Positions 1 to 58,514 of a stretch of 58,514 nucleotides of DNA are shown here, in pieces. The translations under genes and the position numbers were made by a program. The notes beneath the pieces are model-generated. The model had not been told where the DNA came from. It ran no database searches and saw only the letters and a list, made by a program, of their open reading frames with translations. The DNA is from Boseongicola sp. SB0665_bin_10 (GTDB taxonomy: Bacteria > Pseudomonadota > Alphaproteobacteria > Rhodobacterales > Rhodobacteraceae), in assembly GCA_009838075.1 (NCBI GenBank), contig VXSG01000016.1:1-58514 (forward strand), in the 5' to 3' direction. Position 1 is the stretch's first letter. Each line of letters begins with the position of its first letter.

Positions 1-25
1 ATGGCCATTGCGGTCGCTCCTGCGC

Positions 26-59
26 GGGCGTTTGGGAGAGGACGCTCCAACGCCCTTTT
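26..59 (+). terminator. Intrinsic-type terminator of a gene left of the window
   Basis: GGGCGTT (26-32) pairs with AACGCCC (49-55), and GGAG (35-38) pairs with CTCC (45-48). The loop is short and TTTT follows at 56-59. This is the layout of a rho-independent terminator read on the plus strand. The gene it would serve lies outside the window. Confidence 0.55.
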
Positions 60-474
60 CACGCACCATCACCGAGCGAGAACGAAATGCAAACATCGTT
101 CCGAATGTGACTCAACGATATAAGTCCCTTGTCATTCATGGGCCGGAGTCCTCTTTCCGAGCGTGTTGGAGAAGGCATGCCACGTCAGGCATCTTGTCCA
201 GTGGCCCGCTGTCCTGTCACGAGATGTCCGTTAGACCGATCACGAATTGTCCATTAGAAATGTCACCATTTGATCACTAGGATGACCTCCAACTGTTCAA
301 TACATTTGCTTTCATGTGCAGAATTGGACGTGTTTCCTGTGTCTGTTCCTTTGTCGACGCAGTGCTAAGCCACGCTCTCACCATGTCCCTGCACCGGAAG
401 ATCCCGCGATTTCTCGAGACCATACGTCACCAGGAGCGCGTAGGTCGTAAATGAGGCATGCGACGGACCCGCGC
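60..474. other. Non-coding stretch with a near-repeat of TGTCCRTTAGA
   Basis: No convincing coding sequence on either strand. Two near-identical 11-mers, TGTCCGTTAGA (225-235) and TGTCCATTAGA (248-258), lie 23 bases apart in the same orientation. They resemble the short repeated ends of some insertion sequences, but no transposase is visible, so this is only a possible mobile-element scar. Confidence 0.3.
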
Positions 475-672
475 CTAGGGTTCTTGATTGAAGTAGTCGA
501 TGGCTGCGGTGATCACCTGGTCAACGTACCGGTCCTTCTCATGGAGATCGACGTGGGTTGCGCCTTTGATCGCCACGCGTTTCATGGGTCCGCGCCTTGA
601 CCAGTGGAACATCCGCAAAAAGATGCGCGTGGTCGCCTTGGTGCCTTGGATCGTGACGGTCGGCGTGCGCAA
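475..672 (-). pseudogene. C-terminal remnant of an alpha/beta hydrolase
   Basis: About 65 residues are readable, ending in a segment with KGATHVDLHEKDRYVD and AAIDYFNQ. This resembles the C-terminal end of dienelactone-hydrolase-like alpha/beta hydrolases, where the GATH histidine is the catalytic base. The preceding TPTVTIQGTK matches the strand before the catalytic acid. The nucleophile elbow and the N-terminal two thirds are absent in this frame. A neighbouring minus-strand frame stays open to about 880 but shows no recognisable domain. I read this as a decayed, truncated gene. It sits in the spacer before gshB, consistent with past rearrangement here. Confidence 0.5.
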
Positions 673-999
673 AAATTTCGGGGATTCTTATGAGCCGTCC
701 TTTGTCAAGCCCTCTTCCGTTGCCGCTTCGAGACAGCACTGCGTCCATCGATGGCGGATGCTCGGCAGCTTCCTTTCCCGACAGCTTCGTGAAGCACCGA
801 AGGCTCTCAGGGCGGGACGTCCCATTGTGTGGATATGTTCCTGTCGAAATATGGGTTGGATCCCAAATTTTGACGTTCAAGCAAGTGGAGCATCCAGCAC
901 TCTGGGCTTGCTGGCCGCTGGGGCTGATTTTGCCGGCAGTTGCACCACCGCCATTGATGCTTGCGCCGCCTTGGGCCAGAAAGCTTCCGCGAGGTGCGC
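673..999. other. Spacer before gshB, no gene recognised
   Basis: Several frames stay open because of GC content, but none shows a recognisable domain. It may hold further debris of the hydrolase remnant on its left and the gshB promoter on its right. Confidence 0.4.
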
Positions 1000-1935
1000 A
1001 TGAGAGTTGCGATTCAGATGGATCCCATCGGCCCGATAGACATAGAGGCCGACTCGACGTTCCGGCTGGCGGAAGAGGCCCAGGCCCGGGGTGCGGAACT
1101 GTTCCACTATCATCCGGACTGTCTCTTCTGGGAGGAAGGGCAAGTCGCTGCGCGCGGCTGGCCCCTGGAAGTGCGTCGTGTGAAGGGCGACCATTTCAGG
1201 CTTGGAGAGGAGGCGGTCGCGTCGCTGGACACCTTCGACGTCATCTGGCTCCGCCAGGATCCGCCTTTCGACACGAGTTACATCACGACCACGCATCTGC
1301 TCGAATTGGTACCGGACACGCTCGTGGTCAACGACCCGTTTTGGGTAAGGAATTTTCCGGAAAAGCTGCTTGTGCTTCAGTTTCCGGATCTGACGCCGCC
1401 GACGATGATCGCGCGTCGCCTCGATTCTATTCGCGAATTTGCGGAACGACACGGAGACATCATTCTCAAGCCACTTTACGGCAACGGGGGCGCAGGGATA
1501 TTCCACCTGACGCGTGATGACCGGAACCTTGCCTCGCTGCACGAAATGTTCACTGCTGCATCGCGCGAGCCCCTGATTGCCCAGAAGTTCCTTCCGGAAG
1601 TCACGAACGGCGACAAGCGCATCATCCTGGTTGACGGGGAGCCTGTCGGTGCAATCAACCGCATTCCGCCCGAAGGCGAGACGCGCTCGAATCTCCACGT
1701 GGGTGGCCGGGCTGAAAAGGTCGGCCTGACCGCGCGTGACCGCGAGATATGCAATGCCATCGGTCCGCTGCTTCGGGAGAAGGGGCAGGTTTTCGTGGGA
1801 ATCGATGTCATTGGCGGATACCTGACCGAGATCAACGTCACCTCTCCCACCGGCATTCAGGAACTTGAGCGGTTCGATGGCGTGAACGTCGCCGGCACCA
1901 TCTGGGACGCCATCGACGCGCGCCTCGCCAGTTAG
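1000..1935 (+). CDS. gshB: Glutathione synthetase
   Basis: ATP-grasp ligase joining gamma-glutamylcysteine and glycine to make glutathione in the cytoplasm. The 311-residue product is close to the usual 315. The N-terminal segment with IQMDPI and a later LRQDPPFD (about residues 84-91) are GshB signatures. The ATP-grasp core follows, with [14 protein letters not shown] (about 155-168) and the C-terminal [11 protein letters not shown]. An in-frame TTG at 961 would add 13 residues, but ATG 1000 has GAGG six bases upstream and gives the family N-terminus. Glutathione would feed glyoxalase I encoded at 9535-9963. It appears to be a single-gene unit. Confidence 0.95.
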
Positions 1936-2245
1936 GAACCGTCGCCCGGGACGCGCGGGCGGCCTGGCCTCGATGGAGACTTCGTCGGACTTGCGGCTCG
2001 AAGCAGTTCGTCGGATGCCGGACGTGACCGCTTGGATCTTTCCTGGCTGCCCGAGCAATCCGGGCGGGCGGCGGGCATCGCTGTCGAAAGGCGGTCGATC
2101 GTGGCGGACGTCACGGTCTTGGCACGGTTGGGCATTTCCCCTCGCAAACGCGCGTGGAACCAGACAGCCCGCACCGGATGCGCAATGCCTTGCTCATTGC
2201 CTTTCTGGAACTTAACACTTGTGACAACCCAAGGAGCGGCAAGAC
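1936..2245. other. gshB-coaBC spacer
   Basis: A 310-base spacer with no supported gene. It probably carries the coaBC-dut-moeB promoter. AAGGAG at 2231-2236 is the coaBC ribosome binding site. I cannot name a specific operator or terminator here. Confidence 0.4.
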
Positions 2246-3442
2246 ATGCTGGACGGGAAGCGCGTTCTCCTGATCGTGGGTGGCGGAATTGCCGCTTACA
2301 AGTCGCTGGAACTGATCCGCCTCGTCCGCAAGGCCGGTGGGGCGGTGACTCCGGTGCTGACGCGCGCGGCAATGGAATTCATCACGCCGCTCTCGGCCTC
2401 GGCACTAGCAGGGGAGAAGGTCTATACCGATCTCTTCGACCTGACCGACGAAGCCGAAATGGGTCACATAGAGCTGTCGCGCAGCGCGGACATCCTGGTC
2501 GTCGCGCCGGCGACGGCCGATCTCGCTGCCAAGATGGCCGGCGGCCATGCCGATGATCTGGCGTCGACTCTGTTGATGGCGACCGACACGCCGGTCCTGA
2601 TCGCTCCGGCCATGAACATGCGCATGTGGCTTCACCCCGCGAACCAGCGAAACATGGCCTCCCTTGAGGGCGACGGCGTCGCCCGCGTCGGACCGTCCGA
2701 GGGGGAAATGGCATGCGGCGAATACGGTCCCGGGCGCATGGCTGAACCCCACGAGATCGTTGACGCCATCGTTGCGCGGCTTGGTGCCGGAACACTGTCA
2801 GGCAGGCATGTAGTGGTCACGTCGGGTCCAACGCACGAACCCGTCGATCCCGTCCGGTACATTGCCAACCGTTCTTCCGGCGCCCAGGGATCGGCGATTG
2901 CCGCAGCGCTTGCGGGGCTTGGCGCAAGGGTCACGTTCGTGACCGGCCCGGCGTCCGTGCCGCCGCCGCAGGGCGTCGCCGTGGTGCGTGTCGAGACGGC
3001 CCGCCAGATGCTTGGCGCCGTAAGGGCCGCGCTCCCCGCGGATGCGGCCGTGTTTGCGGCGGCGGTGGCGGACTGGCATGTTGAGGCGGAATCAGGGACC
3101 AAGATCAAGAAGAGTGCCGGAAACAAGGACCTGAATCTCAGCCTGACGGAGAATCCGGACATCCTCGCGACAGTTTCGCGCATGCGCAAGGATCGCCCCG
3201 CACTGGTCGTGGGATTTGCGGCGGAGACCGACGACGTGATCGGCAACGCCAGGGCAAAGCTCAAGCGCAAGAAGTGCGACTGGATCGTAGCCAATGACGT
3301 TTCGCCGGCGACGGGCATCATGGGTGGTGACGAGAACGCGGTGACCGTCATTGATCGGGCGGGCGAGGAAGCCTGGCCTCGTGCCTCAAAGGCGCATGTG
3401 GCCCGCAGGCTCGCGCAGCGGATCGCCGACGCGCTTTCATGA
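2246..3442 (+). CDS. coaBC: Bifunctional phosphopantothenoylcysteine decarboxylase / phosphopantothenate-cysteine ligase
   Basis: Two steps of coenzyme A synthesis on one 398-residue chain. The N-terminal flavoprotein decarboxylase (CoaC, about 1-185) shows GGGIAAYK, the HIELSR histidine segment, PAMNMRMW and the lid cysteine motif [13 protein letters not shown]. The C-terminal ligase (CoaB) begins near [18 protein letters not shown] and carries ANRSSG, VGFAAET and the [10 protein letters not shown] segment. ATG 2246 is preceded by AAGGAG. The stop overlaps the dut start by four bases (ATGA), so the two are probably translationally coupled. CoaD, a later CoA enzyme, is encoded at 53369-53893. 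Confidence 0.97.
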
Positions 3443-3903
3443 AAGCCGAGATTGCCATGTCCTGGGCCGTAGGCGCGGACCGAAGTCTCCCGCTCCCGGC
3501 CTATGAATCCCCGGGTGCGGCCGGTGCCGATCTTCGGGCAAACCTGCCAAAGGCGGACCGCGCGGGAATCGAGCTCGCGCCGGGCGAGCGCCGGCTGGTC
3601 CCGACCGGGTTCCATGTGAGGATACCTGACGGATTCGAGATGCAGATCCGTCCGCGTTCGGGCCTTGCGCTGAATGAAGGGCTGAGCCTGGCGAACGCAC
3701 CCGGCACGATCGACAGCGACTACAGAGGCCCGCTGGGCGTGATCTTGATCAACCTCGGCACCGACCCGGTGGCTGTCGTGCATGGCCAGCGCATTGCCCA
3801 AGCCGTCCTGGCGCCCGTGACAAGGGCTAGTTTCGAAGTCGTCGAGTCGCTTCCGGAAACCGTGCGGGGCGCGGGCGGATTCGGGTCGACGGGGCGCGGC
3901 TGA
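3439..3903 (+). CDS. dut: dUTP diphosphatase
   Basis: Trimeric dUTPase hydrolysing dUTP to dUMP and pyrophosphate, which keeps uracil out of DNA and supplies dUMP for thymidylate synthesis. All five motifs are visible in 154 residues: [37 protein letters not shown] and the C-terminal glycine-rich arm [12 protein letters not shown]. The start overlaps coaBC by ATGA and the stop overlaps the next gene by TGATG, so the three genes form a tightly packed operon. The dUMP-consuming enzyme in the window is ThyX at 10211. Confidence 0.97.
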
Positions 3904-4931
3904 TGGTGCTGGTCCTTGCACTGGCCTTGGCGCTCTGGTTCGCGGGGCGGCTCTTTCGGGTTCCCGTGCGCGTGCGTTTCATCCTGATTGCGGTTCTCTA
4001 CCTCGCGGTGCTTACGATGCAGCTTGTGCTCCCTGCGGGCAGTTCGTTGCGCGAAGCCACGGGCGGATCGGCGACCGCGTGGCTTGTGGCAGGGGCGCTG
4101 GCGGCGGCGATCTGGGGCTACTGGCGCGTCTTGCGCCAACTTAGGGGGCGTGCTCGCCCCGAGAATCGGGAGGGGGCAGGTTCCGGTGCTTCGACCGTCG
4201 AAGTCGAGCGAAACGCGCGTCACATCGCCCTTCGCGAAATCGGTGGAACCGGCCAGAAGCGATTGAAGGGCGCCCGTGCCCTGGTGGTCGGCGCAGGCGG
4301 CCTGGGCGCACCGGTTCTCCAATACCTGGCAGCTGCAGGCGTTGGCACCATCGGCGTAATCGATGGCGACGCGGTCGAGAATTCGAATCTCCAGCGACAG
4401 GTCATCCACTCGGATGCGCGAATCGGCATGCCAAAGGTGTTTTCCGCGCAGAAGGCGATGGCCGAGCAGAATCCCTTCGTCAACATCCGCCCCTATAACA
4501 GGAGGCTGACCCGCGAGATCGCTGCAGATCTTTTTGCGGACTACGACCTGGTCCTTGATGGCACGGATGACGTGGAAACCCGTTATCTGGTCAACGAATT
4601 TGCGGTAAGGGCAAGAATTCCGTTGGTTTCGGGCGCCATAGCGCAATGGGAAGGTCAGGTCAGCGTCTTTGATCCCGCGCGCGGAGGGCCTTGTTATGCA
4701 TGCGTTTTTCCCGAACCGGCGGCACCCGGATTGGCACCGAGCTGTGCCGAAGCCGGCGTTCTTGGCCCGTTGCCCGGCGTTCTGGGCACGATGATGGCGG
4801 TGGAGGCGATCAAGGTGATTTCCGGGGCGGGCGAGGCACTGATGGGCAGCCTGCTCATATACGACGCCCTCTACGGGGAAACGCGAAGCATCAGGCTTTC
4901 GAGGCGTCCGGATTGCCCGGTTTGTGCCTGA
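3903..4931 (+). CDS. moeB: MoeB/ThiF-family adenylyltransferase with N-terminal membrane segments
   Basis: E1-like enzyme that adenylates the C-terminal glycine of a ubiquitin-fold sulfur carrier such as MoaD or ThiS. The ATP site GAGGLGAPVLQYLAAAGVG, DGDAVENSNLQRQ and the zinc-type pairs CYAC and CPVC are present. Unlike a minimal MoeB of about 250 residues, this 342-residue protein starts with roughly 90 residues holding two or three hydrophobic segments (about 1-15, 22-41 and 58-72), so it is probably anchored in the membrane with the catalytic part in the cytoplasm. It is the third gene of the coaBC-dut operon. The carrier partner is not in the window, so MoeB versus ThiF cannot be decided. 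Confidence 0.85.
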   Translation: MVLVLALALALWFAGRLFRVPVRVRFILIAVLYLAVLTMQLVLPAGSSLREATGGSATAWLVAGALAAAIWGYWRVLRQLRGRARPENREGAGSGASTVEVERNARHIALREIGGTGQKRLKGARALVVGAGGLGAPVLQYLAAAGVGTIGVIDGDAVENSNLQRQVIHSDARIGMPKVFSAQKAMAEQNPFVNIRPYNRRLTREIAADLFADYDLVLDGTDDVETRYLVNEFAVRARIPLVSGAIAQWEGQVSVFDPARGGPCYACVFPEPAAPGLAPSCAEAGVLGPLPGVLGTMMAVEAIKVISGAGEALMGSLLIYDALYGETRSIRLSRRPDCPVCA

Positions 4932-5031
4932 AATTCCGGGCCGGGCATGTGCGCAACAGTATCCTTCTCAAGGCGCGAACTTGGTGCTAGTGTCCGTCCC
5001 TGAGGACAAATCGAGCTGAAATGGCAACAAA

Positions 5032-5502
5032 ATGAGCGTCCAAGGCGACAGGCAACGCCCGCTCAGGCTTGCCAGCGGCGGCAAACACGGGGTGCGGACC
5101 CAGTTTGGTGCATTGTGCTGGCGGCGGCGCGGCGACGAGATCCAGGTGCTTCTTGTAACATCACGGCGCCGAAAGCGATGGATCATTCCGAAGGGCTGGC
5201 CACTGGATCGCGCCACGCCCGTCAAGGCCGCCGTCGCGGAGGCCTGGGAAGAGGCTGGCGTCGAGGGCAAGGCAAAGGCGAAATGCCTCGGAATCTTCAG
5301 CTACGACAAGACCGTGACGGCACAACAGGTTGCGCCCTGCGTGGTCGCCATCTTCCCGATGCGCGTCAAGAAACTGCGCCGGGACTTTCCCGAAGCGTCC
5401 CAACGGAAGCGGAAGTGGTTTTCGCAGGCCAAGGCAGCAACGCTCGTGAGCGAACCCGAACTGGCGGCGATCATAAGGGGCTTCGATCCGGCGAGCGTGT
5501 GA
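5032..5502 (+). CDS. Nudix hydrolase, diphosphoinositol-polyphosphate-phosphohydrolase-like subgroup
   Basis: 156-residue Nudix-fold pyrophosphohydrolase. The box runs GWPLDRATPVKAAVAEAWEE followed by AGV. The catalytic EE pair and final G are kept. The first box glutamate is alanine, and the arginine of REUXEE is also alanine. The WIIPKGW segment before the box is typical of the alphaproteobacterial proteins resembling diphosphoinositol polyphosphate hydrolases. The substrate cannot be read from sequence. ATG 5032 gives a compact N-terminus. It lies 100 bases after the moeB-like gene on the same strand and may be co-transcribed or separate. Confidence 0.85.
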   Translation: MSVQGDRQRPLRLASGGKHGVRTQFGALCWRRRGDEIQVLLVTSRRRKRWIIPKGWPLDRATPVKAAVAEAWEEAGVEGKAKAKCLGIFSYDKTVTAQQVAPCVVAIFPMRVKKLRRDFPEASQRKRKWFSQAKAATLVSEPELAAIIRGFDPASV

Positions 5503-5567
5503 TTCGGCTCCTGCATTGCCAACCGAGCCCGGTAAGCGTAGCAAGGCTAACGCGGTAAGGGGGTTCC

Positions 5568-6020
5568 ATGATCCGGTTCGCGCTCAAATGTGCCAATGGC
5601 CACGGCTTCGAGAGCTGGTTCGCCTCGAGCGAGAAGTTCGCCGATCTCGTGTCGGCTGGCCACGTGACTTGTCCAGAATGCGACAGTGCCAGGATCTCGA
5701 AGGACCTGATGGCACCACCTGTGCGCGCCTCCCGCAAGAAGGCCGTCAAGGACCGGGCTCACGACGATGCGCCGACATCCATGGCGGCAGGCACCGACCC
5801 TGAAATTGCCGACGCGATCCGCAAGCTGAAGGCGCATGTGGAGCAGAACTCGGACTATGTCGGCGACCGATTCGTGAAAGAAGCGCGTGCGATGCATGAG
5901 GGCGCGACGCCGCAGCGGTCGATTCACGGAGAAGCGCGTTCAGACGAAGCCCGGAAACTGATCGAAGACGGCGTGCCGGCACTGCCCCTGCCGTTCATCC
6001 CAAGGCAGAGAACCAACTGA
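5568..6020 (+). CDS. DUF1178 family protein
   Basis: 150 residues beginning MIRFALKCANGHGFESWF, with a second cysteine pair in VTCPECDS. This is the DUF1178 signature, a small putative zinc-ribbon N-terminus followed by a charged helical tail. The biochemical role of the family is unknown to me. The gene follows the Nudix gene by 65 bases on the same strand, with a purine-rich AAGGGGG a few bases before ATG 5568. Nothing in the sequence suggests secretion or membrane insertion. Confidence 0.85.
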   Translation: MIRFALKCANGHGFESWFASSEKFADLVSAGHVTCPECDSARISKDLMAPPVRASRKKAVKDRAHDDAPTSMAAGTDPEIADAIRKLKAHVEQNSDYVGDRFVKEARAMHEGATPQRSIHGEARSDEARKLIEDGVPALPLPFIPRQRTN

Positions 6021-6076
6021 AGCCGGCAAGGCACGGCGTCGCTCAAGAAACCGGGATTGTCCGACCACGCGCCCGT

Positions 6077-6682
6077 TCAGTCAGATGGACGGATCATTTC
6101 GAACAGTCCGGTTATCCGCGAATAGTCTCGATAGCCCAATCTTGCCAGCGGCTGGTACTTGAGGACGTCGAAGTGTCCGTCCGACAGGCAGTCGTTGCGG
6201 AGGTGGATGCCAGTCACCTCACCAAGCACCATGCAGTTCGCTTCGCCCTTGAGCCGGGCGATTTCCGAAAGCCGGCATTCAAGTGCGGCCGGAGCCCCGT
6301 CGACCCGAGAGCACGGAATTGTCTTGCATGGCGCGCGGGCCAGCCCGGCGTGATCGAATTCGTCCACGTCCTTGCCATAGTCACCGGAGGTCGCGTTCAT
6401 CCGGTTCCGCATTGCGTATTCCACGATGTTGACGCAGAAGACGCCCGTTCTGCGGATGTTGGAGACGCTGTCCTTGGAGTCTTCCTGATCAGCCTTTGCG
6501 CCAGTCGAGGCAAACATGACTTGGGGAGGTTCGTCGGCGACGGCATTGAAGAACGAGTACGGTGCGATGTTTTCCGTTCCGTCCACGTCCCTCGTCGAAA
6601 TCCAGCCAACCGGCCGCGGTGTCACGATTGCCTTGAAGGGGTTGCGGGAGAGTCCGTGGCCGTCCTCGGGTCTGTAGAACAT
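6077..6682 (-). CDS. Flavin reductase-like (FMN-binding split barrel) protein
   Basis: About 201 residues of the flavin-reductase-like split-barrel family. The conserved opening MFYRPEDGHGL is followed by NPFKAIVTPRPVGWIST, then APYSFFNAVADEPPQVMF, typical of FMN-binding members that supply reduced flavin or bind flavin. An in-frame start eight codons upstream exists, but ATG 6682 is chosen because GAGGAAGG lies just before it and it matches the family start. The oxygenase partner, if any, is not adjacent. It is divergent from the acetyltransferase gene with a short shared spacer. Confidence 0.85.
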   Translation of the reverse strand: MFYRPEDGHGLSRNPFKAIVTPRPVGWISTRDVDGTENIAPYSFFNAVADEPPQVMFASTGAKADQEDSKDSVSNIRRTGVFCVNIVEYAMRNRMNATSGDYGKDVDEFDHAGLARAPCKTIPCSRVDGAPAALECRLSEIARLKGEANCMVLGEVTGIHLRNDCLSDGHFDVLKYQPLARLGYRDYSRITGLFEMIRPSD

Positions 6683-6758
6683 GTACCTTCCTCTGAATTT
6701 GTGCACCGCCTAACGCATGTGTTACGGGCGCTCCATAACGAATTGCCGGGGTCGGGCG

Positions 6759-7235
6759 GTGCAGCTCAACGTCGAAACAGAAGAGGATTGGTGGGAGGTC
6801 GAGACGCTGTTCGATCTCAGCTTTGCGCCGGGGCGTGAGGCCCTGTCGTCCTATCGTTTGCGCGACGGCACTGATCCCGTGCGCGATCTTTGTCTTGTCG
6901 CACGGGACGAGGACGGCATGCTTGGCGGCGCGATCCGGTTCTGGCCGGTGAGGGTGGGCGGGGCACCGGCCCTGCTCCTCGGACCCGTCGCAGTGCATCC
7001 GACCAGGCAGGGCGAAGGTGTGGGCGGGATGCTGATTGAGGGGGCACTCGCGAAAGCCGCGGGCTGGGAACGGGTTATGCTAGTGGGGGATGCGCCTTAC
7101 TATGGTCGTTTCGGGTTCAAGCCGCTTGTCGGCGTGAGAATGCCGCCGCCGACGAATCCTGAGCGCGTCCTTGGAAGGGAACTCGTCGCACGGGCCTGGA
7201 ACGACGTAGAGGGCGACGTGACACCGTGGGGATAG
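6759..7235 (+). CDS. GNAT-family N-acetyltransferase, YhbS-like
   Basis: Acetyl-CoA-dependent acetyltransferase of about 158 residues. The YhbS-like pattern is visible: SFAPGREALSSYRLRDG near the N-terminus, the GNAT core LLGPVAVHPTRQGEGVGGML (acetyl-CoA loop), and GDAPYYGRFGF near the C-terminus. A GTG at 6759 begins where family similarity begins. An upstream ATG at 6717 would add 14 residues with no recognisable content. The substrate is unknown. It is transcribed away from the flavin reductase gene. Confidence 0.85.
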   Translation: MQLNVETEEDWWEVETLFDLSFAPGREALSSYRLRDGTDPVRDLCLVARDEDGMLGGAIRFWPVRVGGAPALLLGPVAVHPTRQGEGVGGMLIEGALAKAAGWERVMLVGDAPYYGRFGFKPLVGVRMPPPTNPERVLGRELVARAWNDVEGDVTPWG

Positions 7236-7367
7236 CTGCCTTGCGCGGAACGCCACCGAGGCTGAAGTTGGCAAGATCGCCGTGTGTGGGTCGATTGAAC
7301 GAATTCTGGAAGTTGCCCAGTCTTTCCCAACGCGGCGCGCTCCAGGCGAACGTCAACTGCATCACGC

Positions 7368-8624
<1,257 letters not shown>

Positions 8625-8646
8625 TCACAAGCGGATTGAGGGCATC

Positions 8647-9051
8647 GTGGAAGACAACGGCGGGAAGAACTGGTTTGCGGAGGATGCCGCGACATTCGGC
8701 GACAGGCTTGCAGCGGCAAGGAGTACCCAAGGCATGACGCAAAAGTCGCTCGCCCGTCGACTTGGCGTCTCCTTGAAGACCCTGGAGGGTTGGGAGAACG
8801 ACATACGTGAGCCGCGGGCAAACAGGCTACAGATGCTGGCAGGCGTGCTGGACGTCTCAATTTCCTGGCTGCTGACAGGTGAGGGACAGGGCGTAGGCTC
8901 GGAATCCGAGGCACGATCGGCGCGGATGAGCGAGCTCTTGCACGAAATGCGAATGCTCAGAGCTGAGATGCAGCGTTCCGTGGCACGGCTCGGTGTCCTT
9001 GAGAAGCGCCTGGGTCAAGCTGCCGGCGAGGCGCATGACCGAGGATCGTGA
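8647..9051 (+). CDS. XRE-type helix-turn-helix regulator with C-terminal coiled coil
   Basis: 134-residue protein. An XRE helix-turn-helix (about 16-75) reads TFGDRLAAARSTQGMTQKSL through LARRLGVSLKTLEGWEND and REPRANRLQMLAGVLDVS, then SWLLTGEG. The tail (about 90-134) is heptad-rich (MSELLHEMRMLRAEMQRSV) and should form a coiled coil. GTG 8647 is preceded by GAGGG. Upstream in-frame codons run into the aminotransferase promoter. Its last 17 bases overlap sdhE, so the two are likely co-translated. The target operator is unknown. The pairing with sdhE suggests a link to respiratory or TCA-cycle control, which is inference. Confidence 0.8.
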   Translation: MEDNGGKNWFAEDAATFGDRLAAARSTQGMTQKSLARRLGVSLKTLEGWENDIREPRANRLQMLAGVLDVSISWLLTGEGQGVGSESEARSARMSELLHEMRMLRAEMQRSVARLGVLEKRLGQAAGEAHDRGS

Positions 9052-9307
9052 CACGCGACTTCGTCGGTTGGGCATTCGTTCCTGGCGACGGGGCACCAGG
9101 GAAATGGACCTGGTCCTGGGCCGGTTCTGGGATGAAGCCGGCAAGGTGCTCTGCGCGTCCGAACTTGATCTTTATGAAGACCTGCTTTGCGAGACCGACC
9201 AGGACCTTTACGCGTGGGTCAGCGGGAAGGCGGCGCCCCCCGATCATTTCGATCGCCTGATTGCACGCATCAAGGATCTCGGGACAGTTTCCGGGCAGCC
9301 TCGCTAG
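9035..9307 (+). CDS. sdhE: Succinate dehydrogenase flavinylation factor SdhE (SDH assembly factor 2)
   Basis: 90-residue chaperone that helps covalent FAD attachment to SdhA. The family RGxxE motif is present as RRGTREMDLVLGRF, followed by the acidic ASELDLYEDLLCETDQDLYAWV helix region. ATG 9035 sits inside the end of the HTH gene, giving a 17-base out-of-frame overlap, and starts the family sequence MTEDRDTRLRRL. It acts in the cytoplasm on complex II, which links it functionally to fumC and the succinyl-CoA-forming pathway in this window. No sdhCDAB genes are present here. Confidence 0.92.
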   Translation: MTEDRDTRLRRLGIRSWRRGTREMDLVLGRFWDEAGKVLCASELDLYEDLLCETDQDLYAWVSGKAAPPDHFDRLIARIKDLGTVSGQPR

Positions 9308-9534
9308 CAAGATACGGCTTCCGGAAAGCGCCCTTGGCCTGCAATCAACCGGCCGGCATCAAGCCCGGCGGTTCTTGCGGACGAACAGAGCCGACTCCGC
9401 ACGCAACGAATCAGGTCTCGCGATGGAGCGGCACGGCGCGTCCCTATGCAATCCGGGCATCGGGGCCGAAACGCTCCTCGACTCGCGGATTCCTCGCCGG
9501 AAGTTCCATGGCAGCGCGAAGCCGAACAGCCCGG

Positions 9535-9963
9535 TCACCAATGCCCGACATTCTCCATGCTGGCCCACGGCTCGGCAGGCGGCAGGTGCTCGCCTCGTTG
9601 AAGCAACTCGACCGAGACATTGTCGGGCGAACGGACAAAGGCCATGTGACCGTCACGTGGAGGACGGTTGATCGTGACACCGCTTTCCATCAGGTGCCGG
9701 CACGTCTCATAGATGTCATCGACCCGGTAGGCGAGATGCCCGAAATGCCTGCTGTCGGAGGGGAGCCCGTCATCGCCATCCCAGTTGTAGGTGAGTTCGA
9801 CATCCGCGTTTTCCTGTCCGGGAGGCGACAGGAACACCAGCGTGAACCGTCCGCTCTCGTTCTCGATCCGCCGCGTCTCCTCGAGGCCCAGAAGTTCGTA
9901 GAAGGCCTTGGACTTCTTGAGATCCTTCACGCGCACCATCGTGTGCAGGTATTCGATTCCCAT
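9535..9963 (-). CDS. gloA: Lactoylglutathione lyase (glyoxalase I)
   Basis: Metalloenzyme isomerising the hemithioacetal of methylglyoxal and glutathione to S-lactoylglutathione. The 142-residue chain is one pair of VOC repeats. Likely metal ligands are H7 in YLHTMVRV, E56 in VELTYNWD, H76 in FGHLAYRVDD and E119 in VSVELLQR. ATG 9963 is chosen over an in-frame start six codons upstream because GGAGTG precedes it and it gives the standard MGIEYLHTMVRV start. It depends on glutathione from gshB. Glyoxalase II is not in the window. Confidence 0.92.
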   Translation of the reverse strand: MGIEYLHTMVRVKDLKKSKAFYELLGLEETRRIENESGRFTLVFLSPPGQENADVELTYNWDGDDGLPSDSRHFGHLAYRVDDIYETCRHLMESGVTINRPPRDGHMAFVRSPDNVSVELLQRGEHLPPAEPWASMENVGHW

Positions 9964-10210
9964 GCGAGTCACTCCTTTCAAGTCCGGCGCAGCCTATCGC
10001 ATTGCAGGGTGCGCTCAACACTGAACCGTCGAAGCGGGCGCTTTTGTGCATTGGTGACGTGTCCAGAACGAATCCTCCGCGCTTTCAATTCGCTTTCTGT
10101 CAGGAAACCGAAAAAAAAGTCCGGCGGTCCTTCATATTGTGTTGTGATGGGACGAGACCCCACTATGCTGTGGCCGCCCGTTGAGTCGATTGAAGCAAAA
10201 GAAAGAGAGC

Positions 10211-11122
10211 ATGGCAGAGGACGCGACCCAGGACCCCAAAACGGAAATTGCCGAGATGCGAGCGGCGACGCGGTCGACTCGGCGCGTGACGGCACCAGGG
10301 ATGGAGGATCATCTCTACACGATCCACCCGGTCCTGGATCACGGGTTTGTCCGGGTCATCGACTACATGGGTGACGACGCTGCGATCACTCAGGCGGCTC
10401 GCGTGAGCTATGGAAAGGGAACGAAATCGGTATCCAATGATGAAGGCCTGATCCGCTACCTGATGCGCCATTCGCATTCGACCCCCTTCGAGATGTGCGA
10501 GATCAAGCTGCACGTGAAACTGCCCGTGTTCGTCGCGCGCCAGTGGATACGACACCGCACCGCCAACGTGAACGAGTATTCGGCGCGCTACTCGATTCTG
10601 GATCGCGAATTCTACATTCCGAGCCCGGACGACCTTGCCGCGCAATCGACCGTCAACAGCCAAGGCCGTGGCGAGGCGCTGGTGGGAGAGGAGGCGGCCC
10701 GTGTCCTGGAATTCCTGAAGGCCGATTCCACGCTCTGCTACGACCACTATGAGCAAATGATCTCCCTGGATGGCCAGAAGGGGCTGGCCAGGGAGCTTGC
10801 ACGCATGAACCTTCCCGCCAACGTCTATACCCAGTGGTACTGGAAAACGGACTTGCACAACCTCTTCCATTTTCTGGGGCTGAGGGCGGATGCCCACGCA
10901 CAGTACGAAATTCGCGTATACGCGGAGGAAATCTGCAAACTGGTCGCCGACTGGGTTCCATTCGCCTACAGGGCGTTCAAGGACTATCGGCTGGGAGGCG
11001 CGACGCTTTCGGCATCAGCGCTCGACTGCATCCGCAGGATGCTGACGGGCGAGAATGTAACGCAAGAGGTGTCCGGCATGTCAAAGGGGGAATGGAGGGA
11101 ATTCGAAAGCCTGATTCGCTGA
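10211..11122 (+). CDS. thyX: Flavin-dependent thymidylate synthase
   Basis: Makes dTMP from dUMP using methylene-tetrahydrofolate and FAD. The diagnostic ThyX motif is [15 protein letters not shown], with [21 protein letters not shown] later forming the FAD and dUMP site. The product is 303 residues. A TTG at 10181 is in frame, but ATG 10211 follows an AAAGAAAGAG purine tract and is more likely. There is no folate-coupled ThyA in the window. The dUMP source Dut is encoded at 3439. The gene is divergent from gloA across about 250 bases. Confidence 0.96.
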
Positions 11123-11440
11123 TGGCATTTGGCAGACTGTTGCCCACGGTCCGCCTGTCTGGAACTTGCCACCTTCAATGTCGATTCGCGTTTGGCACTG
11201 TTGAGCCGCAAGTGCGGCCCGACACATCGTTGTGCCACACGCCCATGCCAAGCGCGTTCGCATCCCGGGCTTCCGAGGGTGCGTTCGACGGCAAAGCCTC
11301 GGAAGGTGTGCGAACGAACTCGCACCGCATCGCTCCCTCATGGGTGCAACGCGCCGACAACCATCCAAAACAAGAACGAACCCGCCGACGCGTACGCCGC
11401 CGGCGGATTCATGAACACATGCAGTGTCAGTGCTGACTCG
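11123..11440. other. thyX-cspA convergent spacer
   Basis: A 318-base spacer between convergent genes. It holds the candidate cold-shock-gene terminator near its right end. I see no supported coding sequence in the rest. Confidence 0.4.
11364..11406 (-). terminator. Candidate terminator of the cold-shock gene
   Basis: Read on the minus strand, CCGCCG (11406-11401) can pair with CGGCGG (11387-11382), with a further self-complementary GCGTACGC in the loop. A T-rich stretch (TTCGTTCTTGTTTT) follows. It lies 35 bases past the stop of the gene at 11441. Confidence 0.5.
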
Positions 11441-11647
11441 TCAGATGGCCTTCAGTTCGTCCGCCATTTGGCGGCCGTCCCGGCCCTCTGCCAACTCGTA
11501 CTCGACCTTTTGATTGTCGCTCAAACCGGTCAATCCGGCCTTTTGCACGGCTGAGACGTGAACGAACACGTCCTTTCCGCCTTCGTCGGGTGCGATGAAC
11601 CCGTAGCCTTTGTGGGTATTGAACCACTTCACGGTGCCAGTAGGCAT
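11441..11647 (-). CDS. cspA: CspA-family cold-shock protein
   Basis: 68-residue single cold-shock domain, a five-strand beta barrel binding single-stranded RNA and DNA. RNP1 is KGYGFI and RNP2 is VFVHVSAV, after MPTGTVKWFNTHKGYGF. ATG 11647 begins the canonical sequence. The open frame extends upstream without family similarity. A gene-free 694-base region precedes it, giving room for a long structured leader as in many cold-shock genes. Whether this copy is cold-induced cannot be told from sequence. Confidence 0.95.
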   Translation of the reverse strand: MPTGTVKWFNTHKGYGFIAPDEGGKDVFVHVSAVQKAGLTGLSDNQKVEYELAEGRDGRQMADELKAI

Positions 11648-12341
11648 GGTAGTTATCCTTTGGTATTCTCGCCCGGATAGTCCGAGCCAGTCTTCGAGCA
11701 GCGAAAAAATCCAACGCGAATGCCAAGGTGAGGCAAACGGCTTGACGTCCAATGCTGGCCCGAGTCTGAGGCAATTTTTGAAAAACTCAAGCGAAACCTT
11801 TGAGAGATTTGGGTGATGATGCCATCAGGCGGCTCTCGTAGTGATGTCCCGCGTCGTCGAAGTCAATGGTGCACCTGGCGGCCGAGAATGCGCTGTATCG
11901 GCTTCCGGATGCGATCGTCGCCACGTCTTGAAGCTGATCAGTTCCGTTGGGCTCCTGACCAAATGCGGGAATGAATGCTCATGCCTTGCGTCACCCAAAC
12001 CATGAGCGGCCCGAGCCGCCCGCCTTGAGTCATTGCGAGGACGGAATGGTCGCCATGTCGCAATTTGGACGCGATGCATGAAAGGGCGAAGAGCGAGGAC
12101 AAGTTCTCCTGAGCAAGAAAATTCGCGGGGGACTCTTGATCGAGCGACCGAATTTCCTGTTCGTTGCAACGGAGCTGCGACGGCCCGGCACTTTCGGGCT
12201 GAACAAGCGGAACGCGCCCCCATGCCGGGACAGCGCCAAGGGACATGACGTGCCATTGGCAGAATTGGGGTTCAAGGGCGGAAGCCTGCCAGGGAATTGC
12301 ACGCGGGAATCTCCAAGCCGGTTGGTCAACTCCAAATCAGC
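11648..12341. other. Gene-poor region upstream of cspA, with a REP-like palindrome
   Basis: No reading frame here resembles a known protein. The left part (11648-11820) is comparatively AT-rich with A and T runs, as expected for a cold-shock promoter and leader. The middle contains the palindromic element at 12032-12064, listed separately. The remainder may be decayed coding DNA, but I could not assign it. Confidence 0.4.
12032..12064. repeat. REP-like palindrome
   Basis: ATTGCGA (12032-12038) is the exact reverse complement of TCGCAAT (12058-12064). Between them are further complementary pieces around CGGAATGGTCG. The flanking form GTCATTGCGAGGA resembles dispersed intergenic palindromes known from several alphaproteobacteria. 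Only one copy is in the window, so repetition is not shown here. Confidence 0.35.
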
Positions 12342-13022
12342 CTAGTGATAATCCAGGACGAGTGCGCGCGTCGCGGATGGCAGATCCTCCGATTTGAGCG
12401 AGGTGGAGCTCTTACAAGCGAAATCGACACGTTCCTCGCCAAATGACGCCAGAAACTCCGAAATGAAGTGCATGTCGCACGGCTTGTAGCACAGGGTGCG
12501 AAAATGCATGGGGATGACGAGCTGGGGGCGCACGATGTCGGCAATTCGGTTCAGTTCTTCCAGCGAGATTACCGGAAAGCCGCCCGCATGGCTCAAGAGG
12601 ACGTTGACGTCCGCAAAAAAGGACAGCTGCGAGTCGGAAAAGTCGTTTCCCATGTCACCCATATGGCCGATCTCGATTCCATCGATGTTGAAGCGGTACA
12701 TTGCGTTCTGGTCGGGGTCCCGACTCGGATGCTCCAGATGCTCCATCGCCTCAATCGCGTAAAATGTGACCCCATGCGAGCTGATCTCCTTGCTGCCAAG
12801 GGCGACTTGCAGCGCGTCGATCACAGTCGCGTCTTCTCGCTTTGGCACGAGATGATCGTTGTCGTGAAAGTCGTCGTTGCTGCTGGACTTGATCACAATG
12901 TCCGCAGGATCGCAAAACGCCCTGAAACCGGCTTTTTCGGGGTCGTAGGGGTCCGTCACGATTCGTGTTCCGCTTTCGCTCTCGATGGCGAAGCTGGCTT
13001 GTCCGTACCAAGTGATCTTCAT
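12342..13022 (-). CDS. Metallo-beta-lactamase-fold protein lacking the usual HxHxDH motif
   Basis: 226 residues starting MKITWYGQASFAIES, then DPYDPEKAGF, the pattern of UlaG-like or predicted Zn-dependent hydrolases of the beta-lactamase fold. Later GHMGDMGNDFSDSQLSFF and VIPMHFRT match conserved strands. Where relatives have a SHDHYDH-type metal site, this protein reads SSSNDDFHDNDH, so most metal ligands appear replaced. ATG 13022 is where similarity starts. An upstream extension of the open frame has no recognisable content. It could be a subfamily with altered metal binding or a non-catalytic relative. Confidence 0.75.
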   Translation of the reverse strand: MKITWYGQASFAIESESGTRIVTDPYDPEKAGFRAFCDPADIVIKSSSNDDFHDNDHLVPKREDATVIDALQVALGSKEISSHGVTFYAIEAMEHLEHPSRDPDQNAMYRFNIDGIEIGHMGDMGNDFSDSQLSFFADVNVLLSHAGGFPVISLEELNRIADIVRPQLVIPMHFRTLCYKPCDMHFISEFLASFGEERVDFACKSSTSLKSEDLPSATRALVLDYH

Positions 13023-13674
13023 GTCCAACCTTCCATTGACTTGCCTTTCTCCTTCGCAGGGCGGCCGCGCAATTCCCGGCTGCTGGTCCGCCCGAAGAAA
13101 GCGCTTTCGCGCCTGGGGATGCCTTTGGCCACTTTCATTGGCGCGTTGCTCCGTGCGACGGCGACAACTTGAACAGATGCGTTCATGCAGGGATCGGCGC
13201 CGCGACCCGACCATGCATGATCAATCCCGCACGGGACCATAGCATCTCCGGCCCTCGGCAATAAGTCCTCCCCTTCATCGTCCTTCACCATCTGGATACG
13301 CATGGCCAACACGATGGCGCGTCGGCAGGATCCTTCTCTGTGCATGAAGGAATGGCACACAGCCTCGGCGACCTGGGCGTTCCGGGCGATGCGTGGCATT
13401 GCCGTCAACAGTGAGTGCGGCGACGCCGTTCTCATCCGGTCCAGCGACAGATCCTTGAAACTCGCTCGGTGTGGCAACTCCTCCCTCTTGCATGTTCAGT
13501 TCGGCAATCGGGGCAGGCCGTTCCTGCTGCCTGCGGCACAGCAACAGCCTGTCAACGTGACTCTGCCAACGTACCTGCCCGGCATCGAGACCCAACGCGA
13601 CGGAAAGTCCCGTCCTTGAGGGCGACGGGCAGTCACCATACACGATCCCCAAAGCCAGCATCGCAGGGACAAGT
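13023..13674. other. Gene-poor region with a degenerate IS200/IS605-type hairpin
   Basis: Open frames exist on both strands over 13275-13661, but none matches a family I recognise. A hairpin with CCCGTC (13609-13614) and GACGGG (13624-13629) around CTTGAGGGC resembles the end hairpin at 58486-58505. The stretch may be the scar of an old insertion. Confidence 0.35.
13609..13629. repeat. Degenerate hairpin similar to IS200/IS605 end structures
   Basis: CCCGTCCTTGAGGGCGACGG is nearly the same string as the window-end hairpin CCCCGTCCTTCAGGGCGGGG. CCCGTC pairs with GACGGG. Such CCCCGTCCTT-AGGGCGGGG hairpins occur at the ends of IS200/IS605-family elements. No transposase or TnpB frame is recognisable beside it. 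Confidence 0.35.
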
Positions 13675-14007
13675 ATGCCGACGCTCTACGGGTTGAAGAA
13701 TTGCAGCACTTGCAGGGTGGCAACCCAGGAACTGAAAGGTGCCGGCAAGGACGTCACATTCGCGGATGTCCGCGAGAACCGGTTGGATCCAGGCGCGATC
13801 GAACGCTTGCTTCAGGCGTTCGGAGACGCACTTGTCAATCGCCGCTCGACCACCTGGCGCAACCTGACCGACTCCGAGCGTCAGGGAGCGCCGGCAGATC
13901 TGATCGCCAGGCATCCGTCACTCATGAAGCGTCCCGTAATCATTGACGGCGAAGTGGTCACCCTTGGCTGGGACGCCGCGGTGAGGAGGCGGCATCTCGG
14001 CGAATAG
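13675..14007 (+). CDS. ArsC/Spx-family protein
   Basis: 110-residue thioredoxin-fold protein of the ArsC/Spx/YffB family. MPTLYGLKNCSTCRVATQEL carries a CxxC-like NCSTC pair at the start of helix 1, and RHPSLMKRPVIIDGEVVTLG is the conserved C-terminal segment with the RPxI motif. The Cx2C arrangement and length fit the YffB-type group rather than a plasmid arsenate reductase, so arsenate reduction is only one possibility. No other ars gene is near. It is convergent with the bufferin operon. Confidence 0.85.
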   Translation: MPTLYGLKNCSTCRVATQELKGAGKDVTFADVRENRLDPGAIERLLQAFGDALVNRRSTTWRNLTDSERQGAPADLIARHPSLMKRPVIIDGEVVTLGWDAAVRRRHLGE

Positions 14008-14041
14008 GCCCTGCTCGCCGGCTTGAATGCCCGGTTCCGCC

Positions 14042-14593
14042 CTACCTGTTCCGATCAAAGGCCGCGTAGAGCAATCGGTCGACTGAAATCGGTCCGCCGC
14101 CCCGGAAGACCAGGTAAAGAAGCAGGAACACCCAGAACGCGCGCTGGTCCAGGATCACCGCGTCCGAAAGCCGGTCAAACCATGCACCGGTCTCTCCGCC
14201 ATGCCCGAAAATGTCCGTGAGGCTCTGAACCGTCACAAAGCCGATCATGCCAAGCGCGGCCGCACGGGTGAACAAGCCGATGACAACGAGGCAAGGAAGC
14301 ACGAATTCCGCCCATGTGCCTGCGAGGATCACAAGTTTCTGGAAGATCGTTGCCTGCCCGATGTCATAGAGCACGGCTTCGGCCTCCTTTGGGAAGATCT
14401 GCGCAAAGGCGTTGAAGCTCGGCGATACCAGATTGATCAGGCCTTCAGGGATCTTGGTCAGCGCAGAGTTGAGGTAGTAGACAAGCAGGACCGCAGCAAA
14501 AATGAAGCGCGCAAGCGTCGTCAGGACCGGCGTGGACGCCGGTTCGACCAGCGCAAGCAGCCGGTCCGGCAGCAGCAGTATGTTGCTGGACAT
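14042..14593 (-). CDS. DoxX-family membrane protein of the bufferin operon
   Basis: 183-residue protein with about four hydrophobic helices and the DoxX-type segments LARFIFAAVLLVYYLNSALT, LVILAGTWAEFVLPCLVVIG and VFLLLYLVFRGGGPISVDRL. DoxX-like genes are frequent last members of bufferin clusters, where a role in the inner membrane, perhaps redox or quinone-linked, is proposed. The start lies 5 bases after the bufC stop, with GGAGGAT inside the end of bufC, so it is co-transcribed and probably coupled. Exact function is not established from sequence. Confidence 0.85.
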   Translation of the reverse strand: MSSNILLLPDRLLALVEPASTPVLTTLARFIFAAVLLVYYLNSALTKIPEGLINLVSPSFNAFAQIFPKEAEAVLYDIGQATIFQKLVILAGTWAEFVLPCLVVIGLFTRAAALGMIGFVTVQSLTDIFGHGGETGAWFDRLSDAVILDQRAFWVFLLLYLVFRGGGPISVDRLLYAAFDRNR

Positions 14594-14598
14594 GAAAG

Positions 14599-15348
14599 CT
14601 ATCCTCCGATTTCGATCATGGTCTTCATTTTGACCAAGACGGTGAGCACCGCCGGCAAGTCAAAGTTCCGGGATGCTCCTGATGCCATGTCCATTGCATC
14701 CCCGAATGTCGCACCCGTCAAGACCGCATTGACGAATTCCGCCCCGCCTGGAGGCAGCAGTTCGGGAACCGGATCCAGGTCCGGCCGGGCGACCAACACG
14801 TCTTCGGCGGCCATTTCCGGACTTTTCGCGGCCTCCTCGGCATTGAAACGCCAGATGGAGAGGATCGGCCAGGGTGATCGCACCAGGCGCACGGAGGGAG
14901 CAAGTTGCACGCGGGAGCCGACCAACGCTTCCGGAGGCAGCGCCTCGAGTTCCGCGGGGCTTGTCGGGTCCGCGTCGGCCGCGTGGTAGCTTTCCCGGAT
15001 GGCAAGTTCGAGCCGCGCAACGTCCGGCAGGTAGCCGGTTTGCCTCGTGGGTTCGAAAGTGGCCAGGAACGCGGGCATGTCGGCCCCGAAATGCATCATC
15101 AACGGCGAGTGCGGCGGATGTCGGCGCAGATACGCGGAGGCAAGCAACCTGAAATTTTCTTGCCCGACCAGTTTGCGGATGACCGGAAAGCCCACCTCCA
15201 GCGCCTCGGTCAACGAGACGGAGACGTTGTTGCGATACACGTCGAATCGGCGCCCGGCCGGTCGGCCCTTGCCGTCGCTCAGGCCATCCGGGCGTGCGGC
15301 CTCCGGATCCAGAATCGCTTCCCGGAACATGGTCTGGTCGACCGTCAT
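14599..15348 (-). CDS. bufC: DUF2063-containing partner of the bufferin maturase (BufC)
   Basis: 249-residue protein of the HvfC/BufC group, which works with the MNIO enzyme on the precursor peptide. The DUF2063 pattern is clear near the N-terminus: [40 protein letters not shown], then [21 protein letters not shown]. The C-terminal half, with [17 protein letters not shown] and [10 protein letters not shown], is typical of the family and thought to bind the leader peptide. ATG 15348 overlaps the bufB stop by four bases (ATGA). A start 27 codons upstream exists but would run deep into bufB. Confidence 0.88.
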
Positions 15349-16205
15349 GCGGTCGCGGCTTCCAGGACTTTGGCCGCACGGTTGGCCTCGGCCTTGAGGA
15401 CCGGCCAATCGGGGACATCGTTGTCCCATTCGATGAGACTTGGCTTGGGACCGGACTTCCTGATCGTGTATTCGAACAGTGACCAGACCGGGTCCGCGAC
15501 CTCGCTGCCATGATTGTCGATCAGCAGGGGCGCACCATGGTCGTCTTCATCGTCGTCATGCCCGCCGAGGTGGATTTCTCCTACAAGTTCGACAGGGAAC
15601 GCGTTGATATACGAAACCGGATCGGTGCCGAGATTCGTTGCGCTGACAAAGACGTTGTTCACGTCGAGCAGGAGCCCGCAACCCGTTCGCTTGGCGACTT
15701 CGCGCAGGAAGTCGGTCTCGGTCAGCGTGGATTCTTCGAACGCGAGATAGGACGAGGGATTTTCCAGCAGCATGCGTCGTCCTACGACTTCCTGGACTTC
15801 GTCGACATGCTCGGCCACGCGTGCGAGGCTTGCCTCGGTGTAGGGCAGGGGCAGCAGGTCGTTGAGAAACGCGGAGTCGTGGGTCGACCACGCCAGATGT
15901 TCGGAGAAGCTCGCCGGATCAAGCCAGTCGACGAGGTGCTTGAGCCGAGCAAGGTGCTCGGAATCCAGCGGACCCTCGCCGCCGATGGAGAGACCGACGC
16001 CATGCACGGAGAACGCGAAGCGCTCGGCGAGGTGCCTGAGCTGGGCGATGGGCCGACCGCCGTCGCCCATGTAGTTTTCGGCGTGAATCTCAAGCCACGC
16101 AACCGGCCCGGCATCGTCCGCGATCTCGTTGAAGTGCTGCGGCTTGTAGCCGACCCCCGGCGCATCGGGCAGGCGGGCAAATTCGTGGGCGGTGGCATCC
16201 AGCAT
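15345..16205 (-). CDS. bufB: MNIO-family (DUF692) multinuclear non-heme iron oxidase, bufferin maturase (BufB)
   Basis: 286-residue TIM-barrel oxidase of the DUF692/MNIO family, related to MbnB and TglH. These use a two- or three-iron cluster to modify cysteines in precursor peptides; for bufferins the reported products are thiooxazole-type rings. Putative metal ligands lie in [59 protein letters not shown] and [12 protein letters not shown] 16205 starts 63 bases after the precursor gene, behind the stem-loop at 16226-16252. It overlaps bufC by ATGA. The gene context makes BufB much more likely than methanobactin or another MNIO system. Confidence 0.92.
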
Positions 16206-16225
16206 TGACGGAATCCGGAAGGTGA

Positions 16226-16252
16226 GGCGTCCCCAGCAAGGCGGGAGACGCC
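16226..16252 (-). promoter_or_regulatory. Stem-loop between bufA and bufB
   Basis: Read on the minus strand, GGCGTC-T-CCC (16252-16243) pairs with GGGGACGCC (16234-16226), leaving one bulged T and an 8-base loop. It lies 16 bases after the precursor stop and 20 bases before the bufB start. No T-run follows, so a processing or mRNA-stabilising element, or partial attenuation, is more likely than full termination. It would let the peptide be made in excess of its maturase. Confidence 0.5.
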
Positions 16253-16268
16253 GTCGTTCTTCAAAGAC

Positions 16269-16574
16269 TTAGCTCGGCAGGTCGCGTTCGAGCGGCTCGA
16301 GCGAGCCCATGCGTGGCGTGCCGTCGGCCATTGCAGGCAACTCGATCTCGGCACAGGTGCCCGTGTCGACAAGTGTCCAGGCGTTGCCCTGGTAGTCGAC
16401 CGTGGAGGTGCCGGAGCACGTGGTGCCGGGACCGGCTGCACAGTCGTTCTCGCCGGCAAGCGAAACGCCGTAGCATTTCTCCTTCGTCTGGGCTTGCGCG
16501 GGTACAGCCAGTGACGCAGCCAATGCGGTTGCAACTGCGCCCGCAGCCGCCAAGGTCTTGGTCGTTTTCGACAT
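16269..16574 (-). CDS. bufA1: Bufferin-1 precursor peptide (DUF2282 family)
   Basis: 101-residue secreted RiPP precursor. A Sec-type signal peptide (about 1-28) ends in AQA before QTKEKC. The mature part has the family cysteines C34 in [11 protein letters not shown]45 in ENDCAAG, C53 in TTCSGTS and C74 in DTGTC. Bufferins are proposed to be modified on the cysteines and to bind copper in the periplasm. Position directly upstream of the MNIO enzyme, DUF2063 partner and DoxX gene supports the call. ATG 16574 is chosen because the frame upstream runs into thrS. The promoter should lie in the 148 bases before it. Confidence 0.92.
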
Positions 16575-16722
16575 TTTCGTGTCCTCGTTCAGTTGAATTT
16601 TCGTCGTTGGATCGACTTGTGCATTCAAGACGGGAATTGGAACGAACTTCCACTCACGGCTGCGTGTGCTGACAGTGTTGTCAAAAACTGAAATATCGCC
16701 GGCCGTCAGCCGTCGGAGACGT

Positions 16723-18705
16723 CTATGCCGTGCCGTCCTTGGAACGCATCTCGTCATCCCGCCGGAGATCCGGCGGAAGAGCTTCCGATGCAAGCTCCCG
16801 AACGGCTTCGGCGAGCGAACGGGTCTCGGTTGCCTTGCTGCCAAGCCTCCTGACGCTCACGGTCCCTTCGGCCACTTCACGGTGACCAACCGCCAGGATC
16901 ACCGGCACCTTGCCGACCGAATGCTCCCGAACCTTGTAGCTGATCTTCTCGTTCCGGATATCGGGTTCCGCGCGAACGCCGGCGCTCACAAGTTCTGCAA
17001 CAATCCTGTCGGCATGCTCGTTCGTGTCCGACGTGATCGAGGCAACAACCGCCTGACACGGTGCCAGCCAAAACGGGAGTCGGCCCTCGCTGCTCTCGAT
17101 CAGGATGCCGATGAAGCGTTCAAACGAACCGAGGGCGGCACGATGCAGCATTACCGGACGGTGCCTTGACCCATCCTCGCCCACGTAGGTGGCATTCAGT
17201 CGTTCAGGCAGGACGAAATCGACCTGGTGGGTTCCGCACTGCCAGTCGCGGCCGATCGCGTCGGTCAGGACGAACTCCAGCTTCGGTCCGTAGAACGCGC
17301 CTTCGCCCGGGTTCATTTCAGGTTCGATGCCGGCGGCTCTCGTTGCGTGCAGGAGGGCTTCCTCCGCCCTGTCCCATGTCTTGTCGGTACCCGCGCGCAC
17401 TTCCGGGCGGTCGGCGAACTTCACCTTGAACTCGGGAAACCCGAGATCCGCATAGATGTTGGACAGAAACTCGATATAGCGGGCCGTCTCGCTTTCGATC
17501 TGGTCCTCGCGGCAGAAGATGTGCCCGTCATCCTGCGTGAACCCGCGAACGCGCATGATCCCGTGCAGGGCCCCGGACGGTTCGTAGCGGCTGCAGGATC
17601 CGAATTCCGCGATTCGCAGCGGGAGGTCTCGGTAGGACTTGATGCCTTGGTTGAAAATCTGCACGTGGCAGGGGCAGTTCATTGGCTTGAGCGCGTTCAC
17701 CGCCTTTTCCTGGGCATGCTCCTCGTTCACGTCGAGCGTGAAGATGTGTTCCTGGAACTTGTCCCAGTGGCCGCTTTCCTCCCACAGCTTTCGAGCCACG
17801 ATTTGCGGGGTGTTCACTTCCTCGTATCCGCCCGCGTGCTGACGGCGGCGCATGTAGTCCTGCAGCGTCGTGTAGATGGTCCAGCCGTTCGGGTGCCAGA
17901 AGACCTGGCCGGGTGCCTCCTCCTGCATGTGGAACAGGCGCATTTCGCGCCCGATCCTCCGATGGTCGCGCTTCGCGGCCTCCTCGAGCATCTGCAGGTG
18001 CTGCTTCAGGCCGTCACGGTTCTTGAAGGCGACCCCGTAAATGCGCTGGAGCATCTCGCGATTGCTGTCGCCCCGCCAATAGGCGCCGGCAATGCTTGTC
18101 AGCCGGAAGCCGTCTGCGGGAAGCTGGCCGGTGTGCTGCAGGTGCGGACCGCGGCAGAGATCCTGCCAATGCCCGTGCCAGTACATTCGGATCGGATCGG
18201 TTCCCGGGATCGCGTCGACCAGTTCCACCTTGTAGGGCTCGTCATTGTCGCGATAGTGCTGAAGCGCACGCTCACGGTCCCAGACCTCGGTGTGCACCGG
18301 ATCACGGGCATTGATGATCTCCTTCATCCTGGCCTCGATACTGCCCAGGTCGTCCGGCGTGAAGTGTTCCTCGCGGTCAAAGTCGTAATACCACCCGTGT
18401 TCGATGACCGGCCCGATGGTGACCTTGACATCGGGCCAGATTTCCTGAACCGCGCGCGCCATGACATGTGCAAGGTCGTGCCGGACGAGTTCGAGCGCCT
18501 GCTCGTCGTCCCGCATGGTGTGGATGCTGATGGCCGCATCCGATTCGATGGGCCAGGCCAGGTCCCAATGCGCGCCGTTCACGGTGGCGCTGATTGCCTT
18601 CTTGCCAAGCGAGACCGAGATGTCGGTCGCCACTGCGGACGCGGTTACGCCCGCCTCGTAGCGTCGCGAATTGCCGTCAGGAAAGGTAAGGGATATCTGG
18701 GCCAT
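16723..18705 (-). CDS. thrS: Threonyl-tRNA synthetase
   Basis: Class II synthetase charging tRNA-Thr, 660 residues, normal length. Domains in order: TGS (about 1-60), editing domain with [11 protein letters not shown] and [15 protein letters not shown] (about 70-220), the catalytic core with [29 protein letters not shown] and the zinc-binding Cys and His residues, and the C-terminal anticodon-binding domain (HVGK variant as [16 protein letters not shown]). ATG 18705 follows GAGG. An in-frame start 11 codons upstream is less likely. It stands between the bufferin operon and tcuB on the same strand. Confidence 0.97.
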
Positions 18706-18952
18706 CGGCCTCGTGCTCCTCGTCGGTCTGGCGCCCACGGAACGCCCGGTTGCGGGTTATGGGGCGCGGAGATGGCGCGGGAGATTGATGATGTCAACGC
18801 CGTTTCCGCGAATTCTCCTGGATTGCGACGAATTTGCACAATCGGTCAATCGAGTTGCGGCGCTCGTTCGATGACCTGCTCGCAGGCGGCCGCGGCAGCA
18901 AGGCGTCCGGGCTGTCTGGCGCACTCGGTGGCGCCGTTCGGCGGGCCGGCGA

Positions 18953-20014
18953 TCATGGCTGGCGATTCGCGTTCCTGGCCAAGGCCGCCAATCTGTAGAA
19001 TCCGTGGACCATCTTCGAATAGGGGGTCAGCAGGAAGAATGTGAGGACCGTTCCGAGATGGACGGGAAGAAGCCATTCAACTGCGAAGCTGCCTGTGGCC
19101 GCATACAGCGCAAGGCCCGTCGCGCTGACGGCGAAGAGAAGCAGCACGAAGGCCATTTCTCCGCCCCACGTCCTTGGCATGCCCAGTTCAGGGTCGGCCT
19201 TGGCCTTGAGCCAGGCCAGGCCGGCAGTGCCGGCGCACAAGAGGATGCCACCCGGCACTCCGAAGAGCTTGGGCATGCTGAACGGTCCATACGGCGCCTC
19301 CAGCCCGAATCCGTAGTGCAGCACCGTGCCGCTGACCGTAGACGCGAAGCAAAGCAGGAATCCGTAGAGCGTCGCCTGGTGCAGGTGCCTTCGGGCATTG
19401 GAGTACCGGTCCTCGTCCTCGAAATTGCAGCCGTCGCCATGTCCGCCGGACAGGTCCTGCATTGACCCGGCCGCACGGCAAGCGTCCCACAGCGCCCGGG
19501 GACGCAGCGTGCCGCCGCCTGTCATCCGCCAGTAACGGAGGAGCGAGATCGCGACCGCGAAGAGGGGCAGCACGAAGGCAGGGGCGAATATCGCAACCAT
19601 CAGGCCATGAGACATGACTGCATAGAATCCCTCGCCGCTTTCGGGTCTCAGGGCTGAAGCCGTCCAGAAGAGAACGGCGAAGGCCAGAGTCAGCCCCGCG
19701 GCCACTGCCACGCCCGCCCTGTCGAACAGCGCCGCCAGCCCGTGCGGCCACGCGAAGGCCTTCCAGCTTTCGTGTCGCAGTTCGGCAAGCGCCCGAGGCA
19801 GGTTCAAGGCGAATTCGTGCGGCTCGGTGTACTGGCAGGCATAGTAGCAGCCCCGGCAGTTGTGGCAGAGACTGGCGAATTGCGTCAGATCGCCATCCTG
19901 GAACTCCCGCTTGCTGAACATTGCCGGGAAGACCGAGCAATAGCCCTCGCAATATCGGCAGGCATTGCAGATTTCGGCCTGGCGACGGACCTCCGAAAGG
20001 GCATCATCGAACAT
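18953..20014 (-). CDS. tcuB: Tricarballylate utilisation 4Fe-4S protein TcuB
   Basis: Membrane iron-sulfur protein that reoxidises the flavin of TcuA and passes electrons to the quinone pool. The N-terminus has two cysteine clusters, CNACRYCEGYCSVFP and CHNCRGCYYACQY, each fit for a 4Fe-4S centre. Several hydrophobic helices follow, including a segment with VAAGLTLAFAVLFW. About 353 residues. ATG 20014 overlaps the tcuA end by 11 bases. A start 11 codons upstream is also open. It shares strand and operon with tcuA. Confidence 0.92.
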   Translation of the reverse strand: MFDDALSEVRRQAEICNACRYCEGYCSVFPAMFSKREFQDGDLTQFASLCHNCRGCYYACQYTEPHEFALNLPRALAELRHESWKAFAWPHGLAALFDRAGVAVAAGLTLAFAVLFWTASALRPESGEGFYAVMSHGLMVAIFAPAFVLPLFAVAISLLRYWRMTGGGTLRPRALWDACRAAGSMQDLSGGHGDGCNFEDEDRYSNARRHLHQATLYGFLLCFASTVSGTVLHYGFGLEAPYGPFSMPKLFGVPGGILLCAGTAGLAWLKAKADPELGMPRTWGGEMAFVLLLFAVSATGLALYAATGSFAVEWLLPVHLGTVLTFFLLTPYSKMVHGFYRLAALARNANRQP

Positions 20015-21398
20015 GGGCAGCCGCACTCTCACCTGCCACGCGGCCAAAGACCGCGCCTATGGCCATGCCGAATCCAGCCAGATAGCCTTGGCCCAGGATC
20101 GATCCCGCCATGATCTCTCCGGCTGCCCAGAGGTTTTCGACCGGCCCGTCCGGACCCAGCGCCTGTGCCGTCTTGTCGACCTTGATGCCGAGATAGGTAA
20201 AGGTTACGCCCGGGCGCAGCTCGTAGCCAAAGAACGGCGGCTCGGTGATGGGTCGGGCCCAGTTCGTCTTCGGCGGATCGAGTCCTGTTGTTCCGAGCCC
20301 GTCAAGTTCGGTCGGGTGAAACGATCCGTCCACGCAGGCGGCATTGAATTGATCGACGGTCTGGCGGACGACGTCTTCCGGCAAGCGCAACTTCCGGGCC
20401 AGCTCGTCAATCGTGTTGGCCTCGACCGGCGGAAACACGGACGGCATGAAGAGTTCCCGCGACTTTGCGTCGATGATCGCGTAGCCCACCTGATCGGGTT
20501 GGGCCGCCACCAGCAGGCCCCAGATCGCATAGCGCTTCGGCCAGACGTCCTCGCCCTCGTCGTAGAACCGTTTCCCTTCCTTGTTCACGACGATCGAGAA
20601 CGGCACGCAGTCCAGCCGCGTCACGATCCCGCCATCATACCTGGGTGCGCGGCCGTCGATGGCCACGGCGTGGCATTGGGTGGGATCGCCGACGCTCTTG
20701 ATGCCCTGATCCAGAAGGTCGCGCAGCACTTCTCCCCGGTTGTAGGGTGTGCCCCGAATCAGGAAATTCCTTGCGGCCTCGCCCCAGGCTCGCGCAAGCC
20801 AGTCGATGTCCGCCTCGAATCCGCCGGAGGCGACGACCACCGCACCGGGCTCGAACACCACGTCCTGGCCGTCGATCGTCGCATGCGCTTCGGAGATCCG
20901 GTCGGTCAGCGCGAGATGCCTCACTTCCGAGTCATAGGCGACCTCGACCCCGAGCCGCTCCGCCGTACGATAGTACGCGTTGACCAGCGCCTTGCCGCCG
21001 CCGAGGAAGAAGGCATTGGTGCGGTTGAGCGAAAGCGTGCCGGACAGCGAAGGCTGGAATCTCACGCCGCGTGCTTCCATCCAGGGATAGCAGTCCTCGG
21101 ATCGCCTGATCACCATTCGGGCGAGCGCCTCGTCCGTCTTGCCCCCCGTGACCTGCAGCAGGTCACTGAAATACTCGTCCTCGCCGTAGGCATCGGCGAG
21201 CTGCCCAAGCGGTCCCGCATGCATGCATCGGAAGTTTCGGGTGTGCCGCGAGTTTCCGCCCCGATACGGCTTCGGCGCACGTTCAAGGAGCAGCACCGAA
21301 GCGCCTGCCTCACGGGCAGAGATCGCGGCGCAGAGCGCCGCGTTGCCGCCGCCGACAACCAGCACGTCAGGTGATTTCGTGATCTTCGACAAGGTCAT
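20004..21398 (-). CDS. tcuA: FAD-dependent tricarballylate dehydrogenase TcuA
   Basis: 464-residue flavoprotein of the fumarate-reductase/succinate-dehydrogenase flavoprotein superfamily. DVLVVGGGNAALCAAISARE is the dinucleotide fold, followed by LLERAPKPYRGGNSRHTRNF, which is typical of TcuA. The C-terminal ENLWAAGEIMAGSILGQGYL binds FAD. TcuA oxidises tricarballylate to cis-aconitate and hands electrons to TcuB. ATG 21398 starts the family sequence MTLSKITKSPDVLV. The transporter gene tcuC and regulator tcuR, usual companions in enterobacteria, are not adjacent. Confidence 0.92.
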   Translation of the reverse strand: MTLSKITKSPDVLVVGGGNAALCAAISAREAGASVLLLERAPKPYRGGNSRHTRNFRCMHAGPLGQLADAYGEDEYFSDLLQVTGGKTDEALARMVIRRSEDCYPWMEARGVRFQPSLSGTLSLNRTNAFFLGGGKALVNAYYRTAERLGVEVAYDSEVRHLALTDRISEAHATIDGQDVVFEPGAVVVASGGFEADIDWLARAWGEAARNFLIRGTPYNRGEVLRDLLDQGIKSVGDPTQCHAVAIDGRAPRYDGGIVTRLDCVPFSIVVNKEGKRFYDEGEDVWPKRYAIWGLLVAAQPDQVGYAIIDAKSRELFMPSVFPPVEANTIDELARKLRLPEDVVRQTVDQFNAACVDGSFHPTELDGLGTTGLDPPKTNWARPITEPPFFGYELRPGVTFTYLGIKVDKTAQALGPDGPVENLWAAGEIMAGSILGQGYLAGFGMAIGAVFGRVAGESAAAHVR

Positions 21399-21833
21399 TG
21401 CGCGGCCGCACCTACACGACCCGACGGATGGTCGCCAGAACGGATGGTCGCCGGACATGCAGTGCCAATTGCGGAGGCATGCCGGCGACCCCGAATGCGG
21501 CAGGTGCGTGGAGCCTGGTCCAGGTGTTCGGTCGCCTGTTGGAGACGCGGCTTGCGGAGAAGCCGGTCCCTTGGCGTCAGTGCTTCTCAAGAAGATTGCC
21601 CGGCCCGGTCATGCAAGGGTGGCGCCGCAGGACCGGGTGCGGACGGTTGCGACTGCAGTGCAGGAACCGCCTGCGTGCAACCGCGATGCCCGGACTTGCC
21701 TGCGAAATGTGCGGCGGACATTTCGTGTTGCCCGCTCCGCAACAGTCCAGAATAATGCGCATGCCGTGATTCAAGGCGTTGCGGCAAGGATTGCCGACGA
21801 CCGGTCGTTCCGGCCAACAAGGGGTGCGCATCG
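21399..21833. other. Divergent spacer between tcuA and the alpha/beta hydrolase gene
   Basis: 435 bases with no supported gene. It should contain the promoters of both divergent units. I see no repeat or operator I can name, and no LysR-type gene as would be expected if tcuR were present. Confidence 0.4.
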
Positions 21834-22565
21834 ATGACCCGTTTCTTCCGGCACGAAGGTCGACGGCTTGCCTACAGCCAGATCGAAGGCGCTGGTCCAG
21901 GCGTCGTGTTTCTTGGTGGTTTCAGCTCGGACAAGGAGGGCACGAAAGCGCTCGACCTCGAGCAATGGGCGCGGGAGGCCGGCCGGGCCTATCTCAGGTT
22001 CGACTACTCGGGCCACGGAGAGTCATCGGGCGACTTTCTTGACGGCACGATTGGCGACTGGGCCGGGGATGCCGCAGCCATCGTCAACGCCCTTGCCGAC
22101 GGGCCACAGGTCCTTGTCGGGTCATCCATGGGCGGCTGGATTTCGCTCCTGCTGGCACGCAGGATGCCCGAAAGGATCGCGGGTCTCGTCACGATAGCCG
22201 CGGCTCCGGATTTCACGGAAGACGGGTATTGGGCGCAGTTCAGCGAGGACCAGAAGGCGACCCTTGAAGCCGAGGGCCAGATCGCGCTCCCGTCCGACTA
22301 TTCGGACGAGCCATACACGATCACGAAACGCCTGATCGAGGACGGGCGCCGCAACCTGGTGTTGCGTGACCCGCTTCCATTGCCGTTCCCGGTGCGGTTC
22401 CTGCAGGGCACCGAGGACGAGGCGGTCTCGACTTCGACCGCGCTCCGGCTCCTGGAACATGCCGACGGGCCCGACATGCGCCTGTTGCTCGTCAAGGGCG
22501 CCGACCACCGGTTTTCCGAGGCTTCATGCCTTGCCCTCATTCGCCGGGCCGTCGAAGAAATGTAG
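21834..22565 (+). CDS. Alpha/beta hydrolase (ABHD10-like)
   Basis: 243-residue hydrolase with the nucleophile elbow GSSMGGW (Ser98), a preceding RFDYSGHGESSG oxyanion strand, the acid in LQGTEDEAVS and the base in KGADHRFSE. The pattern matches the alphaproteobacterial group related to human ABHD10, a thioesterase or carboxylesterase. Substrate unknown. The ATG at 21834 is the first in frame with family similarity (MTRFFRHEGRRLAYSQ). It is convergent with the ScfR regulator. Confidence 0.88.
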   Translation: MTRFFRHEGRRLAYSQIEGAGPGVVFLGGFSSDKEGTKALDLEQWAREAGRAYLRFDYSGHGESSGDFLDGTIGDWAGDAAAIVNALADGPQVLVGSSMGGWISLLLARRMPERIAGLVTIAAAPDFTEDGYWAQFSEDQKATLEAEGQIALPSDYSDEPYTITKRLIEDGRRNLVLRDPLPLPFPVRFLQGTEDEAVSTSTALRLLEHADGPDMRLLLVKGADHRFSEASCLALIRRAVEEM

Positions 22566-22599
22566 CCGCGCCTGTCGGCGCGGGTCGGGACGCACGACC

Positions 22600-23994
22600 C
22601 TATCCCGCCACCTCGTAGGGCAGGGTCCGCCGCCGGTTGTGATCGATCGTCAGTTCGCTCTCCAAGGGTGGAACCGACCGTTGGTGGCAATTCCGGCGCT
22701 CGCAAATCCGGCATGAAATCCCGATCGGTTCAAAGTTCCCGGCATCGGAAAGATCAAGGCCATCGGAGTAGACGATTTCGCCTGCGTGGCTGATCTCGCA
22801 GCCTAGCGCGACGGCGAAGCGACGGACCGGAGCGCGGAACGCCGCCCCGGGCGCCGAGACTTCCCGGGCCAGGCAGAGATACCGGATCCCGTCCGGCGTT
22901 TCGGCGAGCTGTCTCAGGAACCGGCCCGGAGTCTCGAAGGCACGGTGCACGTTCCAAAGCGGGCAGGCGCCGCCATAGCGCGCGAACTGAAGCGGAGTTG
23001 CGGAATGGCGCTTCGTGATCGTGCCGGCCTGGTCGACCCGGACGAAGAAGAAGGGCACGCCCTTGGCCCCCGGCCGCTGCAGGGTTGAAAGCCGATGAGC
23101 GACCTGTTCGAGTGACGCCCCGAAGCGCTGCGCGAGACGGTCAAGGTCGCAGCGTGTGTCGCGTGCGGCCGCGAGGAAAGCCTGGTAAGGCATAAGGGCG
23201 GCGCCTGCGAAATAGTTTGCCAACCCGATCTTGGCGATCTTGCGCGCCGTTTCGGTCTGGAACCCTGCCAGGTCCAGCGTTGCCTCGATGAGATCGTCCT
23301 GGGCTTCCAATGCGATCTGGTGCAACGCCTGGAACCGCCGCGTCGATTCGGACGGCAGCGGCGACAGCCAGAGCGTCCGCGTCTTCGGGTCGTAACGCCG
23401 GATTTCCCTTTCGTCCGTCGCGTCTCGGATCTGGATGCCGAGCTTCCTGCATGCCTTCTCGACCGCCTGGTCGGCGGTTCCGGTCCCGGCGAAGCGCTCC
23501 GCCGCCCGATCGACCGCGTCGATGTAGTTGTCGCAATAGTGGAAGAAGTCCCGGACCTCGTCCCAGGGCGACGTTCCGTGGCGAATGCCGTCCTGGTCGA
23601 GCGCTGCATCAAGCGAAGCCAGGCGCTCGTTCACATGGGCGTGAGCCCGGTGGAGCATGAGAAAGGCCCGCGCGACGAGCGGCGCGTTCGATGCCACCAG
23701 CCGCAGGTCGGCCAGGGGCGCCGCCGCGTCCCTGAACACCGGATCCGCAAGCGCCTCGCGAAGGTCGGCCACAATTCGCTCGCTTTCGCCCAGGGCCAGT
23801 TCCTTGACGTCGAAGTCGAACTCCTTCACCAGCGACAGAATGACGGACGAGGAGACCGGCCGGTGGTTGTTCTCCATCTGGTTCAGGTAGGGCAGCGAGA
23901 TGCCAAGCCGTTCGGCAAATGCTTTCTGGGTCAATCCCAGCCTTGTACGCGTTTCGCGTAGTTTCGTGCCCACGTAGGGCTTCGATGCGGGCAT
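22600..23994 (-). CDS. pccR: ScfR-family (PccR-like) short-chain acyl-CoA regulator
   Basis: 464-residue regulator. An XRE helix-turn-helix occupies about 5-60 (TKLRETRTRLGLTQKAFAER followed by LGISLPYLNQMENN). A central segment with FQALHQIALEAQDD is the ImmA/IrrE-like part. The C-terminal ScfR domain ends with the cysteine-rich SCRICERRNCHQRSVPPLES. Relatives include PccR of Rhodobacter, which activates propionyl-CoA carboxylase genes, and RamB. ATG 23994 gives the family start. Tandem TTCGCAAA octamers lie 36-51 bases upstream of that start, suggesting self-regulation. The assignment to PccR rests on family plus the pccB neighbourhood. Confidence 0.9.
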   Translation of the reverse strand: MPASKPYVGTKLRETRTRLGLTQKAFAERLGISLPYLNQMENNHRPVSSSVILSLVKEFDFDVKELALGESERIVADLREALADPVFRDAAAPLADLRLVASNAPLVARAFLMLHRAHAHVNERLASLDAALDQDGIRHGTSPWDEVRDFFHYCDNYIDAVDRAAERFAGTGTADQAVEKACRKLGIQIRDATDEREIRRYDPKTRTLWLSPLPSESTRRFQALHQIALEAQDDLIEATLDLAGFQTETARKIAKIGLANYFAGAALMPYQAFLAAARDTRCDLDRLAQRFGASLEQVAHRLSTLQRPGAKGVPFFFVRVDQAGTITKRHSATPLQFARYGGACPLWNVHRAFETPGRFLRQLAETPDGIRYLCLAREVSAPGAAFRAPVRRFAVALGCEISHAGEIVYSDGLDLSDAGNFEPIGISCRICERRNCHQRSVPPLESELTIDHNRRRTLPYEVAG

Positions 23995-24015
23995 GTTGGC
24001 GGTCCCGTTTGAAAA

Positions 24016-24045
24016 GTTGCAAACATAGTTTCGCAAATTCGCAAA
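24016..24045. promoter_or_regulatory. Candidate ScfR/PccR operator in front of its own gene
   Basis: GTTGCAAA (24016-24023) is followed by two adjacent copies of TTCGCAAA (24030-24037 and 24038-24045). ScfR and RamB proteins are known to bind TTTGCAAA-like sites. The boxes fill most of the 55-base gap between the MFS gene stop and the regulator start, so they would overlap the regulator promoter. Confidence 0.6.
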
Positions 24046-24049
24046 TTTT

Positions 24050-25273
24050 TCAAGGCCCAGGGGAGTCGAGCTGTCGTTCTCGCCAGGACACGTACTGGAT
24101 CGAGGCGAGGCCGAGGAGCACGGACGCCAGCATCATGGCCAGCAGCGGAGCGCTGCTGGCACTGTCCTGGATCAGGATTCCCGCAAACACCGAAAGCGCG
24201 GCGCCGCCGCCGATCATGAACGCGCCGCCGATGCCCGAGGCGCTGCCTGCCAGGTGTGGGCGCACCGACAGCATTCCGGCGCTTCCATTCGGAATGACCA
24301 TGCCGTTGCCGACACCGATCAGGGGACCGAACCCGAAGAAGACGTAGGGCGAATCGAGGCCGAGAACCGTGAGCATGACCGCGATTCCGAGACCGGATGC
24401 AGTGATGATCGCCCCGTTCCGGATCATCCGGTTGACGCCGAGCCTGACCGACAGGCGGCCCGAGAGATAGTTGCCGAACGCGTAGCCGATTGCCGGAGCG
24501 CCGAGGCACATGCCTGTCCAGAACGGAGAGAGCCCGTAAATCGTCGAAGCGACATAAGGCGCTCCGCCGACGAAGGCGAAGAAGGAACCGCTCGCAAACG
24601 CGGACGCGAAGGCGTAACCCCAGAATCGACGCGATGACAGGAGTTCGGGATAGTCGCGGGCCTGCCTCAGGAAGCTGACACCGCCTCCGCCTGCGGTCTC
24701 GCCGAGGTCGAACAGGCAGAGCACGAGCACCGCTACGCTGGTGATTGTCGTGAACACGAACACCGAGCGCCATCCGAATGCCTGATCCAACGCGCCGCCG
24801 ATCGATGGTGCGATCATCGGAGTCAGAGCCATTCCCATCGTGACATACCCGATCATCGACGCGGCACGGTCCTGTGCATACAGGTCCCGTACAATCGCGC
24901 GTGACAGCACCATCCCGATCGAGGCGGTGCATTGCAGCATGCGGAAGGCGAGCAGCAACTCGACCGATTGCGCCAATGCGCAGCCGACTGATGCCACCGC
25001 GAAAATTGCAAACCCGACCAACGTGACGATCCTGCGGCCGTAGCGGTCGCTGATCGGCCCGATCACCAGCTGCATCACTGCGGTTGCGGCCAGGAAGCCG
25101 GATACCATGAACTGCATGACCTCGTAGCGCGTGCCGAGGTCATGCGTCATCTGCGGCAACGACGGCAGGACTATGGTCATGCTCAGCGCGCTCAGGCCGG
25201 ACATCAGAACAAGCGTCAGAATGTGAGGAGGCGTCGTCCGGTCTGGGAACCGAACATCTGCATCGTGTCTCAT
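24050..25273 (-). CDS. Bcr/CflA-type MFS efflux transporter
   Basis: 407-residue 12-helix major facilitator. The loop 2-3 signature [10 protein letters not shown] and the N-terminal [16 protein letters not shown] match the Bcr/CflA drug-resistance subfamily, with later motif-C-like [20 protein letters not shown]. It should export small molecules by proton antiport across the inner membrane. Substrate unknown. It lies upstream of the ScfR regulator on the same strand and is divergent from pccB, so the 25274-25442 spacer may serve both directions. A link to organic acid tolerance is inference only. Confidence 0.9.
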
Positions 25274-25322
25274 GCGGCGCCGTTTAGACGACGGGATCGG
25301 GCCTGTCCATCGCGGCCTGGGC

Positions 25323-25369
25323 TTTGCAATTTCGCAAAATTTGCTTCAACGGGTTTGCAGAAATTGCAG
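25323..25369. promoter_or_regulatory. Candidate ScfR/PccR operator upstream of pccB
   Basis: Adjacent octamers TTTGCAAT (25323-25330) and TTCGCAAA (25331-25338) repeat the arrangement found before the regulator gene. A weaker pair, TTTGCAGA (25354-25361) and AATTGCAG (25362-25369), follows. They sit in the spacer between divergent MFS and pccB genes, 74-120 bases before the pccB start. Confidence 0.6.
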
Positions 25370-25442
25370 GTATTCAACGTTTTGCTTCCCGGACGTGTCC
25401 CTGGGCGCTACTCAGTGGAAGCAACGTCTGCAGGAGGCATGC

Positions 25443-26975
25443 ATGTCAGACATTCTCGATGAACTCACGAAACGCAGGTCCGAAGCGGTTGCCGGCGGCG
25501 GGAAGGACCGGGTCGCGGCCCATCATGCCAAGGGGAAGCTGACGGCGCGGGAAAGGGTCGAGCTGTTGCTGGACGAGGGCTCGTTCGAAGAGTTCGACAT
25601 GTTCGTCGCGCATCGAACGACAGATTTCGGGATGGAACGGACGAGGCCTGCAGGCGACGGCGTCGTCACGGGCTGGGGAACGATAAACGGTCGCATGGTC
25701 TATGTCTTCAGCCAGGACTTCACGGTCTTTGGCGGGTCGCTTTCCGAAACCCACGCCCAGAAGATCTGCAAGATCATGGACATGGCGCTTCAGAACGGAG
25801 CGCCGATCATCGGCCTGAACGATTCTGGGGGCGCGCGCATCCAGGAAGGCGTCGCCTCGCTTGCGGGATACGCCGAAGTGTTTCAGCGCAACGTTCTGGC
25901 GAGCGGCGTGGTGCCGCAGGTCAGCGTCATCATGGGACCTTGCGCGGGCGGCGCCGTGTACTCTCCGGCGATGACAGACTTCATCTTCATGGTGGAGGAC
26001 AGTTCCTACATGTTCGTCACCGGTCCGGACGTCGTGAAGACCGTGACGAACGAGGTGGTGACGGCGGAAGATCTCGGCGGTGCCTCGACACACACGAAGA
26101 AGAGCTCGGTGGCTGACGGCGCATTTCGCGACGACGTCGAGGCGCTGGCCGAAATAAGGCGCTTCATTGACTTCCTGCCCTTGAACAACCGCGACAACGT
26201 GCCGTCCCGACCGTTCTTCGATGACCCGGCGCGGATGGAGGAGAGCCTCGATACGCTGGTCCCGGAAAATCCGAACCAGCCCTACGACATGAAGGAACTG
26301 ATTTTCAAAGTGGCCGACGAAGGCGACTTTTTCGAGATACAGGCGGACTTCGCGGCGAACATCATCACCGGCTTCGTCCGGCTTGAGGGGCGAACCGTGG
26401 GCGTCGTTGCAAACCAGCCATTGGTGCTGGCGGGTGTCCTGGACATTGACAGTTCACGCAAGGCCGCCAGGTTTGTCAGGTTCTGCGATGCATTCGAGAT
26501 TCCGATTCTCACCTTCGTGGACGTGCCCGGCTTTCTGCCGGGAACGGCACAGGAATACGGCGGCGTGATCAAGCACGGGGCCAAGCTGCTGTTCGCCTAT
26601 GGCGAGGCCACCGTTCCCAAGGTCACGGTGATCACCCGCAAGGCCTATGGCGGCGCCTATGTCGTCATGGCGTCAAAGCACCTGCGCGGAGACTTCAACT
26701 ACGCCTGGCCGACCGCGCAGGTCGCCGTCATGGGTGCGAAGGGCGCCGCCGAAATCCTCTATCGCTCCGAGTTGAAGGACGTCGACAAGATTGCGGCCCG
26801 CACGGAGGAATACGAGCGGAACTTCGCGAATCCGTTCCGGGCGGCCGAGCGTGGGTTCGTTGATGAGGTCATCATGCCGCATTCCACACGCCGCCGCGTG
26901 TGCCGCGCCTTTGCCTCATTGAGGACGAAGAGTCTCCACAACCCGTGGAAAAAGCACGACAACATTCCGCTTTGA
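25443..26975 (+). CDS. pccB: Propionyl-CoA carboxylase beta chain (carboxyltransferase)
   Basis: 510-residue carboxyltransferase subunit that moves the carboxyl group from carboxybiotin to propionyl-CoA, giving (S)-methylmalonyl-CoA. N domain: [33 protein letters not shown] and [13 protein letters not shown] domain: [17 protein letters not shown] and [17 protein letters not shown] 25443 has AGGAGG before it. The open frame upstream is not coding-like. PccA is encoded 1.2 kb downstream, with small genes between, as is common in Rhodobacterales. Likely activated by the ScfR regulator through the octamers upstream. Confidence 0.97.
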
Positions 26976-27215
26976 GTCAGCCAACGGCATGCAGCTTTCT
27001 TGCCACATACCCACCGAATTCGATGCGCGGCAACTAAGGTCTGGAATCTCTGTGCCAAAATGCGCTAGGCAGGAATTGTCCTTCAAGGCGTGGTGCCCCT
27101 ACCCGGGAATTCGCCGTCGGGACGAAGTTGGCACGTCGGAGGAATTTCCGGATGTGGTGGCTAAAACAACTGGCCGATTTGCTGATGCGGCCTTGACGGA
27201 TCAAAGGAGACAGCA

Positions 27216-27344
27216 ATGTCGTTCGCAATCAAATCTCTTCTTGCACTCTGCCTGCTCACGCTGGTCGCTGCATGCGACCAGGGCGAATCCATGGACATGG
27301 ACATGGAAATGGTCATGGAAGAAGAGCCGATGCAGAAGATGTGA
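27216..27344 (+). CDS. Tiny Met-rich acidic lipoprotein
   Basis: 42 codons from ATG 27216, with AAAGGAGA just before. A lipoprotein signal (about 1-19) ends in the lipobox LVAAC at Cys20. The exported part is only 23 residues: after CDQGE it reads SMDMDMEMVMEEEPMQKM, with seven methionines and eight acidic residues. Such a tail could bind soft metal ions such as copper or act as a small envelope stress lipoprotein, but no function is established. It lies between pccB and pccA, where small lipoproteins are found in related genomes, and is followed by a strong hairpin. Confidence 0.75.
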   Translation: MSFAIKSLLALCLLTLVAACDQGESMDMDMEMVMEEEPMQKM

Positions 27345-27355
27345 CACCCTTCGCA

Positions 27356-27380
27356 GGCCGGGCGCCGCGAGCGCCCGGCC
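27356..27380 (+). terminator. Perfect hairpin after the small lipoprotein gene
   Basis: GGCCGGGCGC (27356-27365) and GCGCCCGGCC (27371-27380) are exact reverse complements around CGCGA. It begins 11 bases after the stop of the lipoprotein gene. There is no T-run, so it may mark an mRNA 3' end or limit read-through rather than be a classic intrinsic terminator. Confidence 0.5.
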
Positions 27381-27407
27381 GTCGGCCCTGCCGGCGGAGG
27401 CCGGGCC

Positions 27408-27767
27408 ATGTTGAAGCACAAGGGCTTCCCAAGCCGCCAGCGCGGCACCGATTTCCAGTTCACGATCCGGCGCGCGAACCCTGACGGGCCGACTCCGCTC
27501 GTCGCGCGCGAACGCTTTGCCGACCGCAGGTCCGCCGACCGTGCTGCTGACGCGGCATTCATGGCTTGCCTCTGGGCCCGTTTTGGTCGGGATCCGTTCA
27601 TGCGCGGCAACCTGGATGCAGGACGGCTTTCCTGGGTTTTCGGGCGCGAAGTGGTTCCCGGCGAGGATCCGTTTGACCCCGCGAGCTACGAAAGCACGCT
27701 CGTCATCGACGAGACGCGCGCCCGGGCCTCCTTTCCCGAAGCTTTTGACGGATCCTCCGAGCCATGA
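27408..27767 (+). CDS. Conserved-looking hypothetical protein in the pcc locus
   Basis: 119 residues, soluble, starting MLKHKGFPSRQRGTDFQFTI and rich in arginine in the first half, with no signal peptide, membrane helix or motif I recognise. ATG 27408 has GGCGGAGG before it, and codon use is like the neighbours, which supports a real gene. It lies between the lipoprotein gene and the glycine-rich ORF within the pccB-pccA interval. I do not assign a function. Confidence 0.65.
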   Translation: MLKHKGFPSRQRGTDFQFTIRRANPDGPTPLVARERFADRRSADRAADAAFMACLWARFGRDPFMRGNLDAGRLSWVFGREVVPGEDPFDPASYESTLVIDETRARASFPEAFDGSSEP

Positions 27768-27906
27768 ATTGCCGCGGCAAGGACAGTTCGGGCTTCGGAT
27801 GCGGAGTTTCCTTCGCGCAACGGCACAGGGTCGTTGCCCGACTCGGAACAGGTGCGTTTCCAATGAAAGGGAGGCGTGGCCCTCAATGCACAAGAGGGGA
27901 AGAATC

Positions 27907-28101
27907 ATGCGCAGGAAGCCGCCAACCTGCTGGCTCGCCGCCACTCTCGGGCTGGCGGCGCGCGACGATGGAACGGATCCTGGACGGGCCGACGTCGGCG
28001 GCATCGCGGGTTGTGTCGCCGGAAACGCCATCGACGAGGGCGGCTGCACCAAAGGCACCGCGACGGGCGCAGTTGCAGGCGCATCGGTCGACGACGCGTG
28101 A
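27907..28101 (+). CDS. Small glycine-rich envelope protein with a broken lipobox
   Basis: 64 residues. The N-terminus looks like a lipoprotein signal, but where a lipobox LAAC would be it reads LGLAARDDGTDP, with Arg in place of the lipid-bearing Cys. The rest has spaced glycine and alanine (DVGGIAGCVAGNAIDEGG, then TATGAVAGASVDDA), like a short glycine-zipper or 17-kDa-type membrane segment. It resembles small lipoproteins starting ACDDGTDP found in related genomes (from memory, unverified). It could be a decayed lipoprotein or a functional non-lipidated variant. It precedes pccA by 117 bases. Confidence 0.5.
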   Translation: MRRKPPTCWLAATLGLAARDDGTDPGRADVGGIAGCVAGNAIDEGGCTKGTATGAVAGASVDDA

Positions 28102-28218
28102 AGCGGTCGGCGGACCCGGGCCCGCATCGAGGCGAGACGCGGGAAAGGGCCGGACAGGCGGCCGGCCTGGGCGGCCCTGCTTGTCCATGGGTCTGACCCG
28201 ACCGGAGGGAGAGTTGAC

Positions 28219-30219
28219 ATGTTCAGCAAGATCTTGATCGCCAATCGTGGCGAAATCGCGTGCCGTGTCATCAAGACGGCACGCAGGATGGGAATCCCCA
28301 CTGTCGCCATACATTCCGATGCCGACAGCGGTGCGCTGCATGTCGCGATGGCGGACGAAGCCGTGAACGTCGGCCCCCCGCCGGCCAGCGAGTCCTATAT
28401 CAACATCGAACGGGTCATGGACGCGATTCGCCAGACGGGTGCGGAAGCCGTGCATCCCGGATACGGGTTCCTCTCGGAGAACCCGAAATTTGCGGATGCG
28501 CTCGATGCGGCCAGAGTCGCGTTCATCGGGCCGCCCAAGCCCGCAATCGAGGCGATGGGTGACAAGATCACGTCCAAGAAGGTGGCGCTGGAGGCGGGCG
28601 TGTCCACCGTGCCGGGTTACATGGGGATCATCGAGGACGCGGACGAGGCGGTGCGGATCAGCGGAGAGATCGGCTACCCCGTGATGATCAAGGCCAGCGC
28701 GGGCGGAGGCGGCAAGGGCATGCGGATTGCCTGGAATGACGACGAGGCGCGCGAGGGATTCCAGTCATCCAGGAACGAGGCGGTCTCAAGCTTTGGCGAC
28801 GACCGCATCTTCATCGAGAAGTTCGTCACCGAGCCGCGCCATATCGAGATACAGGTGCTGGCGGATTCGTTCGGCAACACGATCCACCTGAACGAACGCG
28901 AATGCTCGATCCAGCGCCGGAACCAGAAGGTTGTCGAGGAGGCTCCGTCCCCCTTTCTGGATGATGCGACACGAAAGGCCATGGGCGAACAGGCCTGCGC
29001 GCTTGCAGCCGCCGTGGGATACTCAAGTGCCGGAACGGTCGAGTTCATCGTCGACGGCAACAGGAACTTCTACTTCCTCGAAATGAACACCCGGCTCCAG
29101 GTCGAGCATCCCGTGACCGAACTCGTTACCGGCATAGACCTGGTCGAGCAGATGATTCGCGTGGCCGCCGGCGAGAAGCTGGCGCTGGCCCAGTCGGACA
29201 TCGGCATCAACGGATGGGCGATCGAAAGCCGGCTCTATGCCGAAGACCCCTACCGTGGCTTCCTTCCGTCGATCGGACGCCTGACGCGCTACCGTCCTCC
29301 GGCGGAGATCGTCGGCGAGACCGCTGCGGTCAGGAACGATACAGGCGTGTTCGAGGGCGGCGAAATCTCGATGCACTACGACCCGATGATCGCCAAGCTT
29401 TGTACCTGGGCGCCTGACCGCGCGTCGGCCCTGAACGAAATGCGGCGGGCGCTCGACGCGTTTGAACTGGAAGGCATTGGCCACAATATCCCCTTCCTCT
29501 CCGCGGTCATGGACCATCCGAGGTTTGTCTCGGGCGACATGACGACGGCGTTCATTGCGGACGAATTCCCGGACGGATTTGACGGCGTGGAACTGGACAA
29601 GGCAACCCTTCGGCAAATCGTCGCCGCGTCCGCAGCAATGCATCGCGTTGCGGAGATTCGCCGGACCCGCATATCGGGACGCATGGACAACCATGCCCGT
29701 CACGTGGGCCGCGACTGGGTGATTTCGCTGCAGGGCGTGTCCGTTCCGGTCAGGATCAAGGCGGATCGCGACGGTGCGGATGTGCGGTTCGAGAACGACC
29801 AGGTGATGCGCGTCGAAAGCGATTGGCTTCCCGGCCGGCAGCTTGCAAGGCTGGCCGTGGATGGTGAAGAGCTCATTCTCAAGGTCGAAAGCCGCAGCCA
29901 GGGATTTCGGATCCGGTATCGCGGGGCCGACCTGGTCGTGACGCTGAGAACCCCGCGTCAGGACGAATTGGCGGCACGGATGCCGCAGAAGACGCCTCCG
30001 GACACCTCGAAGCTGTTGCTTTGCCCGATGCCGGGACTGGTCGTGAAGATCGACGTGAAAGAGGGTCAGGCGGTCCAGGAAGGCCAGGCGCTCTGCACGA
30101 TCGAGGCGATGAAGATGGAGAACATCCTTCGCGCCGAGAGAAAGGGCGTTGTGGCCAGGATCAATGCGGGCGAAGGCGACAGCCTGGCGGTTGACGAAGT
30201 CATCCTGGAGTTCGAGTGA
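28219..30219 (+). CDS. pccA: Propionyl-CoA carboxylase alpha chain (biotin carboxylase and biotin carrier)
   Basis: 666-residue subunit. Biotin carboxylase domain (about 1-450): FSKILIANRGEIACRVIKTA at the start, the ATP-grasp glycine loop KASAGGGGKGM, and FLEMNTRLQVEHPVTE with the catalytic residues. A middle BT-type domain contacts PccB. The biotinyl carrier domain ends the chain with EAMKMEN, Lys632 being the biotin site. Uses ATP and bicarbonate to load biotin. ATG 28219 follows GGAGGGAG. Together with PccB and the mutase it routes propionyl-CoA to succinyl-CoA. Confidence 0.97.
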   Translation: MFSKILIANRGEIACRVIKTARRMGIPTVAIHSDADSGALHVAMADEAVNVGPPPASESYINIERVMDAIRQTGAEAVHPGYGFLSENPKFADALDAARVAFIGPPKPAIEAMGDKITSKKVALEAGVSTVPGYMGIIEDADEAVRISGEIGYPVMIKASAGGGGKGMRIAWNDDEAREGFQSSRNEAVSSFGDDRIFIEKFVTEPRHIEIQVLADSFGNTIHLNERECSIQRRNQKVVEEAPSPFLDDATRKAMGEQACALAAAVGYSSAGTVEFIVDGNRNFYFLEMNTRLQVEHPVTELVTGIDLVEQMIRVAAGEKLALAQSDIGINGWAIESRLYAEDPYRGFLPSIGRLTRYRPPAEIVGETAAVRNDTGVFEGGEISMHYDPMIAKLCTWAPDRASALNEMRRALDAFELEGIGHNIPFLSAVMDHPRFVSGDMTTAFIADEFPDGFDGVELDKATLRQIVAASAAMHRVAEIRRTRISGRMDNHARHVGRDWVISLQGVSVPVRIKADRDGADVRFENDQVMRVESDWLPGRQLARLAVDGEELILKVESRSQGFRIRYRGADLVVTLRTPRQDELAARMPQKTPPDTSKLLLCPMPGLVVKIDVKEGQAVQEGQALCTIEAMKMENILRAERKGVVARINAGEGDSLAVDEVILEFE

Positions 30220-30322
30220 TGCGACCTGAACTCCCGCGCCCCTTCGATGCTTCAGCGCCAGGCTGGCACAATGGCGAATCCCTCTGCAAGGGCGTTCGTG
30301 CGGCACCGGCCTGCGCCGCGGG

Positions 30323-30811
30323 TCAGCCGCCATCGAGGGCGTCGCGCAGTTCCTGCTTGCGAATCGGGAGGTTGTCTATTGAGCGCGTTATCTCGCGAAC
30401 GTCGCGCGGGAACGGTTTCCGCAGGATGACACGACCGTCCTTGCTGACGACGATCAGCATGAAACCGCGCGGGCGGAACTCGCGCCGGATGTCAGTCCCG
30501 TCGGCGGGTGCCGAATCGGCAATCAGGACGACATCCCGCTTCACGAGCTCGTCGATGCGTGCGGCCAAGAGCTCCATCTGCGTGCGGAAGGCCGGATCCT
30601 GCGGCGCGTCGGAGAAGACGATCAGTGGCCGCGCGACCCACTTGAACCTGTCCAGATCGATGTCCTGCGCGTCGAAGACGGCAGAGGGATCGGCCTGCCA
30701 TGCGCTCACGGCCGATTCCGCCGATTCGCCGGCATCCGTCGCCGCAACCGTGCACGGCGCAAGGCTCGCCAGCAAGACTGCAAGAATTGCCGGTGTGATG
30801 CGTGATGTCAT
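30323..30811 (-). CDS. Exported DUF4174 family protein
   Basis: 162 residues with a signal peptide (about 1-24, cleavage near VAA). The mature part, from FDAQDIDLDRFKWVARPLIV through FSDAPQDPAFRTQM, then FMLIVVSKDGRVILRKPFP, is the DUF4174 pattern, a thioredoxin-like fold without a CxxC. ATG 30811 has GGAGGTGG before it, a strong site. It is encoded against the direction of pccA and the mutase gene, within the methylmalonyl-CoA locus. This placement is seen in related bacteria (from memory). Function unknown. Probably periplasmic. Confidence 0.8.
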   Translation of the reverse strand: MTSRITPAILAVLLASLAPCTVAATDAGESAESAVSAWQADPSAVFDAQDIDLDRFKWVARPLIVFSDAPQDPAFRTQMELLAARIDELVKRDVVLIADSAPADGTDIRREFRPRGFMLIVVSKDGRVILRKPFPRDVREITRSIDNLPIRKQELRDALDGG

Positions 30812-30895
30812 GCCACCTCCATATGCCCCGAATATATGCCGATTTCGCAGGAATCGAAGGGGTCTTGAGGAAACCTGGCCAAACGGGGGTCCGCG

Positions 30896-33013
30896 ATGAA
30901 CGACTGGAAGGAACTTGCCGAGAAGGAACTTCGCGGCAGGAGCGTCAAGGAAATCGAGCGCGAGACACTGGAAGGCATTCGCGTAAAGCCGCTCTACACC
31001 GCGGAGGATGCCAAGGGTCTCTCTCACATGGATGGCCTGCCTGGATTCCCTCCGTTCACGCGGGGCGTGCGGGCAACAATGTATGCAGGTCGGCCATGGA
31101 CCATCAGGCAGTATGCCGGTTTCTCGACTGCCGAGGAAAGCAACGCATTCTATCGGCGCAACCTCGCGGCGGGGCAGCAGGGCGTCAGCGTCGCGTTCGA
31201 CCTGGCGACGCACCGTGGATATGACAGCGATCATCCGCGCGTCCTGGGCGACGTCGGCAAGGCCGGCGTCGCGATCGACAGCGTCGAAGACATGAAGATC
31301 CTCTTTGACGGCATTCCGCTGGACCAGGTCAGCGTGTCAATGACAATGAACGGTGCCGTGATTCCCGTGCTGGCGAATTTCATCGTGACGGGAGAGGAGC
31401 AGGGGCACGAGAAGTCGGTGCTTGCCGGCACGATTCAGAACGACATCCTGAAGGAGTTCATGGTGCGGAACACCTATGTCTATCCGCCCGAGCCCTCGAT
31501 GCGGATTGTCGGCGACATCATTCAGTATGCTTCCGAGAGCATGCCGAAATTCAACTCGATCTCGATTTCCGGATATCACATGCAGGAGGCGGGCGCGAAC
31601 CTCGTGCAGGAGCTTGCCTACACGCTTGCGAACGGGCGCGAGTATTGCCGTGCGGCGATCGCGCGCGGCATGAATGTGGACACGTTCGCCGGGCGACTCA
31701 GCTTCTTCTTCGCCATTGGCATGAATTTCTTCATGGAGGTTGCAAAGCTCCGTGCCGCCAGGCTGCTGTGGAGCCGGGTCATGGACGAGTTCGAGCCACG
31801 CCATCCTCGCTCCAGGATGTTGCGGACGCATTGCCAGACCTCGGGCGTGAGCCTCCAGGAACAAGATCCCTACAATAACGTGATACGGACGGCCTATGAG
31901 GCAATGAGTGCGGTCCTGGGCGGTACGCAGTCACTGCACACGAACGCGCTCGACGAGGCGATTGCGCTGCCAACCGATTCTTCCGCACGGATCGCGAGGA
32001 ACACGCAGCTGATTTTGCAGGAGGAGACCGGGATCGCGGATGTCGTCGATCCGCTGGCCGGCTCGTATTATGTCGAAGCCCTCACTGCCCAGTTGGCCGA
32101 GAAGGCCTGGGAGCTCATGGAGGAAATCGAGGAATTGGGCGGCATGACCAAGGCGGTTGCCACGGGCATGCCGAAGCTGCGAATCGAGGAAACCGCGGCA
32201 AGGCGCCAGGCGATGATCGATCGCGGCGACGAGGTGATCGTCGGAGTCAACAAGTACGAGACGGTGGAAAGGGACGAGATCGACATTCTCGAGATCGACA
32301 ACGAGGAGGTGCGCGAGGCCCAGGTCGCGCGGCTCGGAAGGGTGCGGGAACACCGTGATCCTGCTGCCTGCCAAGCAGCGCTTGCAGAACTTGAGCAGGC
32401 CGCGCGCGAGGATGGAAACCTGCTGCTCGCGGCCGTCGAGGCGGCTCGCGCGCGGGCCACGGTGGGAGAGATAAGCATGGCGATGGAAAAGGTGTTCGGT
32501 CGTCATCGTGCCGAGATCAGGACGCTCGCGGGAGTGTATGGGGCCGCGTACGAGGGCGATGAAGGGTTTGACGCGATCCAGAGGGAAGTGGCGTTGTTCG
32601 AGGAGGATGAGGGACGTCGCCCGCGCATGCTGGTTGTCAAGCTGGGACAGGATGGCCATGACCGGGGGGCGAAGGTGATTGCCACGGCCTTTGCGGACAT
32701 CGGGTTCGACGTGGATGTCGGGCCGCTGTTCCAGACACCGGAAGAGGCCGCGCAGGACGCGGTCGACAACGACGTCCATGTGGTGGGGATTTCCTCGCAG
32801 GCGGCCGGGCACAAGACGCTCGCGCCAAGATTGATCAAGGCGCTCAACGAGCGGGATGCAAAGGAAATACTGGTGATTTGCGGTGGCGTGATTCCGCAGC
32901 AGGATTACGGGTTTCTCAAGGAAGCGGGCGTCAAGGCGGTCTTTGGTCCCGGCACGAACATTCCGGCAGCCGCGTCCGACATTGTCCGGCTCATTCGCGA
33001 GGCGCGAAGCTAG
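30896..33013 (+). CDS. scpA: Methylmalonyl-CoA mutase (single-chain, adenosylcobalamin-dependent)
   Basis: 705-residue mutase converting (R)-methylmalonyl-CoA to succinyl-CoA. The large N-terminal TIM barrel has [20 protein letters not shown], the CoA-binding opening, and [17 protein letters not shown]. The C-terminal cobalamin domain has the base-off motif DGHDRGAKV (His588 the cobalt ligand), later ISSQAAGH and ICGGVIP. Length and a single chain match the bacterial homodimer type (bhbA, mcmA or scpA). The third gene of the propionate route here, after pccB and pccA. The methylmalonyl-CoA epimerase is not seen. Confidence 0.97.
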
Positions 33014-33137
33014 AGCCACGATTGCCTGGAAGCGCGTGGGATGACCATGGCAGCGGCCGTCAATCGGCTGGCGAGAGCCGGGCATGCATGAGGCAGTTTT
33101 CGCTTGCGGAGACGCCCCGCGTCCGCATCTTTCCACC

Positions 33138-33764
33138 ATGACGTTCTCTTTGGAACTCGACCACTTGGCGGTTGCCTGCCGTTCGATCGCGGAGGGCGTG
33201 TCGTTTGTCGAGAGCGCGCTTGGTGTCGGAATGTCACCGGGCGGCAAGCACGCTGCCATGGGAACGCACAACGCGCTCCTCTCGCTTGGGCCGGACGCGT
33301 ATCTTGAGGTCATTTCGGTGGATCCGGCGGCTTCACGGCCAGGCCGCAATCGCTGGTTCAATCTCGACAATCATGCCGGGCCGCCGCGGCTTGCAAACTG
33401 GGTCTGCCGCACGGACGACCTCGACGGGGCGCTTGATGCCGCCCCGGCAGGGACGGGAACACCCATGGCGCTGGCCCGTGGGGAACTTGCCTGGCGCATG
33501 GCCGTTGACGATACCGGGAAGCTCCCTTTTGACGGCGCGATGCCTGCACTCATCCAGTGGGACACGGACGCTCACCCATGCAAGACCCTGCCCGACGTCG
33601 GCCTGAGGCTCCGTTCGCTGGACGTGTTCCATCCTGAAGCGTCCGGTCTGCTCGAAGTCTTCCCGGCACTGAAGACGCTAGGATCCGTAACGGTTCGGCA
33701 CGGACCCGAAATGGGCCTTGTGGCGCGGATTTCGACGCCCGACGGAACGCGGGTGCTCCCATGA
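33138..33764 (+). CDS. Glyoxalase-like VOC superfamily protein
   Basis: 208 residues beginning MTFSLELDHLAVACRSIAEG, then AMGTHNALLSLGPDAYLEVI, the Glyoxalase_3-type pattern of VOC proteins. A metal site is plausible from the DH and the E of LEV, but the substrate is unknown. It is not the short methylmalonyl-CoA epimerase type, which is about 140 residues, although it follows the mutase gene. The last four bases overlap the next gene (ATGA), so the two are coupled. ATG 33138 is chosen over a start 18 codons upstream that lacks similarity. Confidence 0.85.
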   Translation: MTFSLELDHLAVACRSIAEGVSFVESALGVGMSPGGKHAAMGTHNALLSLGPDAYLEVISVDPAASRPGRNRWFNLDNHAGPPRLANWVCRTDDLDGALDAAPAGTGTPMALARGELAWRMAVDDTGKLPFDGAMPALIQWDTDAHPCKTLPDVGLRLRSLDVFHPEASGLLEVFPALKTLGSVTVRHGPEMGLVARISTPDGTRVLP

Positions 33765-34252
33765 TTATCCGGCCCGCGGTTGAAGGCGATGCCGGACGGC
33801 TTGCGGAGATCCAGAATCCGGTCATCCGGGACACTGCGATCACCTTCAATCCGGAGGAGCGGAGCGAGGCCGATATGCGAATCGCCGTTCGTGACCGTCC
33901 TTGCTTCCTCGTGGCGGAGGTTGGCGGGCGCGTGTTGGGATTTGCATGTTACGACCAGTTCAGGAAGGGGCCCGGATACGCGCGAACAGTCGAACACACC
34001 ATCGTCATTTCCGAAGAGGGACGGGGCCAAGGCATGGGGCGCGCCTTGATGGAAGCAATCGTGGAGCATGCACGCGATGCCGGAATCGGGTCGATCTGGG
34101 CGGGCGTAAGCGGCGAGAACCCGGCCGGAGTGGCGTTTCATGCAGGCCTCGGATTCGAGGAAGTCGCGCGACTGCCCAAGGTCGGATACAAGTTCGGCCG
34201 CTGGATGGATCTCGTGCTCTTGCGCAAGTGCCTTGACGAGGCCTGCCGCTGA
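33761..34252 (+). CDS. Phosphinothricin-acetyltransferase-like GNAT protein
   Basis: 163-residue GNAT enzyme. MIIRPAVEGDAGRLAEIQNP and IRDTAITFNPEERS match the Pat/YncA group, VEHTIVISEEGRGQGMGRAL is the acetyl-CoA loop, and ENPAGVAFHAGLGFEEVARL closes the fold. Family members acetylate phosphinothricin, methionine sulfone or other amino-group substrates; the physiological one cannot be read here. Start overlaps the VOC gene by ATGA. About 430 gene-free bases follow before ssb. Confidence 0.9.
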   Translation: MIIRPAVEGDAGRLAEIQNPVIRDTAITFNPEERSEADMRIAVRDRPCFLVAEVGGRVLGFACYDQFRKGPGYARTVEHTIVISEEGRGQGMGRALMEAIVEHARDAGIGSIWAGVSGENPAGVAFHAGLGFEEVARLPKVGYKFGRWMDLVLLRKCLDEACR

Positions 34253-34687
34253 TGGGCTGACCTCACACCAGGGCCCATCTTTGGCGGCGCTGCCGGGCGC
34301 CGATTGCGCTGGCAGCGAGGCAGGGGCCGACACCTGATCCATCGCCATGCGGGGTCGCTCGCAACTCAAGCCATGCCGGTTTCATGATCAAGGAGCCAAC
34401 GCGGCACTTTGCAAGAAATGATCAAACAGATGGATTTCTTCTTGCTTTGTTCCTATGATCTTGCTATGAATGGTCGCAACGCGCGGAAAAGACGAAATCC
34501 AAGTCGGATCATCGCGTTGGTTGACGTTTGCGTTCCTGGCTTCGTGCCATGCGGTTTCACGGCAACTTGGGCCGATTTGCGGGCGGCGGGCGCGGAAGTT
34601 GCGCTCGTTGCGGAATAATTCAAGTGTTAACCCTGCCGGGTGCGTGTATTGTCGCACGAAGGCAAGATTGAATTGGGGGGAAGTTAC
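34253..34687. other. Spacer upstream of ssb, locally AT-rich
   Basis: 435 bases without a supported gene. The part from about 34385 to 34520 is visibly richer in A and T than its surroundings and contains ATGATC repeats of no clear meaning. The ssb promoter and ribosome binding site (GGGGGAAG) lie at the right end. No GTTC-N7-GTTC box was found here. Confidence 0.4.
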
Positions 34688-35155
34688 ATGGCAGGTTCCG
34701 TGAACAAGGTCATTCTTGTGGGCAACTTGGGCCAGGATCCGGAAGTGCGCACGTTCCAGAACGGCGGGAAGGTCTGCAATCTTAGTGTTGCGACGTCCGA
34801 GACGTGGAAGGATCGCAACACGGGAGAGCGTCGCGAAAGGACTGAATGGCATCGGGTTGCAATTTTCAACGAAGGTCTTGTTCGCGTTGCTGAGCAGTAC
34901 CTGACCAAGGGATCGAAGGTTTATCTCGAGGGACAGCTCGAGACCCGGAAGTGGCAGGATCAGTCCGGAAACGACCGATACACGACAGAGGTCGTGCTGC
35001 GACCCTTCCGCAGTGAACTGACAATGTTGGACCGCCGGGGAGACCGAGGAAGTGTCGGTGGCCAGTACGACGATGCCCGTGCGGGACCGCCGCCTGCCGA
35101 CCAGGGCGGCCAGTATTCGGCAAGCCAGGATCTAGACGACGAAATTCCCTTCTAG
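34688..35155 (+). CDS. ssb: Single-stranded DNA-binding protein
   Basis: 155-residue SSB. The OB fold (about 1-110) begins [20 protein letters not shown], with [20 protein letters not shown] as the conserved wing, followed by a glycine and proline-rich linker, and the acidic tip DLDDEIPF that binds repair and replication partners. Homotetramers coat single-stranded DNA. ATG 34688 has GGGGGAAG upstream. A start 16 codons earlier is open but not supported. No neighbouring uvrA is seen, unlike in many relatives. Confidence 0.97.
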
Positions 35156-35397
35156 AAGGCTCTTGACGTGAATCGCTGACAGGGTCCTGCCTGGACGGGC
35201 GACGCGGCAAGCCGCGAATCCCTTGAAGGCGGAAGCAACCGCGCCATCCGCAAGCTGCGACCGACACAATGGCGGCTGCTGCTTTTTCAGGACGCCAAGT
35301 TGTTCAGGCCGCATCCGTCGCTGCGCGTTTGGCACTTTCCTGACAATGCCTGCATTGCCCGCAGTGCAGGGAATGTGCGCTACAATTTGGCGATGCC

Positions 35398-36312
35398 TCA
35401 CGCACGAGCGTGCCGGGTCTTCGGGTGCATGGAGCTCTCCAGCAGATTCTCGGACTGATGCAGCACGTGCTCGGCCTGTCCCACGATCAACGGGTCCGGC
35501 ACGCCTACGACCCTTGCGTCCTTGCCCGGGTATTCGAGACTGTTCAGGAAATGCTGCATGCAGGCGATCCTTGCCCTCTTCTTGTCGTTCGACTTGATGA
35601 TCGTCCACGGCGCATCGGCAGTGTCCGTGTAGAAGAACATGGCTTCCTTGGCCTCAGTGTAGTCGACCCATTTGCCGAGGCTTGCGCGGTCGACCGGTGA
35701 CAGCTTCCAACGCTTCAGCGGATCGGATTCGCGAGAATCGAAGCGGTTCTTTTGTTCGTCCCGGGTCACGGAAAACCAGTACTTGTAGAGCCGGATCCCT
35801 GATCGGACGAGCATGCGTTCCAGCTCCGGGGCCTCGCGCATGAACTCGAGATACTCGTTCGGAGAGCAAAAGCCCATGACGCGTTCCACGCCGGCGCGGT
35901 TGTACCAGGAGCGGTCATAGAACACCATTTCGCCAGCCGTCGGCAGGTGCTCGACATACCGCTGGAAGAACCACTGTCCCTTCTCGGTTTCCGTCGGCTT
36001 GTTCAATGCGACGACCCGTGCGGTCCTGGGGTTGAGGTGCTCCATGAACCGCTTTATCGTGCCTCCCTTGCCGGCGGCATCCCGACCTTCGAAGAGCAGG
36101 ACGAACTTCTGTCCCGTTTCCTGTGCCCAGATCTGCACCTTCAGCAACTCGGCCTGCAATTTTGCCTTGCGTCCCTCGTAAGAGCGGCGCGACAGCCGAT
36201 CAGAATAAGGGTACCTTTCGCGCTCGAACGCGTCGCGGACTTCCTCGATTGTCTTCGGACTGGAACTCGCTGCGCCCTTGCCGTCGTTTGTCCTTGCGGA
36301 GTCGGATGCCAT
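35398..36312 (-). CDS. ppk2: Polyphosphate kinase 2
   Basis: 304-residue PPK2-family kinase that uses polyphosphate to phosphorylate nucleoside diphosphates or monophosphates, or runs in reverse. Walker A is FEGRDAAGKGGTIKRF, Walker B is VFYDRSWYNRAGVERVMGF, and KYWFSVTRDEQKNRFDSR follows. The single-domain length fits class I PPK2. ATG 36312 is chosen over a start six codons upstream. Polyphosphate links it to phosphate and energy storage. It stands alone between ssb and gap. Confidence 0.93.
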   Translation of the reverse strand: MASDSARTNDGKGAASSSPKTIEEVRDAFERERYPYSDRLSRRSYEGRKAKLQAELLKVQIWAQETGQKFVLLFEGRDAAGKGGTIKRFMEHLNPRTARVVALNKPTETEKGQWFFQRYVEHLPTAGEMVFYDRSWYNRAGVERVMGFCSPNEYLEFMREAPELERMLVRSGIRLYKYWFSVTRDEQKNRFDSRESDPLKRWKLSPVDRASLGKWVDYTEAKEAMFFYTDTADAPWTIIKSNDKKRARIACMQHFLNSLEYPGKDARVVGVPDPLIVGQAEHVLHQSENLLESSMHPKTRHARA

Positions 36313-36606
36313 GAGATGTCTCCTGTGCACCCCAATTCACGTGAGCGCGCCGCCGATTGAACCAGACGGCGTGGTGCGGTTCAAGGTCTCTGCCTGGGTT
36401 CGATCCGGGAACTGCAATGGCGACGGCACTGCAAGCGTCTCTTCGAAGGGTCCATTGCGGTCCAAGCGTCCGGCAACGCGGGTTGGGCCGGCGCCGGTGG
36501 GTTCGGGCCCGGCATGGCGCGGGACAGGCGGCAGCCGCGAGTGCCGCAAGACTTCAGGAACACTTGCCTCTTGGCCGGCGAGTCCGTTTCCCCGCCGCTT
36601 GGCAAC

Positions 36607-37611
36607 TCACTTGATGAGGTTTCCCATGACCACGGCCGTGTCGCACATGCGGTTCGAGAATCCCCACTCGTTGTCATACCAGGTGAGAATCCTCACCATG
36701 TTGCCGTCGATGACCTTGGTCTGGTCCATGTGAAAGATCGACGAATGCGGGTCGTGGTTGAAGTCGTTCGACACCAACGGCTCGTCCGTGTAGCCAAGAA
36801 CGCCTTTCAATGCTCCATCGGCCGCCCTGCGCACCGCGGCGTTCACCTCGTCCGCATCCGTGACGCGGGACGCCTCGAACACGAAGTCGACAACCGAGAC
36901 ATTGGGTGTGGGAACACGGATCGCGACGCCGTCAAGCTTGCCGTTGAGCTCGGGCAGGACCAGGCCGACGGCCTTGGCCGCCCCGGTCGAGGTCGGGATC
37001 ATGCTCAGCGCGGCGGCCCTGGCGCGATAGAGGTCCTTGTGCATCGTATCGAGCGTCGGCTGATCGCCCGTGTAGGAATGGATCGTGGTCATGAAGCCCT
37101 TGGAGATGCCGATCGCGTCATTCAGGACCTTGGCCACCGGTGAAAGGCAGTTCGTCGTGCAGGAGGCGTTGGAAACCACGATGTCATCCGAGGTCAGGGA
37201 GTCGTGGTTGACCCCATAGACGATCGTCTTGTCGACATTTGCCGCCGGTGCCGAAACCAGCACCCGGGACGATCCGTTTTTCAGATGCGCCTCGCACTTT
37301 TCCTTCGAAGCGAAGATGCCGGTGCACTCCAGCACGACGTCGACATGCTTCCATGGCAGTTCGGAAGGGTCGCGAATTGCCGTGACCGCGATGGGGCCGC
37401 GGCCCACGTCAATCGTGGAGTCGCCGCTCTTGACTGCGGCCGGAAACCGCCCGTGAACCGAATCATACCTGAGCAGGTGCGCATTGGTTTCGACCGGTCC
37501 CAGATCGTTGACCGCCACGACTTCGATGTCGGTTCGCCCGCTTTCAATGACAGCGCGCAGGACGTTGCGTCCGATACGGCCAAACCCGTTGATTGCCACG
37601 CTTACAGCCAA
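36607..37611 (-). CDS. gap: Glyceraldehyde-3-phosphate dehydrogenase
   Basis: 334-residue NAD-type GAPDH of glycolysis and gluconeogenesis. AVSVAINGFGRIGRNVLRAV is the nucleotide-binding start, the catalytic cysteine sits in NASCTTNCLSPVAK, and WYDNEWGFSNRM is the C-terminal signature. The start is a TTG at 37611: GAGGAGAA precedes it by four bases and the family sequence begins there (TTG GCT GTA). Upstream in-frame codons have no similarity. No tkt or pgk is adjacent. NAD versus NADP preference cannot be decided with confidence. Confidence 0.95.
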   Translation of the reverse strand: MAVSVAINGFGRIGRNVLRAVIESGRTDIEVVAVNDLGPVETNAHLLRYDSVHGRFPAAVKSGDSTIDVGRGPIAVTAIRDPSELPWKHVDVVLECTGIFASKEKCEAHLKNGSSRVLVSAPAANVDKTIVYGVNHDSLTSDDIVVSNASCTTNCLSPVAKVLNDAIGISKGFMTTIHSYTGDQPTLDTMHKDLYRARAAALSMIPTSTGAAKAVGLVLPELNGKLDGVAIRVPTPNVSVVDFVFEASRVTDADEVNAAVRRAADGALKGVLGYTDEPLVSNDFNHDPHSSIFHMDQTKVIDGNMVRILTWYDNEWGFSNRMCDTAVVMGNLIK

Positions 37612-37933
37612 GTCGTTCTCCTCTCGTGATGCGACCGCGAATGTCCGGACCATGCCTCGGAAGTTGAGGCCCCGGAGCCGTCGTGCGCCGAATCTGCCGG
37701 GTCGTCGCGGTGAGTGCGGCATCGGCAGTTCTTCCGGCAACTGGGTGGCCCGGCTGGTCCGTGCGCACCTTATGGCAAGAAGTCATGCGCTGCAAAGGAG
37801 CAAGGGCTCCGCAAATCGGCGGGAGCGCTGGCAGCGTCGATCAGTGCTTCGCTGCAGCAGGCGAGACCCGGGATTCGGTCGCTGCGTCAGCAAGCCGAAA
37901 CAAGTTCGACTCCCGGGGCGCCATCATGCGCGT
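37612..37933. other. Spacer upstream of gap, downstream of mrp
   Basis: 322 bases without a supported gene on either strand. It should carry the gap promoter. No hairpin or operator stands out. Confidence 0.4.
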
Positions 37934-39007
37934 TCATCCCATGCCGCCGGCGATCATTCGTCGTGCGAGGTGAAGATAGGCCTCGGCGACCGGTCCGCCT
38001 TTCAGCACCACCGGCGTGCCTTCGTCACCGGACACCCGTACATCCAGCGACAGGGGAATTTCTCCAAGGAACGGAACGCCAAGCGCTTCGGCTTCCGCCC
38101 TGGCGCCACCGTGGCCGAAGAGATGGTTCTCGTGACCACAATTCGGGCAGACATATGTTGACATGTTTTCAATCAGTCCCAGGACAGGAGCCTTGAGGGT
38201 TCGAAACATGTCGACCGCCTTGCGCACGTCCAGCAGCGCCACATCCTGCGGGGTCGAAACCACGATGCACCCGGTGACCTGTGTCCGCTGGCACAACGTT
38301 AGCTGCACGTCACCCGTGCCCGGCGGCAAGTCTATGATCAGGACGTCCAGGCTTCCCCACTGCACCTGTCCGAGCATTTGCTGGAGCGCACCCATCAGCA
38401 TCGGCCCTCTCCAGACCACGGCCTTCGCGGGTTCCACCATGAAGCCGATCGACATCAGCGTGACGCCATGGGACTTGAGGGGAATTATGATCTTGCCGTC
38501 GGGCGAGGACGGTCGCTTCATGACGCCCATCATCTTGGGCTGGGAAGGTCCGTAGATGTCGGCATCGAGGAGCCCGACGCGTCGGCCCTCGCTTGCCAGC
38601 GCAACCGCAAGATTTGACGCAACCGTCGACTTTCCGACACCCCCTTTCCCGGATCCGATGGCAATGATCCTGTCGATGCCGGAAACCGGGTTCGGGGTGT
38701 CTTTCCGCTGTTCAGGATGCCGTCCGACCTTGAGCGACGGGGGAGCCTTTTGGGGCTGCGGATCATGCGCCGTCAGGACGACAGAGACCGATTCGACGCC
38801 GTCCAGGGCCGCCACCGCCGCCTCGGCCTCGGCGCGCGCAGCTTCCAGGGCCTGCGCGGCTTCGGAGTTTTCGGCTTCGATCACGAAATGCACGGAACCG
38901 CCTTCGATGCGGAGCGCGCGCACGAGATCCCGCGACACAAGGTCGCCGCCCCCGGGCACCGGTACCGATTTTAGCCGCGCTTCAATGTCGTCATGTCTGG
39001 CAGCCAA
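37934..39007 (-). CDS. apbC: Mrp/ApbC-family iron-sulfur cluster carrier ATPase
   Basis: 357-residue P-loop ATPase that binds and transfers 4Fe-4S clusters. A DUF59/MIP18-like N-terminal domain (about 1-75) is followed by the deviant Walker A GSGKGGVGKST, LLDADIYGPSQPKMMG and the conserved pair CPNCGHE in the C-terminal part. The start is a TTG at 39007 preceded by AAGGGAGA. The frame stays open upstream without similarity. Encoded next to gap but not obviously in its operon. Nearby iron-sulfur clients include the ferredoxin, FumC-independent TcuB and possibly complex II. Confidence 0.93.
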   Translation of the reverse strand: MAARHDDIEARLKSVPVPGGGDLVSRDLVRALRIEGGSVHFVIEAENSEAAQALEAARAEAEAAVAALDGVESVSVVLTAHDPQPQKAPPSLKVGRHPEQRKDTPNPVSGIDRIIAIGSGKGGVGKSTVASNLAVALASEGRRVGLLDADIYGPSQPKMMGVMKRPSSPDGKIIIPLKSHGVTLMSIGFMVEPAKAVVWRGPMLMGALQQMLGQVQWGSLDVLIIDLPPGTGDVQLTLCQRTQVTGCIVVSTPQDVALLDVRKAVDMFRTLKAPVLGLIENMSTYVCPNCGHENHLFGHGGARAEAEALGVPFLGEIPLSLDVRVSGDEGTPVVLKGGPVAEAYLHLARRMIAGGMG

Positions 39008-39251
39008 GCGAATTCTCCCTTTCTCATGCAGTCCGTAGATTGCGCGCTTCGGCTGCCGGAGCAAGCGCCGAACGACCGCCCGCGAAACGCGTGGTCCCGG
39101 CAGAGACCTCGCGGAAGCCTGCGCATGCGGCAGTCATGTTCCCTTCGCATAGCCGCATTGCAGAAACATTCATTGTGCAGGTGCAGCATAAAAATATGTT
39201 CGAAGACGGCAACACATGGTGCGTTGCCGGAAATTGGTGAAAGGACGGATC

Positions 39252-39467
39252 ATGAGTGACACGATTCTCGCACATGTGCAGGCCAGCGGCCACTTCGGGG
39301 TGTATCTCAAGGCTCTTGCAGCACGCGTTGCCAGGTATCGGGCGTATCGCAGGACGCTGGCGGAACTGGAGGCGCTCAGCGCACACGAGCTTGAAGACCT
39401 TGGCCTGGCGCACGGCACGATTCGGGAAGTCGCCTATCGGTCGGTCTACGGTTCTCCGGACGAGTGA
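39252..39467 (+). CDS. DUF1127 small protein
   Basis: 71 residues with the DUF1127 C-terminal motif RTLAELEALSAHELEDLGLA. Such small arginine-rich proteins are common in alphaproteobacteria, and some act in phosphate, RNA-turnover or growth-phase regulation; this copy has no assigned role. MSDTILAHVQ is the likely start at ATG 39252, with GGAC-rich sequence before it. The N-terminal extension up to 39216 is unsupported. It lies divergently from mrp across 244 bases. Confidence 0.85.
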   Translation: MSDTILAHVQASGHFGVYLKALAARVARYRAYRRTLAELEALSAHELEDLGLAHGTIREVAYRSVYGSPDE

Positions 39468-39646
39468 ATTCCCGTTTCCGGGCCTTTGGCCTGGTGACGA
39501 TGCCCTTTCCCTCCCTGGCACCGTCATCGGCGTGAGGCCCGGCGGCCCTCGCGGGCCCCACGCGATGGCGGCGGCACTCCTCCCCCGTGCCGTCGCCATT
39601 TCTGCATCTGGATTGGTCTCATCGACCGTGGTCGCCTGGAAGGAGG

Positions 39647-40000
<354 letters not shown>

Positions 40001-40111
40001 TTATGCTGCTTCGAAGCCCCGTGCCACCCCCTGTTTCGGGCCGCGCGTGCTCGGGCTGCCTTGATCCATTTCCCGTGCAAACGACTTCAGGCATTGCATC
40101 GGGAAACAAAG

Positions 40112-40126
40112 GTTCTATCTTTGTTC
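40112..40126 (+). promoter_or_regulatory. LexA-type SOS box (GTTC-N7-GTTC)
   Basis: GTTC (40112-40115), seven bases TATCTTT, GTTC (40123-40126): the exact alphaproteobacterial LexA consensus. It lies three bases before ATG 40130. Binding here would overlap the translation start and probably the transcription start of the OB-fold gene. Confidence 0.7.
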
Positions 40127-40129
40127 ATT

Positions 40130-40534
40130 ATGACCGAGCCACATGTCTCCGTGCAGGCCTGGCCCCGCCCGCCCAGTTGCCTTCCGCATGACCAGCTTGA
40201 CCTGCCGCCGAACGGTGCCCGTGTTGCCGTGGCGGGCCTTGTCATCGTGCGACAGCGTCCTGGCACGGCGAAGGGCGTGATCTTCATCACGCTTGAAGAC
40301 GAGACCGGCATCTCGAACGTCATTGTCTGGCGCAAGATGTACGAGCGCTTTCGCCGGGCAGTGATAGCCGGGCGAGCGCTCAGGGTGACGGGTCGCGTCG
40401 AGCGGTCGAGTGGCGTGACCCATGTGATCGCCGAGAAGATCGAGGACATCTCCTGGATGCTTGATGAATTGCTGGGTTCGGCGGGCGCGACCGACCCGGC
40501 GTCGACGTCGTCCACAGGTGTCGCGCCAAGATGA
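40130..40534 (+). CDS. Free-standing OB-fold protein matching the C-terminal domain of DnaE2
   Basis: 134 residues. The core, from VAVAGLVIVRQRPGTAKGV through IFITLEDETGISNVIVWRKM to RRAVIAGRALRVTGRVERS and THVIAEKIEDISWML, is the OB-fold of error-prone DNA polymerase DnaE2 near its C-terminus. None of the polymerase, PHP or finger domains is present. ATG 40130 directly follows a LexA-type box, so it looks like a regulated separate gene rather than a random remnant. It may bind single-stranded DNA in the SOS response. A decayed dnaE2 end that kept the old box by chance is the alternative. Confidence 0.75.
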   Translation: MTEPHVSVQAWPRPPSCLPHDQLDLPPNGARVAVAGLVIVRQRPGTAKGVIFITLEDETGISNVIVWRKMYERFRRAVIAGRALRVTGRVERSSGVTHVIAEKIEDISWMLDELLGSAGATDPASTSSTGVAPR

Positions 40535-40651
40535 CCGCCTGTGCCGCCGACCCGCCTGCAGCGCTTGCCATCCGGCTTGACGGTCGCGCGATTTACTCGC
40601 ACATGCCTTGCCGTTAGCAATTTGGCATCTAGGCAGCCAGAAAGGCCGATC

Positions 40652-42046
40652 ATGACAGGCACACGCACAGAAACAGACAGTTTCGGTCCGCTTGAGGTTC
40701 CCGCCGACCGCTACTGGGGCGCGCAAACACAGCGGAGCCTGATGAACTTCCCCATCGGGTGGGAGAGACAGCCGGTCGCCGTGGTTCGTGCGCTCGGCGT
40801 GATCAAGCAGGCCTGCGCCGAAGCCAACAAGTCTGCCGGCAAGTTGCCCGCCGAGTTGGCCGACGCAATGATCCAGGCAGCCTCGGAGGTTGTCGAGGGC
40901 AGGCACGACGATCACTTTCCGCTGGTCGTCTGGCAGACCGGATCCGGCACGCAATCGAACATGAACGCCAACGAAGTGATCTCGAACAGGGCAATCGAGA
41001 TCCTCGGTGGCGTGATCGGGTCCAAGGATCCGGTGCATCCGAACGACCACTGCAACATGGGCCAGTCCTCGAACGATGCATTCCCGACCGCCATGCATGT
41101 GGCCACGGCCATGACGGCGCGCGACGTCCTGTTGCCGGGCCTGGAAAAGCTGCGCGCGGCGCTCGACGCAAAGGTCGAAGAGTTCGACGGCATCATCAAG
41201 ATCGGGCGCACGCACACGATGGACGCGACGCCGCTCACGCTGTCGCAGGAATTCTCGGGCTACGCGCATCAGGCCGCCAAGTCGGTCGAACGGGTCCAGG
41301 CGGCGCTGGGTGACATCCACGAACTGGCGCTGGGTGGCACGGCTGTCGGCACGGGCCTCAACACGAGGCCCGGCTGGGACGAGGAGGTGGCCGCCAACAT
41401 GGCCAGGATCACCGGGCTCCCGCTTGTCACGGCGCCAAACAAGTTCGAGGCACTGGCCGCCCATGACGCAATGGTTGCCATGTCGGGTGCGCTGAAGGCC
41501 GCCGCTGCGTCGCTCTTCAAGGTGGCCAACGACATCCGGCTCATGGGGTCGGGGCCGCGCTGCGGGCTCTACGAACTGCTGCTGCCGGAAAACGAGCCCG
41601 GCTCCTCGATCATGCCGGGGAAGGTCAATCCAACCCAATGCGAAGCCGTGACGCAGGTCGCGGCGCACGTGATCGGCAACGACGCCGCAGTAGGATTCGC
41701 GGGCAGCCAGGGGCACTTCGAACTTAACGTCTACAAGCCCATGATAGCCTACAACGTGCTGCAATCCATGCAGCTTCTGGGGGATGCGGCAGACGCGTTC
41801 GTGGACAACTGCGTCAACGGCATTCGTGCCAACGAGTCCAGAATTGACCAGTTGATGCGGGAATCCCTGATGCTGGTGACTGCGCTTGCTCCGACAATCG
41901 GATATGACAACGCCACCACAGTTGCCAAGACGGCGCACAGGAACGGCACGACCCTCAAGGAAGAGGCCGTCAGGCTGGGATTTGTGGACGCGGCGACCTT
42001 CGACAAGATCGTGCGGCCCGAGGAGATGATCGGCCCGAAGGCATGA
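40652..42046 (+). CDS. fumC: Class II fumarate hydratase
   Basis: 464-residue iron-independent fumarase converting fumarate and malate. Three conserved regions are present: a segment with [33 protein letters not shown], and the signature [17 protein letters not shown] with the catalytic serine. ATG 40652 is where similarity begins ([17 protein letters not shown]). It follows the OB-fold gene by 118 bases on the same strand. In the TCA cycle it follows succinate dehydrogenase, whose assembly factor SdhE is at 9035. Confidence 0.96.
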
Positions 42047-42203
42047 CGGTCCCGTGCCGGAGGCAGTCACCGAAATGCGTCATGCACGGAATGCATGCCG
42101 AGCATCCCGTGCTGCACCCCGCCAAGAGGGACGCGAGCCGGTTTCAGGATGCGCAGGTTGGGGCAAGGACATTGAGCCGGTGATGCAGGGGCGCCGCCGG
42201 GCG

Positions 42204-42959
42204 CTAGCCGAAAGTCTGCAGAACCGGAAAGGTTTCGTTCAGCCACCAGCTGAAATCGGTGAATTGCCCTGTGAGCAGCAAAAGGCCCACCGTCCAGAGC
42301 AGCAGGCCCGTGACCCGCTCGATCTTGTCCATGTTTCGACGCATCCAGTTCATGAAGCCGGTCAGTCTCGGGAAGAACGTCGCCACGAGCACAAACGGGA
42401 TGCCGAGGCCGGCGGCATAGAACGCGAGAAGCGCAGTGCCGCGCGTCACGTCAGCCTCGCTTGCGGCCAGCGACAGGATGGAGCCCAATATCGGGCCGAT
42501 GCAGGGCGTCCAGCCAAAGGCGAATGCCAGTCCCAGAATGTAGGCTCCGAATGTCGACCCGCCCCGGTCGCCAGCGTCAACGCGCATTTCGCGATCCATG
42601 AATCCCAGGCGGAATATCCCGACGAAATGCGCTCCGAACACCATGATCACGATTCCCGCAACCGTGACAAACCAGCCTTGGTTGGTCAGGAAGAAGCGCC
42701 CGAAGGCGCTGGCGGTGAAGCCCAGGAAGACAAAAACCGTGGAGAGGCCGAGCACGAAGAAAATGGCCGAATTGCGCACGCGACGGGAGGCTTGGCCGTC
42801 TGCCGCCTGCATCTCGGTTACGGACACCCCGCCCATGTAGGCAAGGTAGGGGGGCACGATGGGCAGGACGCACGGGCTCAAAAAGGAAAGGAAACCGGCT
42901 GCCAGGGCCACGAGCATGGCAGGCAGGAGGCTCAGGTCGAAGATGTCAATGCCGAACAT
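42204..42959 (-). CDS. ccdA: Cytochrome c biogenesis protein CcdA (thiol transporter)
   Basis: 251-residue membrane protein with about six helices. It moves reducing power from cytoplasmic thioredoxin to periplasmic thiol pathways for cytochrome c maturation. The two redox cysteines are in FLSPCVLP (helix 1) and GWTPCIGP (helix 4). ATG 42959 starts MFGIDIFDLSLLPAML. A start 14 codons upstream is open. It is divergent from the tusA-like gene. No ccm genes are in the window. Confidence 0.92.
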   Translation of the reverse strand: MFGIDIFDLSLLPAMLVALAAGFLSFLSPCVLPIVPPYLAYMGGVSVTEMQAADGQASRRVRNSAIFFVLGLSTVFVFLGFTASAFGRFFLTNQGWFVTVAGIVIMVFGAHFVGIFRLGFMDREMRVDAGDRGGSTFGAYILGLAFAFGWTPCIGPILGSILSLAASEADVTRGTALLAFYAAGLGIPFVLVATFFPRLTGFMNWMRRNMDKIERVTGLLLWTVGLLLLTGQFTDFSWWLNETFPVLQTFG

Positions 42960-43073
42960 GGATGTCCCTTGGTTCCGAATCCGATAGATAAGGCACAACA
43001 ATCCCTTCTGCCCAGACGCAGGGGGTCACAACTCGGTGGACAAGCTGAAACATGCCGCGTACCGCTCGCTTCG

Positions 43074-43319
43074 ATGGAATTTGACGAAGAACTCGATGCC
43101 CTCGGACTCTTGTGTCCGCTGCCAGTGCTGAAGGCCGCGAAGCGCCTGCGCGCAATGGCGCCCGGGGCGATCCTTAGACTGGTCGTCGACGATCCGGCAG
43201 CCGCCGTGGACGTGCCGCATTTCTGCAAGGAGCAAGGACACGCACTACTGAACTCCGAAGAGCAAGGCGGCCTCCAGGTCTACACGATCCGAAAGTCCGG
43301 AAGCCGCGCCAATTCCTGA
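43074..43319 (+). CDS. tusA: TusA-family sulfur carrier protein
   Basis: 81-residue sulfur relay protein. LDALGLLCPLPVLKAAKRLR contains the conserved CPxP with the persulfide-carrying cysteine. TusA-type proteins pass sulfur to tRNA thiolation, molybdenum cofactor or sulfur oxidation systems; which applies is not clear. ATG 43074 gives a typical start (MEFDEELDALG). Its start lies 114 bases from that of ccdA, transcribed away from it. Sulfur-carrier chemistry may connect it with the MoeB-like protein, but that is speculation. Confidence 0.9.
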   Translation: MEFDEELDALGLLCPLPVLKAAKRLRAMAPGAILRLVVDDPAAAVDVPHFCKEQGHALLNSEEQGGLQVYTIRKSGSRANS

Positions 43320-43521
43320 CGCGGTCGACGATGAGTGGTGCGGAGCAAGGCGTCCTGCATGGCGTTCAATGTGTTCCGGCCGCAGTGTGCAGGCGTGTGA
43401 AACGAGTCCGCCCGCAACACGCCTCACCGCTGTGCATCATTCCCCCTTCCTATCTACGGGATCTAACGTGGCAGAGCTCTCGGACAGCCTCTGTCCGGAA
43501 CACGCCACTTCCGCGCAACGT

Positions 43522-46101
43522 TCAGCGCTCCCGTGACCACCAGCCGATGCGCCGCGGCTTCTTGTCCGCATCGCCGTCATCCGCTGAAGCCAGCACCGGT
43601 TCCGGGGCAGGGCCCGTTTCCTGTTCGCTGGTCCGCTTGGTGGCAGGCTTGCTTTCGGGCAACGCCTTCGCCAACCGGGCCGAAGCATCCTCAACTTCCG
43701 GTTGGGCCGGGGGCGCCATGTCGGTCGCCGGTTCCTCTTTCTTGCGGCTGCGCCGCCGTTTGGGCTTGGACTTGGCCGATGCATCTTTGTCGCCTGCGTC
43801 TTCGGTCGTTGCTGCGTCCGCGTCACCGACATCCTCGGCGGTTGCGGCAGCTTTCTTGCGCTGACGACGCTGGCGCTTGGGCTTTTCGCTGCCGCCGGAA
43901 TCGTCCGTCTTCACTTCCGGGTCCTTCTCAGGCGGGTCCGGATTGACGTCTGTCTCCGCCTCGGCTCCGGTCGCGATCTCGGCGATTTCCTCACCCTGCC
44001 CGTCAACGCCCTTTCCGCGGCGGCGGCGGCGGCGTCGGCGGCGCTTCTTCGGACGGCCATCGTCTTCGGAAAGCGTCGCGTCGACACCTTCCTCAGGTGT
44101 CAATTCGTCTTCTGCGCCGACCATCAGCGAGGCGTCGGCGGACACTACAGGCGCACTCGATTCAATCCTGCGAGAAGTGGCCTTGAACTTCTCGATCGAG
44201 AATTCCGGCGGAACAAGTTGGGGATCCGCTTCAAGCCTTACGGCCAAGCCATAGCGCATTTCGATCTGGGCGATATGTTCGCGCTTCGTGTTCATCAGGA
44301 AATTGATGACCGGCACCGGAACCCTGAGCAGAACCTCCCTTGATCTCTTTCGAACTCCTTCCTCTTCCAGCTGACGCAGGATTGTCAGGCCAAGGCTGTC
44401 GATTGAGCGCAAGAGGCCGGTTCCATGGCAGGACGGGCACGGCTGCGTTGAGGCTTCAAGGACACCTGGCCGCAGCCGCTGACGCGACATCTCCAGCAGG
44501 CCAAAGCCCGAAATGCGGCCAACCTGTATGCGTGCCCGATCCGTCTTCAGCCTTTCCTTGAACCGCTTCTCGACCGCTGCGTTGTTCTTGCGTTCATCCA
44601 TGTCGATGAAGTCGATCACGATAAGGCCGGCAAGGTCGCGAAGCCGAAGCTGGCGCGCGACCTCCTCCGCAGCCTCGAGATTGGTCTTGAGCGCGGTGCT
44701 CTCGATTGATCCTTCCTTTGTCGCCCGGCCGGAATTCACGTCGACCGCAACAAGCGCTTCGGTTTGGCCAATGACGATGTAGCCACCGGACTTGAGCTGC
44801 ACGACCGGGTTGAACATGCCGCCGAGGTAGCTTTCGACCTGGTGCCGTGCAAACAGCGGCATCGGATCGTTGTACAGCTTAACGTTCTTGGCATGGCTCG
44901 GCATGATCATCTTCATGAAGTCCTTGGCCGTGCGGAAGCCGGCATCGCCCTCGACCAGCACTTCGTCGATCTCGCGGCTGTAGAGGTCGCGGATCGACCG
45001 CTTGATGAGGTTCCCTTCCTCGTAGATCTGAGCAGGCGCGATTGACTTCAGCGTCAGCTCGCGGATCTGTTCCCAAAGCCTCTGGAGATACTCGTAGTCT
45101 CGCTTGATCTCTGATTTCGTGCGTTGCGCCCCTGCGGTCCGGATGATCAGGCCTGCACCCTTGGGAATCTCGATGCCGTCGGCGATCGCCTTGAGTTTCT
45201 TGCGATCCGACGCACTCGTGATTTTTCGACTGATCCCGCCGCCGCGCGCCGTGTTCGGCATCAGGACGCAGTAGCGCCCGGCGAGGCTGAGATAGGTTGT
45301 CAGGGCTGCGCCCTTGTTGCCCCTCTCTTCCTTCACGACCTGGACAAGAAGGATTTGGCGAACCTCGATCACTTCCTGGATCTTGTAGTTGCGCTGTCGT
45401 TGCCGCTGCCGTCGCGGACGCTGGATTTCTTCGGCCGTGTCGTCATCGGCAATGGACTCGATTGTCTCGTCCCTTTCCGATGCGTCCGTTGACTGAGCGT
45501 CTTCTACATCTGTTTGGCCGCTTTCCTCGTCGTCGAAGTCAATGACGTTCATGGACGGAATGTCGGGTGGCGTGTCCTCGGCCGGCTCCTCGCCGGTGGC
45601 CGAACTGTCAGCCAATTCCTCGTCGGACTCCCGGCGCGTGGAGTCGTCCACGTCTTCGGCGGCAATGTCTGTCGCCGCCACCTCGTTGGCACTTTCTTCC
45701 TGAGAAATCGTTTCGTCCGCCGTCACGGTCGATTCCGCTTTCGTCTTGGTACCGCTCCGACGACGTCGCTTGGGCTTGACCTCCTCTTCCTCGGCCTTCG
45801 CCTCGGCCTCCGCCATCGCCATTTCCTCGGCGATCAGCGCCTCTCGGTCGGCGACCGGGATCTTGTAGTAGTCCGGGTGAATTTCGGAAAACGCCAGGAA
45901 CCCGTGCCGGTTGCCGCCATATTCCACAAAGGCAGCCTGAAGCGAGGGTTCGACCCGGGTTACCTTCGCGAGGTAGATGTTTCCGGAGAGTTGACGTCTG
46001 TTTTCGGATTCAAAGTCGAATTCCTCGACCTGGTTTCCATCGGCCACCACGACACGCGTCTCCTCGGCGTGGGTGGCATCGATGAGCATTTTCTTTGACA
46101 T
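43522..46101 (-). CDS. rne: Ribonuclease E/G
   Basis: 859-residue endoribonuclease, core of the degradosome. S1 domain start KKMLIDATHAEETRVVVADG and FVEYGGNRHGFLAFSEIHPD. Between S1 halves lies a long acidic and lysine/arginine-rich insert of about 150 residues (from AEEEEVKPKRRRR to PRRQRQRQRNYKIQEV). The DNase I-like catalytic part has VDVNSGRATKEGSIESTALK, DFIDMDERKNN and CPSCHGTG (zinc link). The C-terminal tail is basic, with KPKRRRRSRKKE-type repeats and RRIGWWSRE. Located 566 bases from dctD. The long 5' side may hold a regulatory leader. Confidence 0.95.
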   Translation of the reverse strand: MSKKMLIDATHAEETRVVVADGNQVEEFDFESENRRQLSGNIYLAKVTRVEPSLQAAFVEYGGNRHGFLAFSEIHPDYYKIPVADREALIAEEMAMAEAEAKAEEEEVKPKRRRRSGTKTKAESTVTADETISQEESANEVAATDIAAEDVDDSTRRESDEELADSSATGEEPAEDTPPDIPSMNVIDFDDEESGQTDVEDAQSTDASERDETIESIADDDTAEEIQRPRRQRQRQRNYKIQEVIEVRQILLVQVVKEERGNKGAALTTYLSLAGRYCVLMPNTARGGGISRKITSASDRKKLKAIADGIEIPKGAGLIIRTAGAQRTKSEIKRDYEYLQRLWEQIRELTLKSIAPAQIYEEGNLIKRSIRDLYSREIDEVLVEGDAGFRTAKDFMKMIMPSHAKNVKLYNDPMPLFARHQVESYLGGMFNPVVQLKSGGYIVIGQTEALVAVDVNSGRATKEGSIESTALKTNLEAAEEVARQLRLRDLAGLIVIDFIDMDERKNNAAVEKRFKERLKTDRARIQVGRISGFGLLEMSRQRLRPGVLEASTQPCPSCHGTGLLRSIDSLGLTILRQLEEEGVRKRSREVLLRVPVPVINFLMNTKREHIAQIEMRYGLAVRLEADPQLVPPEFSIEKFKATSRRIESSAPVVSADASLMVGAEDELTPEEGVDATLSEDDGRPKKRRRRRRRRRGKGVDGQGEEIAEIATGAEAETDVNPDPPEKDPEVKTDDSGGSEKPKRQRRQRKKAAATAEDVGDADAATTEDAGDKDASAKSKPKRRRSRKKEEPATDMAPPAQPEVEDASARLAKALPESKPATKRTSEQETGPAPEPVLASADDGDADKKPRRIGWWSRER

Positions 46102-46667
46102 GTTGACTTTCTGCGCAGCATCGAAGCCCGGCCTGCCAAGGCCAGACTGAGCATTCTGCGACTTTCAATTGAGGCGACTGCCCGCATCAGGGTGGCAGAC
46201 CGATAGTCAGTCACAATCGGCATCGTGCCGCATCCGTCCAATGCGCGCATCATCGCGGTTCATCTCCAGCACCTCTTCAAGGCGCCCATTCCCGTCCCGG
46301 CGGCGTGTGAGCGCCGATCTCGGGCATTTCCAAATTCGCGACCATGTTGGCCGCGACACCAAACCAGCGTGCCGCAATTGGGGCAACGTGTCTGGAACGG
46401 CGAAACTTCTTGGCTCGGCCGTGCGCATCAGGCACTCCAAGGGCCGGCCTTCATTACATAAGGGGGGTCGCGCGAGAATTTCAACGACGAATTTCGTTCT
46501 GTTGGTCAAGCGGGCAAATTTCAGCCTACGAGAAGCAATGGCCATTGAACGGTGGAGGACCGAGGCCGTCCCGCTTCCGAGCATGTTGGCGTGTGTTCAA
46601 GTGTGCCGCATCTTGCCGGGGTTGGTCAGTCTCTCCATTTCGCGGAGGCGTGTCGCAGGACGGACGG
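46102..46667. other. Leader region between rne and dctD
   Basis: 566 bases without a supported gene. In many bacteria rne has a long 5' leader that RNase E itself cleaves; the right spot for one is here, but I did not find a clear conserved structure. Nothing else stands out. Confidence 0.4.
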
Positions 46668-48002
46668 TCAGAGATAGTCCGAGCGCTGCAACCCGTATTT
46701 CGCCATTTTCTCGTTCAGGGTCCGGCGAGGAAGGCACAGTTCATCCATGACATTTGCGATCGAGCCACGGTGCCGGCGCATCGTGTTGTCAATCAGCATG
46801 CGCTCAAATGCCTCGACATGTTCCTTCAGGGGCTTGCCTTCGGTTGTGACGCTGATGCCGTCGTCATGTTCGCTGTCAAGCAAGAGCAGCGACGTGATCG
46901 TTCCAGACCCACGGCGCGACTGCAGAACCGCGCGTTCGGCGATGTTCATGAGCTGGCGGACATTGCCTGGCCAAGGGGCCTGCAGCAGCTGGGCCGCTTC
47001 CTGGGTGCTGACTTCGGGCGCGTCGCAACCGTATTCCTCGGCAAACCGTTCCAGAAACTGCTGGAACAGCATCAGGATGTCTTCACCCCTCTGGCGCAGC
47101 GGCGGGAGAGTGATCGTCATCGCCGTCAACCGGTAGAACAGGTCGGGCCGAAGTACATCCCTGCAGGACTTTCCGGGTTCCTGGAGGTTGCAGATCGCCA
47201 CGATCCTGGTTCTTGCGGGTGTGCTCTCCTCGTTCATCCGTGAGAGAAGTCGCGCCTGCACCGAGTGCGGCAGGGTTTCGATGTCCTCAAGAACCAGCGT
47301 GCCGCCTCGCGTCTCCTCGATCAACGGCATCTGGCTGTTGTCGCTTGACGGCCCGAAGAGACGGGCCGGGAGCGACTCCTCATCTTCCGCGGCGCAGGAA
47401 AACAGCGCGAATTTCCGGCCGGCCCGGGCACCTGCCGCATGAAGCGCGTGGGCAACCAACGTCTTGCCTGTGCCCGTCTCGCCGTCGATCAGCACGTGGC
47501 CGTCGGCCTGGGCGAGATCCAGGATGTCTTCGCGAAGCCGTTCCATCACCGGAGACTCGCCAACCAGTCTCTTTGTGAAACTCGCGCCGTCTGACAACTC
47601 GCGCCGCAGCGCCCTGCTGTCGAGCGTGAGGCGTCGCGCATTGGCCGCCCGTTTGGTGAGCTCGGTCATCCTGTCCGGGTTGAAGGGCTTTTCCAGAAAG
47701 TCGAACGCGCCAATCTGCATCGCCTCGACGGCCATCGCGACGTCTCCGTGGCCCGTGATCATGATGACGGGCAACGTGCTGTCCACGCTCATCAACCGTT
47801 TCAGCAGGTCGATTCCGTCCATTCCGGACATCTTGATGTCGCTGACCACCACGCCCGGATAGTCCGGCGTCAGGGCCTTCAAGGCGTCTTCGGCGCTGCC
47901 AAAGGTCTCCGTGTCGAAGCCTGAAAGCGCAAGCCACTGGCTGATGGACTGGCGCATGTCCTTCTGATCATCGACGATGGCGACTTTCATTGCCTGTGTC
48001 AT
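46668..48002 (-). CDS. dctD: DctD-type response regulator without the GAFTGA loop
   Basis: 444 residues. Receiver domain (1-120) with phospho-acceptor Asp55 in VVVSDIKMSGMDG. AAA+ domain with Walker A GETGTGKT (174-181), then LFGPSSDNSQMPLIEETRGG, where a normal sigma-54 activator has LFGHEKGAFTGA plus about ten more residues. The Walker B reads GGTLVLEDI, with Glu-Asp in place of the usual Asp-Glu. R-finger region RLTAMTITLPPLRQR and Fis-type HTH RRTLNEKMAKYGLQ follow. ATG 48002 lies 17 bases after dctB. Binding DNA and contacting sigma-70 RNA polymerase is more likely than sigma-54. Confidence 0.85.
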   Translation of the reverse strand: MTQAMKVAIVDDQKDMRQSISQWLALSGFDTETFGSAEDALKALTPDYPGVVVSDIKMSGMDGIDLLKRLMSVDSTLPVIMITGHGDVAMAVEAMQIGAFDFLEKPFNPDRMTELTKRAANARRLTLDSRALRRELSDGASFTKRLVGESPVMERLREDILDLAQADGHVLIDGETGTGKTLVAHALHAAGARAGRKFALFSCAAEDEESLPARLFGPSSDNSQMPLIEETRGGTLVLEDIETLPHSVQARLLSRMNEESTPARTRIVAICNLQEPGKSCRDVLRPDLFYRLTAMTITLPPLRQRGEDILMLFQQFLERFAEEYGCDAPEVSTQEAAQLLQAPWPGNVRQLMNIAERAVLQSRRGSGTITSLLLLDSEHDDGISVTTEGKPLKEHVEAFERMLIDNTMRRHRGSIANVMDELCLPRRTLNEKMAKYGLQRSDYL

Positions 48003-48019
48003 AAGTTCAGCTCCGTCAG

Positions 48020-49765
48020 TCACTCGGCTGCGGCCGTGGCCTCGGTGGAAATCGGCAACGTGACCTCGAGTACGGCCCCTCCGTCCCGACCGTTTCGCGC
48101 AGTCAGCCTGCCGCCAAGCTCGTTAACGATTCCCGACGAGATGGCGAGGCCCAATCCCACCCCGTCGCCAGGCATCTTCGTAGTATAGAACGGCTCAAAG
48201 AGCTTTTCGAGATCTTCGATGCCCGCGCCGTTGTCCCGCACAGTCACCAGTGCCTCTTCGCCAACGGTGACCAGAATCTCGATTCTGGGTTCCGACGCGG
48301 CCCTTGTGGCGTCAAGTGCATTGCGAATGAGGTTGACGAGGACTTGCTCCAGCCGAACGTTGTCAACGCGGACCGTCACGGGATCCTGCGGAAGCGAAGT
48401 GATGACGCTTACGTCGCCCTGGCGGAGTTGGGACTCCATCATCGACAGGACGGAGGAAATGCTTTCCCGCACGTCCACGAGCTTCGCGCCGCCGCCGCCC
48501 CTGTGAGCGTGCGACTTGAGTTGGCGCGTTATCTGGCTCATGTGCTCGATCAAGTCGTCGATTCGCTCAAAGGAAGACAGGGCCTCGTCAGCACGGCTGC
48601 GGCCAAGCAGCAATCTGGCACCCGCAAGATACGTCTTCATGGCGGCGAGCGGCTGGTTCAGCTCGTGGCTGACCGCCGCCGACATTTCGCCGAGCGCGGC
48701 GAGCTTCGAGGACTGCTGCAGCGTCTGTTCGGCCACTTTCAGATGCCTCTCCGCCCTCTTCCGCTCGGAGATTTCCCGTTGCAGGGCCACGTTGAGCTGG
48801 CGGAGCTCGGCCGACTCGCGCTGGAAGAATCGCAGCCGTGACGTGGCCCGCCGGCTGACAAGATAGGACACGAGCGCCACGAGAATCGCGAATCCCATGA
48901 TTTCCAGCGCGAGAACCGCGTTCACGCGCTCGCGGACGCTCGCATAGGTCGTGAACGACGTGATGCGCCATCCCTGGAATCCGATCCGGGCTTCCTGCCG
49001 CATGATGGCTTCGCCTTGAAGGTAGGCATCTACGGGAAGCGCGCCCCAGCTTGCCGTGGCGCGAACCGCCAGCTCCATGGCCGACCGCACGGGCCTCGCC
49101 GCCAGGGCCTCGTCTTCGCTCAGTCCGCGCCAACGCGGTTCCGTCGCGAGAATGATTGTTGCTTCGCTGTCCGACACGATGACGGCATCGGTGAAGCTGG
49201 CCCAACTGCTCTCAAACTTCTTGAGGTCGACCTCGACCATGATGACGCCGAGCATTTCGCCTTGCGCCTCGATCTTGCGTGAATACGCGAAGACGCGTGC
49301 GCCCGATTCAAGAAGACTGGTCGAGAAAACCGTGTCGTTGGAGCGAGACGCCTCAACGAAATAAGGCGCCGTGCGATGAGTGGACCCAATGAGTGCCCGA
49401 TCGGTGGCGGCGACCGCTCGTCCGTCCCGGTCCAGCAGCAAGAGCCCCGCCGCCGCGATCCCGTCGCGATACTCGATGAGCCGCTGCGAGCTTTGCAGGA
49501 AGTCCCCGGTCAACAGCGCCCTGATCAATGCGGGGTCGCGGGCCAGAAGCTGCGGCACGACCTGGTTGCGCTGAAGCTCGCTGAGTATGTTTCCGGAGTA
49601 GAGGGCGAGGCGAACCTCCGCGCGCGATCTCGTGGTTTCGGTAAAGCGCTCCGTCAGGAGCAGGTTGGTCCACCAGACCGTCGCGATTGCAACGACGATG
49701 ACAAGGCTTGCCGCAATCCGGGCGCGCCAAGGCGCGTTGTCGCGTCTGATGGATGTTTCGCTCAT
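48020..49765 (-). CDS. dctB: DctB-type sensor histidine kinase for C4-dicarboxylates
   Basis: 581-residue membrane kinase. A first helix at about 16-34 (ASLVIVVAIATVWWTNLLL), a periplasmic sensor of about 240 residues with the Cache pattern (LLLLDRDGRAVAATDRALIG, then FAYSRKIEAQGEMLGVIMVE), a second helix near VLALEIMGFAILVALVSYLV, then the HisKA box EMSAAVSHELNQPLAAMK and a HATPase with VRDNGAGI and GVGLGLAISSGI. It should sense succinate, fumarate or malate with its partner regulator DctD. dctP/Q/M genes are not in view. Confidence 0.93.
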   Translation of the reverse strand: MSETSIRRDNAPWRARIAASLVIVVAIATVWWTNLLLTERFTETTRSRAEVRLALYSGNILSELQRNQVVPQLLARDPALIRALLTGDFLQSSQRLIEYRDGIAAAGLLLLDRDGRAVAATDRALIGSTHRTAPYFVEASRSNDTVFSTSLLESGARVFAYSRKIEAQGEMLGVIMVEVDLKKFESSWASFTDAVIVSDSEATIILATEPRWRGLSEDEALAARPVRSAMELAVRATASWGALPVDAYLQGEAIMRQEARIGFQGWRITSFTTYASVRERVNAVLALEIMGFAILVALVSYLVSRRATSRLRFFQRESAELRQLNVALQREISERKRAERHLKVAEQTLQQSSKLAALGEMSAAVSHELNQPLAAMKTYLAGARLLLGRSRADEALSSFERIDDLIEHMSQITRQLKSHAHRGGGGAKLVDVRESISSVLSMMESQLRQGDVSVITSLPQDPVTVRVDNVRLEQVLVNLIRNALDATRAASEPRIEILVTVGEEALVTVRDNGAGIEDLEKLFEPFYTTKMPGDGVGLGLAISSGIVNELGGRLTARNGRDGGAVLEVTLPISTEATAAAE

Positions 49766-49796
49766 GACGCGAGTCTAGAGCGTGGCCGTGACTCCC

Positions 49797-50465
49797 TCAA
49801 GCGTTGGCGGCGGCAGCGCTGCAAGCGTTGAACAGGACTGCGCCGTCGGTCAGGCCCAGAACCGGATCCGCGGCGCGCTCGGGATGCGGCATAAGGCCCA
49901 GCACGCGACGGTTCTCGGAGAGTATCCCGGCAATTCGATCGACCGATCCGTTTATGTCCGACTTGTACCGAAAGGCGATCCGGTCCTCTGCGGAAAGTGC
50001 CGTGCGAATCTCTTCGGTCGCCTGGTAGTTCCCGTCTCGATGAGCGACAGGGAAGATCGCCGTCGTGCCTTGCGCGTAGCCTCTGGTGAAGTTGCTGCTT
50101 GTTGTCGCCACTTCAAGTTCGACAGGCTTGCAGATGAATCTGATCCCTGCGTTGCGCATGAGTGCGCCCGGCAGCAGGCCGGTTTCGAGCAAGACCTGGA
50201 AACCGTTGCAGATGCCGATCGCATGGCCGCCCTTCCTGACATGCGTCATCAGGGCTCCGACGATGGGAGACCTCGCGGCAATTGCACCGCTGCGCAGATA
50301 GTCGCCAAAGGAAAACCCGCCCGGCACGCCAACGATGTCCACGCCTGCCGGCAGTTCGACATCCTTGTGCCAGACCATCTCGACCTTGAAACCGGCATTC
50401 TGGAATGCCGTCGCGAGGTCGCGGTCGCAGTTCGATCCCGGGAAGACCAATACCGCCGCCTTCAT
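49797..50465 (-). CDS. purQ: Phosphoribosylformylglycinamidine synthase subunit PurQ
   Basis: 222-residue class I glutamine amidotransferase supplying ammonia to PurL in purine synthesis. AAVLVFPGSNCDRDLATAF opens the domain, the nucleophilic cysteine is in GICNGFQVL, and PHPERAADP contains the catalytic His and Glu. ATG 50465 starts MKAAVLVFPG. The alcohol dehydrogenase gene separates it from purS, the other small subunit, by about a kilobase on the same strand. PurL is not in the window. Confidence 0.96.
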   Translation of the reverse strand: MKAAVLVFPGSNCDRDLATAFQNAGFKVEMVWHKDVELPAGVDIVGVPGGFSFGDYLRSGAIAARSPIVGALMTHVRKGGHAIGICNGFQVLLETGLLPGALMRNAGIRFICKPVELEVATTSSNFTRGYAQGTTAIFPVAHRDGNYQATEEIRTALSAEDRIAFRYKSDINGSVDRIAGILSENRRVLGLMPHPERAADPVLGLTDGAVLFNACSAAAANA

Positions 50466-50526
50466 CGCGCAGGCCTTTCCCGGCGTGTCCTGTCCGTGCA
50501 GCTCAACTTGCCCATGTCCCTCCCGC

Positions 50527-51564
50527 CTATGCAGCGAAATCGGTGATGACCGCGATCCCCGGTTGCGTGGGACCGTTGAATGCGGCGAGTTCGGCGCTTG
50601 TGTCCGAGAGCCTGATCGTCCGTGCCACGATCGGGGAAAGGTCTGCGCGCCCAGCTTCGATCAGGCTGAGCAGCGAAGGATAGCGATGGGCAGGCATGCC
50701 CCGGGAGCCGAAAATTGCCAGGTTCCGCATGTAGACCGCGTTGAGATCGACCTCCTGGACCGCATGATGGCCGACCGGCATGCCAACCTGAACGTGACGG
50801 CCCAGCGGGCGGAGGCAGGCAAGGCTCGCGACTTGGGTCTCCGGGAATCCCAGGGCCTCAACCGAAACGTGCGCCCCGCCTCCTGTCACTTCGCGGACAC
50901 GTTCGGCACTGGCGCCGTCCGACGCGTCAATCGCGTGTTCGGCGCCCAGCGCTTTGGCATGGGCCAACTTCTCCTCAACGACGTCGGTGACGATGACCCG
51001 CGCACCAAGCGCGATGCCAAGCAGCATTGCCGCAAGACCGACTCCGCCCGTTCCGTGTATCGCCAGCCACTCGCCGGGCTGCAGCGCGGCCCTGTCGGTC
51101 AGCGCGTGCCAGGCCGTGGTGACTCGGCAGCCGAGCGCGGCGGCGAGGGTTGGCGTCATGCCTGCCGGCAGGCGTGCCAGGTTATGGTCTCGGGGAACGG
51201 CGACATGTTCCGCGAAGGCGCCGGGTTCGGTGAACCCGGGCAGCCGCTGGTCGAGGCAGGTGTTGCTTTCGCCGGCACGGCAATTGGCGCAAGTGCCGCA
51301 AGCCAGGATGAACGGCGCAATCAGATGGTCGCCCATTGCATATTGCGCTGCGGGGCCGGTGGCCACCACTTCTCCGCAATACTCGTGACCACCGATCTGG
51401 CCGGGCCTTACGCGTGGATGCTCGCCTTTCCAGCCATGCCAGTCGCTGCGGCACACACCGCATGCCATCACACGCAGGACGACTCCGTCTCTTGGGCAGT
51501 CGGGATCCGGGACGTTCTCGATCGAGAGCGGTTCATTGTATGCGCTCAGGACGGCTGCTCGCAT
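50527..51564 (-). CDS. Zinc-dependent alcohol dehydrogenase-family oxidoreductase
   Basis: 345-residue medium-chain dehydrogenase. Catalytic zinc ligands lie in ACGVCRSDWHGW and GGHEYCGE, the structural zinc in CGTCANCRAGESNTC, and the NAD(P) fold in LAIHGTGGVGLAAMLLGIAL. Substrate unknown. It starts at ATG 51564, whose A is the last base of the purS stop (TGATG), so it is translationally coupled to purS. It ends 61 bases before purQ. An alcohol dehydrogenase between purS and purQ is unusual and looks like an insertion in the operon. Confidence 0.92.
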   Translation of the reverse strand: MRAAVLSAYNEPLSIENVPDPDCPRDGVVLRVMACGVCRSDWHGWKGEHPRVRPGQIGGHEYCGEVVATGPAAQYAMGDHLIAPFILACGTCANCRAGESNTCLDQRLPGFTEPGAFAEHVAVPRDHNLARLPAGMTPTLAAALGCRVTTAWHALTDRAALQPGEWLAIHGTGGVGLAAMLLGIALGARVIVTDVVEEKLAHAKALGAEHAIDASDGASAERVREVTGGGAHVSVEALGFPETQVASLACLRPLGRHVQVGMPVGHHAVQEVDLNAVYMRNLAIFGSRGMPAHRYPSLLSLIEAGRADLSPIVARTIRLSDTSAELAAFNGPTQPGIAVITDFAA

Positions 51565-51803
51565 CAGGGCAGTTCCACCTCGTAGCTCTCGATGACGGTG
51601 TTCGCGAGGAGTGCCTCGCACATCTGCTGCACCTCGGCCTCGGCCCTTTGCGCATCGGGTTCTGCAAGAACGAGCTCGATGATCTTGCCTTGCCGCACAT
51701 CCTCGATGCCGTCGAAGCCAAGCGTGCCCAGGGCGTGACGAATGGCCTCGCCCTGAGGGTCAAGAACACCCGCCTTGAGCTTGATTACTGCGCGCACCTT
51801 CAT
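51564..51803 (-). CDS. purS: Phosphoribosylformylglycinamidine synthase subunit PurS
   Basis: 79-residue small subunit that docks PurQ to PurL. MKVRAVIKLKAGVLDPQGEA and IRHALGTLGFDGIEDVRQGK are the family pattern. ATG 51803 has GGAG before it. Upstream the frame crosses a perfect tandem repeat that does not look coding. Stop overlaps the dehydrogenase start as TGATG. Encoded 264 bases after purC on the same strand. Confidence 0.95.
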   Translation of the reverse strand: MKVRAVIKLKAGVLDPQGEAIRHALGTLGFDGIEDVRQGKIIELVLAEPDAQRAEAEVQQMCEALLANTVIESYEVELP

Positions 51804-51815
51804 TCGCATCTCCAC

Positions 51816-51863
51816 GCACCGGGATGGTGTCGCCGTCATGCACCGGGATGGTGTCGCCGTCAT
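51816..51863. repeat. Perfect 24-base tandem repeat, two copies
   Basis: Two identical 24-base units, 51816-51839 and 51840-51863, containing CACCGGGATGGTGTCGCC. Each has CACC and GGTG, so each can fold on itself as a small hairpin (CACCGGGATGGTG). They lie just upstream of purS, on its leader side. Confidence 0.85.
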
Positions 51864-52067
51864 ATCGCGGATTTCCCCGAACTTGTCCAACCGTTGCGAC
51901 GTGATTCACGACGCGGCACCTGCGTGCGAGAATTGCTGCGGCCGCATCACGGGCCGGGGACCGGAATCGGCTGCCGGATGCGGAATCGCGCCCTGGAAAC
52001 CTCATGCCGCATCCCTTGCGCCCGCCCCCGGGGAACGCACTGTCCGCGCAGGCGTTGTTCGTGGCGG

Positions 52068-52829
52068 TCAGTTGACCAGCGTGGGCTTGGGCGTGTGCGT
52101 GACGTTCGACGGCAGGACACCGAGGCGGCGAGCCACCTCGGTGTAGGCATCCGCAAGGTTTCCCAGGTCGCGGCGGAAGACGTCCTTGTCGAGCTTTTGG
52201 CCGGACTCGATGTCCCACAGGCGACAGGAATCAGGGCTGATCTCGTCGGCCACGATCAGGCGCTGGAAATCGCCATCCCAAACGCGCCCGACCTCGATCT
52301 TGAAGTCGACGAGCCGGATGCCAACTGCCAGCATGCAGCCGGAAAGGAAGTCGTTGACACGCAGGGCCAGCGCGATCATGTCGTCCAGATCATGCTGTGA
52401 CGCCCAGCCGAAAGCGACAATATGCTCTTCTGACACCAGAGGGTCGCCAAGCGCGTCATCCTTGAGGCAAAATTCCACGATGGGCCGTGGCAGAAGCGTT
52501 CCTTCTTCGATGCCTAGTCGCTCGGACAGGGTTCCAGCCGCATGGATGCGAACGACCACTTCCAGCGGAATGATCTCGACAAGCCGAATCAGTTGCTCGC
52601 GCATGTTGATGCGGCGAATGAAGTGTGTCGGGACGCCGATCTGGTTCAATCCGGTCATGAAGAACTCGGAGAGCCGGTTGTTCAGCACCCCCTTGCCGTC
52701 GATCACTTCCTTCTTCTTCGCATTGTAGGCCGTCGCATCGTCCTTGAAATACTGCACGAGGGTGCCGGGTTCGGGACCTTCATACATGATCTTGGCCTTG
52801 CCTTCGTAGATCTTCTTGCGACGTGACAT
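52068..52829 (-). CDS. purC: Phosphoribosylaminoimidazole-succinocarboxamide synthase
   Basis: 253-residue SAICAR synthetase of purine synthesis. [18 protein letters not shown] with [29 protein letters not shown] and VDFKIEVGR plus [13 protein letters not shown] are family landmarks. Normal length. ATG 52829 is used; ten codons upstream are open. First gene of the minus-strand purCS-adh-Q series. The promoter should lie in the 176 bases shared with the ATPase zeta gene. Confidence 0.96.
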
Positions 52830-53005
52830 TCTGACTCCAGGAATCGTTTTCCGCCTCATGTTGCAAATGGCGGAATCCGAATACGTTTAGGGCAAAGCGC
52901 GCATTGCGGCAAGCGGGCGAATTCGTGCATTTGCGCCCCTTGTGGTCGGGCAGACTTGCAGCCATATGGATGAACATCCAGTTCTCAGCCAGGGGCGAGT
53001 AGGAA

Positions 53006-53320
53006 ATGGGCACGTTTGATGAACGCGAGGACGCCTTCGAGGCCAAGTTCGCGCGCGACGCCGAAATGCAGTTCAAGGCCGAGGCACGCCGCAACAAGCT
53101 TCTCGGCCTCTGGGCCGCCGAACTTCTCGGCAAGGCGGGCGATGAGGCGAATGCGTATGCGTCGGAAGTCGTGAAGGCGGACTTCGAAGAGCCTGGCGAC
53201 GACGATGTGCTTCGGAAGGTGGCAGGCGATCTCGGGGACCTTGCAAGCAGCGATGACATCCGTGCAAAGATGAACGAACTGCTCGGCGTGGCGAAGACCC
53301 AGCTGCTGGCGGAACTCTAG
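53006..53320 (+). CDS. F1-ATPase inhibitory subunit zeta (DUF1476)
   Basis: 104-residue alphaproteobacterial ATPase inhibitor. MGTFDEREDAFEAKFARDAE is the N-terminal inhibitory helix known from the Paracoccus zeta subunit, followed by FKAEARRNKLLGLWAAELLG. The fold is a four-helix bundle. It blocks ATP hydrolysis by the F1 motor. ATG 53006 starts the family. The ATP synthase operon is elsewhere. Confidence 0.93.
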   Translation: MGTFDEREDAFEAKFARDAEMQFKAEARRNKLLGLWAAELLGKAGDEANAYASEVVKADFEEPGDDDVLRKVAGDLGDLASSDDIRAKMNELLGVAKTQLLAEL

Positions 53321-53368
53321 GATTTTCTCCTTTCCTCGCGGAACGGCCTTGAACGCAAGCCCTTCCCT

Positions 53369-53893
53369 TCAGGGAGCTGTCCCCGACCCGTCTCTTTCCT
53401 GAGTGTGCATCTGCCCGCCCAGGGCTTCCTTGACTGCCGGCGTGACAAAGCGCGAGACGTCCCCGCCAAGCCGCGCAATTTCCTTCACGAGCTTCGATGC
53501 TATGGCCTGATGCTGCGCTTCCGCCATGAGAAAGACGGTTTCAATTCCTGAATCCAGCGCGCGGTTCATTCCGACCATCTGATACTCGTACTCGAAGTCC
53601 GCCACCGCACGAAGGCCCCGTACGATGAGATTGGCGCCGACGTCGCGCGCGCAGTCGACAAGCAGGTTGTCGAAGGGATGGACCCTAATTTCGCAGCCGG
53701 ATCGCGTCGAAACGTCACGGCACTCGGCCGTGATCATCGAAACGCGTTCGTCGAGGGAAAAGAGAGGGTTCTTGTCGCTGTTGATGGCGACCCCGATCAC
53801 GAGACGGTCGACCAGTGCGGTGGCCCGGTTGATGATGTCCAGATGACCCAACGTGACCGGATCGAAGGTGCCAGGATAGAGAGCGATGCGCAA
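53369..53893 (-). CDS. coaD: Phosphopantetheine adenylyltransferase
   Basis: 174-residue enzyme that makes dephospho-CoA from 4'-phosphopantetheine and ATP. YPGTFDPVTLGHLDIINRA holds the T/HxGH site, and RGLRAVADFEYEYQMVGMNR follows. The start is a TTG at 53893, preceded by AAGGAGAA, and the family sequence LRIALYPGTF begins there. An upstream extension has no similarity. With coaBC at 2246 the window encodes two CoA steps. It is convergent with the zeta gene. Confidence 0.95.
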   Translation of the reverse strand: MRIALYPGTFDPVTLGHLDIINRATALVDRLVIGVAINSDKNPLFSLDERVSMITAECRDVSTRSGCEIRVHPFDNLLVDCARDVGANLIVRGLRAVADFEYEYQMVGMNRALDSGIETVFLMAEAQHQAIASKLVKEIARLGGDVSRFVTPAVKEALGGQMHTQERDGSGTAP

Positions 53894-54078
53894 TTTTGTT
53901 CTCCTTGCCGCTGCGCCGGGGGCATCCCTGCCACGTGCGCCCCGAGGGCTCAAGCGAATGGCGGGGCGCGCGACGGTTCAGGCAATGTCATCCGGCGGGG
54001 CAACGGCTGGTGTTTCCCGTGTGCCACAAAGGCAGCGCGACCATTGAGGCCCGGCGGCCGAATCAAGTTCGCACCGGT

Positions 54079-54510
54079 TCAGTAGCCCTTGATCATGCCT
54101 TCAAGCGCGTCCTTCTCCATCGTGAGTTCGGAAAGTCGGGCTTTCACGACATCGCCGATCGAAATCAGGCCGATCATGCTTTCGCCTTCCATCACGGGCA
54201 TGTGCCGGAACCTGCCATCGGTCATTTGCTGAAGGACCTGGTCGGCGCTTTGGTCCGCCGTGCAGCTGATGACCTTCGGAGTCATCATGTCCGACACCTT
54301 TTCCTTGAGACAGATTTCGCCACGCCGGCCGAGTTCGCGAACGATGTCGCGCTCGGACAGCATGCCGACAGGCCGGTCTTCGCTGCAAACAACCAATGCG
54401 CCGATACGCTTCCTTGAAAGCAGTTGCGCGGCGTCTGCCACCGAGGCCTGCGGTTCTATCGTCACGACGTCTGGCCCGCCGGTCTTTCCGAGAATCTGGC
54501 GCACGAGCAT
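54079..54510 (-). CDS. Tandem CBS-domain protein
   Basis: 143 residues made of two CBS motifs, with VADAAQLLSRKRIGALVVCS and RPVGMLSERDIVRELGRRG in the first and ADQVLQQMTDGRFRHMPVME in the second. CBS pairs bind adenosine nucleotides. Stand-alone versions regulate other enzymes, but the target here is unknown. ATG 54510 is the likely start (MLVRQILGK). Divergent from mmsA. Confidence 0.9.
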   Translation of the reverse strand: MLVRQILGKTGGPDVVTIEPQASVADAAQLLSRKRIGALVVCSEDRPVGMLSERDIVRELGRRGEICLKEKVSDMMTPKVISCTADQSADQVLQQMTDGRFRHMPVMEGESMIGLISIGDVVKARLSELTMEKDALEGMIKGY

Positions 54511-54655
54511 CTGTTTCTCTCCAATAAAACGGCATGTGGTGTTTCGGAAGGTTTCACCCTGCATGCCGGTCTGTCAAGTTTCGGATCTGTCGCACCCTGC
54601 CACTTTTCCTTTTGCCTCCCTTGTCGTAATCTTGGGCACGGATCTGGAGGGAGCG

Positions 54656-56155
54656 ATGGAAGAACTCAGCCACTACATTGACGGCCAGCGCGTCAACGGA
54701 AGGTCGGGCCGTTTTGGCGATGTCTGCAATCCTGCCACCGGCGAGGTTCAGGCACGCGTCCCGCTTGCCAGCGCCGAGGAAGTGGACGAGGCCGTGGCCA
54801 AAGCCGCCGAAGCGCAAGTCGCCTGGGCGGCTACGAACCCGCAGAGGCGTGCGCGCGTGATGATGACGCTTGGTCGGCTCATTGTCGAGAACATGGACAC
54901 GCTGGCCGAGGCGGTCAGCCGCGAACATGGCAAGACGCTGCCCGACGGCCGTGGCGACGTGCAGCGGGGACTCGAAGTCGTCGAGGTCTGCATGGGTGCG
55001 CCCGCGCTGCTCAAGGGAGAGTTCACGAGTGACGGCGGTCCGGGCATCGATCTCTATTCCATGCGCCAGCCCCTGGGCGTCGTGGCAGGTGTCACGCCAT
55101 TCAACTTTCCGGCCATGATCCCGCTCTGGAAGCTGGCGCCGGCCATTTCCTGCGGCAATGCGATGGTGTTGAAGCCGTCCGAGCGCTGCCCGTCAGCACC
55201 GCTTCTTATCGCGGATCTGCTGAAGGAAGCGGGATTGCCTGACGGCGTGCTCCAGATCGTGAACGGAGACAAGGAAGCCGTGGATGCCATTCTCGACAAC
55301 GAGACCGTTCAAGGCGTGGCTTTCGTCGGCTCGACACCGATCGCGGAATACATCTACGGCCGTGCCTGCTCGAACGGGAAGCGTGCGCAGTGCTTTGGCG
55401 GTGCAAAGAACCACATGATCGTCTTGCCCGATGCCGACCTCGACAAGGCGGCGGATGCACTGGTCGGCTCCGGCTATGGCGCTGCTGGCGAGCGCTGCAT
55501 GGCCGTTTCGGTTGCTGTGCCTGTAGGTGAACGGACGGCGGACGCGTTGATCGAGCGTCTTGTGCCGAGAATCGAGAAACTCAAGGTCGGCCCGTATACG
55601 GCCGGTGAAGATGTGGACTTCGGGCCACTGATCACCAAGGCCAGCAAGGAGCGCGTGACGGCCCTCATCGACAATGGGGTGGAGCAGGGGGCTTCGCTCG
55701 TGACCGATGGGCGGGATTTCGCGCTTCAGGGCTACGAGAACGGTTTCTTCGTCGGCCCGACTCTCTTTGACAACGTGACCCCTGAAATGGACATCTACAA
55801 GGAAGAGATCTTCGGTCCGGTCCTGAGCCAGGTGCGAGCCGAAAGCTACGAGGACGCACTGAAACTGACCATGGACAACACCTACGGGAACGGCACCGCG
55901 ATCTTCACCGCCGACGGCGATGCGGCCCGGGATTTTGCGAACCGCGTGAATGTCGGCATGGTGGGCATCAACTTCCCGATTCCCGTGCCGCTCTCCTATT
56001 ACACTTTCGGTGGTTGGAAACGGTCCGCCTTTGGCGACCTGAACCAGTACGGGCCGGATGCGTTTCGATTCTACACCAGGACCAAGACTGTCACCGCGCG
56101 CTGGTTTTCCGGCATCAAGGAGGGTGGTGAATTCGCCTTCAAGGCCATGGACTAG
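54656..56155 (+). CDS. mmsA: CoA-acylating methylmalonate-semialdehyde dehydrogenase
   Basis: 499-residue aldehyde dehydrogenase of valine and myo-inositol catabolism, making propionyl-CoA from methylmalonate semialdehyde and acetyl-CoA from malonate semialdehyde. CGNAMVLKPSERCPSAPLLI binds NAD, GSGYGAAGERCMAVSV holds the catalytic cysteine, and YEDALKLTMDNTYGNGTAIF is a family segment. ATG 54656 has CTGGAGGG before it. Its product is the substrate of PccAB in this window. Not in an operon with other mms genes here. Confidence 0.95.
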   Translation: MEELSHYIDGQRVNGRSGRFGDVCNPATGEVQARVPLASAEEVDEAVAKAAEAQVAWAATNPQRRARVMMTLGRLIVENMDTLAEAVSREHGKTLPDGRGDVQRGLEVVEVCMGAPALLKGEFTSDGGPGIDLYSMRQPLGVVAGVTPFNFPAMIPLWKLAPAISCGNAMVLKPSERCPSAPLLIADLLKEAGLPDGVLQIVNGDKEAVDAILDNETVQGVAFVGSTPIAEYIYGRACSNGKRAQCFGGAKNHMIVLPDADLDKAADALVGSGYGAAGERCMAVSVAVPVGERTADALIERLVPRIEKLKVGPYTAGEDVDFGPLITKASKERVTALIDNGVEQGASLVTDGRDFALQGYENGFFVGPTLFDNVTPEMDIYKEEIFGPVLSQVRAESYEDALKLTMDNTYGNGTAIFTADGDAARDFANRVNVGMVGINFPIPVPLSYYTFGGWKRSAFGDLNQYGPDAFRFYTRTKTVTARWFSGIKEGGEFAFKAMD

Positions 56156-56897
56156 CGCAACTGCAGGGCGCAATTTGCGCAAGCCATCGAGTCTCTCCCG
56201 CGCTGAATTCACGGGTCAGGAGAGGTTGCCGCCGCAAATGCCTCTCCGTGCGAACGATGTCTTGCCGTCACGCTCGCTTCCCGAACGCGTCCATGTCAGG
56301 TGCGGCGTCTCAGCCATCGGCGTGGCCACCCGCCCGCTGCACGGGATCAGGAACCTTTGGGCCGAAACGCCGCCCCGCGCGATGCCGAAGATACCGACGG
56401 CACGACCGTCCTGGTTCCGACCGGTCACCGTCCCGGCATCCGGCGCTCATGCCGCCACGCAACCAAGGTCCTGTGCGCGGGGGTCCGGGCGATCCTTGAC
56501 ATCCGTTGGGGCAGCCCTGGCCTCGACGCGCGTCTGCACACAGGCCGGTGCTCCCTGGCATGGGGCTCGCTGCTCCTGATTCGGTGACGCGACCCACGTT
56601 CGCACGTCGGCTTGTTCAGGGAGCCGGAACCCGAAACCGCCGCCGCGCCCAAGGACGCCGAACCCGTCGACTGCGCGCGGCCTGAACCGTGTCATCGTCC
56701 GAAATCCCGCCAAGGGATCGGAGCAAACCGGGAAGATCCTTCTCAATCAATTCGAGACGAACCGGGAAATCCCGACCAGCACAATTCGATTTCCGCCGGT
56801 GACTGGCCATTGCGCTCGCCTGCCGTCTGGCAGGCGAGCGCAACGCAAACGCGCACGATGCGCGTACCGAGCTACGTCGACGGCCCCGTGCCGGCGG
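56156..56897. other. Gene-free stretch between mmsA and the 5'-nucleotidase gene
   Basis: 742 bases between two convergent genes. Open frames on both strands have no recognisable domain. The one solid object is the 15-base hairpin at 56810-56843, listed separately. The rest may be decayed coding DNA. Confidence 0.4.
56810..56843. terminator. Perfect 15-bp hairpin between convergent genes
   Basis: TTGCGCTCGCCTGCC (56810-56824) and GGCAGGCGAGCGCAA (56829-56843) are exact complements with a GTCT loop. It lies 55 bases past the 5'-nucleotidase stop. No T-run follows on either strand, so it fits a bidirectional RNA 3'-end structure better than a classic intrinsic terminator. Confidence 0.55.
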
Positions 56898-58466
56898 TCA
56901 TTCCAGCCTGGAGATGCGACCCTCGACCTTCGGCGCGACGGGGCCACGGGCGGCCATGTATTCCGCCAGCACGTCGGCCAGGTCCGGTCCGAAGTCGTAG
57001 ACATCCATCGCGTCTGTCGTGAACATGCGGTAGCCATCGCCACCATTGCGGACGTAGTTGTTCGTGACCACGCCGTAGATGGCTTCGGGATCGATGGCCT
57101 CGTCGCCGACCAGGACCTCCTGGATCCGGCCCTCGTTCGGGCCCACGGTTGGATCCCAGGTGAAGCTCAGCCCCGCCACTTGCGGAAAGCGGCCCTTGAC
57201 CTCTTCGACCTGGCTTACGCCGTTTTCAAGCGCGTCAATGATGCTTTGGCCCTTGATGCGGAAAGTTGCCAGGGTGTTCTGGAAAGGCAACACGGTCAAG
57301 ACTTGGCCCATGGTCACGTCGCCCTCGTCTATGGACGCGCGTATGCCTCCAGCATTGGCGATGGCGATCTGGATGCCCTGATGCCGGACGCGGTCCAGCA
57401 TTGAATCGGCAACGAGATTTCCCAAGGGGCACTCTTCGACTCGGCAGACCGCCCTGCCGCCCTCGATGAACGCTCCCGCCTCGGCCACGACCTTGTTCCG
57501 GATCTCGTCAAGTGGCCCGGCCAGTTCGCCGACCCTCTTCTTGGTGCTCTCGTCCTCGGCCACGCTGGCATCGATCAATATGGGTTCGCCCACAGCTTCG
57601 ACAATGTTGCCGTCGCCGTCGAAGGTGATGTCGATTTCGCCGAGGAACTTCCCATAGGCGTAGGCCTGCACGATGGCGGTGTTGCCGACCATCAACGGAT
57701 AGGGCCCGTCTGCCCGTTCCTGCGTGTTCGACAGGAGCGTGTTGTCATGCCCCCCGACAATGACGTCGACCTGCGGTACGGCTTCCGCAATGCGCAGGTC
57801 GACAGGCAAGCCGGAATGGCTCAGGACGATAATCTTGTTGATTCCCATCGCCTCCAGCCGCTTGACCTCGTCGCGCACCGCTTCGACCGGATCGCTGAAA
57901 AGCACGTTCGGGCCGGGCGAGGCCAGTTCGTCGTTGTCTTCAGGTGTCAACCCGATCAGTCCCAATCGTTCCCCGGCGCGCTCCAGGATCACGGACGGTT
58001 CGATTGCGCCGACGAGAAATGGCTCGTCCTCGAAATCCGAATTCGCCATCAGGACCGGAAAGTCGACGGAATCGACGAAGGCGCGCAGAACTTCCGGTCC
58101 GTCGTCGAATTCGTGGTTGCCCACGGCCATCGCGTCATATCCCATCTTGTTCATCATTTCGGCCGCAGCCTTGCCCTTGTAATAGGTATAGAACAGCGAT
58201 CCCTGGAACTGGTCGCCGCCATCAACAAGGATGTAGTTGTCGCTCCGCGCCTTGGCCGCCTCGATCGCGCTGACGAGGCGCGCCGAGCCACCGAAGCACT
58301 TGCCCTCTTCGTTGTCTTCCGGACCGCAGCCGGAATCAAAGCGGCTGATAGGTTCGAAGCGCGCGTGAAAGTCGTTCGTGTGAAGCACCGTCAGCCTGTA
58401 ATCCGCTGAGGCCATGCCGCCTCCAAGCGCGAGAAGCGCTGTGGCGCAGAAGACTCTTGTGTTCAT
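56898..58466 (-). CDS. Periplasmic 5'-nucleotidase / UshA-like metallophosphatase
   Basis: 522 residues. Signal peptide (about 1-21, ending MASA-D). N-terminal calcineurin-like domain with VLHTNDFHARFEP, VDGGDQFQGSLF, AVGNHEFDDG, VLSHSGLPVD and VGGHDNTLL, the two-metal site. C-terminal nucleotide-binding domain with IANAGGIRASIDEGDV and NNYVRNGGDGYRMF. It would release nucleosides and phosphate from extracellular nucleotides. ATG 58466 is used. The preceding TTG is in frame. Substrate (AMP, UDP-sugars or cyclic nucleotides) is not certain. Near the window end. Confidence 0.93.
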   Translation of the reverse strand: MNTRVFCATALLALGGGMASADYRLTVLHTNDFHARFEPISRFDSGCGPEDNEEGKCFGGSARLVSAIEAAKARSDNYILVDGGDQFQGSLFYTYYKGKAAAEMMNKMGYDAMAVGNHEFDDGPEVLRAFVDSVDFPVLMANSDFEDEPFLVGAIEPSVILERAGERLGLIGLTPEDNDELASPGPNVLFSDPVEAVRDEVKRLEAMGINKIIVLSHSGLPVDLRIAEAVPQVDVIVGGHDNTLLSNTQERADGPYPLMVGNTAIVQAYAYGKFLGEIDITFDGDGNIVEAVGEPILIDASVAEDESTKKRVGELAGPLDEIRNKVVAEAGAFIEGGRAVCRVEECPLGNLVADSMLDRVRHQGIQIAIANAGGIRASIDEGDVTMGQVLTVLPFQNTLATFRIKGQSIIDALENGVSQVEEVKGRFPQVAGLSFTWDPTVGPNEGRIQEVLVGDEAIDPEAIYGVVTNNYVRNGGDGYRMFTTDAMDVYDFGPDLADVLAEYMAARGPVAPKVEGRISRLE

Positions 58467-58485
58467 CAATTCATCCCGCAGGAAA

Positions 58486-58505
58486 CCCCGTCCTTCAGGG
58501 CGGGG
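58486..58505. repeat. IS200/IS605-type end hairpin at the window edge
   Basis: CCCCGTCCTTCAGGGCGGGG folds into a stem of about 9 pairs, including one T-G pair, with a two-base loop, followed by AGGAATGCG. This is the sequence form found at ends of IS200/IS605-family elements. The rest of any element would lie beyond the window. Confidence 0.45.
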
Positions 58506-58514
58506 AGGAATGCG

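Follow-up and report, generated by a model that had tools for sequence, protein, structure and literature searches.

The error-prone polymerase DnaE2 has almost certainly been split in the genome that carries the window (the whole stretch of 58,514 nucleotides that was analysed), its C-terminal OB domain having been kept as a separate gene behind a LexA-type box. The sequence-only reading had recognised a stand-alone OB of the DnaE2 type behind such a box, and this was borne out in relatives, where the OB stands alone in every one of the 80 kept. The larger point, that the DnaE2 of the same genome is without exactly this OB domain, was overlooked there, and it is because of this exact correspondence that gene fission is proposed here. 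It is furthermore considered probable that the fissioned DnaE2 (ImuC) works with the OB as a separate, LexA-controlled subunit, the two parts presumably re-associating after induction.

A free OB gene behind a LexA-type box

The features of the locus are collected in Table 1. The protein had been described as having only an OB fold of the DnaE2 type, and the profile searches agree with this description. PF01336 is its sole Pfam match above cut-off (E 2.5e-13, 50.2 bits against a cut-off of 27), and the top NCBIfam family is NF004225/PRK05672, error-prone DNA polymerase (E 7.4e-32), of which just profile positions 943-1039 of 1047 are spanned; the runner-up is DNA polymerase III alpha (E 1.7e-07), and the protein was accordingly classed as a C-terminal OB of the DnaE2 type. 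Neither Pfam nor NCBIfam detected the PHP, Pol3 or (HhH)2 parts of a polymerase core in the 134 residues. An AlphaFold model of middling quality (mean pLDDT 69.4) places strands at residues 31-36, 39-42, 51-57, 60-66, 84-93 and 96-106 and helices at 68-73, 75-79 and 108-120. A fold search with this model returned OB folds of a generic kind, and the matches listed (50 in each of two lists) include no DnaE chain, which is no argument against a DnaE origin; a sequence search of solved structures gave weak matches, DNA polymerase III alpha (E 0.035) ranking first. The gene had no match in PADLOC, no relative in viral contigs was confirmed by tblastn, and no free OB gene was named among the PLSDB plasmid matches listed (40 of 801 records), which were annotated as error-prone polymerase or dnaE, or were unannotated.

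Table 1. Features of the free OB locus, in positions of the window
Feature	Position	Strand	Remarks
2Fe-2S ferredoxin-like gene, divergent neighbour	39647..39970	-	Upstream in the window and in 79/80 relatives
-35-like element TTGCAT	40094..40099	+	Column profile of 79 relatives; putative promoter role
LexA-type box GTTCTATCTTTGTTC	40112..40126	+	Exact GTTC-N7-GTTC; exact in 79/80 relatives
-10-like element TATCTT inside the box	40116..40121	+	Column profile of 79 relatives
Free OB-fold gene, detached C-terminal OB domain of DnaE2	40130..40534	+	134 aa plus stop
WPRPP codons, proposed docking peptide	40160..40174	+	Residues 11-15; motif common to 81/81 free OBs
OB domain proper	40223..40450	+	Residues 32-107; Pfam PF01336

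For the search for relatives, one genome per species was scanned and the best 80 of 369 confirmed relatives were kept; the weaker ones may include fused OBs. Homologues of like length with the same box were what the sequence-only reading had called for, and these were found: all 80 are short genes of 110-153 residues ending in a stop codon, and 79 have the exact box just ahead of the ATG, start codon and protein length being read from the first start codon after the box. Had the relatives been the ends of intact dnaE2 genes, this would have told against that reading, yet none of the 80 is. Since an opposite-strand ferredoxin-like gene lies upstream in 79 of them, nearly all leave no space for a longer dnaE2. 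This neighbour, a putative ferredoxin to judge by its sequence, has kept its place next to the free OB gene, without any functional link being implied. A small frame of 83 residues at 39216-39467 (+) resembles a DUF1127-type protein.

The dN/dS ratio in 13 close pairs of free OB genes was 0.00-0.18, which rules out a pseudogene. A stop falls within the matched OB stretch in four genomes (G021, G112, G116 and G111), where the genes read intact and have exact boxes. The gene is also kept in two AT-rich genomes of 2.4-2.5 Mb, G076 and G111, of which the G111 copy was re-read and is intact with its box. The arrangement is present in isolates as well as in assembled metagenomes, and the clade with a split DnaE2 includes genomes of Ruegeria, Phaeobacter, Roseovarius, Planktomarina and Tabrizicola.

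GTTC-N7-GTTC is the operator of the alphaproteobacterial LexA regulon. The exact copy claimed ahead of the OB gene is present, with three bases between it and the ATG at 40130, and an operator of this form at the promoter is kept in the relatives. As the window holds two exact copies against 2.44 expected in shuffles, the box alone is no more than chance would give; it is conservation in relatives that lifts the OB box above chance and rules out a chance origin. The second exact copy in the window, where chance predicts about two, is GTTCATTTCAGGTTC at 17311-17325 (+). A tighter pattern, GTTCTANNTTTGTTC, occurs once in the whole of the window's own genome, namely at the OB box. The distance to the ATG among the 79 boxed relatives is narrowly set, being 2 bases in 51, 1 in 20, 3 in six, 5 in one and 14 in one, so that 77 of the 79 have a gap of 1, 2 or 3 bases. 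In 9/9 genomes, the window's own included, lexA too is preceded by an exact box, at a distance of no more than about 70 bases from its start, and this supports the motif as a LexA site in this group.

When the 79 boxed relatives were aligned on the box, two further blocks of conserved columns became apparent: one (T 96%, T 67%, G 91%, C 68%) spans positions -18 to -15 relative to the box and another lies within it (T 97%, A 96%, T 87%, any base, T 97%, T 87%). These correspond to the -35-like and -10-like elements of Table 1, which are 16 bases apart, the latter being separated from the ATG by 8 bases, or by 7 in genes with a gap of 2. To judge from this column profile, the region looks like a sigma-70-like promoter with its -10 element within the LexA operator and its start at or next to the ATG, and this suggests that the OB mRNA may be leaderless.

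A second conserved element lies within the protein. The motif W/Y-x-x-P-P stands N-terminal to the OB in 81/81 free OBs, the window's included (WP.PP in 72/81), and in 0/41 full-length DnaE2 over the 60 residues examined ahead of the OB core motif. It is retained in the free OB of G072, although 150 residues separate it there from the OB. We propose that the motif may be a docking peptide, gained upon loss of the covalent link.

A shortened DnaE2 and the origin of the cut

The presence of a full dnaE2 elsewhere in the genome had been named as a point to be checked; one DnaE2 was found, on contig C19, and it is short and without an OB. It matches profile positions 4-940 of 1047 and thus stops at the HhH/OB boundary. 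PF07733, PF17657 and PF14579 are above cut-off and PF02811 just below it (25.2 against 26.4), so that PHP, Pol3, finger and HhH domains with catalytic motifs are present. The OB gene, imuB and imuA lie on three other contigs (C69, C57 and C61, respectively). In the 61 short DnaE2 rows compared (60 distinct), the PDIDVDF form of the catalytic motif is present in all and the KVD form in 60, L138 being without it. An SRDF[H/R] C-terminal motif is given for about 77% of DnaE2 in the text of PMC3919608; an SRDF[H/R]-like end, sought in a loose form, was present in 39/41 full-length DnaE2 versus 0/61 short ones, and its absence from the latter means that their assembly must differ from the usual one. 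A further 26 scattered positions are typical of short DnaE2 and may represent lineage drift.

Across a sample of 120 genomes of the family, the end of DnaE2 falls either at profile position 1039-1047 or at 937-978, which defines two forms. Fifty genomes have a short DnaE2, 59 a full-length one only and 11 none, and a free OB was found in 48/50, 0/59 and 1/11 of these, respectively, where free refers to open frames of 132-400 codons as against at least 1104 for fused ones, contig-end pieces being set aside. Three genomes were counted as full-length on inspection: G008, in which both pieces lie in one direction at the two ends of a single 217585-base contig, and G077 and G081, in each of which the OB stretch proved to be the end of a fused DnaE2 that carries SRDFH. 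The association also holds when genomes are picked by their free OB (from 50 of the 80 relative loci), as a short DnaE2 was found in 49/49; this set overlaps with the 120 genomes, coordinates being common to G122/G063, G132/G112 and G154/G018.

The exceptions are few. G037 has a short DnaE2 and no OB match, and as the ferredoxin neighbour is unmatched too, an assembly gap is likely. In G056, which has a short DnaE2 and no OB, 222 bases of contig follow the ferredoxin gene and contain no box, and the OB gene may be elsewhere or lost; this terminal stretch (L286) retains TTGCAT and, unlike the other genomes, is without the box and the OB start. Conversely, no DnaE2 match was found in G044 (7 contigs, rated 100% complete), though OB, imuA and imuB are present and the OB motif and box are intact (L120, L136, L226, L240); the OB may therefore have another partner there, or DnaE2 may have been lost recently. 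A full-length DnaE2 accompanies the short one in G028, where it lies beside imuB and an imuA-like gene, and in G147, so both forms can coexist in one cell; among the 49 genomes picked by their free OB, that of Roseovarius dicentrarchi is the one with both. A class-wide sample of 163 genomes yielded 81 with a DnaE2 match above cut-off, sub-cut-off fragments such as those of G211, G285 and G314 being excluded from the counts. Two short-looking DnaE2 outside the family were rejected, that of G238 being full-length with OB and tail and that of G299 being cut by the contig end, and as both are thereby explained away, the split is confined to the family in the genome samples examined.

In a quick maximum-likelihood tree (LG+G4) of 74 DnaE2 cores, for which 33 of the 61 short rows were used, all 33 fell on one side of a single branch (SH-aLRT 98), L138 forming a long branch. 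Independent fissions were ruled against by this single branch, and the tree makes it most likely that the OB was separated once, in an ancestor common to a large clade of Rhodobacteraceae, and has persisted there as an independent gene. The short-group member nearest to the full-length side of the tree is G072. Its OB gene (L148:3500-4900) has an exact box 5 bases before the ATG, followed by WPRPP, the 150-residue insert, the OB and a tail, HPRDQSKLLF, that resembles the HPREQxKxLFPSRDFH end of full-length DnaE2, as would be expected of a gene that was once the 3' end of dnaE2. The gene lies on a different contig from the ferredoxin gene in this genome, and the OB may have moved later, or a separate event may have taken place on the G072 branch. 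HPR-type ends were also seen in 10/61 short DnaE2 rows, two of them from the same genome (L137, L160, L166, L173, L255, L260, L268, L272, L275 and L277); they may be worn relics of the full-length C-terminal motif. On the full-length side, in the row nearest to the short group, G004, dnaE2 is immediately preceded by an exact LexA-type box, as in 3/41 full-length rows, which suggests that dnaE2 may have had its own operator before the fission.

The short dnaE2 genes are themselves boxed for the most part, 16 of the 61 rows having an exact box, 42 one with a single mismatch (GAACN7GAAT) and three none within 130 bases. The copy in the window's own genome has one mismatch, and no box was found within 130 bases of dnaE2 in G072. 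ImuB and ImuA matches were obtained in 50/50 short-DnaE2 genomes, so that all three cassette proteins are present, the ImuA proteins being divergent (in G118 just a 52-residue piece) and the ImuB of G076 being 25% identical. No contiguous imuA-imuB-dnaE2 operon was found in these genomes. imuB lies within 5 kb of dnaE2 in 7/50 (G118, G050, G026, G036, G082, G068 and G076) and within 40 kb in 12/50, and no other pair among dnaE2, imuA, imuB and OB is within 5 kb in the 50 genomes; on the one contig of G038, for example, dnaE2 is at 24984, imuB at 507332, imuA at 2366495 and the OB gene at 2921532. imuA and imuB each form a single gene with a box of its own, exact in 30/30 imuA loci, mostly 15-17 bases before the ATG, and in 9/10 imuB loci, a count that leaves out the imuB of G072 (L153) and in which the window's own genome has the one mismatch. 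With 550-554 residues, the ImuB proteins of the clade are longer than the comparison protein (496), and they have an insert at around residue 160 (L158:4119-5777, L154-L157 and L192-L196).

A proposed two-part polymerase and the rival explanations

It is likely that the free OB protein acts within the DnaE2 assembly as one of its subunits, and a sequence of events can be proposed on this basis. Upon DNA damage, LexA would leave the operators of OB, dnaE2, imuA and imuB together; at the OB gene, where the box covers the -10 element of the leaderless-looking promoter, the repressor would have stood in the way of RNA polymerase. Guided by its W/Y-x-x-P-P peptide, the OB protein would then dock on the DnaE2 core or on a DnaE2/ImuB assembly and do in trans the job of the cis OB in other C-family polymerases, which is probably to keep single-stranded template close to the active site. 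For translesion synthesis, a two-part polymerase would thus have to be co-expressed and assembled. A bolder version is offered as speculation and is rather doubtful: the OB would be a regulatory subunit that clips on, and a DnaE2 core left by itself would be inactive or unprocessive until the separately induced OB, held by its W/Y-x-x-P-P peptide, joins it or ImuB and switches translesion synthesis on. Were it true, the clade would control mutagenesis by assembling its polymerase from parts, and the separate OB could serve a second polymerase too.

Other explanations have been weighed against the subunit reading. The free OB might act mainly on ImuB or ImuA, at the adaptor step, rather than as the missing part of DnaE2: G044 has OB, imuA and imuB with no DnaE2 match, the W/Y-x-x-P-P motif is not seen ahead of fused OBs, and ImuB is described, in the text of PMC11791113, as a mutasome member with multiple partners. 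We nevertheless hold this to be unlikely, as the free OB tracks the short DnaE2 and not ImuB, the latter being matched in 19/19 of the full-length-only genomes searched for it (G008 aside), where the free OB count is 0. That the gene encodes a general-purpose single-strand binding protein, small and SOS-induced, that happens to derive from DnaE2, is improbable in view of its absence from all 59 full-length-only DnaE2 genomes and of a match to the SSB family PF00436 of 12.6 bits, under the cut-off of 26, by which it does not belong to that family.

Should the DnaE2 of the clade work without any OB, the free gene would be a left-over in the course of being lost, and the DnaE2 reported to have no OB domain (Timinskas et al., PMC3919608) could be cited in favour, as could G056, in which the OB was found neither elsewhere nor in the 222 bases beside its usual neighbour. 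The purifying selection on the free OB, its retention in nearly all short-DnaE2 genomes, the AT-rich G076 and G111 among them, and the constancy of its box make such a decay highly improbable. An assembly or frameshift artefact of a fused gene might be suspected from the fact that the window's genome is a 124-contig draft; with the same arrangement in complete genomes, such as the one-contig G038, by which the assembly-split reading is refuted, and in isolates, not just assembled metagenomes, its probability is negligible.

Meaning and comparison with known systems

The roles of the OB domain and C-terminal tail in C-family translesion polymerases are hard to separate from the polymerase itself. 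The Rhodobacteraceae clade offers a natural cut, with the OB on a separate gene and DnaE2 without the tail, and since the OB is already a separate protein of 110-153 residues, its deletion or addition can test the role of the OB in damage-induced mutagenesis. The view that some C-family polymerases simply lack the OB domain is thereby refined.

OB-less DnaE2 are already in print, several being said to lack the domain in the text of Timinskas et al. (PMC3919608), whereas no description of a separate OB gene was found in the open-licence texts searched. The main text of PMC3919608 has the terms 'stand-alone', 'separate gene', 'separate polypeptide' and 'fission' 0 times; the main text of a paper on the Dinoroseobacter shibae network (PMC6473078) has OB-fold, dnaE2 and error-prone 0 times, and that of an SOS regulon survey that includes Rhodobacteraceae (PMC3323433) has OB-fold 0 times. 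Split imuABC cassettes are likewise in print (texts of PMC3919608 and PMC3901139), and a cut of the DnaE2 polymerase itself was not found in the open-licence texts searched.

The nearest known system is the imuA-imuB-dnaE2 (imuABC) mutagenesis cassette, with which the clade shares the gene set and LexA-type boxes, but here the genes are dispersed and DnaE2 is cut at the HhH/OB boundary. The OB-less DnaE2 and DnaE3 polymerases (text of PMC3919608) are alike in that the C-terminal OB is missing from the polymerase; the OB is described there as lacking, whereas here it is a gene of its own. Cyanobacterial DnaE, the two parts of which are joined by inteins (text of PMC3901139), is likewise a C-family polymerase from two genes, but no intein family was matched with Pfam in either the OB protein or the short DnaE2 of the window's genome. 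A further parallel is the proofreading exonuclease, which is a separate subunit beside DnaE1 and is fused to it in some Bacteroidetes (text of PMC3919608). As in that case, a polymerase domain is supplied in trans or in cis according to lineage; here, however, it is the OB fold of a translesion polymerase that is involved, and the promoter of its separate gene has a LexA-type box.
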